Shown piece by piece: positions 1-37,442 of a DNA stretch of 37,442 nucleotides. The notes under the pieces are model-generated. The model did not search any database. It was not told the origin of the DNA and saw only the letters and a program-made list of their open reading frames with translations. Position 1 is the first letter of the stretch; every line of letters begins with the position of its first letter. Both the position numbers and the translations under genes were made by a program. The stretch spans positions 1-37,442 of the forward strand of contig NZ_JALJCL010000023.1 in NCBI RefSeq assembly GCF_023698535.1. The letters run 5' to 3'. The DNA is from Halorientalis regularis (GTDB lineage Archaea > Halobacteriota > Halobacteria > Halobacteriales > Haloarculaceae).

Positions 1-565
1 TCTTTCGTGAGGTAAAACGCCGTACCTCTTCGTTCTCAAATTGTTTCAGCAACGCCGAGCGAGAAACAGCCGACGACTGGCTCCAATCGTTCGCCTTCGC
101 ATGGAATCAGCTAATCTGAACACTACCAACGGGAGGCAGGTGGCCAACCTGTGTTCGGTGTCTCGCCGACGGACCATCGGCCGTGTTCGTAACCGGGCCG
201 CGATTCTCGCCGCCGCTACGATAGGTCGTTCGTGCGTCCGTTCCGGTTTCCTGCCCTGCCGGCGAATCGCGACCGTGATGGTGAACGGGAACCCACCGGC
301 GAGGACGATACTATCGAGCGCGACACCGTTGCCGGTGGGTGCGAAATCATACTGAGAACCGATGACCGCCGTCGTTGCCGTCTGGTTTGCAGTGGGAATG
401 CCGAGGCGGTGGACGCCAGGAGATACAGACCGCTCAGCATCGTTCCTCGTCAGGTGCTCGGTTGCCGACTCGACTGCCCGGGGGGAGGGTCGGACCGGCA
501 CTGACTTCCACCAGTCGGCACTAGGCACCAAACCCAGTTATATCTGCGGACCTAAAGTATGGAAA
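1..565. other. No recognisable gene
   Basis: Open frames exist on both strands, but none reads like a known family and none has a convincing start. A reverse-strand frame (531-46) has a short stretch of ordinary-looking hydrophobic sequence near its middle and Arg-rich sequence after it, which suggests decayed or non-coding DNA. The only clear signal is a TATA-like TTATATC at 538-544, which belongs to the gene starting at 566. Confidence 0.5.
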
Positions 566-865
566 ATGAGTAGTTACAGCCCGCCAGACGACGAGGAAAC
601 CTCCAGTAGCGAGGCCACCGACGGCAGGGATGTCGGTACTCAGCGGAGCTTCGAAGCGGTGGCGGGGCTCAGCCGGGTGGAGAAAGCCATCGGTATCCTC
701 GCGGTTGCGCTAGCCGGTGGTGTCGTCGCCGCCCTCGCATTCGGCCAACTCGTCCCGGACTCCGCGCTCGCCGAACAGGTCGCCCGGGCGCTCCGGCGGG
801 CTGGCATCGACGCCAGGGGAGTCCTCTCGGAACTCGGACGCGCTATCGACTCACTCCTCACATAA
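566..865 (+). CDS. Small acidic-tailed membrane protein (copy A of a duplicated family)
   Basis: This 99-residue protein is not from a family I can name. It starts MSSYSPPDDEE, has a Ser/Glu/Asp-rich hydrophilic N-terminus (about residues 1-30), a short GLSRVEKA linker, one transmembrane segment (about 42-62, rich in Ala, Gly, Val and Leu), then LVPDSALAEQ and an amphipathic C-terminus. I chose ATG 566 over the longer upstream frame for two reasons. A TATA-like TTATATC lies 22-28 bases upstream, as in leaderless haloarchaeal transcripts, and the homologue at 34675 begins at the same residue. The two proteins match along nearly their whole length. The gene converges with a glycine-zipper gene at 1011-1301. 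Existence as a gene is well supported by the paralogue; function is unknown. Confidence 0.82.
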   Translation: MSSYSPPDDEETSSSEATDGRDVGTQRSFEAVAGLSRVEKAIGILAVALAGGVVAALAFGQLVPDSALAEQVARALRRAGIDARGVLSELGRAIDSLLT

Positions 866-1010
866 CCGTCCCAGTCTGTCGAACCGACCGTAGAGGGAGT
901 ACGCGGACCGAAACGCCTGATGGATACTGCGCGGCTATTTCGTCCGACTGCGGTGAAATCGAGCCCACCCAGGCGTTTTCGCGACCGGTTCACGACGTGA
1001 AGTCGGCGTG

Positions 1011-1301
1011 TTACTCCGAACCAGAACGGCTCTCTTCGACGACTGGAATTTCGATTCCGCCAGTGGACGTCTCGTCCGCCTGCGTCGCTGCTCGACCGCC
1101 GTCGGTTACCGCTGGTTGTTCCCTAACACTCATCTGGACGCCATCGATGGCAGCACCGGTCAGATAGCCGATGGCACCGCCGAGCCCCGAACTGATGCCG
1201 GTCGAAACGGGTCCTGCCCGACTCCCGACGGCCGCACCCAATTTCGCACCGGACTCCGCAAACTGCCGCGCGTTCGCCAGTGATTTTTCGTCGGAATCCA
1301 T
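1011..1301 (-). CDS. Small glycine-zipper protein (copy C)
   Basis: The 96-residue product begins MDSDEKSLANARQFAESG. Its centre (about residues 18-52) has glycines and alanines at regular spacing and ends GGAIGYLTGAA, which fits a glycine-zipper helical hairpin able to pack in or on membranes. The C-terminal third is hydrophilic and probably disordered. The same core pattern (AK-x-GA-x-LGAA...GYL-S/T-GA) occurs in the protein at 9491-9787, so the two are likely paralogues. The reading frame extends upstream to 1430, but only the part from 1301 looks like protein and the homologous region lies in it. It converges with the small membrane protein at 566-865. No signal peptide, Tat motif or lipobox is visible. 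Function unknown. Confidence 0.65.
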   Translation of the reverse strand: MDSDEKSLANARQFAESGAKLGAAVGSRAGPVSTGISSGLGGAIGYLTGAAIDGVQMSVREQPAVTDGGRAATQADETSTGGIEIPVVEESRSGSE

Positions 1302-1876
1302 GTTTAGTTGCACCGAATACCGATACGTGCTGCTGATACTTGTGCTGTATGCTGGATTTGCCGGGGTGTTTCGACCGTCATGTTGGCCGAGATACCGTGT
1401 TCTGAATCCGGTGTAAAAGCTCAACCGCACCGCACTCGTCCGCGGTCATCCGACCGTCTCGGGTGGGTAAACATCAGCATGGCCGGTAAGTAGTCGAGAG
1501 TCGCTCGTGACCATCTCGGAGTTGTCCTCTGCGGCGGGTGAGCACATTTTCACGACTGTGATCGCCACCGGCTCGGTTCGCCTGCGGCTCCCGCCGGCCA
1601 GTTCCGCCCTGTCTCGCCCGTCCCACGCGCTGGGGCCGAGTGGCAGCCCCACCGAGAGGGCCGCCTGCTCGATGCTGACGGGGTTATTCCAGCAGCCCCG
1701 ACCGACTGAACGAGACGGACTCCCCCACTGAGACCGGCCAGCAACGGCCTTCCGGCTAACAAACAATGTTCTATTTAGAAAGGTTCGTTTACAATAGTAT
1801 CGACGATCGATGCGGATTTCCAGCAGCGTTGGCTGACGGCACGAATCGTCTTGTTTTCACAAACAGGAATTGGGGC
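1302..1876. other. No recognisable gene
   Basis: A reverse-strand frame (1766-1446) and a forward frame (1507-1731) are open here, but neither gives a protein with recognisable motifs or normal haloarchaeal acidic composition. I leave both out. The 3' part of this stretch precedes the sensor remnant at 1877. Confidence 0.45.
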
Positions 1877-2332
1877 GTGAAGATTATTCGTCCCGCTCAT
1901 AGTGAAACATGTACGAGTGAAACTGCCGGTACGGGGACCAACGACGTTGGCCGTGCCGATGCCATCGACGATGGGATTTTCTCACACATTCCCGACGGAA
2001 GCACGATTCCCGACTCGGAGTGGTGGGGACGGCACAAGCTATTCATCATCGCCGTCCTCTCGCATATCCCGATTCTATCCGGGCTCGGGTTGGCCGAGGG
2101 CAGTGAGTCGATCACAGGGATGACCCTCCCGACCATCCCGACGGGGATGTTGGCCCTGGAGATGTGTATCACCGCGGCGTTCGCCTTTGTGGCTGCGGTC
2201 CCGCGATTGAACCGCCGACTACGGACGAGTCTGGCGGTGACCGGCCTCGCCGAGTCACGACCGCGTGTAACGGCCCACGAGTCGACAGCAACGCGGACCC
2301 CGTACCGACTGCACCATCTCTGTTCAGGATAG
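1877..2332 (+). pseudogene. N-terminal remnant of a membrane sensor (taxis transducer or histidine kinase)
   Basis: From GTG 1877 the frame reads about 150 residues. They contain IPDGSTIPDSEWWGRHK, then a hydrophobic helix ending SGLGLAEG, then a second hydrophobic stretch followed by AVPRLNRRLRTSLAVTGL. This order (DGS-x-IP, W-x-x-RHK, helix, PRL-x-RR) is the start of the multi-helix membrane input domain shared by haloarchaeal taxis transducers and histidine kinases. In those proteins further helices and a HAMP/signalling or kinase module follow. Here the similarity stops at about residue 115 and the frame closes at 2332, so the gene is truncated. The family assignment is from memory of the motif pattern. 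A functional short protein is possible but unlikely. Confidence 0.6.
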
Positions 2333-2791
2333 AGCGGCTGTCACCAACAGATTGGACAGGCCGGGCGCGGCGGGGTCGTCCAGAACTCTCACTTTCCCGT
2401 GATCGGAGGGGCCCTCGACTGTCGAACGACTCGGGCGCGACGGTGACGGCAGGGCACCGTTTCACACAGCGGATTGAATTGAGAAGCAGTCGCGCCGGTC
2501 CCTCGTGCGACGCCGTGTGAGCACTGTGTCGGTATCGATAGCTCCGTGAGAGCGTCCCGTTGTTCGCCATTTCGAGCGGCGAGCGAATCGTGAGTTGCGC
2601 CAACCGTGATGTCCATTCGACACGGCAGTGCGTTCGGCGACACGGCGCCCGGGGGAGGGTGCAGCGGTAACTCGCTCAAACCGAGAGTTGCCGGCCGCTG
2701 AGTGGATCTCAGTAACCTCGGAACGCGGCGTGGCTCCGACGGTGGACGTCGGCGAGTCCGAACGTCTCTCTGTCTCCGTGTGGGTAGTCGT
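2333..2791. other. No recognisable gene
   Basis: About 460 bases follow the truncated sensor. Overlapping frames on the reverse strand (2603-2169, 2679-2389) are Arg/Ser/Pro rich and unlike haloarchaeal proteins. I see no remaining piece of a signalling or kinase domain. Confidence 0.45.
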
Positions 2792-3172
2792 TCAGTCTTC
2801 CTGGTACCGTGCGAGGTCGGTCTTGCTCAACATACCGACGAGTTCGCCGGCCTCGGCGACGGGTAGGTGACTACTATCGTGTCGCGTCATCGTTGCCGCT
2901 GCCTGCGTGAGCGGAAGGTCCGGCTCGACTGTCGTGACTACCGCCGTCGATATGTCCGCCGTCGACAGCGACGTGACGTCGCGCTCCTTTGCGACTGCGT
3001 CGACGAAGTCGGTGCTCGTGACGATTGAACGCGGCTCGCTCATCACCACGAGTGCGCTGATACTCGCGTTCCGCATCGTCTGTGCCGCCTCAACGAGCGA
3101 TGTCTCCGTCGCGACTGTCTCGACAGGCGTAGACATACACTCCCGGACGGGAACGTCTGACTCGACGTTCAT
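2792..3172 (-). CDS. Two-CBS-domain regulatory protein
   Basis: This 126-residue protein consists of two tandem CBS motifs and nothing else. The first (about 8-64) starts VRECMSTPVETV and runs to SIVTSTDFVDAV. The second (about 72-125) starts ISTAVVTTVEPDLPL and ends LVGMLSKTDLARY. CBS pairs bind adenosine nucleotides and act as energy or ligand sensors, in stand-alone form usually through partners not visible here. No DNA-binding or enzymatic domain is attached. A TATA-like element at 3191-3200 lies 19-28 bases before ATG 3172, which supports this start and a leaderless transcript. It is followed downstream by the decayed sensor region and shows no operon partner. Family certain, ligand and target unknown. 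Confidence 0.92.
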   Translation of the reverse strand: MNVESDVPVRECMSTPVETVATETSLVEAAQTMRNASISALVVMSEPRSIVTSTDFVDAVAKERDVTSLSTADISTAVVTTVEPDLPLTQAAATMTRHDSSHLPVAEAGELVGMLSKTDLARYQED

Positions 3173-3190
3173 ACAATCGAGTACGGCTGG

Positions 3191-3200
3191 TGAAATATGA
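3191..3200 (-). promoter_or_regulatory. TATA-like box of the CBS-protein gene
   Basis: On the reverse strand the sequence reads TCATATTTCA, 19-28 bases before ATG 3172. The spacing fits a leaderless haloarchaeal promoter. Confidence 0.55.
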
Positions 3201-3333
3201 GAGTTTATGCTGTGCCCGGAGCCCGGAGCGGCGCCCGCGGCCGTTGAATCGCTGTGGTGCCAGCCACCGCGTGCCTTGCACGGTCTTCGGTCCTCGGACG
3301 ACAGGCCGACAGTACCGAGGTCGAATCGGTGGC

Positions 3334-4671
3334 TCAGTCGCTTTTAGGAGCTCGCTCGTGGACGCGCGCGCGGACAGCACCCTCCGGCCTGAGCGTTACA
3401 CCGGGTTGGAACGACAGGGAGTCGGGGACCGTCTCGACGCTGTACTGCTGGAGAACGTGTGTGAGCGCGAACTGCGCCTCGGTGAGCGCGATCTGGCGCC
3501 CGATGCACACCCGCGGGCCGGCACCGAACGGAAAGTACGAGTCGTCGGCGCGACTCGCGGTCTCGCCCCAGCGGTCCGGGTCGAACGTTTCGGGCGCGTC
3601 CCACACACGGCCGTCGCGGTGGTGCGCGTACGTGGACAGGAGCAACGGCTCGTCGGCGGGGAGCTCGACACCGGCGAGAGTCGTCGGTTCGCGGGTCACC
3701 CGGGTGATGTTCCACGCTGCGGGGGTGAGTCGGAGCGTCTCCCGAACGACCTTCTCCGTGTACGTCAGCTCCGAGAGCGTCTCCCAGTCCGGGGGATCGC
3801 CGTCCAGAGTCCGCCGAGCCTCGTCGGCGACGCGCTGACGCGCCTCCGGATGGGTCGACAGCCAGTGGAAGGCGTAGGTAACCGTCAGCGCCGTCGTCTC
3901 TTGGCCGGCGGTCATAAAGAGTACGGCCTCGTCGATCAACTCGTTCTCCGAAAGGTCGACCGCCGGGTCGCGTTTGGCCTCCATGAGGGCCGTGATCATG
4001 TCCTGTGGCGGGTCCTCGACCTCGAGGTGGTCGTCGACGAACCCTCGGGCGACCGTATCCAGCGTCTCGTTTGCTGCCTCGAACGCCGCCGAGGGGCCGG
4101 GCTGAAGCCGGTCGGGCAACAGGAAGTCCGTGATATCGGGCTCGAACTCGTCGGCGACCGCCGACAGGGCCTCCTCGACCGTCCGGCTCTGTTCGCGCGT
4201 CGTGTCCTGGCTGAACAGTGTCCGAGTGATGACCCGCATCGTCATGGTCGACAGTTCCGACACCAGATCGATTCGGCCGTCCGCCGGCCACCCGGCGAGC
4301 ATCGTCTCGACGGTATCGGCTGCGACCTCGGCGTACTCGGACAGTCGCGGCCCGACGAACTCGGGATCCAACACCGACCGTTGTTGCTCCCAGAGCGTGC
4401 CGGCGCTGGTGAGCAACCCCTGTCGGCGCTGCTGGTCCGCTCCGGTCCCCGGGCGTGCAAAACGGTCACGGTCCGCCAGGATGTCGTGGACCAGCGACGC
4501 GTCGAGCACGACCGACACTGACTGCCCACCTGGTGGATCGAGTCTAACTAGTGGATACTGCCCGCCATAGGCCTCCTGGACGCCGGAGAGATACCGGAGC
4601 GGGTCCCGGGCCAGTTTCGTGACGCTCCCGACAACCGGGAGCCCTGGGGGACTGTGTGCTCGATTGCTCAT
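3334..4671 (-). CDS. Cytochrome P450
   Basis: A 445-residue soluble P450 of normal length for the bacterial/archaeal type. Visible hallmarks are the I-helix oxygen-activation motif AGQETT (255-260), the K-helix ETLR (ExxR, 311-314), the PERF-like DPDRW segment (about 364-368), and the haem loop FGAGPRVCIG (382-391) with Cys389 as the expected haem thiolate. There is no N-terminal membrane anchor; the protein opens with PPGLPVVG, the proline-rich hinge typical of P450s. It should use reduced ferredoxin or flavodoxin to hydroxylate a hydrophobic substrate, which cannot be told from sequence. No ferredoxin or reductase gene lies beside it. It is divergent from the SCP2-hydrolase gene at 5188, 516 bases apart, so shared regulation is possible. 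A weak SD-like AAGGT precedes ATG 4671. Confidence 0.96.
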   Translation of the reverse strand: MSNRAHSPPGLPVVGSVTKLARDPLRYLSGVQEAYGGQYPLVRLDPPGGQSVSVVLDASLVHDILADRDRFARPGTGADQQRRQGLLTSAGTLWEQQRSVLDPEFVGPRLSEYAEVAADTVETMLAGWPADGRIDLVSELSTMTMRVITRTLFSQDTTREQSRTVEEALSAVADEFEPDITDFLLPDRLQPGPSAAFEAANETLDTVARGFVDDHLEVEDPPQDMITALMEAKRDPAVDLSENELIDEAVLFMTAGQETTALTVTYAFHWLSTHPEARQRVADEARRTLDGDPPDWETLSELTYTEKVVRETLRLTPAAWNITRVTREPTTLAGVELPADEPLLLSTYAHHRDGRVWDAPETFDPDRWGETASRADDSYFPFGAGPRVCIGRQIALTEAQFALTHVLQQYSVETVPDSLSFQPGVTLRPEGAVRARVHERAPKSD

Positions 4672-5187
4672 AGCTACCTTTCGGGGAGACGTTCAAAAAC
4701 CTTCGCCTGCGGTCGATAGTGACACTCAGATCGGCGACTCCCCGCGCGACGGCGAACGCTGCGACCGGGTCACCTGCGGCCTCGCGCTCGGTGTCGTCGA
4801 AACAGTTCGAGAGCGAACCCATCCGTCGTCTTTCCGCTCGGAGCGTGCGTTCGATATCGCCGTAACCGCCGCACGTCCGCATCACGACCGGGGCGTGTCG
4901 CTGGCAGGCGCGTTGCAGTACGCCGGTCCCGACAGTGGGAGACACGACCCGGATGACGTCGTGTCTCGTGTGAAACCCGACGCGGAGCGAGTAGGTAGAA
5001 CCGCTCGTTCGGACCGGCGCCGACTCCGCCGGCGGTGTGTCGTCCTGTCGTCTCGGACGGGTGTCCGTCTCGCTCGTAAACCGTCTTTGAGTTTTCGTCG
5101 GTGTTTAAGCTATCTGCAAAACGTAGTTTTGTACCGGCCGAGCGTACTCAATGATGGTACGCACGGAGAGACCGGCCGAGACCCAGT
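4672..5187. other. Divergent intergenic region between P450 and hydrolase genes
   Basis: This 516-base spacer carries the upstream regions of two divergent genes. A reverse-strand frame (4945-4544) of 133 codons runs into the P450 start but has no recognisable motif, so I do not call it. AT-rich patches lie near 5090-5130. A 10-bp direct repeat (ACCGGCCGAG) at 5133-5142 and 5171-5180 sits just before the hydrolase start. Confidence 0.5.
5133..5180. promoter_or_regulatory. Direct repeat upstream of hydrolase, possible operator
   Basis: ACCGGCCGAG occurs at 5133-5142 and again at 5171-5180, ending 7 bases before ATG 5188. Each copy holds the palindrome CGGCCG. The position would suit a repressor site or a leader element, but chance in GC-rich DNA is not excluded. 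Confidence 0.3.
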
Positions 5188-6555
5188 ATGACAGACACAG
5201 CATTTGCAACCGAGGCGTGGTGGAATAGTTATCAGGAGATTGTCAACGATGACCCGGAGATGACGCTTCACGGCCGGGAGGCGTTCGACGAGAATTTCGT
5301 CGTTGCCGTCGGCGACGAGAACCACCTCATCGACATGTACGACGGCCGGGTCCGGGATGTCCGCACACCCGGGCTCGACGACTCGTGGTCGTTCAGCGTC
5401 GTCGGGTCCACAGACGCTTGGGGACAGTTCGTGAGTGAGGTCCCCTCGCCACATCACAACGAGCTATTCGCCTCGTTCTACCGCACTGCGGTCAAAGGCG
5501 AGGAGGGGTACTTCGACCTCGCTGGCGATCACAAAGCGATCTTCCAGAACTTCCGGTCGGTCCAGCGTGCACTGGAACTGATGCGGACGACAGAACAGGA
5601 CGGCGAACTCCCCACGACAGGAACCGCACGGCCGAGCGAGCCCTCGAACGAGGCGATCACCGGGCAGTTCGTCACGATCGAACTCGACGGCGTTCCACAC
5701 CGTATCTACTACGAAGAAGCCGGACCTGCGGGCGGAATCCCACTTCTCTGCCAGCACACAGCCGGCTGTAACAACCAGCAGTGGCGGCACGTTCTCAACG
5801 ACGAGCAAATCACCGAGCACTTCCGGGTAATCGCATACGACCTCCCACGACACGGAAAGTCAGTCCCACCGTCCAGCGAGTCGTGGTGGAGCGAGCAGTA
5901 CGACCTCACCGCTGAGCGATTCACCGACACCATCGTCTCCATCGCGAACGCGCTCGAACTCGACAAACCTGTGTTCACCGGGTCGAGTATGGGCGGCACA
6001 ATAACTCTCGAACTCGCCGACTGGTATCCGGATCGATTTCGGGCACTCATCGGGCTCGAAGCCGGACTGTTTACGCCTGGCTTCTACATCCAGTGGCTCG
6101 ACCATCCACACATAAATGCGAACGACGTGATTTCCCACGCGACCTGGGGACTCATGGCGCCACAGTCGCCGGAGTGGGCCCGGAGGGAGACGCTGTACAA
6201 CTACGAACAGGGTGCAAACGGTGTGCTCAAAGGCGACCTCTACTACTACTCGGCCGAACACGACTACCGCGACTCGGCGGACGATATCGACGCCTCACAG
6301 GTACCGATGTACCTGATGAACGGTGAGTACGACTACCTGACCAATCCCGACGACGCGCGCGAGGCAGCAACCGCCATCGGAGCGGGGGCGACAGCACACG
6401 AGATGAAGGCTATCGGGCACTTCCCGATGGCCGAGGCACCGGACCTGTTCCCCAGCTATCTCAAACCAGTGCTGGACGACATCCGCGGCGTCCGCGACGA
6501 ACCGGTGCCTGAAGTCCTGAAACCGTCGGACTTCGGTATTGCTCACAACCGGTAG
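5188..6555 (+). CDS. SCP2-like domain fused to alpha/beta hydrolase
   Basis: The 455-residue protein has two parts. Residues about 1-135 resemble the SCP2 sterol/lipid-carrier fold: FVVAVGDENHLIDMYDGRV, a buried W/F pattern, and a late GYFDLAGDHKAIFQNF segment. Residues about 155-435 are an alpha/beta hydrolase with oxyanion-region QHTAGCNNQQW (189-199), nucleophile elbow GSSMGG with Ser267, acid Asp382 in NGEYDYL, and His411 in AIGHFPM. All three triad residues are present. The carrier domain should hold a hydrophobic ligand for the hydrolase, which probably cleaves an ester, lactone or similar bond; the substrate is unknown. No signal peptide is visible, so it is cytoplasmic. It is divergent from the P450, suggesting joint use on a lipid-like or terpenoid compound (inference). 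Confidence 0.9.
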   Translation: MTDTAFATEAWWNSYQEIVNDDPEMTLHGREAFDENFVVAVGDENHLIDMYDGRVRDVRTPGLDDSWSFSVVGSTDAWGQFVSEVPSPHHNELFASFYRTAVKGEEGYFDLAGDHKAIFQNFRSVQRALELMRTTEQDGELPTTGTARPSEPSNEAITGQFVTIELDGVPHRIYYEEAGPAGGIPLLCQHTAGCNNQQWRHVLNDEQITEHFRVIAYDLPRHGKSVPPSSESWWSEQYDLTAERFTDTIVSIANALELDKPVFTGSSMGGTITLELADWYPDRFRALIGLEAGLFTPGFYIQWLDHPHINANDVISHATWGLMAPQSPEWARRETLYNYEQGANGVLKGDLYYYSAEHDYRDSADDIDASQVPMYLMNGEYDYLTNPDDAREAATAIGAGATAHEMKAIGHFPMAEAPDLFPSYLKPVLDDIRGVRDEPVPEVLKPSDFGIAHNR

Positions 6556-6920
6556 TCCGAGCACTGCACAGATATCCAGGCGAGATAACCGGGACTGGTT
6601 CAATCACGAGGGAGGCGATACCGTTGCGGACGGACTCGTCGTCAACACCGAGTTGGTGCAGGGTTCACTCGCTCGAACCTCCGGCCACGACGAGCCAGCG
6701 AACTCACGATGGTACAGTGGCAGCGACGAAGCCCGGCGACACTCGCCAATTTGTGCCGGACAGTAGCGAGTGTCACAGGCGGCCGCAGTGGCAGCAGTTG
6801 TCGGTACCCTGCGGGAACTGAGCGTCTACCGGGTGGGTATTGAGAGGCCCACGATGACGAATCGGTGTAAGAAGCAGGGGAAGCAGTTGAATACTAGCGG
6901 GGCGTCCGTTCCGGAGACAG
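6556..6920. other. No recognisable gene
   Basis: No credible coding frame is seen in these 365 bases. Near the 3' end a GGAG Shine-Dalgarno-like sequence just upstream of 6921 serves the transducer gene. Confidence 0.5.
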
Positions 6921-8395
6921 ATGGAGGAGACTAAACGCGACAGTGAGGACGGCGGGGCGGCCGACACAGGGTTGCAGATCGACGTGGACGCGGCGGACGA
7001 CACCGTCCAGGCGATGTTCACGCTGTACGACGCTATCGAAGAGATGCTGACGACCGACGCGAAACAGACAACGGCGGACGTGGTACTCGACGCGGCCGTT
7101 GACGTTCCCGGCCTGGCACAGACGGGTATCCACTTTCACGATGCCGACGAGCGGTCGCTGGTGCCGGTGAGCTGGAGCGGGAACCTGGAGCGGGAATTCG
7201 GCGAGCCGCCCGCGCTCGGGCCGGACACTGAAGCCTGGTCCACGTTCGAGAACGGCGAGATTGTGAGCGTCGAGGATTACTGGTCCGACGAGGGTATCAA
7301 CGGACTCGACAGTACGTTCCGGAGCGAACTGATCGTTTCGTTCGGCGAGTACGGTGTCCTCCTCTCTGGGTCGCCAGAACCGCGGGAGTTCGAGGACACC
7401 GACCGGTCGTTTCTAGAAGTGCTGTGTGCGAACGCGGCCGACGCGATGAATCGGATCGAACGCGAAAATGCCCTCCACGAGCGTGAACAGCGAATCGACC
7501 GGCAACAGTCGTCGCTGACCGACCTGGTCGAGACGGTCCAGGACGGTGTGGAGTCGCTGTCGGACACCGCCACGGACGTCTCGCGCAGCTCGGAACAGAT
7601 CAGCGACCTGGCGGACGACCAAGCGGCGACGATGACCGACCGCGGAGGTGTCGGACATGAGCGCCGTCGTCGAGGAGGTCGAAGCCTCCAGTGATACCGC
7701 TCAGGAAGTCGCCGAGGAGGGACAGACTCTCGTCACGGAGACGAAAACAGGCCATCGCCGAAATCGAGACGACCATGACGGAGACTAGCGCGGAGTCCGG
7801 GAAGCTACAGGCCCAGATTGCCGAAATCGACGAAATCGTCGCGGTGATCGACGACATCGCCGAGCAGACGAACATCCTCGCGCTGAACGCGAGCATCGAG
7901 GTGGCTCGCGCGGGCGAGGCTGGCAGCCGGTTCGCCGTCGTCGCCGACGAGGTCAAATAACTCGCCGAGGAGACCGCAGAGCAGGCCGGCCAGATCGAAC
8001 GGCGCGCGACGCGTATCCAGGACAACACCGACGAAACCGTCGAGAAACTCGACGCCGCAGCCGACCAGGCACAGCAGGGGATGGACCGGATCGAACAGAC
8101 TAGAGAGCGGCTCGAGGTGATCGTTGAGCAGGCGACCGAGACTGCCGACGGGAACAGCGAAGTCGCCGCGGCCACCGACGACCAGGCACAGACCGTCGAG
8201 CAGATCGCACACATGGTCGACGATACAGCCGAGGCCGCCGACCGCGTCTCCACCGAGGTCGGCGAGATCGTCACCGCGAACGAGCGTCAGGTCGAGCAGG
8301 TCGACGAGATTCGGCCGACTCTCGAGCGCGTGCGAACTCGACTCGAAACCGGCGAGCCTACGACGAACACTGGCGTCGGAGACCACAGAGAGTAG
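6921..8395 (+). pseudogene. Soluble methyl-accepting taxis transducer (Htr), broken by two frameshifts and a stop
   Basis: The start (ATG 6921, preceded by CGGAGA) leads into a GAF-like sensor domain (about residues 30-175, ending in FLEVLCANAADAMNRIE), a coiled-coil linker, and the cytoplasmic signalling hairpin. The tip is plain in the third frame: [23 protein letters not shown] and FAVVADEVK. Three lesions break it. The frame shifts by one base near 7638, where DDQAATMT should run into [13 protein letters not shown]. It shifts again near 7749, where TETKT should run into AIAEIETTM. An in-frame TAA at 7958-7960 replaces what is normally a Gln codon after ADEVK. The remaining frame continues to 8395 with the second hairpin arm. 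Intact, it would pass a cytoplasmic signal to CheA. Three separate lesions argue for decay rather than a single sequencing error. Confidence 0.9.
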
Positions 8396-9107
8396 CGCCG
8401 GTACCCGGAGATGTCGGGATTCTCACGGGACGCTCGAAGGTACCAAGACGCTTCGCTCCGGGGCCGAGAGCCGCGATATCGGCACCGACCGTCGCCAATG
8501 CGTCGGCTGGGTTCGGGTCGCTGTCGGCGAGATGGGTGTAATGCTCGTCCAGGATGTCCGCTAATGCCGTCGCGATAGCGTCGCTGTATCGCTCGACGCC
8601 GGGCTCTGTGGGGTCGTCGCCACCCCAGACGTCACGGATGACGGTCATCGAGTCGATTCGGACCTCCAGTCTGTGTGGCTCGTACCGAGTCAACAGCTCC
8701 GAGAGCCCGAGCTGGAGGGCGACGTACTCTGCGGTGTTGTTTCCCGTCCGGGACCCGACGGGCCGACCTAGTCGAGCGAGCTGGTCACCCGCAGCGCCCA
8801 CGATGACGGCACCCGCACCCGCAGAGCCGGGATTGCCGCGTGAACTGCCGTCGACGTAGAGGACGAACGTGTTGTCCGGCGACTCCGGGACGTGCGGGCG
8901 GGTAAGGTCAGAGGCTAATACGTCGTCGAGCGCGAGGCGCAACTCCTCCCGGGTAGTCGTCGGCTCGAACAGGCCGCCGTAGCCGGAGACAGCGTCGTCG
9001 ATGGCCTCGGTCGCAGCCGCCAGCTCGTAGCCGACGGTCGGGAGCACCTCGTCGACGAGCGCCCCGAGTGGCGACAGGTGTTCACGCGGGAGGATGTCGT
9101 TGGTCAT
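8358..9107 (-). CDS. rnhA: Ribonuclease HI-type nuclease
   Basis: A 249-residue protein with an N-terminal extension of about 78 residues and a C-terminal RNase H fold. The four carboxylates expected for two-metal cleavage of RNA in RNA-DNA hybrids are all visible: Asp86 in YVDGSSRGNPG, Glu127 in TGNNTAEYVAL, Asp152 in RIDSMTVI and Asp202 in NPADALA. The frame is open to 9155, but ATG 9107 has GGAGGTG just upstream and begins the recognisable extension, so I start there. Its final 13 codons overlap, tail to tail, the end of the decayed transducer gene. The N-terminal domain (TVGYELAAATEAIDDAVSG and on) is found in other haloarchaeal RNase H proteins, as I recall, and may help bind nucleic acid. 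The symbol is given by fold. Confidence 0.92.
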   Translation of the reverse strand: MTNDILPREHLSPLGALVDEVLPTVGYELAAATEAIDDAVSGYGGLFEPTTTREELRLALDDVLASDLTRPHVPESPDNTFVLYVDGSSRGNPGSAGAGAVIVGAAGDQLARLGRPVGSRTGNNTAEYVALQLGLSELLTRYEPHRLEVRIDSMTVIRDVWGGDDPTEPGVERYSDAIATALADILDEHYTHLADSDPNPADALATVGADIAALGPGAKRLGTFERPVRIPTSPGTGATLCGLRRQCSS

Positions 9108-9490
9108 GCACCTCCCGCCTCCGGCGTCCAAGTCCCGATACTCTCGACCTCGCACGATTCCGTTCGTCGGTTACACCATCGCATACACGTTCTCGGTGAG
9201 TGAAGGAGAAACATCTTCAGGTGTACAGGGGGCCACCGCGACCGCCGCTGCCGGTCGGAGTTCGAGCGGTCCGTGTGTCTCGGTCCCGATATAAAGATAC
9301 TGCCGGAACGCTGCGAACGTGACTCGACGGGACCCCGAGAAGCAGTACCGACGTGCGTCTGCGCGTGTTCCAACGCGGCGTGCCGAGACACACTGGTGCC
9401 ATCGATACGCGGACTCACACGCCCGTTCGGTACTGCACACGCGGTGGTGGCTGTCGATACAAAAGCGGGTGGCCGCCGTGGATGGTTCGC
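9108..9490. other. Intergenic, no recognisable gene
   Basis: No coding frame here has credible content. A forward-strand TATA-like CGATATAAAG occurs near 9287-9296, but no convincing gene begins downstream of it. It may be fortuitous or start a non-coding transcript antisense to 9491-9787. Confidence 0.4.
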
Positions 9491-9787
9491 TCAGTCGTCG
9501 GTCTGGCCGCTCATCATACTGCCGGCTGGAACACTCGTGGCACCGCTCAGATAGCCGAGTGCGGCGCCCCAACCGGCGCCGAACCCAGCACCGACCGGAC
9601 CCAACGCCGCCCCCAGTTCTGCACCCTGTTTGGCACCTTCTCTGGCCTGTTCCAGTGCCTCCTCGGAGTCCATACCCATCCTCATCATCTCGTCTATGTC
9701 CATGCCCATCGCCATCATTTCCTCTACGTCCATGCCCATCGTCATCATCTCCTCCATATCCATATCGGACTGGCTGTATGCAGTCAT
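9491..9787 (-). CDS. Met-rich repeat plus glycine-zipper protein (copy D)
   Basis: A 98-residue protein with an odd two-part build. Residues 9-48 are four tandem 10-residue units of form M-D-x-E/D-E-M-M-x-M-G, the last diverged to MDSEEALEQA. Residues about 45-82 form a glycine zipper (GAKQGAELGAALG ... GAALGYLSGAT) like that of the protein at 1011-1301. A GGAG sequence lies close upstream of ATG 9787, which supports this start. Fourteen methionines in 98 residues is far above normal. Met clusters can bind Cu(I) or give a flexible nonpolar helix face; either is only a guess. No signal peptide or catalytic motif is visible. The repeat is also visible in the DNA at 9674-9763. Not a family I recognise. 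Confidence 0.72.
   Translation of the reverse strand: MTAYSQSDMDMEEMMTMGMDVEEMMAMGMDIDEMMRMGMDSEEALEQAREGAKQGAELGAALGPVGAGFGAGWGAALGYLSGATSVPAGSMMSGQTDD
9674..9763 (-). repeat. 30-bp in-frame tandem repeat
   Basis: Three full copies of a 30-bp unit encode M-D-x-E/D-E-M-M-x-M-G inside the gene at 9491-9787, followed by one diverged copy. The unit is an exact multiple of three, so copy number can change without breaking the frame. Confidence 0.85.
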
Positions 9788-9981
9788 ACTCTCCGGATGA
9801 ACGTCGGTATTGGAGGTACTAATTCACCCGTATGTCTCGCTCGCGAGACGGGGTGTCACGGGTCGTTCGCGTTGCCCTCTGGACACCGGCTACCGACGCG
9901 TTCTGCTGGGGGTCCTCGATTACAGAAGTACAGGCGGTGAGCAGCGAGGCCCGTGCGAGCGGCGCTGTTGTGGCCCGGTGG

Positions 9982-10887
9982 TCACTCCACGAACCGCTCG
10001 TCGGTGAACGCGTCGGCGTCGACGGGCCCTTCGGAGAGGTCGAGTTCCTCACAGAACGTCACGAGGTCCCGATACATCTCGATGTCCTGTGTGAGCTCTG
10101 GGGTAAAGAACTCGCGCGTCGCTGCCGCGGTCTCGTCCATCAACTCCGGACTCTCCTCTCGGACCCCGGGATACTGCTCGAAGAACAGCTCTACTGCCGC
10201 CTCGCCGTCCTCAACGGTATCTTCCACACCACGCTGCGTGGCGTCGATGAACCGCTGCACCTCGTCGGGGTCGGTCTCGACTTTCCTGTCCGGGGCAGTG
10301 AGCACGAGCTGGTTGAAGTCGGGGACGCCGTAGTCGGCGAGTTCCCAGAGGTCGGCCTCGAAGCCGCGGTGGCGGCTCTCGACGATCTCGAAGTTGTAGA
10401 ACGCCAGGAAGGCGACGTCGGCGTCGCCATCGACCAGGGCGTCGGTGTGGTAGAACCCCCGGTCGACCGGTTCGATATCCGCCGCCGTCAGGTCGCCGCC
10501 GGCCTGCCGGGCCATGTACGCGACCATCTTTCGTCCGCCGGGACCGGGCGCCCCGGGATAGTTGAGCCTGACGCCGGGTTCGAGGTCGGCTGGCGACTCC
10601 CACCCCCGGTCGGCCGGGTATTGGATTCCACCCCTGGTGTGTAGAAAGGTCGCGATACTCGTGACCGGGACGCCCTCCGAGCGCTCGGGCACCAGGTGGA
10701 TCGGTTCGGTAATCGCGTAGTCGAGTTCGCCCTCCGCCAGCATCTCCAGTGTATCGTAGTGTTCCGGCGGCTCCCAGATGTCGAGTTCCAGGTCCTCATC
10801 CTCGTAGTAGCCACGCTCGTCCGCTACGACGAACGGGATGTGGTCCGGGTTCAGGAACCACTCCAGACCAAGCGTCACCGTGTCCAT
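9982..10887 (-). CDS. NMT1/THI5-like substrate-binding protein, orphan
   Basis: The 301-residue protein has the periplasmic-binding fold of the NMT1/THI5/ThiY/SsuA group. It opens TVTLGLEWFLNPDHIPF, followed by VADERGYYEDEDLELDI, then LAEGELDYAITEPIHL and later the ligand-pocket stretch FYHTDALVDGDADVAFLAFYN. Relatives bind thiamine pyrimidine precursors or sulfonates, or, as THI5, make the pyrimidine precursor themselves. There is no signal peptide, Tat motif or lipobox, and no ABC permease or ATPase beside it, so it is probably cytoplasmic. The Cys-rich motif of yeast THI5 is absent. I start at ATG 10887, not the upstream 10905, because a strong TATA box at 10909-10918 places transcription start near 10887. 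Thiamine link unproven. Confidence 0.82.
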   Translation of the reverse strand: MDTVTLGLEWFLNPDHIPFVVADERGYYEDEDLELDIWEPPEHYDTLEMLAEGELDYAITEPIHLVPERSEGVPVTSIATFLHTRGGIQYPADRGWESPADLEPGVRLNYPGAPGPGGRKMVAYMARQAGGDLTAADIEPVDRGFYHTDALVDGDADVAFLAFYNFEIVESRHRGFEADLWELADYGVPDFNQLVLTAPDRKVETDPDEVQRFIDATQRGVEDTVEDGEAAVELFFEQYPGVREESPELMDETAAATREFFTPELTQDIEMYRDLVTFCEELDLSEGPVDADAFTDERFVE

Positions 10888-10908
10888 GTGAGAGAACTGT
10901 ACCACCCA

Positions 10909-10918
10909 CGTATATATC
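10909..10918 (-). promoter_or_regulatory. TATA box of the NMT1/THI5-like gene
   Basis: The reverse strand reads GATATATACG here, 22-31 bases before ATG 10887. It is one of the clearest TATA boxes in the window and implies a leaderless transcript. Confidence 0.7.
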
Positions 10919-11117
10919 TTGATAATACCGCCATAACGCGGGCGGCCACCCGGTTCTAACGTCTGTCCCCGTGCCGAGTCTCGGCGGGAGGGCGCGGGGC
11001 TCCGCTCACTCGACTAGCGGGCGACGAGACGGCATTCGGTGAGTCAATAGAGCCGATAAACGGGACCGGAATCGAAACCGGGGTTGCTGATTCGGGCGGC
11101 CAGCGTCAGGACTCGTC

Positions 11118-11474
11118 TCACCGGGACGAGTCCGGGACGTGGCCCGCGTCCGCCGGTGTATCGATGTAGAAGTCGGGGTCGGCCCGAATTCCGGTGCGGG
11201 AGAACTGGTCACGGATGTGTGTCTTGGCGGCGGCGATTGCCCGCTCGCGCCGCTCGAAACCGCGCACCGTGGGCCTCTCGAAAGCAACCCGTATCGTCCC
11301 CTGGTCGGTCTCGAGTTTCTGTCCGCCGGACTCGACCCGGTAGAACGAGTCACAGACCCACGCGTACGGCGCCTCAACCGTCGGTGCACCGTCGTACGAC
11401 GGTGGTGTCTCGTCCGGTTCGTACAACGTCCCCGTCGTTCCGGTGCCACCGGCCAGTCCACAGACAAGCAACAT
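11118..11474 (-). CDS. Small conserved-looking haloarchaeal protein, function unknown
   Basis: A 118-residue protein beginning MLLVCGLAGGTGTTGTLY, with a middle that reads like a normal globular fold (APYAWVCDSFYRVESGG, then TIRVAFERPTVRGFERR and AIAAAKTHIRDQF) and an acidic tail. It resembles small uncharacterised haloarchaeal proteins I have seen, but I cannot give a family number. The reading frame stays open upstream to 11774, yet that part is the antisense shadow of the rhodanese gene. A TATA-like ATATAC at 11491-11496 on the reverse strand sits only 17-22 bases before ATG 11474, a little short for a leaderless start, so the exact start is uncertain. It lies downstream of the rhodanese gene in the same direction, 166 bases apart. 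Confidence 0.6.
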   Translation of the reverse strand: MLLVCGLAGGTGTTGTLYEPDETPPSYDGAPTVEAPYAWVCDSFYRVESGGQKLETDQGTIRVAFERPTVRGFERRERAIAAAKTHIRDQFSRTGIRADPDFYIDTPADAGHVPDSSR

Positions 11475-11640
11475 GAGTTGTTTGTTTTCGATATACCCGC
11501 TCGACGGATTTGTCGTTGTCGTCTCGCCCTCGGCACCGAGCAGTGGGGGCAGAGAGACCTGGCAGTTACCGGGTCGCGTCAGACCGTGACGGGAGCCGGA
11601 ACGGCACCAACCCGGCCATCGCGAGCGACCTCGAGGGACA

Positions 11641-12507
11641 TCACTCGTCGCCCTCAACGGGACGGTCTGGGTCGGCCGTCCACTCGCTGAGCGAGCCGTC
11701 GTACACCGCCGCGTCGGTGACGCCGGCTTGGTACAGCGCCAGTGCCTGGCTGCTGGCGGCGATACCACCACCACAGTAGGTTATGACCGCTTCCGCCTCC
11801 GTGGCCCCGACGTCGGCGAACCGTCCTCGCAGTGTCTCTTCAGACTGGTAGGTTCCGTCGTCGGTGATGACTGCATCCTCCCCGACGGCAGGCACGTTCT
11901 CACTGTTGGGAATCCGTTGGGCGGCGTGGTCGGACGGCTGGAGCGCGTTGATGAGACACGCGTCGTCGTCGTCGAGCCGTGCCGCGACGTCGTCTTTATC
12001 GGCCACCAGTTCGGGGCGGTAGTCGGCGGTGAACGTGGCCGGTTCCGGCTCCGTGACCGTCGTGGAGACGGGTCGGTCCCCGGCGGTCCACCGCGCCCAC
12101 CCGCCGTCGAGCACACCGACACGGTCGTGGCCGAAGACGCGGAACAGCCACCACAGACGGGCTGCCCACTCGTTGTTGTTCCCCGCGTCGACGGTGTCGT
12201 AAAGGACGAGCCGGGAGTCGTTGCTCACGCCCAGGTCGCCGACGGCCGCCGCGAAGTCCGCCGGCGTCGGCAACTGGAACGGGTAGTCCGGGTCGTCCGT
12301 CTCCGAGAGGTCCTCGGTTAGGTCGGCGAACGCGCTCCCAGGGACGTGGGCGTCGGCCCAGTCGTCGTACCCTGGCTCTAACTGGTACTCGCCGCTCCCG
12401 TCGGTGCTCAGATGGACGGTACAGTCCAGTACCTGGACATCCGGAGCGTCGAGTCGGTTCTCCAACCACGTCGGGTCGACGAGCGTCGGTACTGTATCGT
12501 CAGACAC
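11641..12507 (-). CDS. Tandem-domain rhodanese (thiosulfate or 3-mercaptopyruvate sulfurtransferase)
   Basis: The 288-residue length and two rhodanese domains (about 8-135 and 150-285) are standard for this family. Domain 1 carries LEPGYDDWADAHVPGSAF and lacks an active cysteine. Domain 2 carries the catalytic loop CGGGIAA, whose Cys forms the persulfide that carries sulfur from thiosulfate or mercaptopyruvate to an acceptor. Loop CGGGIAA does not settle the donor; a basic CRxGxR/T loop would favour thiosulfate and CGSGVTA mercaptopyruvate. The start is GTG 12507, with a TATA-like TATTATTCG about 26-34 bases upstream on the reverse strand. No signal peptide, so cytoplasmic. Not in an obvious operon; the small gene at 11118-11474 follows it. 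Confidence 0.95.
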   Translation of the reverse strand: MSDDTVPTLVDPTWLENRLDAPDVQVLDCTVHLSTDGSGEYQLEPGYDDWADAHVPGSAFADLTEDLSETDDPDYPFQLPTPADFAAAVGDLGVSNDSRLVLYDTVDAGNNNEWAARLWWLFRVFGHDRVGVLDGGWARWTAGDRPVSTTVTEPEPATFTADYRPELVADKDDVAARLDDDDACLINALQPSDHAAQRIPNSENVPAVGEDAVITDDGTYQSEETLRGRFADVGATEAEAVITYCGGGIAASSQALALYQAGVTDAAVYDGSLSEWTADPDRPVEGDE

Positions 12508-12717
12508 ACGACTGCATTAGCGCCAGATACGAATAATACGCACGCTCGGCCCACATCGTCGGGCCGACTGTGGTGAGCACCACACGGCTACCTCGGGGTC
12601 GCGATACACGCCTGCCGGTGTCAGATCGACAGTCGCGTTCGGTGCTCGCCCGACTGCCTCGGCCGGATTGTGGACTGGCGAGACACATATTGACCTGGGA
12701 AACTAACGGTCGCGTAG

Positions 12718-13011
12718 ATGGGCAACAGCATCACGGTAGCGATCACCGCCCACGCAGCCAAGCGGATGGACCAGTTCGGCGTCCGGAACGTCGCTCGGTT
12801 CCGGCGGTTCATCCGCGATGCCGACGGGGATTACTTCGACCGGAAACACGGCTCGAAACTCGTCGTCGTCGATGACCGCGGACACGCCGTGGCTGTCGCG
12901 GACGATGCCGGGGTCCGGACGGTCATCACTATCCTCCCACCCCCGGAGACGACGTGGTCGAACCGCGCCAGTGGACACCCGGACCGCTACGAGCCCCTCG
13001 ACCCGGACTGA
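12718..13011 (+). CDS. DUF4258-like small protein, possible orphan toxin-type fold
   Basis: A 97-residue protein. It opens ITAHAAKRMDQFGV, continues with a short helical region (VARFRRFIRDADGD), and ends in a strand-rich part with KLVVVDDRGHAVAV and VRTVITILPP. The order H-x3-RM, helix, then strands finishing in V-I-T-I/V-x-P is that of DUF4258, a fold related to RelE/BrnT-type toxins. There is no antitoxin-sized gene on either side, so a toxin role is doubtful. ATG 12718 is chosen because a TATA-like ACACATATTG lies at 12682-12691. Divergent from the rhodanese gene. Family call by motif only. Confidence 0.65.
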   Translation: MGNSITVAITAHAAKRMDQFGVRNVARFRRFIRDADGDYFDRKHGSKLVVVDDRGHAVAVADDAGVRTVITILPPPETTWSNRASGHPDRYEPLDPD

Positions 13012-13338
13012 GACCCACAGACAGTCCACTCGCTGACCACCCGACCTCGGCACCGACCCCGCTGACCGCCGCCGACCGGGGACTCCTGCCCGCGTTCGCG
13101 CAACCGATTGGCTGTCGAACGGCAGACTACCGTCCGTCGGCACACGGACGCGGTACACCACCTCAGTTCGGTGTGGACCGGGAACACTGGGAGACACCGC
13201 TCGGCAGTCTCCGCTGCCGAGAGGCTTCGCCGGGCGTACGTTCGTCACAGGGACGGCATTCGGGCGGCCGCTCGTGATACTGCCGAGACGCTGTGGCTTC
13301 GCCCACGGCTCCCGTGCGGTCCCCCCAGAGCCCCTGAC
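13012..13338. other. Intergenic, no recognisable gene
   Basis: This lies between the 3' ends of two convergent genes (DUF4258-like and Ste24). Several frames are open across it but they are Arg/Pro/Ser rich and carry no motif. Confidence 0.5.
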
Positions 13339-14637
13339 TCAGTCGCCCGTACTCGGGTCACTGCCGGGTGGACGGTCGCTTTGACCGTCAGCCGACCGGT
13401 CCGCAAGGTCCCGCACGCGGCGGATGCGTTCGGGAATGGGTGGATGGTCGTAGTGGAACGTCTCGTACCACGGGTGTGGGAAGGGCACCGAGAGGTTGTC
13501 CGCGGCCAGCGTCGAGAGCGCGCGGGCCATCGCCGCCCCGTCGGTCACCTCGACGGCGTAAGCGTCCGCATCGCGTTCGTACTGCAGTGACACGTAGTTC
13601 TCGAGTGGGCTCGTCAGGCGGTTGAGTGGCGCCAGCACGAGGGCTCCGAGAAACAGGCCCACGTACGGAGTCTGTGGCGCTGCGACCGGGAGGTACACCA
13701 CACCGGAGGCGACGAGTGCTCCCAGCGCGACGAAGACGACAGCCAGCCGCAGTGCCGCGAACCCGACGAACTTCCAGATGTGCCCCTCGCGCCAGTGGGC
13801 CAGTTCGTGTGCGAGGACGCTCTGTATCGCCGCCGTGTCCATACCGTCGACGAGCGTATCGTAGAGGACGACCCGCTTTGCCGGCCCGAACCCGACGAAG
13901 TAGGCGTTCGAGTGGCCGGTCCGCGTGCTCGCGTTCATCTCGTACACCTGTTCCGTCCGGTAGCCTGCCGCGTCGAACACCTCGTCGACGGCCGTCTTGA
14001 GGTCGCCGTCGCCAAGCGGTTCGAAGTCGTAGAACAGCGGATCGATGACCCGCGGTTTCAGGACCGTGAACGCGATGATGGTCCCGACGGCCAGCGCCCA
14101 GGCGGCCGCCGGCCACACCGGCACCGTCGTGACGAACCACACGACAGCGACACCGAGTGGGACTACCAGGGCCGTCGACACTACCGTCTGGAGGAGCCAG
14201 TCACGCAGCCACAGTCCGAGGCTCCGTTCGTTGAACCCGTACACCTCCTCGACGACGAACGTCTTCACGAGATCGAACGGCACACCGACGAGCCGGGCCA
14301 CCAGCACCACCCCGCCGACGAACACCGCCGTCTCGAGGAGCGCGCTGTCGAGCCCCGTCAACGTAGCCGCCACCTCGCCGAACACCCCAGAGAACAGCAC
14401 CAACAGAAGGACACCGAGAGTGACCCACGACTGGAGCGTCCCGACACCAGTCGACACCCGCTCGTAGGCCAGCGCCCGCTCGGGGTCGTCGATTCCCAGT
14501 TCCTCGACCACCCACTCTCGCTCTGCTTCGACGGTCCGTTCCTGGTGTCGCAGATTCAGCACCGACAGCAGCGTAAAGAACGCCTCCGTTCCCGCGAGGA
14601 GAGCCACGAACAGTACTCCGGCGACGAGTGAGAGCAT
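13339..14637 (-). CDS. Ste24-type M48 membrane metalloprotease
   Basis: A 432-residue integral membrane protein. Several hydrophobic segments fill the first 200 residues, starting MLSLVAGVLFVALLAGTEAF. The zinc site is VLAHELAHW with HELAH at 277-281, and a third ligand Glu is expected in the later QYERDADAYAVE segment. The layout (long membrane half, VYGFNE motif near 132-137, HExxH, two more helices, then the Glu motif) is that of CaaX prenyl protease 1/Ste24 rather than HtpX, which is shorter. The role in archaea is likely membrane-protein quality control. ATG 14637 is chosen over 14793 because the first 52 codons of the longer frame are non-hydrophobic and unlike the family. The final residues are hydrophilic and Asp/Ser-rich. 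Confidence 0.93.
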   Translation of the reverse strand: MLSLVAGVLFVALLAGTEAFFTLLSVLNLRHQERTVEAEREWVVEELGIDDPERALAYERVSTGVGTLQSWVTLGVLLLVLFSGVFGEVAATLTGLDSALLETAVFVGGVVLVARLVGVPFDLVKTFVVEEVYGFNERSLGLWLRDWLLQTVVSTALVVPLGVAVVWFVTTVPVWPAAAWALAVGTIIAFTVLKPRVIDPLFYDFEPLGDGDLKTAVDEVFDAAGYRTEQVYEMNASTRTGHSNAYFVGFGPAKRVVLYDTLVDGMDTAAIQSVLAHELAHWREGHIWKFVGFAALRLAVVFVALGALVASGVVYLPVAAPQTPYVGLFLGALVLAPLNRLTSPLENYVSLQYERDADAYAVEVTDGAAMARALSTLAADNLSVPFPHPWYETFHYDHPPIPERIRRVRDLADRSADGQSDRPPGSDPSTGD

Positions 14638-14799
14638 ACCGCTACTACAGGCCTCGAAGGGCAAAAGCCACCGCTTCGAGGCGAGCACAGTCGCGGCACG
14701 GCGTCGACCGAACCCGGGAGCGTGGGGCGCTGACTCCCGGAACCGGCCACCGCAATCCGCTCGCGCCCCGTCGACGGTTTCTATACCGAACACGCACCT

Positions 14800-15185
14800 A
14801 ACACCGATATGAGCAATTCCAAAACCCCGGCCGTGACGGACGACCCGGCCGTACGCGAGCGCGTTGCCGAGGTGCTCCAGCGGACGGCGGCCAGTTTGCG
14901 CTCGGTCTTCCCGGGTTCGTTCAGGGACTCAAAAAAGCACACCGGGTCCTCGTCGCGGCGGACAGCGAACTCGCCGACCGTGCCCATCTCGACCGGTGTC
15001 GGTGGAGCGTCCGGATCGACGATTCCGACCGCTCGGCCGGGAGTTACCTTCCCGATGGTCCCTTCTCGAACCGCACCGAGAGCAGTACAGGTACCTGCAA
15101 CTGAATCGACCTCGGTCCGGCCGTACGCCTCCTGTAGTGGCGCGTCAAACTCCGTTGCCACCCATTGTTTGAGCTCCTGACTCAC
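14800..15185 (-). pseudogene. Fragment of AMP-forming acyl-CoA synthetase
   Basis: The reverse strand from about 15176 encodes a central piece of an acyl-CoA synthetase. It has WVATEFDAPLQEAYGRTEVDS, containing the A5-type YGxTE motif that contacts the adenylate, then GTIGKVTPGRAV and MGTVGEFAVRRDEDPVCFF. The piece ends near 14889 with EPGKTERKLA, after which similarity continues only weakly in another frame (GNALAYGRVV). The N-terminal two thirds with the P-loop-like Thr/Ser/Gly motif and the C-terminal catalytic Lys domain are absent. The fragment sits between the divergent Ste24 gene and the small acidic ORF. I call it a remnant; there is no sign that it is translated as a useful product. 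Confidence 0.75.
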
Positions 15186-15471
15186 GTCGCACCGTCCACA
15201 CTGTGTGGAGGCTGCCACGAGCAGGCACAGTCCACTCTCGACGCTTCTCGATGCCTCTCACGGAGACGTTCAGGCTCGCGCCACGGGCAGTGTGGGCTCC
15301 CGTGATGGAGGCGCTTGTCGACACTGTCGGTCGTGAGGACGACGCTCGGCCTCCGTGCTGCCGTGAGCCGTCGGTGTTCGGCGTTCCGGTCGCGATGCCG
15401 CCATCGTCGATTTTCGTCTGTAACGACGGCGCAGGGATTAAGAGTCCGCAGCCGCTATGTGTTAGTGTATC

Positions 15472-15630
15472 ATGTGCCATGGATTCGACGCATACGACCG
15501 GTCTAGCGAAGCCGACGAGGAACTCGAGGAGCCTGAGGAAACGGCCGATAAGCCCTCGTTCGCGGCGGACGAACCGGCCGAGGACGTGAACATCCTCACT
15601 GACGGCGGCGACGAGGAAGACGCCGAGTAA
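15472..15630 (+). CDS. Very small acidic protein (52 residues)
   Basis: A short frame that starts MCHGFDAYDRSSEADEEL and ends in AEDVNILTDGGDEEDAE. About two fifths of its residues are Asp or Glu. A TATA-like GATTAAGA at 15436-15443 lies 29-36 bases before ATG 15472, and the codon use fits the GC-rich neighbours. The 143 bases to the next gene (M42 peptidase, same strand) contain another AT-rich patch, so the two may be separate transcripts. Small acidic proteins of this kind are common in haloarchaea and usually unannotated. Function unknown. Confidence 0.55.
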   Translation: MCHGFDAYDRSSEADEELEEPEETADKPSFAADEPAEDVNILTDGGDEEDAE

Positions 15631-15772
15631 CTCGGTCCGCCGACGGTTCGCTAAGTCCCGTACTTTTTATAGTAACACAGCGTTCGAGCGACTGCAGCGG
15701 CCTACAGCCGGTCCGACGCGTCCGCAGACCGGAAACCGTCACCCTCAACAGCCCGCTGACCTGTAATCGTGT

Positions 15773-16834
15773 ATGGACGAGCAACGGCGGGCGTTTCTGG
15801 ACGACCTGCTCGACACGGCGACACCATCGGGGTTCGAGACCGCCGGGCAACAGCGCTGGACCGAATACGTGTCGACGTTCGCCGACGAGGTTCGGACCGA
15901 CGACTACGGGAACGCCGTCGCGGTCTTGGAGGGCGACGCTGACGGACCTGCGGTCGCTCTCGCTGGCCACGGCGACGAGATCGGGTTCATGATACGGGAC
16001 ATCACCGACAGCGGTATGCTCAGCCTGACTCGCATCGGCGGGTCGGACCGCACCGTCTCGAAGGGCCAGCACGTCCAGATCCACACCGACGACGGCCCGG
16101 TTCCGGGCGTCATCGGCCAGACCGCCATTCACCTCCGGGACAGCGGCGAGGAGTCGGTCGACGATATCAGTGAACAGTCCATCGACGTCGGCGCCTCGGA
16201 CGCCGAAGAGGCCGAAGAGTTGGTCGAGCGGGGTGACCCGGTGACGTTCCAGCAGACGGTTACCGAGCTGTCGAACGGTCGGGTCGCCGCCCGGGGCATG
16301 GACAACCGAATTGGTATCTTCGCGGCCGCGGAGGGACTGCGCCGTGCCGCCGAGCGCGACCCGGACGCGACCGTGTACGCGGTGTCGACCGTTCAGGAGG
16401 AACTGGGGCTGCAGGGCGCGAAGATGGTCGGGTTCGACCTCGCGCCCGATGCCGTCATCGCCACAGACGTCACGCACGCGACCGACTCGCCGACAGCCCC
16501 GGCCAGCAGCGCCAGCGGCGTCGCACTCGGCGAGGGTCCGGTCGTCGCACGCGGGAGCGCCAACCACCCGGCGGTCGTCACGGCAGTCCGCGAGGCGGCC
16601 GCGGACGCCGATATCGACGTACAGCTGGCCGCCTCGGGCAGTCGGACCGGGACCGACGCCGACGCCTTCTACACTTCCCGCGGGGGAATCCCGTCGCTAA
16701 ACCTGGGCGTTCCGAACCGCTACATGCACACGCCCGTCGAAGTCGTCGAACTCGAGGACCTCGATGCGACTGCCGACCTGCTCGCAGCCTTCGCCACCGA
16801 GGCCGGCGGTCGGTCGTTCAGCACCGACCTCTGA
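15773..16834 (+). CDS. M42-family metallo-aminopeptidase
   Basis: The 353-residue protein has the M42 (glutamyl aminopeptidase/endoglucanase-like, TET) layout. The two-metal site is visible: His66 in AGHGDEIG, bridging Asp177 in ARGMDNRIG, the catalytic Glu pair 209-210 in VQEELG, Asp232 in ATDVTH, and His319 in RYMHTPVE. An inserted PDZ-like domain (about 75-165) interrupts the catalytic domain as usual; it includes TVSKGQHVQI. The enzyme should form large cytoplasmic TET-type dodecamers that trim peptides from the proteasome, releasing N-terminal residues. No signal peptide. The start at ATG 15773 matches the family's usual N-terminus (LLDTATPSGFE at about 12-22). No operon partners. Confidence 0.95.
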   Translation: MDEQRRAFLDDLLDTATPSGFETAGQQRWTEYVSTFADEVRTDDYGNAVAVLEGDADGPAVALAGHGDEIGFMIRDITDSGMLSLTRIGGSDRTVSKGQHVQIHTDDGPVPGVIGQTAIHLRDSGEESVDDISEQSIDVGASDAEEAEELVERGDPVTFQQTVTELSNGRVAARGMDNRIGIFAAAEGLRRAAERDPDATVYAVSTVQEELGLQGAKMVGFDLAPDAVIATDVTHATDSPTAPASSASGVALGEGPVVARGSANHPAVVTAVREAAADADIDVQLAASGSRTGTDADAFYTSRGGIPSLNLGVPNRYMHTPVEVVELEDLDATADLLAAFATEAGGRSFSTDL

Positions 16835-16958
16835 CCACCGGGAACAGGGTGGCGACGGACAGCTACAGGGCCACCGGACCGCCGTCACCCGACCAGCGGA
16901 CCGACTCCGTCGACGTCCCGTGCAGCGGTCGTTGTACTGTGGCTGGCGACTCGGTCCG

Positions 16959-17516
16959 TCAGCCGTCGAACGGCGTTCGCTCGGCGGGGGCCACGTCGAA
17001 GCCGTTGAGGACGCAGGCGAGCATCGCGTAGTATCCAATCGTCGCCGTCAGCTCGACGACGCTATCGGTCCCGAACCGCGACTCGACGGCGTCGTAGGTC
17101 TCCTGTGACACCGCGTGGTCGTCGAACAGTTCCCAGCTGTACCGGATGACGCTCGCCGCACGGTCGGACAACGCTCCGAGGTTCCTGTCGACGATGGCGT
17201 CGAGCGTCCTCTCGGTGATGCCGGCCTCGCGGGCGATGGGGGCGTGAATCGCCCACTCGAAGGCACAGTCGAAGGCACGTGCCGTCGCGAGGACCGCCAG
17301 TTCCCGGCTCTCGTCGGAGAGGACCCCCTCGAAGCGGACGTACGCACCCAGGCGTCCGATACGACCGGCCAGCTCGGGACTGTGCAGAAGCACCCCGAAC
17401 GGGCCTCTGACGTCGCCGCGACTCTCGACGAGTGCGTCATACTGCGCGTGACCCTCGGCCGGTAGCTGTTCGCGGTCGTCCAGAAACGGGACCCGCGGCT
17501 CGCGTTCGAGCGACAT
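16959..17516 (-). CDS. AhpD-like/carboxymuconolactone decarboxylase family protein
   Basis: A 185-residue all-helical protein with the CMD/AhpD core: LLHSPELAGRIGRLGAYVRF, then ELAVLATARAFDCAFEWAIH and AREAGI. The AhpD CxxC redox pair is not present: the usual place reads DCAFEW, with one Cys only, so peroxidase-type AhpD chemistry is unlikely and the exact reaction is unknown. A TATA-like element on the reverse strand near 17541-17548 lies 25-32 bases before ATG 17516, which supports the start. It converges with the M42 gene and is divergent from the RNase Z-like gene, 157 bases away. Confidence 0.9.
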   Translation of the reverse strand: MSLEREPRVPFLDDREQLPAEGHAQYDALVESRGDVRGPFGVLLHSPELAGRIGRLGAYVRFEGVLSDESRELAVLATARAFDCAFEWAIHAPIAREAGITERTLDAIVDRNLGALSDRAASVIRYSWELFDDHAVSQETYDAVESRFGTDSVVELTATIGYYAMLACVLNGFDVAPAERTPFDG

Positions 17517-17673
17517 GTACTCTTTACCGTCCCGGCCTCATTTATTCGTTCGCCCGGGAACGGCCACCGTCGGCCAGGGCTTGTGTGGCGGGCGGGAGGC
17601 TGGTCCGCCGTTCGAAGCCATCGACGGGGTCGTGATGCGTGTGTTTTAGCTATGCTTGGCCGTACGCTCGTGT

Positions 17674-18585
17674 ATGCGAGTGACTGCAGTCGGGACGAGT
17701 GGTGGACTTCCCACCTCACAGTACGGAACCAGCTGCGTGTATCTGAGCCTGTTCGGCGACGAGATTCTGTTCGACTGCGGCGAGGGCACCCTGCAGCGGC
17801 TGATGCGATACGACGCATCTCCCAACGTTGACGCCGTGTTCATCAGCCACTTCTACGCGGACCACACGCTCGGACTGCCCGGCCTCGTCCAGGCGCTGGA
17901 GATGAACGAGCGCGAGCAACCGCTCGACATCTACGCCCCGGAACAGCGGACGGAGCGGGTCGACGAGATGATCGAAGGTGCTTACGAGTGGCCCAGCTAC
18001 GGTATCAACGTCTCCGGGTACGACGCGGACGAACCGGCAATCCGGACGGACGACTACACCGTCCGAGCGTTCAGCACGCCCTACACGGAGCACTCACACG
18101 GCTTCGTCGTCCGGGAAGCGGACAAACGAGAGTTCCTGCCCGAGACGGCACAGGAACTCGGCCTCGACCCCGGACCGGCGTACGGGAAGCTACAGAACGG
18201 CCAGTCCGTCGAAGCCGACGACGGAACGACCGTCGAACCGGCGGACGTGCTGTCGGAGCCAGAGCCCGGACGGAAGCTCGTGTACACCGGCGACACCAGG
18301 CCGACTCCCGACATCGTTGAGGCCGCATCGGACGCCTCGCTGTTGATATACAGCGCCATGTTCACACAGGAGCAGGCGGAGCGCGCCCGTTCGACCGGCC
18401 ACTCGACCGCCACGGAGGCGGCACAGGTCGCGCTAGAGTCCGGAAGCGACCGGCTCTGGCTCACACACATCTCTCCGCGACACGAAGGCGAGGAGGAGAC
18501 GCTCGAGACGCGTGCCAGAGACGAGTTCGACGGGGAGGTCACTGCCGTGAGAGACGGCGACACTACCGTGCTCACGCAGGACTGA
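17674..18585 (+). CDS. RNase Z-like metallo-beta-lactamase protein with altered active-site motifs
   Basis: A 303-residue protein that follows RNase Z from end to end: MRVTAVGTSGGLPT at the N-terminus, LFDCGEGTLQRLM, GLPGL, PGPAYGKLQNG, VYTGDTRP, ARSTGHSTATEAA and LTHISPRH. Two key motifs differ. The HxHxDH zinc motif reads HFYADH (residues 59-64), so the second His is Tyr61. The usual LIHEATF/LIHDATF motif reads LIYSAMF, losing both His and the acidic residue. Other ligands (Asp63, His64, the Asp of GDTRP, the last His) remain. It may be an inactive or re-purposed paralogue, not the housekeeping tRNA 3' processing enzyme. ATG 17674 is chosen over 17656: it matches the family N-terminus and has a TATA-like TTTTAGCT at 17644-17651. 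Confidence 0.88.
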   Translation: MRVTAVGTSGGLPTSQYGTSCVYLSLFGDEILFDCGEGTLQRLMRYDASPNVDAVFISHFYADHTLGLPGLVQALEMNEREQPLDIYAPEQRTERVDEMIEGAYEWPSYGINVSGYDADEPAIRTDDYTVRAFSTPYTEHSHGFVVREADKREFLPETAQELGLDPGPAYGKLQNGQSVEADDGTTVEPADVLSEPEPGRKLVYTGDTRPTPDIVEAASDASLLIYSAMFTQEQAERARSTGHSTATEAAQVALESGSDRLWLTHISPRHEGEEETLETRARDEFDGEVTAVRDGDTTVLTQD

Positions 18586-18761
18586 GCGACCGACAGAGTG
18601 TGTCCGTCCGGAGCCGTCGGGAGCCGTGAAGTCGGCCCGCGACCGCCGTCACACCCGACTCGGGATGGCCGCTATCCCGGGGTCGTCAGTCGTCCAGAGG
18701 CTGGGAGGGTGTGCGTGGTTCGCGTCTGGCCGCCGCTCGGCCGGACCGGTGGCCGCGTGGC

Positions 18762-19307
18762 TTACTCCGGGGTCGGCGCACGGACCGTGAGCGCGGCTTC
18801 GCAGGCACACGGTGTCCCGCACTTCGGGCAGGGACCGTCGGCGTGCCCGGCGATGGAGTCTGTGGAGACGACGTCGTACCCGTGTGTAGTCAGCAGGTCA
18901 GCCGGCGAGTCGGGGCCACCGTGGAACCACGCGTCGGCGACGAACACCCCGACCCCGTTCGTGTCGCCGATCTCGTGCAACCGTTCGAGTAGCCGGCTCC
19001 CGATTCCCGTCCCGGTGTGTGCCGGCGCCACGTAGCCCGCGTGGACGAGGCCGTAAGTCGATGCAGGCGGGACTCCCTCGACTGTGTCGACGAGGTGCAT
19101 CGCCTCGCGGACCCGCTCACGGCTGTCGTACGTGGTCAGCGCCATGACACCGACGGGCTCTCCCTCGCGCTCCGCGACACGAACGTAGGTCCCGGCGCGC
19201 TCGTCGTTCTCCGGAACCTCGTACGACCGTTCCTCGGCGAAGTGTGCGGTGATGAGTGTGAGGACCGCTTCCCGGTCCGCGTCGGTCAGTGGGCGCACCG
19301 TCGACAT
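18762..19307 (-). CDS. GNAT acetyltransferase with C-terminal Cys cluster
   Basis: A 181-residue protein. The GNAT fold opens MSTVRPLTDADREAVLTLI. The acetyl-CoA loop is VAPAHTGTGIGSRLL (about 93-107), matching the Q/RxxGxG/A pattern, followed by the helix LERLHEIG. An unusual tail carries GPCPKCGTPCACEAAL (about 158-173), a CxxC-x3-CxC set likely to bind zinc. The same Cys-rich tail occurs in some haloarchaeal GNATs, as I recall. Substrate unknown; by family it may acetylate a small molecule or a protein N-terminus. The frame stays open upstream to 19862 but ATG 19307 begins the domain. Downstream of the RNase Z-like gene, convergent with it. Confidence 0.9.
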   Translation of the reverse strand: MSTVRPLTDADREAVLTLITAHFAEERSYEVPENDERAGTYVRVAEREGEPVGVMALTTYDSRERVREAMHLVDTVEGVPPASTYGLVHAGYVAPAHTGTGIGSRLLERLHEIGDTNGVGVFVADAWFHGGPDSPADLLTTHGYDVVSTDSIAGHADGPCPKCGTPCACEAALTVRAPTPE

Positions 19308-20124
19308 GTACGTTTCAGTTCGTGCTACAACGGTATGTGAGTTCATCCTCGGACTCGCTTGGACGGACAGGTAGCGGACGGGTCGTCGCCACCACGGCGA
19401 CACGTCGTGTCCAGTCTCGACAGAGGACGGTCCGCGGACGGGTCCACAGCGACGGACAGTGACTCGGGGCGCGACCGACACAGGGGCGTCACTGTTCGCC
19501 TCACGTATGACACTTCCTGGACTGTGGTCCCCGTCTGTGGTGACGCTGTTCACGACTCTCGATGACTGGACTCCTTTCGGTCGGCACAACCGCGTGTCAC
19601 GTCCCGAAAGCGCGCAAAGTGCGTGTGAAATCGGGTGACATCCTCCGCGCCGTGAACGGAGAGGGAGCGACCCTCGCTTAGGCAGTCGGGCGTAGCCCGA
19701 CGACGGCGCGGCTTCCCGGCATGGGAATACCAGCTCCGCTCTTGCGTAGAGGACTGTTGATCGAGAGCTGTCTGGTTGTTTTGTAAGAACGTGACTACGT
19801 GATCGGTCGATCCAGAATCGGGCGAGATCGGTTGAACGAGGGATCTCGGGGAACTCACCCAATCCACGAGATCGTCACCAACAATCTACGCCACAAGAGC
19901 GGTCTCCGTTTCAAGAGGATCGCTGATCCGGGGCGGCGCATCGTATTCGACTGGCGGTCGCCCGTACGAGTCGTCAGCGAGGTGGTGGCGAACGCCATCT
20001 TTGAGGTCTCGGACGCTACTGGAGCTGTCGATCGCGAGGGGGACTTGGATACTCATCGCCCCAATCGCGAGGACTCAAAAAAGAGACCTGTCGCTCAACA
20101 GATCAGACACGAGCGTGGTTTCCG
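19308..20124. other. Decayed intergenic region, possible mobile-element remnants
   Basis: No intact gene is seen in these 817 bases. A forward frame (19799-20128) of 109 codons and a reverse frame (20056-19886, 56 codons, starting MSIQVPLAIDSSSSVRDL) are the most protein-like. The reverse frame would continue to about 19700 if one TAG at 19886-19888 were read through, so it may be a broken gene. I recognise neither. A hairpin at 19635-19680 resembles the right end of an IS200/IS605 element. Confidence 0.4.
19635..19680 (-). mobile_element. Possible degenerate IS200/IS605 right end
   Basis: Read on the reverse strand this stretch holds CTCCGTTCACGGCGCGGAGG followed by ATGTCAC. It resembles the clearer TnpB right end at 26500-26530 (hairpin with TTCA loop, then GGAGG and a TCA-type end). 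No TnpB domain motifs remain beside it, so this is a weak call. Confidence 0.3.
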
Positions 20125-20535
20125 GTGAACTCCCCGCGGCGGCTACCTCAACGGTTCCTCAACTACAGCGTCGGCGGCGTGTCCCAGGGGCTCGCCGGCT
20201 TCGGGATCGGCTAGCTCGAGATCATCCCGATGGTCCGCACGCAGGTGCCGGTCCGCGTCGCCATCGGCACGAACCACATCGTCGTCGCGACGACGGCGGT
20301 GCTGGCCTCGGTGGTCCACGTGTTCGGCGGCGGCCTAGTGGGCGGCCACACGATGGACCTGGCGACGACGCCGTGGAACATAGTCGTGTGAACCCTCCCG
20401 GCGACGACGCTCGGCGGCCAGATCGCGCCGTACGTCTCGACGGCACTGGACATGGGGACGATCAAGGCGGGCGTGGGCGGGCTGTTCTCGGTCATCGCCG
20501 TCGCGCTGTTCGCGATGGCCGGCGGCGGGATCTGA
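20125..20535 (+). pseudogene. C-terminal half of a TauE/SafE-type membrane permease with two stops
   Basis: In one continuous forward frame from GTG 20125 the sequence gives GVSQGLAGFGIG, then a stop (TAG 20212-20214), VRVAIGTNHIVVATTAVLAS, HVFGGGLVGG, TPWNIVV, a second stop (TGA 20389-20391), LPATTLGGQIAPYVSTALD, and a final hydrophobic helix ending MAGGGI before TGA 20533. The order (AIGTNH, helix, PW-x-IV, PA-x-x-GGQIAPY) is that of TauE/SafE sulfite/sulfonate exporters. The second stop probably replaced a Trp codon (TGG to TGA). The N-terminal half is missing. Normal function would be organic-anion export with proton coupling. Base composition is richer in GC than the DNA to its left. Confidence 0.8.
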
Positions 20536-20646
20536 GGGACGGGCTTACCGCCCCGGCACCGGCGACCTATCCCCCGTCGCCGCCCGCGACCGATCGGATT
20601 GCCGCCGGCGTTATATTCTTTCCCGTCACTCCCGGACCGTAATTCG

Positions 20647-21663
20647 ATGACGGACACCATGCGAGCCGCGGTCGTGCCGGAGCCCGGAGCCGAGTTCGAA
20701 CTCGTCGAGCGCGAGGTCCCCGACCCCGGTCCCGGAGAAGTCCGGGTCGCGGTCGAGGCGTGCGGGATCTGTCGGAGCGACGAGTTCGTCGTCGAGGGGT
20801 CGTACCCCGGCGTGAGCTACCCGCGCGTCCCCGGCCACGAGATCGCCGGGACGGTCGAGGCGGTCGGCGACGACGTCGACGCGTGGGAGCCGGGCGAGCG
20901 CGTCGGCGCGGGTTGGCACGGCGGCCACTGCTTCGCCTGCGAGGCGTGTCGCCGCGGACAGTTCCTCCAGTGCGAGAACGCCGAGATCACCGGCCTGAGC
21001 TTCGACGGCGGGTACGCCGAGTACGCGACGGTCCCCGCCGAGGCGCTGGCGGCGATCCCCGACGACCTCGACGCGGTCGACGCTGCGCCGCTGCTGTGCG
21101 CCGGGATCACCACCTACAACGCCCTGCGAAACTCCGACGCGCGCGCCGGTGACCTCGTCGCCGTCGTCGGCATCGGCGGACTCGGCCACCTCGGGGTCCA
21201 GTACGCCCACGCCGCGGGCTACGAGACGGTCGCGGTCTCGCGAAGCCCCGACAAGGAGCCGCTCGCGAGGGACCTCGGCGCCGATCACTTCGTGAACGCC
21301 GCCGAGGAGGAGCCGGCCGAACGGCTTCGGGAGCTCGGCGGCGCGAGCGTCGTCCTCACGACCGCGCCCGCGAGCGACGCCGTCGAGTCCGTCGTGGGCG
21401 GGCTGGGAACCGACGGCTCCGTGATCGTCACCGGCATCCCCGGCGAGCCGGTGTCGGTCGACGCTCAGCAGCTCGTCGGGACGCGTGGCGCCGTCGAGGG
21501 GTGGGGGTCGGGCCACGCCCGCGACTCGCAGGACACCCTCGAATTCAGTGCCCTGCGGGACATCACGCCCGAGATCGAGACGTACGCGCTCGACGATGTC
21601 GCGGACGCGTACGACCGCATGGTCGAGAACAAGGCCCGCTTCAGGGTCGTCTTAGAGCCGTAG
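20647..21663 (+). CDS. Zinc-dependent medium-chain alcohol dehydrogenase 1
   Basis: The 338-residue protein is an MDR alcohol dehydrogenase. Catalytic zinc ligands are Cys39 in EACGICRSD and His64-Glu65 in GHE. Structural zinc cysteines are 95, 98, 101 and 109 (CFACEACRRGQFLQC). The NAD(P)-binding region has VGIGGLGHLGVQYA, a G-x-G-x-x-G fingerprint, then AVSRSPDKE, where the residue after strand beta-2 is Ser rather than Asp. This suggests NADP is tolerated or preferred, but weakly so. Substrate probably a primary alcohol or aldehyde. ATG 20647 is chosen because TTATATTCTT (20611-20620) lies 27-36 bases upstream. It shares the GC-rich block with a second MDR enzyme at 22107 and may have arrived with it. 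Confidence 0.95.
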   Translation: MTDTMRAAVVPEPGAEFELVEREVPDPGPGEVRVAVEACGICRSDEFVVEGSYPGVSYPRVPGHEIAGTVEAVGDDVDAWEPGERVGAGWHGGHCFACEACRRGQFLQCENAEITGLSFDGGYAEYATVPAEALAAIPDDLDAVDAAPLLCAGITTYNALRNSDARAGDLVAVVGIGGLGHLGVQYAHAAGYETVAVSRSPDKEPLARDLGADHFVNAAEEEPAERLRELGGASVVLTTAPASDAVESVVGGLGTDGSVIVTGIPGEPVSVDAQQLVGTRGAVEGWGSGHARDSQDTLEFSALRDITPEIETYALDDVADAYDRMVENKARFRVVLEP

Positions 21664-21726
21664 GACCGGACGAGCCGACTCGCGGCTGACCGTCGGCCGT
21701 CCGGGCACGACGAGGCGAGGAGGTGA

Positions 21727-21999
21727 GACGCGCCGCTGACCGAGGGCAGCGAACTCTCGACGGCGCGCGCGGCAACCGAGGCGCCCCTTCTCGTGCGCAA
21801 CGACGAGGTCGTCGTGGTCGGCGACGGCGACTCCCCGTCGCCGGAGAACGCCCGCCGCGCCGGCAACGACGCGCTGATCGGGAACTTGGCCGACTCCCTC
21901 GTGACGAACGACCGGACGCCGTCCAGCGAGGCTGGATCGACAGGCCCGACGCGTCCGCCGGGACTGGGCCAGCCGCCCGCGAACGGGACGGCCAGCTGA
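21727..21999 (+). pseudogene. Possible C-terminal fragment of a DUF4350-like protein
   Basis: Between the two dehydrogenase genes one forward frame gives RNDEVVVVGDGDSPSPENAR and then AGNDALIGNLADSLVTNDR. This pattern (V-V-V-x-G-D-x-D, then N-A-x-x-A-x-N-D-x-x-x-x-N-L) is reminiscent of the end of DUF4350-type proteins. The frame has an upstream stop near 21744 and no start. Recognition is from memory of the pattern and the stretch is short, so the call is weak. If right, the GC-rich block carries at least two decayed genes. Confidence 0.3.
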
Positions 22000-22106
22000 T
22001 CGGCCGCCCGCATTCCCGGATTGCCTCGGTGACCGGTCGATCGGTCCCCTTCCGTCCGGCCTCCGAAACCCTCGCATTTTTGCCGTGCGCGACGGTAGCG
22101 AACTCC

Positions 22107-23159
22107 ATGCGTGCAGCTGTTTTCAACGGCATCGGCGAGATCGCCGTCGAAGAGCGACCCCGCCCCGAGATCGAGGCCCCGACCGACGCCATCGTCCGCG
22201 TGACCCACACCGCGATCTGTGGCTCGGACCTCTGGTTCTACCGCGGCGATAGCGACCGCGACGCGGGCTCCCCGGTGGGTCACGAGCCGATGGGGATCGT
22301 CGAGGAGGTGGGCGATGACGTGACCTCCGTCGAACCGGGCGACCGCGTGCTCGCCCCGTTCGCGATCTCCTGTGGCGAGTGCGAGTTCTGCCGGAAGGGG
22401 CTCCACACCTCCTGCGAGAACGGCGACTCGTGGGGCGGCGACAACGGCGGCGGCCAGGGCGAGTACGTCCGGTCGACCCACGCCGACGGCACGCTCGTCC
22501 GCGTCCCTGACCGCCACGCCGACGACGAGGATACCCTCCGCTCGCTGCTCCCGCTGACCGACGTGCTGGGTACCGGTCACCACGCGGCCGTCAGCGCGGG
22601 CGTCGAGGAAGGCTCGACCGTGGCCGTCATCGGCGACGGCGCGGTCGGGCTCTGTGGCGTCCTCGCCGCCCGGCGGCTCGGGGCCGAGCGGATCATCGCT
22701 GTCGGGCACCACGAGGACCGGCTCGCCCTCGCCGCGGAGTTCGGCGCCACCGAGACGGTCTCCGAGCGCGGAGAGGCCGCCGTCGAGCGGATTCGCGAAC
22801 TCACCTACGGCGGCCCGAACCACGTGATGGAGTGCGTCGGCGCCGCGAGCGCGATGAACACCGCCATCGACGCCGTCCGCCCGGGCGGCACGGTCGGCTA
22901 CGTCGGTGCCCCCTACGGCGTCGAGGAGGAGGGCATCGACGTGTTCGGCATGTTCGGCCAGAACGTGACGCTCGCGGGCGGCATCGCCCCCGTCCGCGCC
23001 TACGCCGAGGAGCTGATGGCCGACGTGCTCCAGGGGACGCTCGACCCTGCGCCGATCTTTACCGAGACGGTCGGCCTCGACGACGTCGCCGAGGGATACC
23101 GGATGATGGACGAGCGCGAGGCGATCAAGGTGCTGGTGAAGCCGCACAGCGACGCGTAG
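22107..23159 (+). CDS. Zinc-dependent medium-chain alcohol dehydrogenase 2
   Basis: A 350-residue MDR dehydrogenase of different branch from the one at 20647. Catalytic ligands are Cys38 in TAICGSDLW and His59-Glu60 in GHEPMG. Structural zinc cysteines are 89, 92, 95 and 103. The cofactor loop is VIGDGAVGLCGVLAARRLGA followed by AVGHHEDRL. The Trp/Tyr pattern ICGSDLWFYRG and the HHAAVSAGV stretch are typical of glutathione-independent formaldehyde/threonine-type MDR enzymes, but the substrate is unknown. The open frame runs back to 21723, yet only the part from ATG 22107 is protein-like. A weak TATA (CATTTTTG, about 22074-22081) is 25-34 bases upstream. Separate transcript from the upstream gene. 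Confidence 0.95.
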   Translation: MRAAVFNGIGEIAVEERPRPEIEAPTDAIVRVTHTAICGSDLWFYRGDSDRDAGSPVGHEPMGIVEEVGDDVTSVEPGDRVLAPFAISCGECEFCRKGLHTSCENGDSWGGDNGGGQGEYVRSTHADGTLVRVPDRHADDEDTLRSLLPLTDVLGTGHHAAVSAGVEEGSTVAVIGDGAVGLCGVLAARRLGAERIIAVGHHEDRLALAAEFGATETVSERGEAAVERIRELTYGGPNHVMECVGAASAMNTAIDAVRPGGTVGYVGAPYGVEEEGIDVFGMFGQNVTLAGGIAPVRAYAEELMADVLQGTLDPAPIFTETVGLDDVAEGYRMMDEREAIKVLVKPHSDA

Positions 23160-23210
23160 GCGGCCACGAAACCCGTCATCCACGTTGACGCTACTGACCT
23201 CATTTTTAAG

Positions 23211-23342
23211 CGATGGCGCGTGTCTGCGAGGCCGCGAAGCGCCCGAGCAGCACCGCGCGAGGGACGCGGTGAGCGCTCGGAGAGCGCGAACCGCGAGGCT
23301 GGGGGGTGTGGGGTGCTGTGCGGTGCCGTGCAGGGCGGGACT
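23211..23342 (+). repeat. Haloarchaeal GC-rich low-complexity intergenic repeat
   Basis: A run built from overlapping GCGAG/GCGAA/GGGGTG words (for example GCGCGAACCGCGAGGCTGGG near 23283-23302). Blocks of this style lie between genes in many haloarchaeal genomes, as I recall; their role is not known. Here it marks the border between the GC-rich dehydrogenase block and the AT-richer DNA beyond. Confidence 0.5.
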
Positions 23343-23521
23343 CATACTGATTACTGTAAGTCTTCACCATACTCCACTGTTCGTCTGTACAGACTACAGG
23401 CCGTCTTTCTGATCAAGTGTCGGCTGTTAAATATACGCTCTTTGTTCAGCAGTTGGAAGATGGAGGTGTTCGTATACCATCATAGGCGTGAGTGATGAAT
23501 AGAGCACGCAGGTCCAACAGA

Positions 23522-23725
23522 TCAGGTAGCAGATTCAGGCGTATTCGATTGTTGAGTTCGCCCGTAATAATCTGCAATGAAAATCATTCCAAGCATCAAA
23601 AATCCGACTGACGTGACCATCTCTATCGGTGAATAGCCTTCTATCAAAACCACCAACAGACCCATACTGCCTGCAAAAGTATTAGTGATAGTCAATGCCA
23701 ATAATAGCCGGTTGGAAATTCCCAT
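23522..23725 (-). CDS. Small two-helix membrane protein, unknown
   Basis: From ATG 23725 a 67-residue protein has two hydrophobic helices (ALTITNTFAGSMGLLVVLI and MVTSVGFLMLGMIFIADYY) joined by EGYSPIE, then a short polar tail. The frame extends upstream through ATG 23758 and TTG 23785. A TATA-like AGTATATTGG near 23793-23802 would place transcription start near 23770, so translation may begin at ATG 23758 instead (adding MCWGCTPNHSI). The two-helix design (paired helices with acidic loop) is common in small haloarchaeal membrane proteins of unknown function. Composition is AT-richer than the left part of the window, fitting a laterally acquired segment. Confidence 0.6.
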   Translation of the reverse strand: MGISNRLLLALTITNTFAGSMGLLVVLIEGYSPIEMVTSVGFLMLGMIFIADYYGRTQQSNTPESAT

Positions 23726-23899
23726 TATACTGTGATTAGGAGTACAACCCCAACACATAGAAAATTGACGCTTGTGATAGCTCAATCCTAACCAATATAC
23801 TCTCTGTATGTTGCGCGCGACTTTCGACAGTGTTCGGTGAGGTTTCTGAGAGCGTGTTGGATAGAAGGCGCGTTCCGCTCGTTCCAGCAGCAGCAGTAG

Positions 23900-24328
23900 C
23901 TACTCCGCCTGGAGCAGGAATCTGATGTTCTGTGTGTCGTCAACCTGTCCCCAGAGCGGTGCCAGCTCGGCTGTTGGGTCAGCCCACTCGAACGTCTCCC
24001 TTGATCCGTCTTCCGCGGTCATCTTGATCGTATACTCGCTGGTATTGCTTGGAAGCTTCGAGCCGTTCACCGGATCGATGACGTCGCCGGGAGCGAGTTC
24101 GAGCGTTCTGGACGTGTGTGGGCTCTCAGCATTGGGGCCTGAAATCGTGAGTGGGAGGGCCTTAGGGGTAGACGCGAGGCTGTGCACGACGACATCGGTC
24201 GCGCCGCTGTTCCCCACGCCCGCGTCGTCCACTAACGATGAACATCCAGCGACACTCGCTGCCCCGGTGAGTGCCGCCGTGGCGAGAATCTGCCGCCGAC
24301 TCGGATTCGTTGAGGACCCGTCTTCCAT
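23900..24328 (-). CDS. Tat-exported lipoprotein, unknown
   Basis: The 142-residue protein has an N-terminal Tat motif SRRQIL (residues 10-15), a hydrophobic stretch ATAALTGAASVAG and a lipobox ending in Cys29 (VAGC). It is therefore exported folded by Tat and anchored to the outer face of the membrane by a lipid on that Cys. The mature part has a strand-rich, Ig-like pattern (ATDVVVHSLAS, KALPLTISGP, RTLELAPGDVI, SEYTIKMTAEDG, RETFEW), as in haloarchaeal lipoproteins of unknown role. A TATA-like TATAC at 24352-24358 on the reverse strand, 24-30 bases before ATG 24328, supports the start. It points away from the IS5-type element at 24426. Confidence 0.85.
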   Translation of the reverse strand: MEDGSSTNPSRRQILATAALTGAASVAGCSSLVDDAGVGNSGATDVVVHSLASTPKALPLTISGPNAESPHTSRTLELAPGDVIDPVNGSKLPSNTSEYTIKMTAEDGSRETFEWADPTAELAPLWGQVDDTQNIRFLLQAE

Positions 24329-24425
24329 ACCTGTGTCTCCCCGCAGGATGAGTATAACGGGTGGTGCGACTCAAACAAGCGCTCAGGTGCATCACGACGG
24401 GGCGGCACCGGTGAATACACGCTCT

Positions 24426-25404
24426 GGGCCTTGTTTAGACGGGCGACTCGATCAGTCAGAAAGCCGTGCACCTAGTGTTGCCTTGCTAGTATTTCCAACG
24501 AAGTACCAAATCTACCAGGAAGTGAAGCGGGACGGATTGGGTGTGCAAACCAGGACCTCCCGCTTCGCTGAGACGGTCGCATCGCTCTCAAGAAAAGCCG
24601 CCGCTGGCGCGCCAGCTCCGGCATACCGACCGGGGAAAGAGGGGTATGCCGACTGGGTAATTCCCGCGGTACAGGCGTTCAAAGAGCATCCCGGGCACGA
24701 CTACCGGAAGTTGATGGACGTGCTGCGAGAAATGCCGAGAGTTGCGGAATCACTCAGCCTGACGGTTGAAACGTTACCCCGTTACCTGATTGTGTGTGCG
24801 CGCAAGCAAGCGATTCCGATGAAGCGATGGCGGACGGTCCTCGACGCTTCGGTCGAACTGTACGAACTCGGAGATGTCCAGGCGCTCGACCAACCGGCGT
24901 GGATCGCGTCCAAGCGAGCCAGCACTACGCGAAACGGACGGATTACACGTTCGAGGCGGTGAAGACCACGCTGCTCATCGATCGTGAAACAAGTGCGATT
25001 CTATATATATACTCCTCGATGAAACAACCGCACGATACCCAAGTCGGCTGGCAGGTATTGGTGCGGAATCTCGACGAGTTGACGGCTGTGGCGGTCGATA
25101 AAGGATACGACTGGGAAGCACTTCGCACGAGGTTACGTGCTGAAAGTATCACACCGCTGATTCCGCAACGCGGCCCTGGTTTCCGAGGATGGGCGAGAAA
25201 CCTACTTATCCATGATCGGGCGTATAACCAGCGCTCGAACGCTGAATCAGTGTTTTTCGGCTTACGACAGCGATACGGTGAGACGCTATGGGCGAGAACG
25301 TGGTTCGGTCAATTCCGTGAACTTGTCATGAAATCAGCGGTGCGAAACATCGAACGCGTCATCGAGGGGGTAGACCGCTGAACGCTGGCGTCTAAACAAG
25401 GCCC
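24426..25404 (+). mobile_element. IS5-type insertion sequence (979 bp) with perfect 16-bp terminal inverted repeats
   Basis: The left end GGGCCTTGTTTAGACG (24426-24441) is repeated as its exact reverse complement at 25389-25404. Between them is one DDE transposase gene with a frameshift. The bases flanking the element (left CACGCTCT, right AAGGGACT) are not a repeat of each other, so the usual target duplication is missing. The right flank lies inside a TnpB gene and the left flank does not. This fits loss of DNA on the left side after insertion. The element has no other gene. Confidence 0.88.
24483..25381 (+). pseudogene. IS5-family DDE transposase, one frameshift
   Basis: The first frame gives VQTRTSRFAETVASLSRKAA, PAYRPGKEGYADWVI, DVLREMPRVAESLSL and VELYELGDVQALD. 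From about 24888 the continuation shifts to another frame: TGVDRVQASQHYAKRTDYTF, SMKQPHDTQVGWQVL, AVDKGYDWEALR, RSNAESVFFGLRQRYGET and RTWFGQFRELVMK. This is the ISH1-like branch of IS5. The first catalytic Asp falls at the break (QALD / expected DATGVDR), the second is in AVDKGYDW and Glu is in the RSNAESVFF region. One missing base near 24886-24890 explains the shift. IS5 elements sometimes use programmed frameshifting, but no slippery run is evident here. The true start is uncertain; TTG 24483 is a guess. Confidence 0.85.
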
Positions 25405-26466
25405 AAGGGACTGCATTCGCAGTCCAGTCAGAAAGTTCTCGAAGAGCTTTCTGAAGCGTTCAGTTCGTGGTTCGTCTCCGACGACGACCGGGACAATCCA
25501 CCGGGCTACCGCAAACGCAATTACTACGACAGCGATGGCAACAGAGTCCACGAAGAACATCCGCGCTCGACCGTGACGTGGAAACAGAAAGGCATCCGCC
25601 ACGACACGAAACACGACAAACTCCGTCTGAGCAAAGGCAAGAACCACAAAGACGGACACGATTTCATCCTCTGCGAATACCAGGCCCCACCAGAGATCGA
25701 ATTAGAGAAAATTCAACAGGTTCGGGCTGTCTACAATACTGGGAAAGCGCGGTGGGTGTTGCACGTTGTCTGCGAGGAAGAAATCGCCGCAGAGTCACCC
25801 GGCGAAAACACAGCTGGCGTCGATCTGGGCATCTGTAACCCTGCCGCCGTCGCGTTCCCTGACGACGCTCTGCTGTATCCGGGGAACACGTTGCGTGAAG
25901 ACAAGCACTACTTCCAGCAGGAAGAATACCAGACGGAAGGCGACCACGGCCCCAGTCAGACGGCACAGTGGGCGCGTGAAAAGCTTGCCCGGCGGAAAGA
26001 CCACTTCCTCCACGCCCTGTCGAAAGACATCGTTGAACGGTGTGTCGATCACGATGTAGGTACGCTTGTCATAGGCGACCCGAGTGGTGTTGATGAAGAC
26101 GACTGGGGGAGGCACGGCAACAAACGCCTGGATAATTGGGCGTACAAGCGGTTGATGAACCTCATCGACCACAAAGCTCGTGAGCGCGGTATCAAGGTAG
26201 AGATGCCGGATGAACGCGGGACATCATCCGCGTGTAGTGTATGCGGGCACGAGGATAACGACAATCGTGTTGAGCGTGGATTGTGGAAGTGTGACCGGTG
26301 CGGCGTGGTCGGGCATGGCGACGTGAACGGAGCCGACAACATCAGGCAAAAAACCCTAAGCGTGACTCCCCCACTCGGGGATAGCGATAACGGCTGTTTG
26401 GCCCAGCCACGCGTCATCCACTTCAGCCGGACTCGCGGATTCCAACCGCGTGCACCCGCCGAGTGA
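25405..26466 (+). pseudogene. tnpB: N-terminally truncated TnpB (IS200/IS605 RNA-guided nuclease)
   Basis: The open frame begins directly at the IS5-type right end with KGLHSQSSQKVLEELSEAF, which is an internal stretch of haloarchaeal TnpB; the preceding 60-80 residues are gone. The rest is intact. It has RuvC motif I in GVDLGICN (Asp), the GDPSGVDED segment, RuvC II Glu in MPDERGTSS, a zinc ribbon CSVCGHEDN ... CDRCG, and RuvC III Asp in HGDVNGADN. Internal starts such as GTG 25573 could make a fragment, but the lost N-terminus contains the recognition part, so nuclease activity is unlikely. TnpB proteins cut DNA with an RNA guide made from the element's right end. The 3' end runs into the right-end hairpin at 26500-26530. 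Confidence 0.9.
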
Positions 26467-26476
26467 CGCGCAAACC

Positions 26477-26818
26477 CTAATACCCCAACGCTCGGGGTTC
26501 CCCCGCGTTCACGCGGGGGAGGAGGTCAATGAAGCTCATCTCTGCGGACTGATCGTCGACATACGCTGGCAAGTCGACGCGCTTGACGACCGGGTGCGGG
26601 TCGCGTGCGACACGGATCACTAGGTTCCGCCCGTCGCATTTGATATCAATCTCTTCCTGGCTCGCATCGGGGATATCTGCGACGACACGGAGTTCATCGT
26701 CGTACTTGTGAACATCGACCGGCTCCGTCTCTTCGTCAGCCATCCCGGACATCATGTCGTTGATCTCGCCAAAGAGATCGCCGAACGGATCATCGTCGTC
26801 GTCCGGATTCTGTCTCAT
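26477..26818 (-). pseudogene. Hsp20/GvpH-like small heat-shock protein, 3' end replaced by the TnpB element
   Basis: From ATG 26818 the frame gives an acidic N-terminus (MRQNPDDDDDPFGDLFGEI), then an alpha-crystallin-like core: VDVHKYDDELRVVADIPD, EIDIKCDGRNLVIRV and VVKRVDLPAYVDDQSAEMSF. The core strands are those of the GvpH/Hsp20 group. At SAEMSF (base 26531) the host sequence stops. The remaining 17 residues up to the stop at 26477 are read from the IS right end. The family normally continues here with the hydrophobic strand that ends in V-T-F. Loss of this strand and the C-terminal tail would impair dimer or oligomer formation. No gas-vesicle genes lie nearby. Confidence 0.85.
26500..26530 (+). 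mobile_element. TnpB element right end with hairpin (guide-RNA scaffold end)
   Basis: An 8-bp perfect stem CCCCCGCG (26500-26507) and CGCGGGGG (26512-26519) with loop TTCA is followed by AGGAGGTCAAT. The junction with the interrupted Hsp20-like gene falls at 26530/26531. In IS605-group elements such a hairpin marks the right end and the end of the reRNA scaffold, and the guide is the flanking DNA, here GAAGCTCATCTCTGCGGACT (26531-26550). Confidence 0.7.
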
Positions 26819-27489
26819 CACTATGCAGAGGCCCGTCACGCGGATAAGACTTCGGTGCAGGACGAATTTGACCGATGCGTAGACTGGATTTTGCAGGAAT
26901 TTTCCTTGATCACATCTGACTGAGACCTGACCATTGATATACACCGCTATCTTTGTTCTCTAACTTTCCAGCCCCCCGAATTCGCCTGGGGACCCATGGG
27001 ACCCCACAGCTCGGTGTACGCAATCAACAGTCGTACACGACGATGTCGGTGTTCTGTTACTGAGAAGTGGTTAACTCTATTGTATAGCTATAAAGTATAG
27101 CTATAGTATTCACATCATCCGCAGTATGAGCTACTACTGGAATTCGAACCCTATGTTCGAGTGATCAAGTCTGAACGAGGCGGTTCCAGACTGCTACGGG
27201 ATATCTCCCAAAATTCGATTGGTTCAAGGGAGGTTGAGGAACGTCAGGCGTCGCTCTCAGAACATTATTCGACTGAGTAACACTGTCAGACGACCGGGAA
27301 GGGTGATTGTGATGAGGGCCCCGAGATTGGCTTTGAGTCCACGGAGTCGTTTTTCGAGTCTGTGTGCGGGGCTCGCCAGGTCCGTCTTCGGCAACCGATC
27401 CGTGACGGTGGAGCGTGTGACACTTGACTCCTGACCCCAGATCACAAGTTCGCTTCGACGAGTAAAAAGCCGCGCAAACCACAGTAAAA
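26819..27489. other. Long intergenic region, AT-rich, with palindromic repeats
   Basis: No gene with recognisable content. Short reverse-strand frames (27445-27257, 27509-27165) do not look like proteins. An imperfect palindrome TGGGGACCCATGGGACCCCA lies around 26988-27007. Two copies of an 11-bp palindromic motif lie at 27082-27105 (separate entry). A TATA-like AGTAAAAAG at 27461-27469 serves surE. Confidence 0.55.
27082..27105. repeat. Paired 11-bp palindromic repeats, second copy of the parA-upstream motif
   Basis: GTATAGCTATA occurs at 27082-27092 and 27095-27105, 13 bases start to start with AA between. The inner TATAGCTATA is a perfect palindrome. The same pair (spacing 13, CA between, one mismatch) is at 37136-37159 in front of parA. 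Both sites also have GGTTAACT nearby (27069-27076 and 37110-37117). A candidate ParA-partner binding site or centromere. Confidence 0.7.
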
Positions 27490-28332
27490 GTGATGAACAT
27501 CCTCCTCACGAACGACGACGGGATCGACGCGCCGGGCCTGCGAGCGCTGGCGGCGGCCCTCGAAGCGATCGGCGATGTGACCGTCGTGGCCCCCGCCCAG
27601 AACCAGAGCGCCGTCGGTCGGGGGCTCTCCTATGGCCGGATGGGGCCGGACGGATCCAACGGCGGTGCAGTCGGCCTCGGTGACGGTTCGGACGATCCAT
27701 TCACCGTGACGATTCCCCACGAATCACACGAACTCGGGTACGCGATCCATGGGACACCCTGTGACTGCGTAATCCTCGGCGTCGACACGTTCGAGCCCGA
27801 CGTAGTCGTCGCTGGATGCAATGCAGGAGCGAATCTCGGGATGCACGTCTTGCCTCGGTCTGGAACCGCCAGCGCCGCCACCGAGGCGGCATCGCTCGGC
27901 GTCCCCGGCATCGCTGTCTCGATGGACGTCCTCGGACTGGATCGGTCAGCGCTCGAACCGGCCGATTTCGAACGAGCGTCCGTGATCGGACGCAACGTCG
28001 TCGACAGGGCACTCAGTGCGGATGTGTTCGACGCCGTCGACTACTTCAATGTCAACGTCCCGCGACCGGACCGGTCTGTCGAGGGGGTCGCGATCACACA
28101 CCCGACAGCACAGTACGATATGCACGCCGACCTCGCGGACGGTCGCTTCAGCATCCACAACCCGCTGTGGGCCGAGATGGCACAGGGAGACATCCCGGAC
28201 GAGGACGGTAGTGACCGACGGGCGGTGCTGGATCAGCGGGTGAGTATCTCACCGCTGACTCTGCCACAGAGCGGGATCGACGATGGTATCGTCGACAGGC
28301 TTGACGACTGTTTCGACGACGTTGCAAATTGA
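27490..28332 (+). CDS. surE: SurE survival protein, 5'/3'-nucleotidase
   Basis: The product (280 residues from GTG 27490, or 279 from ATG 27493) is a SurE nucleotidase that removes phosphate from nucleoside monophosphates with a divalent metal. Metal-binding Asp-Asp is in ILLTNDDGIDAPG, Ser in AQNQSAVGRGLSYGR, and Asn in VVAGCNAGANLG. Substrate-loop residues VPGIAVSMD and YFNVNVPRPDR are as expected. A TATA-like AGTAAAAAGC at 27461-27470 gives a leaderless start at either codon. The stop TGA (28330-28332) is made at the point where an IS605-type hairpin begins, so the C-terminal residues may have been altered by that insertion. The overall length is normal, and the enzyme is probably active. 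It stands alone, not in an operon. Confidence 0.95.
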   Translation: MMNILLTNDDGIDAPGLRALAAALEAIGDVTVVAPAQNQSAVGRGLSYGRMGPDGSNGGAVGLGDGSDDPFTVTIPHESHELGYAIHGTPCDCVILGVDTFEPDVVVAGCNAGANLGMHVLPRSGTASAATEAASLGVPGIAVSMDVLGLDRSALEPADFERASVIGRNVVDRALSADVFDAVDYFNVNVPRPDRSVEGVAITHPTAQYDMHADLADGRFSIHNPLWAEMAQGDIPDEDGSDRRAVLDQRVSISPLTLPQSGIDDGIVDRLDDCFDDVAN

Positions 28333-28358
28333 ACCGCCTCGGGGTCAAGCCCCGAGGC
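28330..28358 (-). mobile_element. Solo IS200/IS605-like right-end hairpin after surE
   Basis: GCCTCGGGG (28336-28344) and CCCCGAGGC (28350-28358) form a perfect 9-bp stem with a 5-base loop. On the reverse strand it is followed by GGTTCAAT, like the GGTCAAT that ends the TnpB element at 26530. The junction would be at about 28329. No TnpB motif is found to its right, so it would be a solo end or a palindrome-associated (non-autonomous) element. A factor-independent hairpin for surE is the alternative. Confidence 0.45.
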
Positions 28359-28495
28359 AATCGGCCTGCTCAGCCTGTAGAGGGCGATCTTCATCGATCG
28401 AGTTTCTGGTCGGTTTGCGGTCATGCGAGTTCGGCCATCCACTTGAGAAAATCGTGGCATTGCTACCGCCGAGTCACGAATGGTCCGGCGTGTGG

Positions 28496-28939
28496 CTACT
28501 CTTTCGGGTTCACCGGCCCGATGTACTCGTTTTTCCAGGAATCGCCCTCGCGCCACTGCCAGTAGTAGTAGCGATACTCGGTATCGGCCGTTTGCTTGGT
28601 CGTCTTGACCGTAATGTAGGCGCCGCTGCTTGGCACGTCTTCGTAGTCGCTCGGGTCCGTCGAGAGACCGCGCTCTTCCAGCTGTTCCCGCTCTTCCTCG
28701 TCGATCTCGTCGTCCGCCCGCCGTGTTTCCAACTCGGACTGGCGTTGGTGACGCTTCCACGCCGCGAGGTCGCTCGCGTACGTTGCTACCGCTTCCAGCC
28801 GGTCCGGCGATTGGTTCTCCAATGGGTCCAAGAGATAGCTCGGTAGGTTCGGCGGTGACGGTTTGGGCTGTGGGTTGTCCGCTATAGTTACCCCACACTC
28901 CGCTGATTGTTCAATTTGTGGGGTAACGGTTCGAACCAT
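28496..28939 (-). CDS. DUF6788-like haloarchaeal plasmid protein
   Basis: A 147-residue protein (150 if GTG 28948 is used). The C-terminal half carries AYITVKTTKQTADTEYRYYY followed by WQWREGDSWKNEYIGPVNP, a pattern I recall from a small family on haloarchaeal plasmids and proviruses (DUF6788-like). The middle is a charged helix (QSELETRRADDEIDEEEREQ), and the N-terminus is Pro-rich. Aromatic repeats in YRYYYWQWREG suggest a nucleic-acid- or protein-binding beta sheet, but the function is unknown. Its first codons overlap the inverted-repeat pair at 28887-28927 (the arms encode T-V-T-P and G-V-T-I segments). It points away from orc1 and its product may act in plasmid maintenance (inference). 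Confidence 0.82.
   Translation of the reverse strand: MVRTVTPQIEQSAECGVTIADNPQPKPSPPNLPSYLLDPLENQSPDRLEAVATYASDLAAWKRHQRQSELETRRADDEIDEEEREQLEERGLSTDPSDYEDVPSSGAYITVKTTKQTADTEYRYYYWQWREGDSWKNEYIGPVNPKE
28887..28927. repeat. Inverted-repeat pair, left copy flanking the origin
   Basis: GTTACCCCACA (28887-28897) and its reverse complement TGTGGGGTAAC (28917-28927) are separated by 19 bases. The same arms, 20 bases apart, recur at 31651-31692 on the other side of orc1. This copy lies within the 5' end of the gene at 28496-28939. Confidence 0.8.
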
Positions 28940-29000
28940 CGGTGCCACGAGTTTCTGAATTCATCGAGCGGTGTCGATCCCAGTGGGTCCATACCCCCGA

Positions 29001-29020
29001 ACACATCGATAGAGGTGTGT
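29001..29020 (+). repeat. ORB-like repeat 1
   Basis: ACACATCGATAGAGGTGTGT. It is variant 2 (GGTGTGT end) and lies downstream of orc1, furthest left of the array. Orientation forward. Confidence 0.82.
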
Positions 29021-29164
29021 CTCGTCTCGTGGTTTTGCCGTCCGTCTGTCGATACTTGCGAGGTCAGTTCATCGTCGAAAGAGGTCTATTGACAAAGAAG
29101 TCACGCGTGGCTCTGATTGTCGAAGTCAAAAATACTCGACTTTGAGCCGTTATTTCTCGATATT

Positions 29165-29184
29165 ACACATCGATAGAGGGGTGT
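29165..29184 (+). repeat. ORB-like repeat 2
   Basis: ACACATCGATAGAGGGGTGT, forward. Same sequence as repeats at 29280 and 31451. It is the consensus form. Confidence 0.85.
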
Positions 29185-29279
29185 GAAGTCCTTCGTCGGC
29201 CGTAGTCATTCTATTGAGTCGTCGTTCGACGGATTGTTTCATTCGAATGAATTGTGGGAAATGACAGCACCCACGGTGG

Positions 29280-29299
29280 ACACATCGATAGAGGGGTGT
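29280..29299 (+). repeat. ORB-like repeat 3
   Basis: ACACATCGATAGAGGGGTGT, forward, 66 bases before the 3' end of orc1. The spaces between copies (144 and 95 bases) are irregular. Confidence 0.85.
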
Positions 29300-29365
29300 C
29301 TCTCGAGGAATCGGGGCCGCTGAAGATAGCGGTTGGATCTGGGTAGCGGATTGAAAACCGTGAAC

Positions 29366-30862
29366 TCAGGATTGGTTCCGGAGTTGTGCTTTAACCACCG
29401 TCTGGACTTCTTCTGGAGAGACCATGTCGATGCGGGAGTCCTCCCGAAGCGTATCGAGAATGGTATCAGGGCGTTCGGCAAACTGGAATTCGAGGAACAT
29501 CCCCGAACTGGGGCCATGGCTGCGGCGCTCGAAGTCAACCAGTGAGTAGGTCGTCAACTCTTTCATCTTGTTGACGTAGGTCTCCTGGTGGTACTGGTCA
29601 GTCCCGATCGCGTCTGTGAGAAATTGGTAGACTTGATAGCCGGTCGTACTGCGCGCGGTGCCGTTTTCGGTCTCGTTCGCGACAGTCGCGGTCGCGTACA
29701 GACAAAGCTTCTTCTGTGTGCTGATCCCGCGGATGACCTCGAGGACGCGGTTTTTCTCGACTTTTTCTTGTGCGTTCCGGACGTGTTCCTCACGGACTTC
29801 GGAATCGCCTTCGCGCTCGGCGAGTTCGCCAGCTACCCGCATGAGATCGATCGCCTTCCGTGCATCACCGTGGGTCTGTGCCGCAAACGCCGCAGCAAGC
29901 GGGATGACGTCGTCACTGAGGACATCGTCGTAGAACGCGTCTTGGCGGCGCCGGAGGATCGCCTTGAGCTGGTTCGCGTCGTAGTCGTCGAAGTGGACGT
30001 CTTCCGGAGTGAACGAACTCAGTGCCCGGCTCCCCACCGCCTCCATCATCTTCGTGTCGTTCGAAATCGCGACGACCGAGATGTGCGCGGAGAGGTCGTC
30101 GATAGCTCCAGACCGTGAGAGTTGATAGAGCAGCCGTGAGAACGCCGGGTCCTGTTTGTCCCGGCGACCCACGAGCATGTCCAGCTCGTCAAGCACGAAG
30201 ACCACGGAGTCGAAATTCTCGCTGACGATACGGTACAGTTCGTCCCACTTCTCTTTCGTCGCGACTCCGTGTTTGGGTACCTCGACGGAGACACCAGCTT
30301 CATCGGCGGCTCGCTCGGCCAGTTCGTAGACGGCGATGCCGAGGGTATCGAGGTCCTGGCAGTTCACTTCGACGGTCCCGAACCTGATATCGCGTTGCTC
30401 ACAGATGTTGCTGATGTTCTTACAGACCGCCTTCGTGATCAGGGATTTGCCCGTCCCCGACGGGCCGTAGAGAAAGAGATTCGGCGGTCGGTTGTCACCG
30501 AGCGCGACGCGCAACATCTTCGTAACTTCCTGGAGTTGGGTGTCCCGACCGACGATTCGATCCTCCTCGACGACGTAGTTCGGATCGAGCAAGGACCGGT
30601 CCCGGATCAGCCCTTCCTGTTCGTCGAACTCCAACAGCATTTCTTCGATTGACTCCGACTCGTTGTCGCTGGGGACTTGATCCGAATCCGATTCGGTTGG
30701 ATTCGCCGATTCCCCATTGATCGGTGGGGTCGATTGATCAGCCTCGTGGTCCCCATCCTCAATATCCGATGACCGATCGGACCGAACAGATGGTGACTGC
30801 TCTCCGGACTCCGAATCATCATCGATGGTCTCGGAGCCGTCAGTATCCATGTCAGCACACAT
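29366..30862 (-). CDS. orc1: Orc1/Cdc6 replication initiator
   Basis: A 498-residue (or 494 from ATG 30850) AAA+ initiator. An acidic, disordered N-terminus (about 1-90) precedes the ATPase: Walker A GPSGTGKS (133-140), Walker B VFVLDELDML (221-230), sensor 1 SNDT, and sensor 2 HGDARKAIDLMR. A winged-helix DNA-binding domain follows at about 390-498 (RVLEVIRGISTQKK ... YSLVDFERRSHG). In haloarchaea each Orc1 recognises its own repeats by the winged helix and loads MCM at the origin. The gene faces left and is surrounded by eight ORB-like repeats, one of which (30885-30904) sits directly in its own promoter, so autoregulation is likely. The long acidic N-terminus is often seen in plasmid-borne copies. 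Family call is certain; the cognate pairing with these repeats is inference. Confidence 0.97.
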   Translation of the reverse strand: MCADMDTDGSETIDDDSESGEQSPSVRSDRSSDIEDGDHEADQSTPPINGESANPTESDSDQVPSDNESESIEEMLLEFDEQEGLIRDRSLLDPNYVVEEDRIVGRDTQLQEVTKMLRVALGDNRPPNLFLYGPSGTGKSLITKAVCKNISNICEQRDIRFGTVEVNCQDLDTLGIAVYELAERAADEAGVSVEVPKHGVATKEKWDELYRIVSENFDSVVFVLDELDMLVGRRDKQDPAFSRLLYQLSRSGAIDDLSAHISVVAISNDTKMMEAVGSRALSSFTPEDVHFDDYDANQLKAILRRRQDAFYDDVLSDDVIPLAAAFAAQTHGDARKAIDLMRVAGELAEREGDSEVREEHVRNAQEKVEKNRVLEVIRGISTQKKLCLYATATVANETENGTARSTTGYQVYQFLTDAIGTDQYHQETYVNKMKELTTYSLVDFERRSHGPSSGMFLEFQFAERPDTILDTLREDSRIDMVSPEEVQTVVKAQLRNQS

Positions 30863-30884
30863 TCAGGCAATGATGAAAAGTGTT

Positions 30885-30904
30885 GCCCACCTCTATCGAA
30901 GTGT
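30885..30904 (-). repeat. ORB-like repeat 4, degenerate, in the orc1 promoter
   Basis: The reverse-strand sequence differs from variant 2 at three positions. It lies 23 bases upstream of the first ATG of orc1 (30862), overlapping the probable promoter. Confidence 0.65.
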
Positions 30905-31024
30905 GATTGCCCGATAGTGGAACTAGTACTCTCGAATTGAGCAGGTCTCTTCTCTTGATGCAAAACATCTCCTGAGGGGCCGACGAAGTGATCCACGGTG
31001 ATCAGGGAAGGACTCTGGACTCCC

Positions 31025-31044
31025 ACACCCCTCTATCGATGTGT
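31025..31044 (-). repeat. ORB-like repeat 5
   Basis: ACACCCCTCTATCGATGTGT on the forward strand, the exact reverse complement of the consensus. It marks the left border of the AT-rich zone. Confidence 0.87.
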
Positions 31045-31450
31045 TTGAGGGATCAAGAGGGTGGGGGGTGAGAGTGCAGTCGATAATCGGGATTGGACTC
31101 AAAGAACCGTCATTTAGAGACTGCTAAGTTATGGTTCTCGGCAATACAAGAATTCCGCAATAGAGTACTCCAGCGGATGAAGCGGTTATTCCTGCTGCTT
31201 TCTCCCATATCTTTCTATCTTCTTCTAGCTAGCTAGGAACTAGACACACACACCCCTTTATCGAAGTGTTCGATGTGTTCGACTCATAGTGATGATCAGC
31301 TGTAAGAGCGAGATCTATGAATGGCGAGTCCACGCTTCTTTCGTCGGTGTAGGATCTCTCGGTTGACTACCTCTTCCTGGCCTTCTCGTCGGTTCTTCTT
31401 TCGTAGTATCCATCGCGCGACCATTCAGCCCCACGCCCATTCCTTGTGGA
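31045..31450. other. Putative origin core with AT-rich unwinding zone
   Basis: This 406-base stretch between inverted ORB-like repeats 5 and 7 contains no gene. Its part from about 31100 to 31260 is rich in A and T with pyrimidine runs (TTTCTATCTTCTTCTAGCTA, 31212-31231). Repeats on either side point toward each other in the way seen in haloarchaeal origins. The short frames here (31545-31315, 31633-31367) are read through the repeats and are not genes. Confidence 0.75.
31250..31269 (-). repeat. ORB-like repeat 6, diverged
   Basis: Forward-strand sequence ACACCCCTTTATCGAAGTGT, with two mismatches to the reverse complement of the consensus. It lies inside the AT-rich zone. A half-site-like CGATGTGT follows at 31271-31278. 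Confidence 0.7.
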
Positions 31451-31470
31451 ACACATCGATAGAGGGGTGT
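31451..31470 (+). repeat. ORB-like repeat 7
   Basis: ACACATCGATAGAGGGGTGT, consensus form, forward, on the right border of the AT-rich zone. Confidence 0.87.
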
Positions 31471-31582
31471 CGGTGTATCCAACTTCTTCTCTAATCGACG
31501 ATCCACGATCGATACAATCCAGGAAGTCCTTGAGTTTCTCTCCAATTACCTCTCTCGAGCACTGCCGAGGCGCAGAAAGAAT

Positions 31583-31602
31583 ACACATCGATAGAGGTGT
31601 GT
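31583..31602 (+). repeat. ORB-like repeat 8
   Basis: ACACATCGATAGAGGTGTGT, variant 2 form, identical to repeat 1 at 29001. The first and last members of the array are thus the same variant. Confidence 0.85.
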
Positions 31603-31650
31603 CTGGTTTGGCGGTCGAACTGAACTCCCTCAAACCAACCGGATTCGTGC

Positions 31651-31692
31651 GTTACCCCACATGTTCAGATATAGTCTGATCTGTGGGGTAAC
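31651..31692. repeat. Inverted-repeat pair, right copy flanking the origin
   Basis: GTTACCCCACA (31651-31661) and TGTGGGGTAAC (31682-31692) with 20 bases between. Same arms as 28887-28927. The spacer sequence is unrelated, so only the arms are conserved. It lies 125 bases before the ligase start and next to ORB-like repeat 8. Confidence 0.82.
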
Positions 31693-31816
31693 TTTCAAAG
31701 ACCCACAGCCTCGGAACCCGCCCTGAATGCATTCCTTCGAGTGTAATCCTTTTCGACGTTGCGAGCTAGTGAATCGAGACTGGAAATTAACCACTTAGAA
31801 TCCATAGTAGGCTCTG

Positions 31817-33499
31817 ATGGAATACGCCGAGTTCGCGACGGTCTGTGACCGGTTAGCAGCCACCGACGCGGATCTTGAGCAGGTCCAAATCCTAGCAGAC
31901 TGGCTGACCGAAACGGATTCGGACACGTTAACGCTGGTCGTTGGGATGGTTCGTGGGAAGGTATTCGAACCGTGGGAGACGGCCGAACTCGGTGTCTCAT
32001 CGAGCTTGACGGTGGAGGCCATCGACACAGCAACGGGAGTCGGGACTGATCAAATCGAAACGGTCTGGAGCGAGACTGGTGACCTCGGGGATGCCGCCGC
32101 CTGGGCAGTCGAACACGAGACACAGCAATCGTTGTTCAGTGAGCCGCTGACACTACAACGAGTCTACGAGACACTTCGAGATCTTGCCGACTTCACCGGC
32201 GAGGGGAGCCAGGACCGCAGGGTCAGTGAAGTCGCGGGGCTGATCGCCGACGCCAAGCCGGACGAAGCCAGATACGTGGTGCGCACGGCGCTGGGACATA
32301 TGCGACTTGGCGTCGGTGACGGCACGATGCGCGACGCCGTCGCGTCGGCATTCCTCGACGGGAGCGAGGCAGCCAGCGATGCGGTCGAACGCGCCCATCA
32401 GGTGACGAATGATTATGGCCTCGTCGCGACGACCGCTCGGGACGATGGTCGCGACGGCCTCGCCGATCTCGATGTCGAGTTGTTCAGGCCGGTTCAGATG
32501 ATGCTCGCGAAGAAGGCCGAGGGACTCACCGACGGTATCGATGATGTCGCCGAGGAGGCCGACGACGCACACATGGAGTACAAGTACGACGGGGCTCGCG
32601 TCCAGATTCACGTCGACGGCGACGAGATTCGCGTGTACACCCGCCGACTCGAAGACATCACGATGCAGTTCCCGGACGTGGTCGAGGCAGTCGCCGAGCA
32701 CGTCACGGCGGATCGGTGTCTCCTCGATGGCGAACTCGTCGGGTACGACCCGGAGACGGGTAATCCGATTCCATTCCAGGAGTTCTCGCGGCGCATCAAA
32801 CGCAAATACGACATCGCGGAGATGGTCGAACAGATACCGGTTACACTCTACCTGTTCGACATCCTCAGTCACGAGGATGACTCGCTGTTCGAGATATCGC
32901 TCCGAGATCGGCTCGCTCGACTCGACAGCGCGTTCGAGCCCAGTGAGGGTGTAATCGAACGCGCTGCCCACCGAGAATTCGACACGGAGGGGACAGCGAA
33001 CGATTTCTATCAGGAGGCGCTCACGGCCGGACACGAGGGAGTGATGCTGAAGAACCTCGCAGCGACGTACCAACCAGGCGAGCGGGTGGGCTACATGATG
33101 AAGGTGAAACCCGTAATGGAGCCACTCGATCTCGTCGTGACCCGGGCCCAGTGGAGCGAGGGGCGTCGGAGCGACTATCTCGGTCGGCTGTTCCTCGGCT
33201 GCCGGGATACTGATGGCGAGTTCATCGAAATCGGTCGTCTCTCGACCGGGTACACCGACGAGGAACTGGCCGCACTCACCGACGAACTGACGGACCTGAC
33301 CGTCTCAGAAGACGGTCGGATGGTCGACCTCCGACCCGAGGTCGTCCTGGAAGTCGAGTACGAAGAGATACAGCAGTCCCCCGAGTACGGCTCCGGGTAC
33401 GCTCTCCGATTCCCGCGATTTCTCGACGTGCGCGATGATCTTTCGCCGACAGATGTTGACTCGATCGAGCGCGTCGAGAGCCTGTATGAGGACCAGTAA
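31817..33499 (+). CDS. lig: ATP-dependent DNA ligase
   Basis: A 560-residue archaeal-type ligase of normal length with an N-terminal DNA-binding domain (about 1-220), adenylation domain and OB-fold. Nucleotidyltransferase motif I has Lys256 in MEYKYDGARVQIH, which takes the AMP; motif Ia-like RRLEDI, motif III DGELVGYD, motif IV EGVMLKN and motif V YMMKVKP are all visible. The enzyme joins nicks, such as those between Okazaki fragments. The start at ATG 31817 has an AT-rich AAATTAA about 27-33 bases upstream. It is followed, 66 bases later on the same strand, by the beta-CASP exonuclease gene; the two probably act together. The ORB array and an inverted-repeat pair lie just upstream. Base use is less GC-rich than the left part of the window. 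Confidence 0.97.
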   Translation: MEYAEFATVCDRLAATDADLEQVQILADWLTETDSDTLTLVVGMVRGKVFEPWETAELGVSSSLTVEAIDTATGVGTDQIETVWSETGDLGDAAAWAVEHETQQSLFSEPLTLQRVYETLRDLADFTGEGSQDRRVSEVAGLIADAKPDEARYVVRTALGHMRLGVGDGTMRDAVASAFLDGSEAASDAVERAHQVTNDYGLVATTARDDGRDGLADLDVELFRPVQMMLAKKAEGLTDGIDDVAEEADDAHMEYKYDGARVQIHVDGDEIRVYTRRLEDITMQFPDVVEAVAEHVTADRCLLDGELVGYDPETGNPIPFQEFSRRIKRKYDIAEMVEQIPVTLYLFDILSHEDDSLFEISLRDRLARLDSAFEPSEGVIERAAHREFDTEGTANDFYQEALTAGHEGVMLKNLAATYQPGERVGYMMKVKPVMEPLDLVVTRAQWSEGRRSDYLGRLFLGCRDTDGEFIEIGRLSTGYTDEELAALTDELTDLTVSEDGRMVDLRPEVVLEVEYEEIQQSPEYGSGYALRFPRFLDVRDDLSPTDVDSIERVESLYEDQ

Positions 33500-33565
33500 C
33501 TCTTTTCGCACTAACTTCTCAGGAAGGGCAGAATGGTTTTGCTGTCGCCACCCTAAGAGCTTGCA

Positions 33566-34561
33566 GTGACGACCGTTCGGCACACAGACGGTATCGAGGT
33601 TGAGCTGCCCGACGGCCGGGTCGTCCACGCCGATGCGTCACGGCCAGATGGCGACATCGCGGTCTGCAGCCACGCCCACGGCGACCACCTCTACTCGGAA
33701 GCCCCAGATTCGATGGTCTGTTCGGAATTAACGGCGGCACTCGCGGGCGTTCGTCGTGACGACGCAGCCACTCCGAGCACCCATCCTGATATCGAGTTAC
33801 TCGATGCGGGACACGTGCCCGGGTCCCGAGCGACGCTGATCACTTCCAAGGACACCGAACACGACGAGACCGTCCGCATACTATACACCGGTGACGTGTC
33901 AACGCGAGATCGTTTTTACCTCGACGGTTTCCAACCGGTCGACGCTGACATTCTCGTGGTCGAGGCGACCTACGGCACGCCGGAGTACGTCTTTCCGCCA
34001 CAGGCCGAACTCGAAGCCGAAATCGTCGACTGGTTCGAGGATACAGCCGACCAGCCGGTGATCTGTATGGGGTATACGTTGGGGCGAGCCCAGGAAATAC
34101 AGCGCCTTGCACAGCGGGCCGGAAGATCGCGACTGTTGGTCACTGATGCCATCGCGGAGATCAATTCTGTCGTCGAAGCTCATCTCGACGTTGATTTCGG
34201 GGCACAGCCGTACAACGCAGCAACTGATCTGTCGGCCGGCGATGTCCTCGTTTTGCCTGGGCAGACAAACTCCCTCTCGTTTGTCGACCAGTTGCGGGAA
34301 TCGAGCAACGCGATCAAGGCTGGGTTCTCGGGCTGGGCGATCGATAGCAGCTTCAAATTCAGGGGTGATTACGACGAAACGTTCGTCCTCTCCGATCACT
34401 GCGACCACGAAGAACTGCTCAACCTCGTTCGCGGTGTCGATCCCGAACAGGTCTACGTCCAGCACGGCGCCGTCGACGAGTTCGCGTCGTACCTCACCCG
34501 GGAAACTCCATATCGAGCCCAATCACTCCAGCAAAATCAGTCCACACTTGACGATTTTTGA
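33566..34561 (+). CDS. Ligase-associated metallo-beta-lactamase/beta-CASP exonuclease
   Basis: A 331-residue MBL-fold nuclease from GTG 33566. The zinc motif is SHAHGDHLY (about 35-43), and the later Asp/His set includes ILYTGDVSTRD (about 95-105), DAGHVPGSRA and VLSDHCDHEE near the C-terminus (the beta-CASP B/C region). The MGYTLGRAQEIQRLA segment is characteristic of the beta-CASP helix. In haloarchaea and bacteria homologues sit beside ligase genes and are thought to trim DNA or RNA ends before ligation. Substrate preference cannot be told here. No separate TATA box is obvious, so it may be co-transcribed with lig, 66 bases upstream. Confidence 0.9.
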   Translation: MTTVRHTDGIEVELPDGRVVHADASRPDGDIAVCSHAHGDHLYSEAPDSMVCSELTAALAGVRRDDAATPSTHPDIELLDAGHVPGSRATLITSKDTEHDETVRILYTGDVSTRDRFYLDGFQPVDADILVVEATYGTPEYVFPPQAELEAEIVDWFEDTADQPVICMGYTLGRAQEIQRLAQRAGRSRLLVTDAIAEINSVVEAHLDVDFGAQPYNAATDLSAGDVLVLPGQTNSLSFVDQLRESSNAIKAGFSGWAIDSSFKFRGDYDETFVLSDHCDHEELLNLVRGVDPEQVYVQHGAVDEFASYLTRETPYRAQSLQQNQSTLDDF

Positions 34562-34674
34562 CTAGTCTGGGTCGCTGCACAATTAGCGAGCTTTTGATTT
34601 CCAATTCGAATCTGTCATCCGAACAAGTGCTCTGCCGGAACATATTGGAACTAGGAAGAACAACTACCAATATT

Positions 34675-34944
34675 GTGAGTAGCTACACCCCCCCGGAGGA
34701 AGACAAAACTGAGGGGAGTGAAACGACTGAAAATAGGAATATTAACACTGACCGGACGCTTGAGACGGTGGATGGGCTCAGTCGGCGGGACAAAGGAATC
34801 GCGATCATTGCCATGGCACTCGCAGCTGGCGTTATCGCTGCACTCGCGTTTGGACATCTTGTGCCTGACTCTGAATTTGCCGAAGTAGTCGCTCGGTGGC
34901 TCCGATCCATTGGAATCGATTTAATTCTCTCGCAACGATTGTGA
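34675..34944 (+). CDS. Small acidic-tailed membrane protein (copy B)
   Basis: This 89-residue paralogue of the protein at 566-865 starts at GTG 34675 with MSSYTPPEEDKTEG. It keeps the same order: acidic N-terminus, GLSRRDKG, one transmembrane helix (IAIIAMALAAGVIAALAFG), LVPDSEFAE and WLRSIGID. The C-terminus is about ten residues shorter. A TATA-like CATATT at 34641-34646 lies 29-34 bases upstream, so it is probably leaderless. The frame stays open back to 34558, but the homology starts at 34675. Conservation of the N-terminus despite base-level divergence suggests selection. Not an operon member; function unknown. Confidence 0.82.
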   Translation: MSSYTPPEEDKTEGSETTENRNINTDRTLETVDGLSRRDKGIAIIAMALAAGVIAALAFGHLVPDSEFAEVVARWLRSIGIDLILSQRL

Positions 34945-35050
34945 CGTAGCGATATTTGGGAAGCCAAATCGAATCTATGAGACACCTTCTTTGAGACCCT
35001 ATCGACCGCGTTTACGCAGCGAAGATCAAATACTCCGGTAAATCTCGCTC

Positions 35051-35647
35051 TCACGAGTCGTATGATAGTGGATCCTGGAGGCCATTCCTAACATCCCGGT
35101 GGATTGCGAGCGTATATCCCGCGTTAGTCAAATGCGTAATCGATTGTTGTGCGTACGATTGGCTGACTGCCCAGTAGCTTCCCGTCCACTCTCGCTTACT
35201 CGTTTCCATCTCCTTGATATCCTCTTTCGTCTCGTAGGGACTGTCGAGTTCGATTTTCCCGCCTGAAATATCAACATAGATGATATCAGCATCTTCTGTC
35301 GCGTTTTCCGAATCGACCTCTTTGATCTCTTCGGCCGTAGCTAGTAGATACAGCGCCATCTCTTCTTTCGGTGGCCTCGGATCTGTTTGTAACTCAGCAA
35401 GGTGGTTCTCATATGTCTCAAACAAATCCTCGACCGCGTCTTGATCGTCAGTTACTGTCTCCGCACGCCGTCGAAGCATCGTCAACACACCGGGCCGACC
35501 TCTAGCATTAACCTCAGCGGCGAGGACCGCCTCGATCTCGTCGAGCGAATCCAAGAGCAAAACTCTCGCTCGGATGAGATCTGGATCGGGCGTGTCCAGA
35601 TATTTCACTGGATTGGGGGCAGAATCCCCAGATTCTGTCGGTGTCAT
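35051..35647 (-). CDS. Unknown haloarchaeal plasmid-type protein
   Basis: A 198-residue protein. The first half is helical and acidic (VKYLDTPDPDLIRARVLLLD, LDEIEAVLAAEVNARGRPGV, then MLRRRAETVTDD). The second half has ADIIYVDISGGKIELD and ends WTGSYWAVSQSYAQQSITHL and IHRDVRNGL. It is not from a family I recognise. No membrane segment, signal peptide or catalytic motif is visible. The position upstream of the parA operon's 3' end, on the same strand, suggests a role in replicon maintenance, but this is only context. No TATA is evident at the usual distance before ATG 35647. Confidence 0.7.
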   Translation of the reverse strand: MTPTESGDSAPNPVKYLDTPDPDLIRARVLLLDSLDEIEAVLAAEVNARGRPGVLTMLRRRAETVTDDQDAVEDLFETYENHLAELQTDPRPPKEEMALYLLATAEEIKEVDSENATEDADIIYVDISGGKIELDSPYETKEDIKEMETSKREWTGSYWAVSQSYAQQSITHLTNAGYTLAIHRDVRNGLQDPLSYDS

Positions 35648-35827
35648 TGGACTGGTAGAACTTGTCTGTGGTTCCGTTCCGATTACTCTGGAAGTATGAC
35701 TTGGCGTATTGTTAATATTTGGACCGGTGTGTCAGAAAAATCCCGATTTCTTTGAGGATATATGGATGTCTGTAGCCCAATAGACTGTTTCAATATTCCC
35801 TACATCCGAACCGCTTGAACCACCTTC

Positions 35828-36256
35828 TCAGTCCCAGCCATACCCCCACTCCTCGAGCTTTGCTTCGAGGAGATCGGGGTGTTCCTGAGCCACCTCGACG
35901 GCGGCTTCCATCACGTCCGTCCGATAGACGTTCTCGCCGAACCGATCCTCGAGTTCGCCGACCAGTTCCGGAATCCCGTCTTCGATTTCGTCCCGGAGGA
36001 AGATCGGCCGCTGTTGTCTGCCGTCTTTGACCGAATCTCGGGCGTAGATGTAGGGGAGACGGCTTGCCTCTGAACCGTTATCGTCGTCGGTGCCAGGGGC
36101 ACTCGACTCCTCCGCTGCGCCTCCGGTTGTGGCATCTTGTGACGATTCCGTCTCCGGGTCGTTTGTCGCAGATTCTCTTGACTCGGTGTCCGTGTCAGTG
36201 CCCGTTTCCGAGACGGTGTCTTCCGCGAACGGGTCGTCGGTTGAGCCTTGCTTCAT
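35828..36256 (-). CDS. ParA-partner protein (acidic adaptor)
   Basis: The 142-residue protein has a disordered acidic N-terminus (about 1-65, rich in Thr/Ser/Asp/Glu) and a folded C-terminal part, LPYIYARDSVKDGRQQRPIF, then DEIEDGIPELVGELEDRFGE and NVYRTDVMEAAVEVAQEHPD. Small acidic genes with this ending follow parA on many haloarchaeal plasmids, as I recall. The ATG (36254-36256) overlaps the parA stop region by four bases, so translation is coupled. It likely binds the centromere or acts as ParA's adaptor in place of ParB; no HTH or ParB motif is visible. Inferred from synteny, not demonstrated. Confidence 0.8.
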   Translation of the reverse strand: MKQGSTDDPFAEDTVSETGTDTDTESRESATNDPETESSQDATTGGAAEESSAPGTDDDNGSEASRLPYIYARDSVKDGRQQRPIFLRDEIEDGIPELVGELEDRFGENVYRTDVMEAAVEVAQEHPDLLEAKLEEWGYGWD

Positions 36257-37092
36257 GCTGGGACCTCCGTCTGGAGTCGGATGTGTTCGGCGAGGTCGTC
36301 GATCTTCTCCAGCGTTTCAACCTCGTGGTCTCGCTTGCGGTCACGATGCTCCTCGACGTAGCGGTAGGCTGTACATTGCTCTGCCCAGCAGCCTTCCAGC
36401 ATCGACGAGCGCTCGCGCAGCGTCACCGGGATGTCCCAGCCATCCTCCTGGAGTGTTTCCAGGAACCGATCCTGGTCGTTCATCCCCTTGTACCGGTTGG
36501 GAACGACTGCCAAGACGCCGACTTTGATATCGAGATTATCTTCAAGCCCGCCGACGAGCTGATCGAGTCCCTGCACTGACTCGTATCCCTTCCCCGAGGG
36601 CTCGAAGGGAATTACCACGTGTCTGGTAGCGTGTATCGCGTTATGCAGTTTAATATCGGCCGTCGCCGGCGGATCGACGATCAGCGTGTCGTATGTCTCG
36701 TGAACGCCCGCTTCTCTGAGTACTCGCAACAGCTGCTTGTTGGGGTTAAACGTCTCGCCGAAGTCCGCGGCCTCCTCCTCCCGACGACGTAGGTGCTTCG
36801 AGGCGTACTCGAGGATGTTGTGTGCCGGAACGATATCGATCCCCTCGCTCGTTCGGATCAGGTCCTCGACCGGTCCGCGCGGCCGATCAATCATATGTCG
36901 AAGCAGACTATCCGCTTCCGAGTCGTTCCGCTCGTCCGCGACGTCCAGGAGGTGTGAGAGAGATGCCTCCTGGGTGTCGAGATCGATGACGAGTACGTCA
37001 CGGCCGGCACGCACCTCCGCTTTCGCCAAGTTTGCGGCGAGTGTTGTTTTCCCCACACCGCCTGCCTCGCTGTATACCGTGTACGCCAACAT
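36253..37092 (-). CDS. parA: ParA/Soj-type partition ATPase
   Basis: A 279-residue deviant-Walker ATPase. The P-loop reads YSEAGGVGKTTLAANLA (residues 7-23), with GGVGKTT at 11-17 and Ala10 where the usual signature lysine (KGGVGKT) sits. The Walker A' region is VLVIDLDTQEASLSHLL (about 34-50), and YDTLIVDPPATADIKLHN gives Walker B (about 134-151). The change at the signature Lys is common in haloarchaeal ParAs as I recall. It may change dimer or sandwich formation. The protein should bind DNA non-specifically and move the replicon with its partner. ATG 37092 has TATA-like sequence at 37115-37122, and the palindromic repeats at 37136-37159 sit just upstream, suggesting autoregulation. Confidence 0.95.
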   Translation of the reverse strand: MLAYTVYSEAGGVGKTTLAANLAKAEVRAGRDVLVIDLDTQEASLSHLLDVADERNDSEADSLLRHMIDRPRGPVEDLIRTSEGIDIVPAHNILEYASKHLRRREEEAADFGETFNPNKQLLRVLREAGVHETYDTLIVDPPATADIKLHNAIHATRHVVIPFEPSGKGYESVQGLDQLVGGLEDNLDIKVGVLAVVPNRYKGMNDQDRFLETLQEDGWDIPVTLRERSSMLEGCWAEQCTAYRYVEEHRDRKRDHEVETLEKIDDLAEHIRLQTEVPA

Positions 37093-37114
37093 ACGCGATA
37101 TGTGGCGGCGGTTA

Positions 37115-37122
37115 ACTATAAA
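37115..37122 (-). promoter_or_regulatory. TATA box of the parA operon
   Basis: The reverse strand reads TTTATAGT, 23-30 bases before ATG 37092. It lies between the start codon and the repeat pair at 37136-37159. Confidence 0.6.
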
Positions 37123-37135
37123 GGTAAGTCAGACG

Positions 37136-37159
37136 GTATAGCTATACAGTATAGCTAGA
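37136..37159. repeat. Paired 11-bp palindromic repeats upstream of parA
   Basis: GTATAGCTATA (37136-37146) and GTATAGCTAGA (37149-37159) are 13 bases start to start. The pair lies 14 bases beyond the parA TATA box, a place for an operator that an activator or repressor would use. The twin is at 27082-27105. Confidence 0.72.
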
Positions 37160-37315
37160 CTAGCCCGATAGTTCCATTTCACCTGATTGATGTTGGCAGC
37201 GACTCCAAAATAGATTCTCCAGTGAGATCCTCACGCTTGCCGATCTATTCGGTTCTGTCGGATCCCATACCTAGCTGGACCAGCAATCTGCACTATCGAT
37301 ACGGACCAGCTGGAA
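37160..37315. other. Spacer between the parA control region and an IS
   Basis: No gene or clear repeat was seen in these 156 bases. Confidence 0.5.
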
Positions 37316-37442
37316 GGCTGTGTTGAATCGCCATACTGCGATGGAATTCACTGTTTCACAGCCCGCTTGATGTTATAGACGACACACATCAGAGCGATTT
37401 CTCGGAACTCACGGAACCACGAACGCGCTCGCACGGCGAAGC
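37316..37442 (-). mobile_element. Left end of a second IS5-type element, cut by the window end
   Basis: A transposase C-terminus lies at 37348-37442 on the reverse strand, and outside it a GGCTGTGTTGAATC stretch (37316-37329) may be the terminal inverted repeat. The other end is not in the window, so the element boundary is estimated. Confidence 0.6.
37348..37442 (-). CDS. IS5-family transposase, C-terminus only
   Basis: The reverse strand gives FAVRARSWFREFREIALMCV followed by VYNIKRAVKQ and TGA (37348-37350). Arg-rich sequence leading to W-F/Y-R/G-E-F-R-E and ending V-Y-N-I-x-R-A-V-K is the C-terminal end of IS5-group DDE transposases. The gene continues beyond the window. Different from the ISH1-like transposase at 24483, whose corresponding end reads RTWFGQFRELVMKSAVRNIE. 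Confidence 0.85.
   Translation of the reverse strand, partial: FAVRARSWFREFREIALMCVVYNIKRAVKQ

Follow-up and report, generated by a model that had tools for sequence, protein, structure and literature searches.

A 13-bp repeat array upstream of parA as the likely centromere and operator of a type Ib-like partition locus in haloarchaea

Background

Contig NZ_JALJCL010000023.1 of Halorientalis regularis (the window, 37,442 bp, analysed at its full length) carries a short motif that is paired with a 13-base period at two sites, one in front of parA and the other about 10 kb away. The question raised is what these two sites do. The initial annotation, made from sequence alone, read them as an operator and a centromere, named the product of the gene at 35828-36256 as the binder, and took the copy without a parA beside it for a possible distal parS. 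Here these proposals are followed through the window, the rest of the genome and related haloarchaeal loci.

Results and discussion

The motif pair is part of a 13-bp repeat array

The paired motif held at both sites, with its positions exact: GTATAGCTATA was found at 27082-27092, 27095-27105 and 37136-37146, and the second proximal unit (37149-37159), GTATAGCTAGA, has one mismatch to it. With ≤2 mismatches allowed, GTATAGCTATA had 11 matches in the window versus 1.1 expected, a count reached by 0 of 100 shuffles, and the PWM scores of the two window pairs were 40.3 and 35.8, the maximum in 20 shuffles being 11.6. Pattern searches of the 4.03-Mb genome for the 13-bp-spaced pair (≤3 mismatches) revealed only three places (27082, 37136 and contig C29:245), and the reversed control pattern gave 0 matches at the same tolerance. 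The claim that identical spacing was unlikely by chance therefore held on the shuffle counts and the reversed control, and the expectation of few copies beyond the parA region was met by the three genome-wide places.

Two other points did not hold. The element had been viewed as a pair, but the unit is 13 bp long and the pair is where a longer, degenerate 13-bp repeat array upstream of parA is best preserved. Similarly, GGTTAACT, present in the window only at 27069 and 37110 (13 and 26 bases ahead of the first unit, respectively), failed as an element of its own, being a degenerate unit in register (TAGTTAACC vs TAGCTATAC). The features of this region are as follows.

35828-36256, minus strand: partner gene (142 aa), proposed centromere-binding protein; 4-bp overlap (ATGA) with the parA stop
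36253-37092, minus strand: parA, 279-aa ParA-type ATPase without an N-terminal HTH (from ORF, Pfam and related loci)
37106-37131, minus strand: two more in-register units, TGACTTACCTTTA TAGTTAACCGCCG, coinciding with the parA core promoter
37132-37157, minus strand: the two best-preserved 13-bp units, reading TAGCTATACTGTA TAGCTATACCGTC on this strand
37158-37315, minus strand: outer, degenerate portion of the array, reaching the IS insertion; the array is clearer in relatives
37308-37315, no strand: 8-bp target-site duplication AGCTGGAA, from the junction sequences and the uninterrupted homologue L022
37316-37442, plus strand: IS end that splits the array and closes the contig, with terminal repeat GGCTGTGTTGAATC at 37316-37329

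The units at 37132-37157 correspond to the pair read on the plus strand at 37136-37159, and the promoter units include GGTTAACT at 37110. The motifs sit in A+T-rich intergenic DNA. A TATA-like TTTATA was located at 37122-37117, within the in-register units and about 25-30 bp before the parA ATG; GTCTGACTTACCTTTATAG of these promoter units is unchanged in L021-L023 and can still be recognised in distant relatives.

Beyond the IS, the other copy of AGCTGGAA adjoins the IS end on contig C29 (3.5 kb), where the array resumes at bases 128-287 and the third pair of the genome lies at 245-269. Because this contig matches the other IS flank, the third pair is part of the upstream region of this same parA. 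The array continues from one side of the IS to the other, the uninterrupted homologue agreeing at 514 of 550 bases.

The array accompanies parA across haloarchaea

In a survey of 61 non-redundant haloarchaeal parA loci, in which periods of 6-30 bp were compared over the 500 bp preceding parA, the top period was 13 or 26 bp in 57 loci; it was the top period elsewhere in the locus in one of the 61 (pHH400), with the array just 3′ of the partner gene. For most individual loci, shuffle tests gave a z13 of about 5-14, and the other ParA/MinD-type genes of the own genome gave no 13-bp signal. No clear array was found upstream of parA in L081, L090 and L097, that of L026 was weak, and L039 had an array downstream only. 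In many relatives the array reaches well over 200 bp, some 20+ units past the promoter.

The array profile tracks how identical the partners are in their C-terminal domain, with a rho of 0.74 and a partial r of 0.43 once ParA identity is accounted for. Part of this co-variation is owed to plain phylogeny; the unit sequence drifts with the partner C-terminal domain while the 13-bp spacing stays constant. Per-locus fixed-register consensus sequences were blurred by register shifts within the arrays and were set aside as evidence.

A ParA without the signature lysine and an uncatalogued partner

The parA product matched AAA_31 (7.6e-19) and CbiA (8.2e-16) of Pfam and, under that model's cut-off, ParA_partition of NCBIfam (3.5e-18). 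parA is present in all related loci at 50-98% identity. The ParA/AAA_31 match covers the whole length. Walker A starts at residue 9, and its sequence, SEAGGVGKT, lacks the signature lysine. This residue is replaced by Ala in 48 of 48 readable homologues (47 EAGGVGKT/S and 1 EAGGVAKT), so that neither they nor the window ParA meet the deviant Walker A of type Ib ParA, KGGxxK[S/T]; eight other ParA/MinD-type loci in the same genome read KGG. At 279 aa, the protein is also slightly longer than the 200-250 aa quoted for type Ib ParA (PMC9178275). With this Ala, the system is called type Ib-like here rather than a strict member of type Ib.

The 4-bp overlapping parA-partner operon is present in nearly every locus. 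Partner homologues were identified in 179 of 293 genomes of the order, none was found outside this order in the data searched, and the viral contigs searched contained no relative. The protein consists of an N-terminal MK.G..DPF motif, kept in 48 of 48 partners, a disordered linker (residues 14-76 have low pLDDT in the structure model) and a helical C-terminal domain. A model of the C-terminal fragment, with high pLDDT, has an unpaired segment followed by helices at 24-41, 47-60 and 62-71. The partner had no sequence match in Pfam, NCBIfam, PHROGs or PDB, a profile of 19 partners retrieved nothing meaningful among PDB chain sequences, and a Spo0J-type ParB (HTH + CTPase domains) was not matched in the 142 aa. 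Foldseek returned no matches for the full-length model and only non-significant RHH-like ones for the C-terminal fragment (PrpA RHH domain and ParDE1, E about 5-9.5; top PDB match PrpA RHH domain, E 4.9). By inference, the C-terminal domain is probably a ribbon-helix-helix (RHH), but with non-significant matches only, the fold is not established.

Distal units across the origin

28999-31603, no strand: origin repeats of ACACATCGATAGAGGGGTGT type, flanking orc1 on both sides
29366-30862, minus strand: orc1/cdc6 initiator gene (TIGR02928, 7e-128)
27069-27107, no strand: distal three-unit cluster GGTTAACTCTATT GTATAGCTATAAA GTATAGCTATAGT, candidate satellite parS, with a counterpart in H. persicus

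Copies of the origin repeat were located at 28999-29021, 29163-29185, 29278-29300, 31024-31044 (inverted), 31449-31471 and 31581-31603, together with weaker ones. On plasmid pHOS300, the orc1 next to parA shares 88% identity with that of the window. Since the evidence from orc1 and lig favours an accessory replicon, the window is likely to derive from a megaplasmid or secondary replicon rather than the main chromosome; this remains probable, not settled, because the relative of surE is chromosomal in two congeners.

The distal cluster, two or three units about 10 kb from the array across orc1 and the origin repeats, is intergenic, between a decayed Hsp20 gene and surE, and lies about 385 bp upstream of the latter. 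It had appeared as a lone oddity with no parA beside it, but H. persicus keeps a site at the same position. That species has four pairs, every one of them on a single 37-kb contig, two in the array and two intergenic and distal; one distal pair matches the window's distal position upstream of surE, although the neighbouring intergenic DNA hardly aligns, and the other lies further out. Most of the relatives examined yielded no distal site, and G279 and G141 have unit pairs in the array only. The best outside PWM matches in L023 and L024 were, on inspection, not real unit clusters. The distal sites seem limited to this lineage. The proposed distal parS is supported by the H. persicus counterpart; its role as parS is inferred, there being no binding data.

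Comparison with known systems

The type Ib systems (TP228 ParF-ParG-parH and pSM19035 delta-omega-parS) resemble the present locus in having a small ParA without HTH, a small downstream-encoded protein that binds the centromere (proposed for the present one), and, ahead of the operon, a short-repeat array that is centromere and operator at once, as is inferred here. A conserved basic residue in a flexible N-terminus is a further likeness. In ParG, Arg19 in the disordered N-terminus stimulates ParF (PMC5393062), and the ParB of pSM19035 is an RHH protein needing ≥4 contiguous repeats (PMC9499535). Those repeats are heptads, whereas the units here are 13 bp. In contrast to type Ib, the present ParA has Ala for the signature lysine, the partner has no detectable sequence relation to solved or catalogued families, and satellite unit clusters occur about 10-14 kb away in the window's lineage.

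pNOB8 of Sulfolobus is likewise an archaeal plasmid whose partition involves a Walker-type ParA, but its three genes (AspA-ParB-ParA) include a ParB adaptor, and AspA has a single palindromic site of 23 bp (PMC5120986), compared with two genes and a 13-bp array here. McdA, the carboxysome-positioning protein, is also a ParA-type ATPase without the signature lysine (SGGQGKT; PMC9178275); however, it is a cyanobacterial organelle-positioning protein with an unrelated partner and no centromere.

Alternative explanations

The strongest alternative, though an unlikely one, is that the units are only a repressor-binding array autoregulating parA, with the distal cluster as operator of another gene and no role in segregation. 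In its favour, the best-preserved units adjoin the TATA-like element with the promoter core in register, and the distal site is upstream of surE, as the H. persicus distal sites are likewise upstream of genes. However, in many relatives the array is far longer than an operator requires, the pHH400 array is downstream of the operon, and the distal clusters, whose neighbouring genes differ, do not lie at a core promoter.

It is very unlikely that the units are replication iterons bound by Orc1/Cdc6 or a Rep protein as part of the origin. orc1 and the origin repeats are near in the window, and the pHOS300 array lies between orc1 and parA; however, the repeats of the origin, around orc1, are distinct, and their sequence is not shared by the TAGCTATACNGTA-type array. 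The array also occurs with parA-partner on pHmuk01, pHTIA and pHSR-Bgl01, where no nearby orc1 is annotated, and its sequence drifts with the partner.

Equally improbable is a SegAB system of the Sulfolobales kind. There, too, an archaeal ParA (the ParA-like SegA) is combined with an archaea-specific partner that binds DNA, as is inferred for the present one, and the operon is directly preceded by palindromic sites. SegB has the RHH fold, and its motif close to segAB is a 13-bp palindrome (PMC12284271); the best units here are near-palindromic with a 13-bp period. However, sequence searches showed no homology of the partner to SegB: 19 partners combined in a profile retrieved nothing meaningful from PDB chains, and Pfam and NCBIfam gave no match. 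The units also depart from the SegB consensus, TCTAGA-S-TCTAGA, and whereas SegB sites are spread over the chromosome and fall mostly within genes (PMC12284271), those found here form a contiguous array, are intergenic and do not occur outside the par region.

Chance palindromes or dispersed mobile repeats, for which only the A+T-rich intergenic setting speaks, are all but excluded, as shuffling never reached the counts, the pair has only 3 places in 4.03 Mb against none for the reversed control, and many genera share the 13-bp period.

A model for partition

We favour the reading that the locus is a type Ib-like partition locus of a haloarchaeal megaplasmid or secondary replicon, in which the array is likely both centromere and parA operator. 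The operator/centromere proposal of the initial annotation is supported by comparative evidence, because the array accompanies the parA-partner operon, adjoins the parA promoter, is near-absent elsewhere in the genome and co-varies with the partner; no binding data exist. Comparative evidence likewise supports the partner as the binder, but without DNA-binding data both its binding and the role of the distal sites remain inferences.

In the proposed partition locus, the C-terminal domain of the partner, probably RHH, would bind the array units, and the partner-bound array would serve as partition complex (centromere) and repress parA (operator). The flexible N-terminus with MK.G..DPF would touch nucleoid-bound ParA and trigger ATP hydrolysis, upon which the replicon would track the ParA gradient. 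With less certainty, the distal units may act as satellite parS sites, increasing the amount of partner-bound DNA near the origin; they are possibly useful here because the IS has split the main array.

A bolder reading, possible but less likely, is that a haloarchaea-wide machine exists which combines a ParA subfamily without the signature lysine with an undescribed family of centromere-binding proteins, that the invariant N-terminal lysine of the partner may provide, in trans, the catalytic or dimer contact that this ParA lacks, and that the centromere is a drifting 13-bp iteron array of fixed spacing, with satellite sites flanking the origin in some replicons.

Implications

In the open-access literature searched, we found no description of haloarchaeal parA centromeres or of 13-bp or partition repeats; an earlier account is not excluded, but the run of 13-base repeats before haloarchaeal parA is apparently undescribed. 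Haloarchaea have many megaplasmids, yet no centromere or centromere-binding protein had been described for them in this literature, and a candidate for each is now offered across at least 59 genera. A ParA-type ATPase inferred to work without the signature lysine poses a mechanistic puzzle. In most genomes the partition site can be located by a simple rule, the 13-bp period ahead of parA. The array is a potential stability element for vectors used in haloarchaea, and model haloarchaea now allow direct tests of plasmid segregation and incompatibility in archaea.

Genome-wide search for the paired motif

In the initial annotation, two palindromic units at 13-bp spacing had been noted at 27082 and, beside the parA promoter, at 37136, and few copies elsewhere were named as support; motif, coordinates and spacing all held upon re-examination of the window, which is the whole of contig C15. 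Searching the whole 4.03-Mb haloarchaeal genome, whose closest named relative is Halorientalis persicus, for the pair with up to 3 mismatches revealed only three places, 27082, 37136 and position 245 of C29 (a 3.5-kb contig of the same genome), and the reversed control pattern had no match in the whole genome. The single palindromic unit, GTATAGCTATAC, was confined to these places genome-wide when up to 1 mismatch was allowed; at two mismatches, matches were dispersed over the genome at a frequency not above that of the control.

Features of the window and of contig C29
27069-27107, distal site, three units including GGTTAACTCTATT, intergenic
29366-30862, orc1/cdc6, inverted origin repeats on both sides, within 28999-31603
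31817-33499, ATP-dependent DNA ligase, additional copy
37048-37092, ParA residues 1-15, deviant Walker A (EAGGVGKT) with Ala for the signature lysine
37316-37442 plus C29 1-127, IS very likely inside the proposed partition array, 8-bp duplication

The 13-bp array upstream of parA

When the DNA upstream of parA in related loci was laid out at 13 bases per line, a run of degenerate 13-bp units appeared, sharpest by the promoter and weakening outward. The unit was approximately TAGCTATACNGTA in Halorientalis, of the TAGCTAACT type in H. marina and TCATTGNNTGTGT-like in Halobellus, and differed in further relatives too. The GGTTAACT boxes, previously reported close to each pair, were confirmed and also lie exactly in the 13-bp register at the proximal and distal sites alike. 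The promoter lines in register are TAGCTATACTGTA, TAGCTATACCGTC, TGACTTACCTTTA and TAGTTAACCGCCG; the TATA-like element falls within this register, and therefore the proposed partner-binding run overlaps the parA promoter.

Comparison of periods 6-30 over the 500 bp upstream of parA in 61 non-redundant loci showed 13 or 26 bp to be the top period in 57. Tested singly against dinucleotide-preserving shuffles, most loci reached a z of roughly 5-14 at 13 bp. In the rest of the same loci, 13 or 26 bp was strongest in only one, pHH400 of Haloarcula hispanica, in which the array (7261-7560 of locus L039) is directly downstream of the partner gene, not upstream of parA, and an integrase gene lies directly upstream of parA. 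Upstream of eight other genes of ParA/MinD/ArsA type in the same genome, no 13-bp signal dominated. Two loci (L067 and L072) are on contigs that start within 300 bp of parA on its upstream side; the array region is truncated in them, and arrays can go unseen in such records.

The window contig terminates within an IS, whose terminal repeat starts at 37316, and at the start of C29 stands the opposite terminal repeat, with the identical 8-bp duplication next to it. Once joined, the two flanks were identical at 514 of 550 positions to MAG LUM.70, in which the region upstream of parA is uninterrupted, so in this genome a longer repeat region has most likely been split by an IS; this rests on sequence matching, the assembly having no bridge across the IS. 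The third pair is part of the same parA locus. The visible IS end was similar to the C-terminus of an IS5-type transposase.

ParA and the partner protein

ParA (279 aa) matched ParA-like NTPases over its whole length and had no N-terminal DNA-binding domain. The signature-lysine position was Ala in all 48 readable homologues (SEAGGVGKT; SEAGGVAKT in one); in the same genome, KGG was read at each of eight further ParA/MinD-type ATPase loci that were checked. Loss of this lysine is rare, with a precedent in McdA (PMC9178275). A GCW..QC segment near residue 235 was near-invariant across this ParA family.

The gene of the partner, a small protein encoded downstream of parA, shares 4 bp with parA in almost every locus. 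The protein begins with MK.G..DPF in 48/48; a disordered linker then leads to a helical C-terminal domain, where R73, R80, T113-D114 and E117-A118 are conserved. Its basic segment and the two helices after it, roughly 18 and 14 residues long, resemble a ribbon-helix-helix domain; this is unproven, structural similarity to the RHH domains of PrpA and ParD being insignificant, and no sequence family searched gave a match. Homologues were present in 179 of 293 genomes and 59 of 87 genera of the order; a phylum-wide sample of 295 genomes contained none beyond the order. The array profile co-varied with the partner C-terminus (rho 0.74; partial r 0.43 with ParA identity removed), which fits binding of one by the other, shared ancestry contributing; there are no binding data.

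The distal site and the replicon

The distal site is about 385 bp upstream of surE, past orc1 and the origin repeats. Between parA and surE the genes of H. persicus follow the same order as in the window; this genome carries a pair at the corresponding position and another distal pair 3.8 kb beyond it, and its four pairs all lie on one 37-kb contig (4.9 Mb searched). That the distal pair is retained amid intergenic DNA that otherwise aligns poorly speaks for a function. Searches of two other genomes, each with its own unit, and of the sequence flanking several further loci gave no comparable satellites, which therefore look lineage-specific. Satellite centromere sites around the origin are the simplest reading; alternatively, the distal site could be an operator for a neighbouring gene. 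For the distal parS proposed initially, the H. persicus counterpart supports function, and the centromere role is inferred. At 24794-26466, a remnant DDE transposase is followed by a TnpB-type gene (IS605 OrfB, Cas12f-like domain) adjoining a decayed Hsp20 gene.

The window orc1 was 88% identical to that adjoining parA on plasmid pHOS300 (Halorientalis sp. IM1011); another orc1-like match in the genome was 41%, with counterparts on main contigs of congeners. Two more ligases in the genome were 59% and 47% identical to the window ligase, the latter matching a ligase on the congeners' main contigs, and ParA relatives were found on 180 plasmid records. Because of the orc1 kinship, the extra ligase and these ParA relatives, the replicon is probably a megaplasmid or secondary replicon, although in two congeners the relative of surE lies on the chromosome. 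Together with the nearby lig and surE copies, orc1 and the origin repeats form a compact replication/partition block that H. persicus has as well.

Relation to known partition systems

SegAB, the obvious archaeal comparison, is very unlikely to apply, as its motif, its partner sequence and the spread of its sites over the chromosome (PMC12284271) all differ from the present system, with pairs at three genome places only. In the open-access literature searched, neither a centromere nor a partner family nor 13-bp iterons were described for ParA loci of haloarchaea; earlier description elsewhere is not excluded. TP228 and pSM19035 (type Ib) likewise have a small ParA, a small binder encoded downstream and an upstream array serving as centromere and operator. 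By analogy, from this anatomy, the haloarchaeal system probably acts like type Ib partition; we infer, without binding data, that the partner would bind the array units, repress parA and activate the ParA ATPase. As testing showed the signature lysine to be missing, we label it type-Ib-like rather than a strict type Ib member. In pSM19035, ATPase activation requires at least 4 contiguous repeats (PMC9499535), which makes the IS-split main array with its satellites an interesting natural experiment.

Follow-up and report, generated by a model that had tools for sequence, protein, structure and literature searches.

A candidate plasmid-type replication origin in Halorientalis regularis with initiator repeats on both sides of orc1

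The ORB cluster oriC2D of Haloarcula hispanica, 11 ORBs located behind cdc6E, has no ARS activity (PMC3936714). It lowers the efficiency of oriC2 and can be deleted only along with oriC2, while a construct with two downstream ORBs has an intermediate effect on the origin (PMC3936714). The authors of that study proposed initiator titration, which they expected to be widespread, and the same source describes datA and the DnaA boxes in the dnaA promoter of E. coli (PMC3936714). ORBs in both flanks of the initiator gene have been identified for Hlac_1078, Hlac_2747 and Hlac_2997 and for cdc6g, cdc6h and cdc6m of Haloarcula marismortui (PMC3528665). Of cdc6D origins it has been stated that their structure is conserved over short distances only (PMC4441112).

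The repeat array and the candidate origin core

The window, that is, the whole 37,442-bp stretch analyzed here, includes an orc1 gene surrounded by eight 20-bp repeats, which were recovered by rescanning at the positions and on the strands given in a preliminary description of this DNA. The elements of the array are as follows.

31583..31602, + strand: ORB U1, outer upstream copy, ACACATCGATAGAGGTGTGT
31451..31470, + strand: ORB U2, half of the inner facing pair (scan and conservation)
31250..31269, − strand: ORB U3, partner of U2 in the inner facing pair, with a conserved additional half-site, AACACATCGA, before it
31100..31250, no strand: AT-rich segment, candidate duplex-unwinding region (57% AT vs 38% in the contig)
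31025..31044, − strand: ORB U4 (scan and conservation)
30885..30904, − strand: promoter ORB U5, specialized form ACACTTCGATAGAGGTGGG(C/G) (own consensus, fixed geometry)
29366..30862, − strand: orc1/cdc6 initiator gene, 498-codon ORF (PF22703 2.9e-25, PF09079 5e-15, TIGR02928 7e-128)
29280..29299, + strand: downstream ORB D1 (scan and relatives)
29165..29184, + strand: downstream ORB D2 (scan and relatives)
29001..29020, + strand: downstream ORB D3, same sequence as U1 (scan and relatives)

Along the locus, U1 and U2 are on one strand and U3, U4 and U5 on the other, followed by orc1 and then by D1-D3, which share the strand of U1 and U2. A scan of the window with ACACWTCGATARAGGNGTGT, allowing up to three mismatches, produced eight matches against 0.03 expected by chance from dinucleotide shuffles, which rules out a chance origin of the repeats. 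The eight close copies are confined to a single contig, C15, of the genome (4.03 Mb, 45 contigs), and no further close copy was found elsewhere in it, the six other matches being background hits with two mismatches, about as frequent as in the reversed control. A genome-wide or transposon-borne repeat was ruled out by this restriction to one contig. The outermost copies, U1 and D3, are identical as originally noted, but the two variants described at first turned out to be four distinct 20-mers: one ending in GGTGTGT (two copies), one of the form ACACATCG..GGGGTGT (four copies), the copy at 31250 (ACACTTCGATAAAGGGGTGT) and the copy at 30885 (ACACTTCGATAGAGGTGGGC), which is of a special promoter-proximal type.

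The orc1 ORF is intact, its product matches profiles for the lid and winged-helix domains, and it is the sole Orc gene on its contig. Including orc1, six loci in the genome match the Orc lid model, and four of the five others could be aligned to Orc1, at just 29-32% identity. The earlier impression that the motif is unlike other ORBs held within this genome, where the repeated words beside the other Orc genes differ from the motif of the array. One of these genes, on contig C10 (L241:7526-7957), has five upstream copies of TCCCAAGTTATA, a different ORB family.

Reverse and forward copies do face each other upstream of orc1, with 31250(−) and 31451(+) as the inner inverted pair. However, the AT-rich zone had been placed at 31045-31450, an interval that contains the copy at 31250; an AT-rich stretch is indeed present, and it occupies 31100-31250. 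The lowest GC content in the window, 42%, is found at 31200-31299, and in 52 loci the most AT-rich 100 bp start on average at U3. The locus thus combines the features of haloarchaeal origins linked to orc1/cdc6: an adjacent intact orc1/cdc6 gene, inverted ORBs upstream of it with an AT-rich stretch inside the upstream set, and an ORB sequence linked to the Orc family, as seen in the clade I motif and the co-changed clade II motif described below. The cumulative GC and AT skews of the contig and of the complete plasmids PL131 and pHSR-Bgl01 were weak and without a clear origin signal; many extremes were examined, among them a weak GC skew maximum of PL131 at 95,302, inside the array, and a weak AT skew maximum of pHSR-Bgl01 at 18,859, inside orc1. 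The second ORB type described for Hla_3512, TAACAGCGGAAACAGTGGGG, was absent here and around the related orc1 on pHLAC01. The features of this segment make it very probable that it is a plasmid-type replication origin run by its own Orc1.

Conservation of the layout and proposed roles of the copies

Relatives of Orc1 were collected from genome contigs (79 loci) and from plasmid records. Clade I was counted as the 53 loci with an Orc1 at least 72% identical and more than 600 bp of downstream sequence. At least three upstream copies are present in 50 of these loci and at least one downstream copy in 49. The preliminary description had called copies past the 3′ end of the gene less usual; such copies are the norm in this Orc1 family. 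Their orientation is nearly uniform, with 172 of 175 downstream copies in one direction and three on the other strand, and they are often spaced about 40-42 and 102-107 bp apart. Upstream, 48 of 52 sites homologous to U2 have no mismatch to the consensus, and the median distance between the starts of U2 and U3 is 199 bp. Four clade I loci (L094, L095, L097, L099) have no downstream copies, and insertions between the gene and the downstream cluster are tolerated in L067 and L088 (about 1.3-1.5 kb), and partly in L090. The layout is shared across several haloarchaeal families. The complete plasmids PL131, pHLAC01, pHOS300 and pHSR-Bgl01 carry the same array and most of the named close relatives are plasmids, with a few on chromosomes or large scaffolds (L099, L128). 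Array and layout were therefore kept together with orc1 in about 50 relatives, where an absence of the repeats had been named as the outcome that would speak against the proposal, and the identification as an ORB-type array of an orc1-linked origin is supported by the Orc1/Cdc6 gene and by this conservation.

A sister clade, clade II, includes 25 loci with Orc1 proteins 63-69% identical and the repeat consensus AACAAATCGATAGAGGTGTGT. Upstream these loci have a facing set, and downstream there are usually three copies, although these counts lean towards the pattern because the loci themselves supplied the matrix used for scoring. The orientation of the downstream trio is opposite to that in clade I (L100-L122, L125, L127). 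Upstream and downstream copies changed jointly to AACAAATCGATAGAGGTGTGT, and therefore a single Orc1 probably reads all copies in both clusters.

The copy nearest to the gene, U5, belongs to a type with a separate consensus, ACACtTCGATAGaGGTGGGg, and 35 of its 36 copies have two or three mismatches to the consensus of the array. The possibility that U5 is a decayed ORB was rejected, since its type is separately conserved. A conserved T-rich box is located a few bases after U5 (30876-30879 in the window), and an in-frame ATG is conserved 33-35 nt past the end of the promoter ORB in 37 loci. Leaderless transcripts are common in haloarchaea. The geometry here matches the distance from a TATA box to the start codon of a leaderless transcript, and therefore orc1 most likely starts with the ATG at 30850 rather than that at 30862, the first ATG of the ORF. 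With this start codon and the geometry of U5 and the T-rich box, Orc1 bound at U5 would lie next to the core promoter or cover it, and U5 is probably a site of autoregulation of orc1.

Taken together, we infer the following mechanism. Orc1 would bind the upstream ORBs, and the facing pair 31250/31451 with the AT-rich segment 31100-31250 would be the initiation site where the DNA is opened and MCM is loaded. At U5, directly upstream of the T-rich promoter box, Orc1 would repress its own gene. The three one-way copies downstream, which include no facing pair, would not constitute an origin; they would bind Orc1 and reduce the free amount available at the origin. As in oriC2D, several ORBs (three, 29001-29299) are located directly downstream of the initiator gene. 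Here their motif is that of the origin ORBs, and in clade II the downstream and origin copies changed together. Because of the oriC2D precedent and the ORBs found in both flanks in the earlier survey, we consider it likely that the downstream trio is an initiator-titration cluster. The complete arrangement, a plasmid-type origin with an autoregulatory promoter ORB and a downstream titration cluster, is to us a reasonably probable description of the locus.

Other roles of the downstream copies were considered. Orc1 bound to them could act positively, looping across orc1 to aid origin opening or transcription coupling. The single orientation in each clade (172:3 in clade I) and the spacings of about 40-42 and 102-107 bp, which could favor cooperative binding, are consistent with looping. 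However, the orientation is reversed in the sister clade, insertions of about 1.3-1.5 kb are tolerated, four relatives do without the cluster, and the only tested precedent had a negative effect (PMC3936714), so a positive role appears unlikely. Titration, for its part, is compatible with the flip in clade II but leaves the orientation fixed within each clade unexplained. A second, weak or former origin at the downstream copies is highly improbable: the copies are intact ORBs within an intergenic stretch of 49% AT, but nearly all relatives are missing a facing pair there and oriC2D alone showed no ARS activity (PMC3936714).

A different question is whether the whole array could be the relic of an origin that is inactive or dormant in this genome. 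In haloarchaea, orc genes and predicted origins outnumber the active origins (PMC3936714), and this genome has the six loci that match the Orc lid model. Nonetheless, orc1 is intact and the only Orc gene on its contig, and all conserved sites were retained, including the promoter copy and its spacing, which makes a relic quite improbable. The reading that we favor is still that of an origin run by Orc1, with titration by the downstream copies.

Palindromes and an ORFan gene at the flanks

The origin module is bracketed by two palindromes, the only ones of the form GTTACCCCACA-N19/20-TGTGGGGTAAC in the genome. These and the neighboring genes are listed below.

36253..37092, − strand: ParA-type partition ATPase (profile match)
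35828-36256: small partner ORF of ParA
31817..33499, + strand: ATP-dependent DNA ligase, downstream of the second palindrome (profile match)
31651..31692, no strand: palindrome GTTACCCCACA-N20-TGTGGGGTAAC, just outside U1 and 124 nt upstream of the DNA ligase gene (motif search)
28887..28927, no strand: palindrome GTTACCCCACA-N19-TGTGGGGTAAC, just outside D3, an operator-like site immediately ahead of the ORFan start (motif search)
28496..28885, − strand: ORFan gene, about 129 aa, plasmid-borne family (protein search; palindrome upstream)

The protein encoded after the ligase has a below-cut-off match to a ligase-associated exonuclease, and the second palindrome heads this pair (31817-34561). 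One palindrome on each side was also found in two Halorientalis loci (L052, L053) and one Haloplanus locus (L065). Palindromes of the TTACCCCAC type, to which those in the window belong, are carried by 46 of 392 Halobacteriales genomes, up to 12 in each, and by none in the reversed control. Their arms are exact while their spacers are unrelated, on which ground a transposon end or inserted unit was rejected. A function as parts of the origin was not favored either: other plasmids have such palindromes at sites far from the origin, and the origin layout stands without the TTACCCCAC type in most relatives.

The ORFan of the window has an ATA at 28883-28885 where its relatives have an ATG, and an in-frame ATG is located at 28939, beyond the palindrome. 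Searches of Pfam and NCBIfam gave no match and that of PHROG no significant one; the sequence found nothing in the PDB, and the AlphaFold model (mean pLDDT 78, a long helix and a three-stranded sheet) had no significant match among PDB structures. A search by protein added many members to the family, which is matched in 90 plasmid records of haloarchaea and is often encoded close to orc1: the gene adjoins orc1 on pCBA1112-01, pCBA1113-01, Salinigranum unnamed3 and pHSR-Bgl01, and is within about 1.5 kb of it on pCBA1113-02 and pNRC200. One copy of the palindrome stops 0-3 bp ahead of the start codon of family members. An inverted repeat is located upstream of 51 of 55 distinct members, an association that is partly built in for the TTACCCCAC type, many members of which were fetched via the palindrome itself, but not for the second type. 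In a more distant subfamily the repeat is TTAACCAACA-N-TGTTGGTTAA, in most cases 14-16 bp ahead of the start, while CCTAACCCACA occurs in a single intermediate member.

The two types of palindrome are distributed by plasmid. Five plasmids have 7, 5, 7, 3 and 1 palindromes of the TTACCCCAC type versus 2, 0, 0, 1 and 0 of the other, while five other plasmids have 3, 6, 8, 7 and 6 of the TTAACCAAC type and none of the TTACCCCAC type. This second type, TTAACCAAC-N-GTTGGTTAA, occurs 3 to 8 times per plasmid on PL131, pHLAC01, pNRC200, pHSR-Bgl01 and pHOS300. It was also seen on L131 and L234 and on contigs C3, C10, C13 and C20 of the H. regularis genome, C10 being the contig with the Orc gene preceded by TCCCAAGTTATA. 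A comparison by eye with the annotation placed the palindromes between genes. Often the next start codon follows within about 170 nt (genes for the ORFan, PolB, TRAM, vWA and TFB), and some palindromes are between converging genes. The openly licensed literature was searched for the palindrome arms and for palindromes of haloarchaeal plasmids, with no relevant result.

On the simplest reading of these arrangements, the ORFan may be a DNA-binding protein that controls its own gene and has operators throughout the plasmid; the chief alternative for the ORFan-palindrome system is partition. More specifically, the chances appear balanced that this is an undescribed, replicon-specific control in which the ORFan putatively binds palindromes over its own promoter and others dispersed between genes, with GTTACCCCAC or TTAACCAACA arms according to subfamily, each plasmid being marked mainly by its own type. 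Such a protein could be a plasmid-wide regulator or take part in origin-coupled partition or copy control.

Comparison with described origins

What was reported as an oddity, initiator sites behind the initiator gene, is a conserved rule in one large family of haloarchaeal plasmid-type origins. The two clades, with about 75 sequenced examples and with downstream sites that vary naturally in number, spacing and orientation, make archaeal initiator titration and autoregulation testable by comparison and by simple plasmid assays. These loci are also candidate minimal replicons for vectors, and the ORFan-palindrome system may be a new layer of haloarchaeal plasmid control.

As in oriC2-cdc6E-oriC2D, an origin upstream of the initiator gene is combined with a further ORB cluster directly downstream. 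The H. hispanica system has Cdc6E and 11 downstream ORBs on the main chromosome, whereas the window has three, on a plasmid-like contig; the function of oriC2D is backed by genetic evidence and that of the trio is predicted from sequence. Titration of the initiator and an initiator site in its own promoter would parallel datA and the dnaA promoter of E. coli, but the initiator and sites there are unrelated and the likeness is one of analogy only. Unlike the cdc6D origins (PMC4441112), the Orc1 family described here retains its layout in several haloarchaeal families. The orc/cdc6 origins surveyed before (PMC3528665) likewise include ORBs on both sides of the gene and an ORB sequence tied to the Orc family, but in that survey downstream ORBs were occasional and origin structure was diverse even within families, whereas here the layout stays the same from one haloarchaeal family to another. 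Natronomonas pharaonis PL131, Halorubrum lacusprofundi pHLAC01, Halapricum pHSR-Bgl01 and Halorientalis pHOS300 differ from the window in having four downstream copies instead of three, with other spacing, and palindromes of the TTAACCAAC rather than the TTACCCCAC type, but they share with it the same array around an Orc1 of 78-86% identity.
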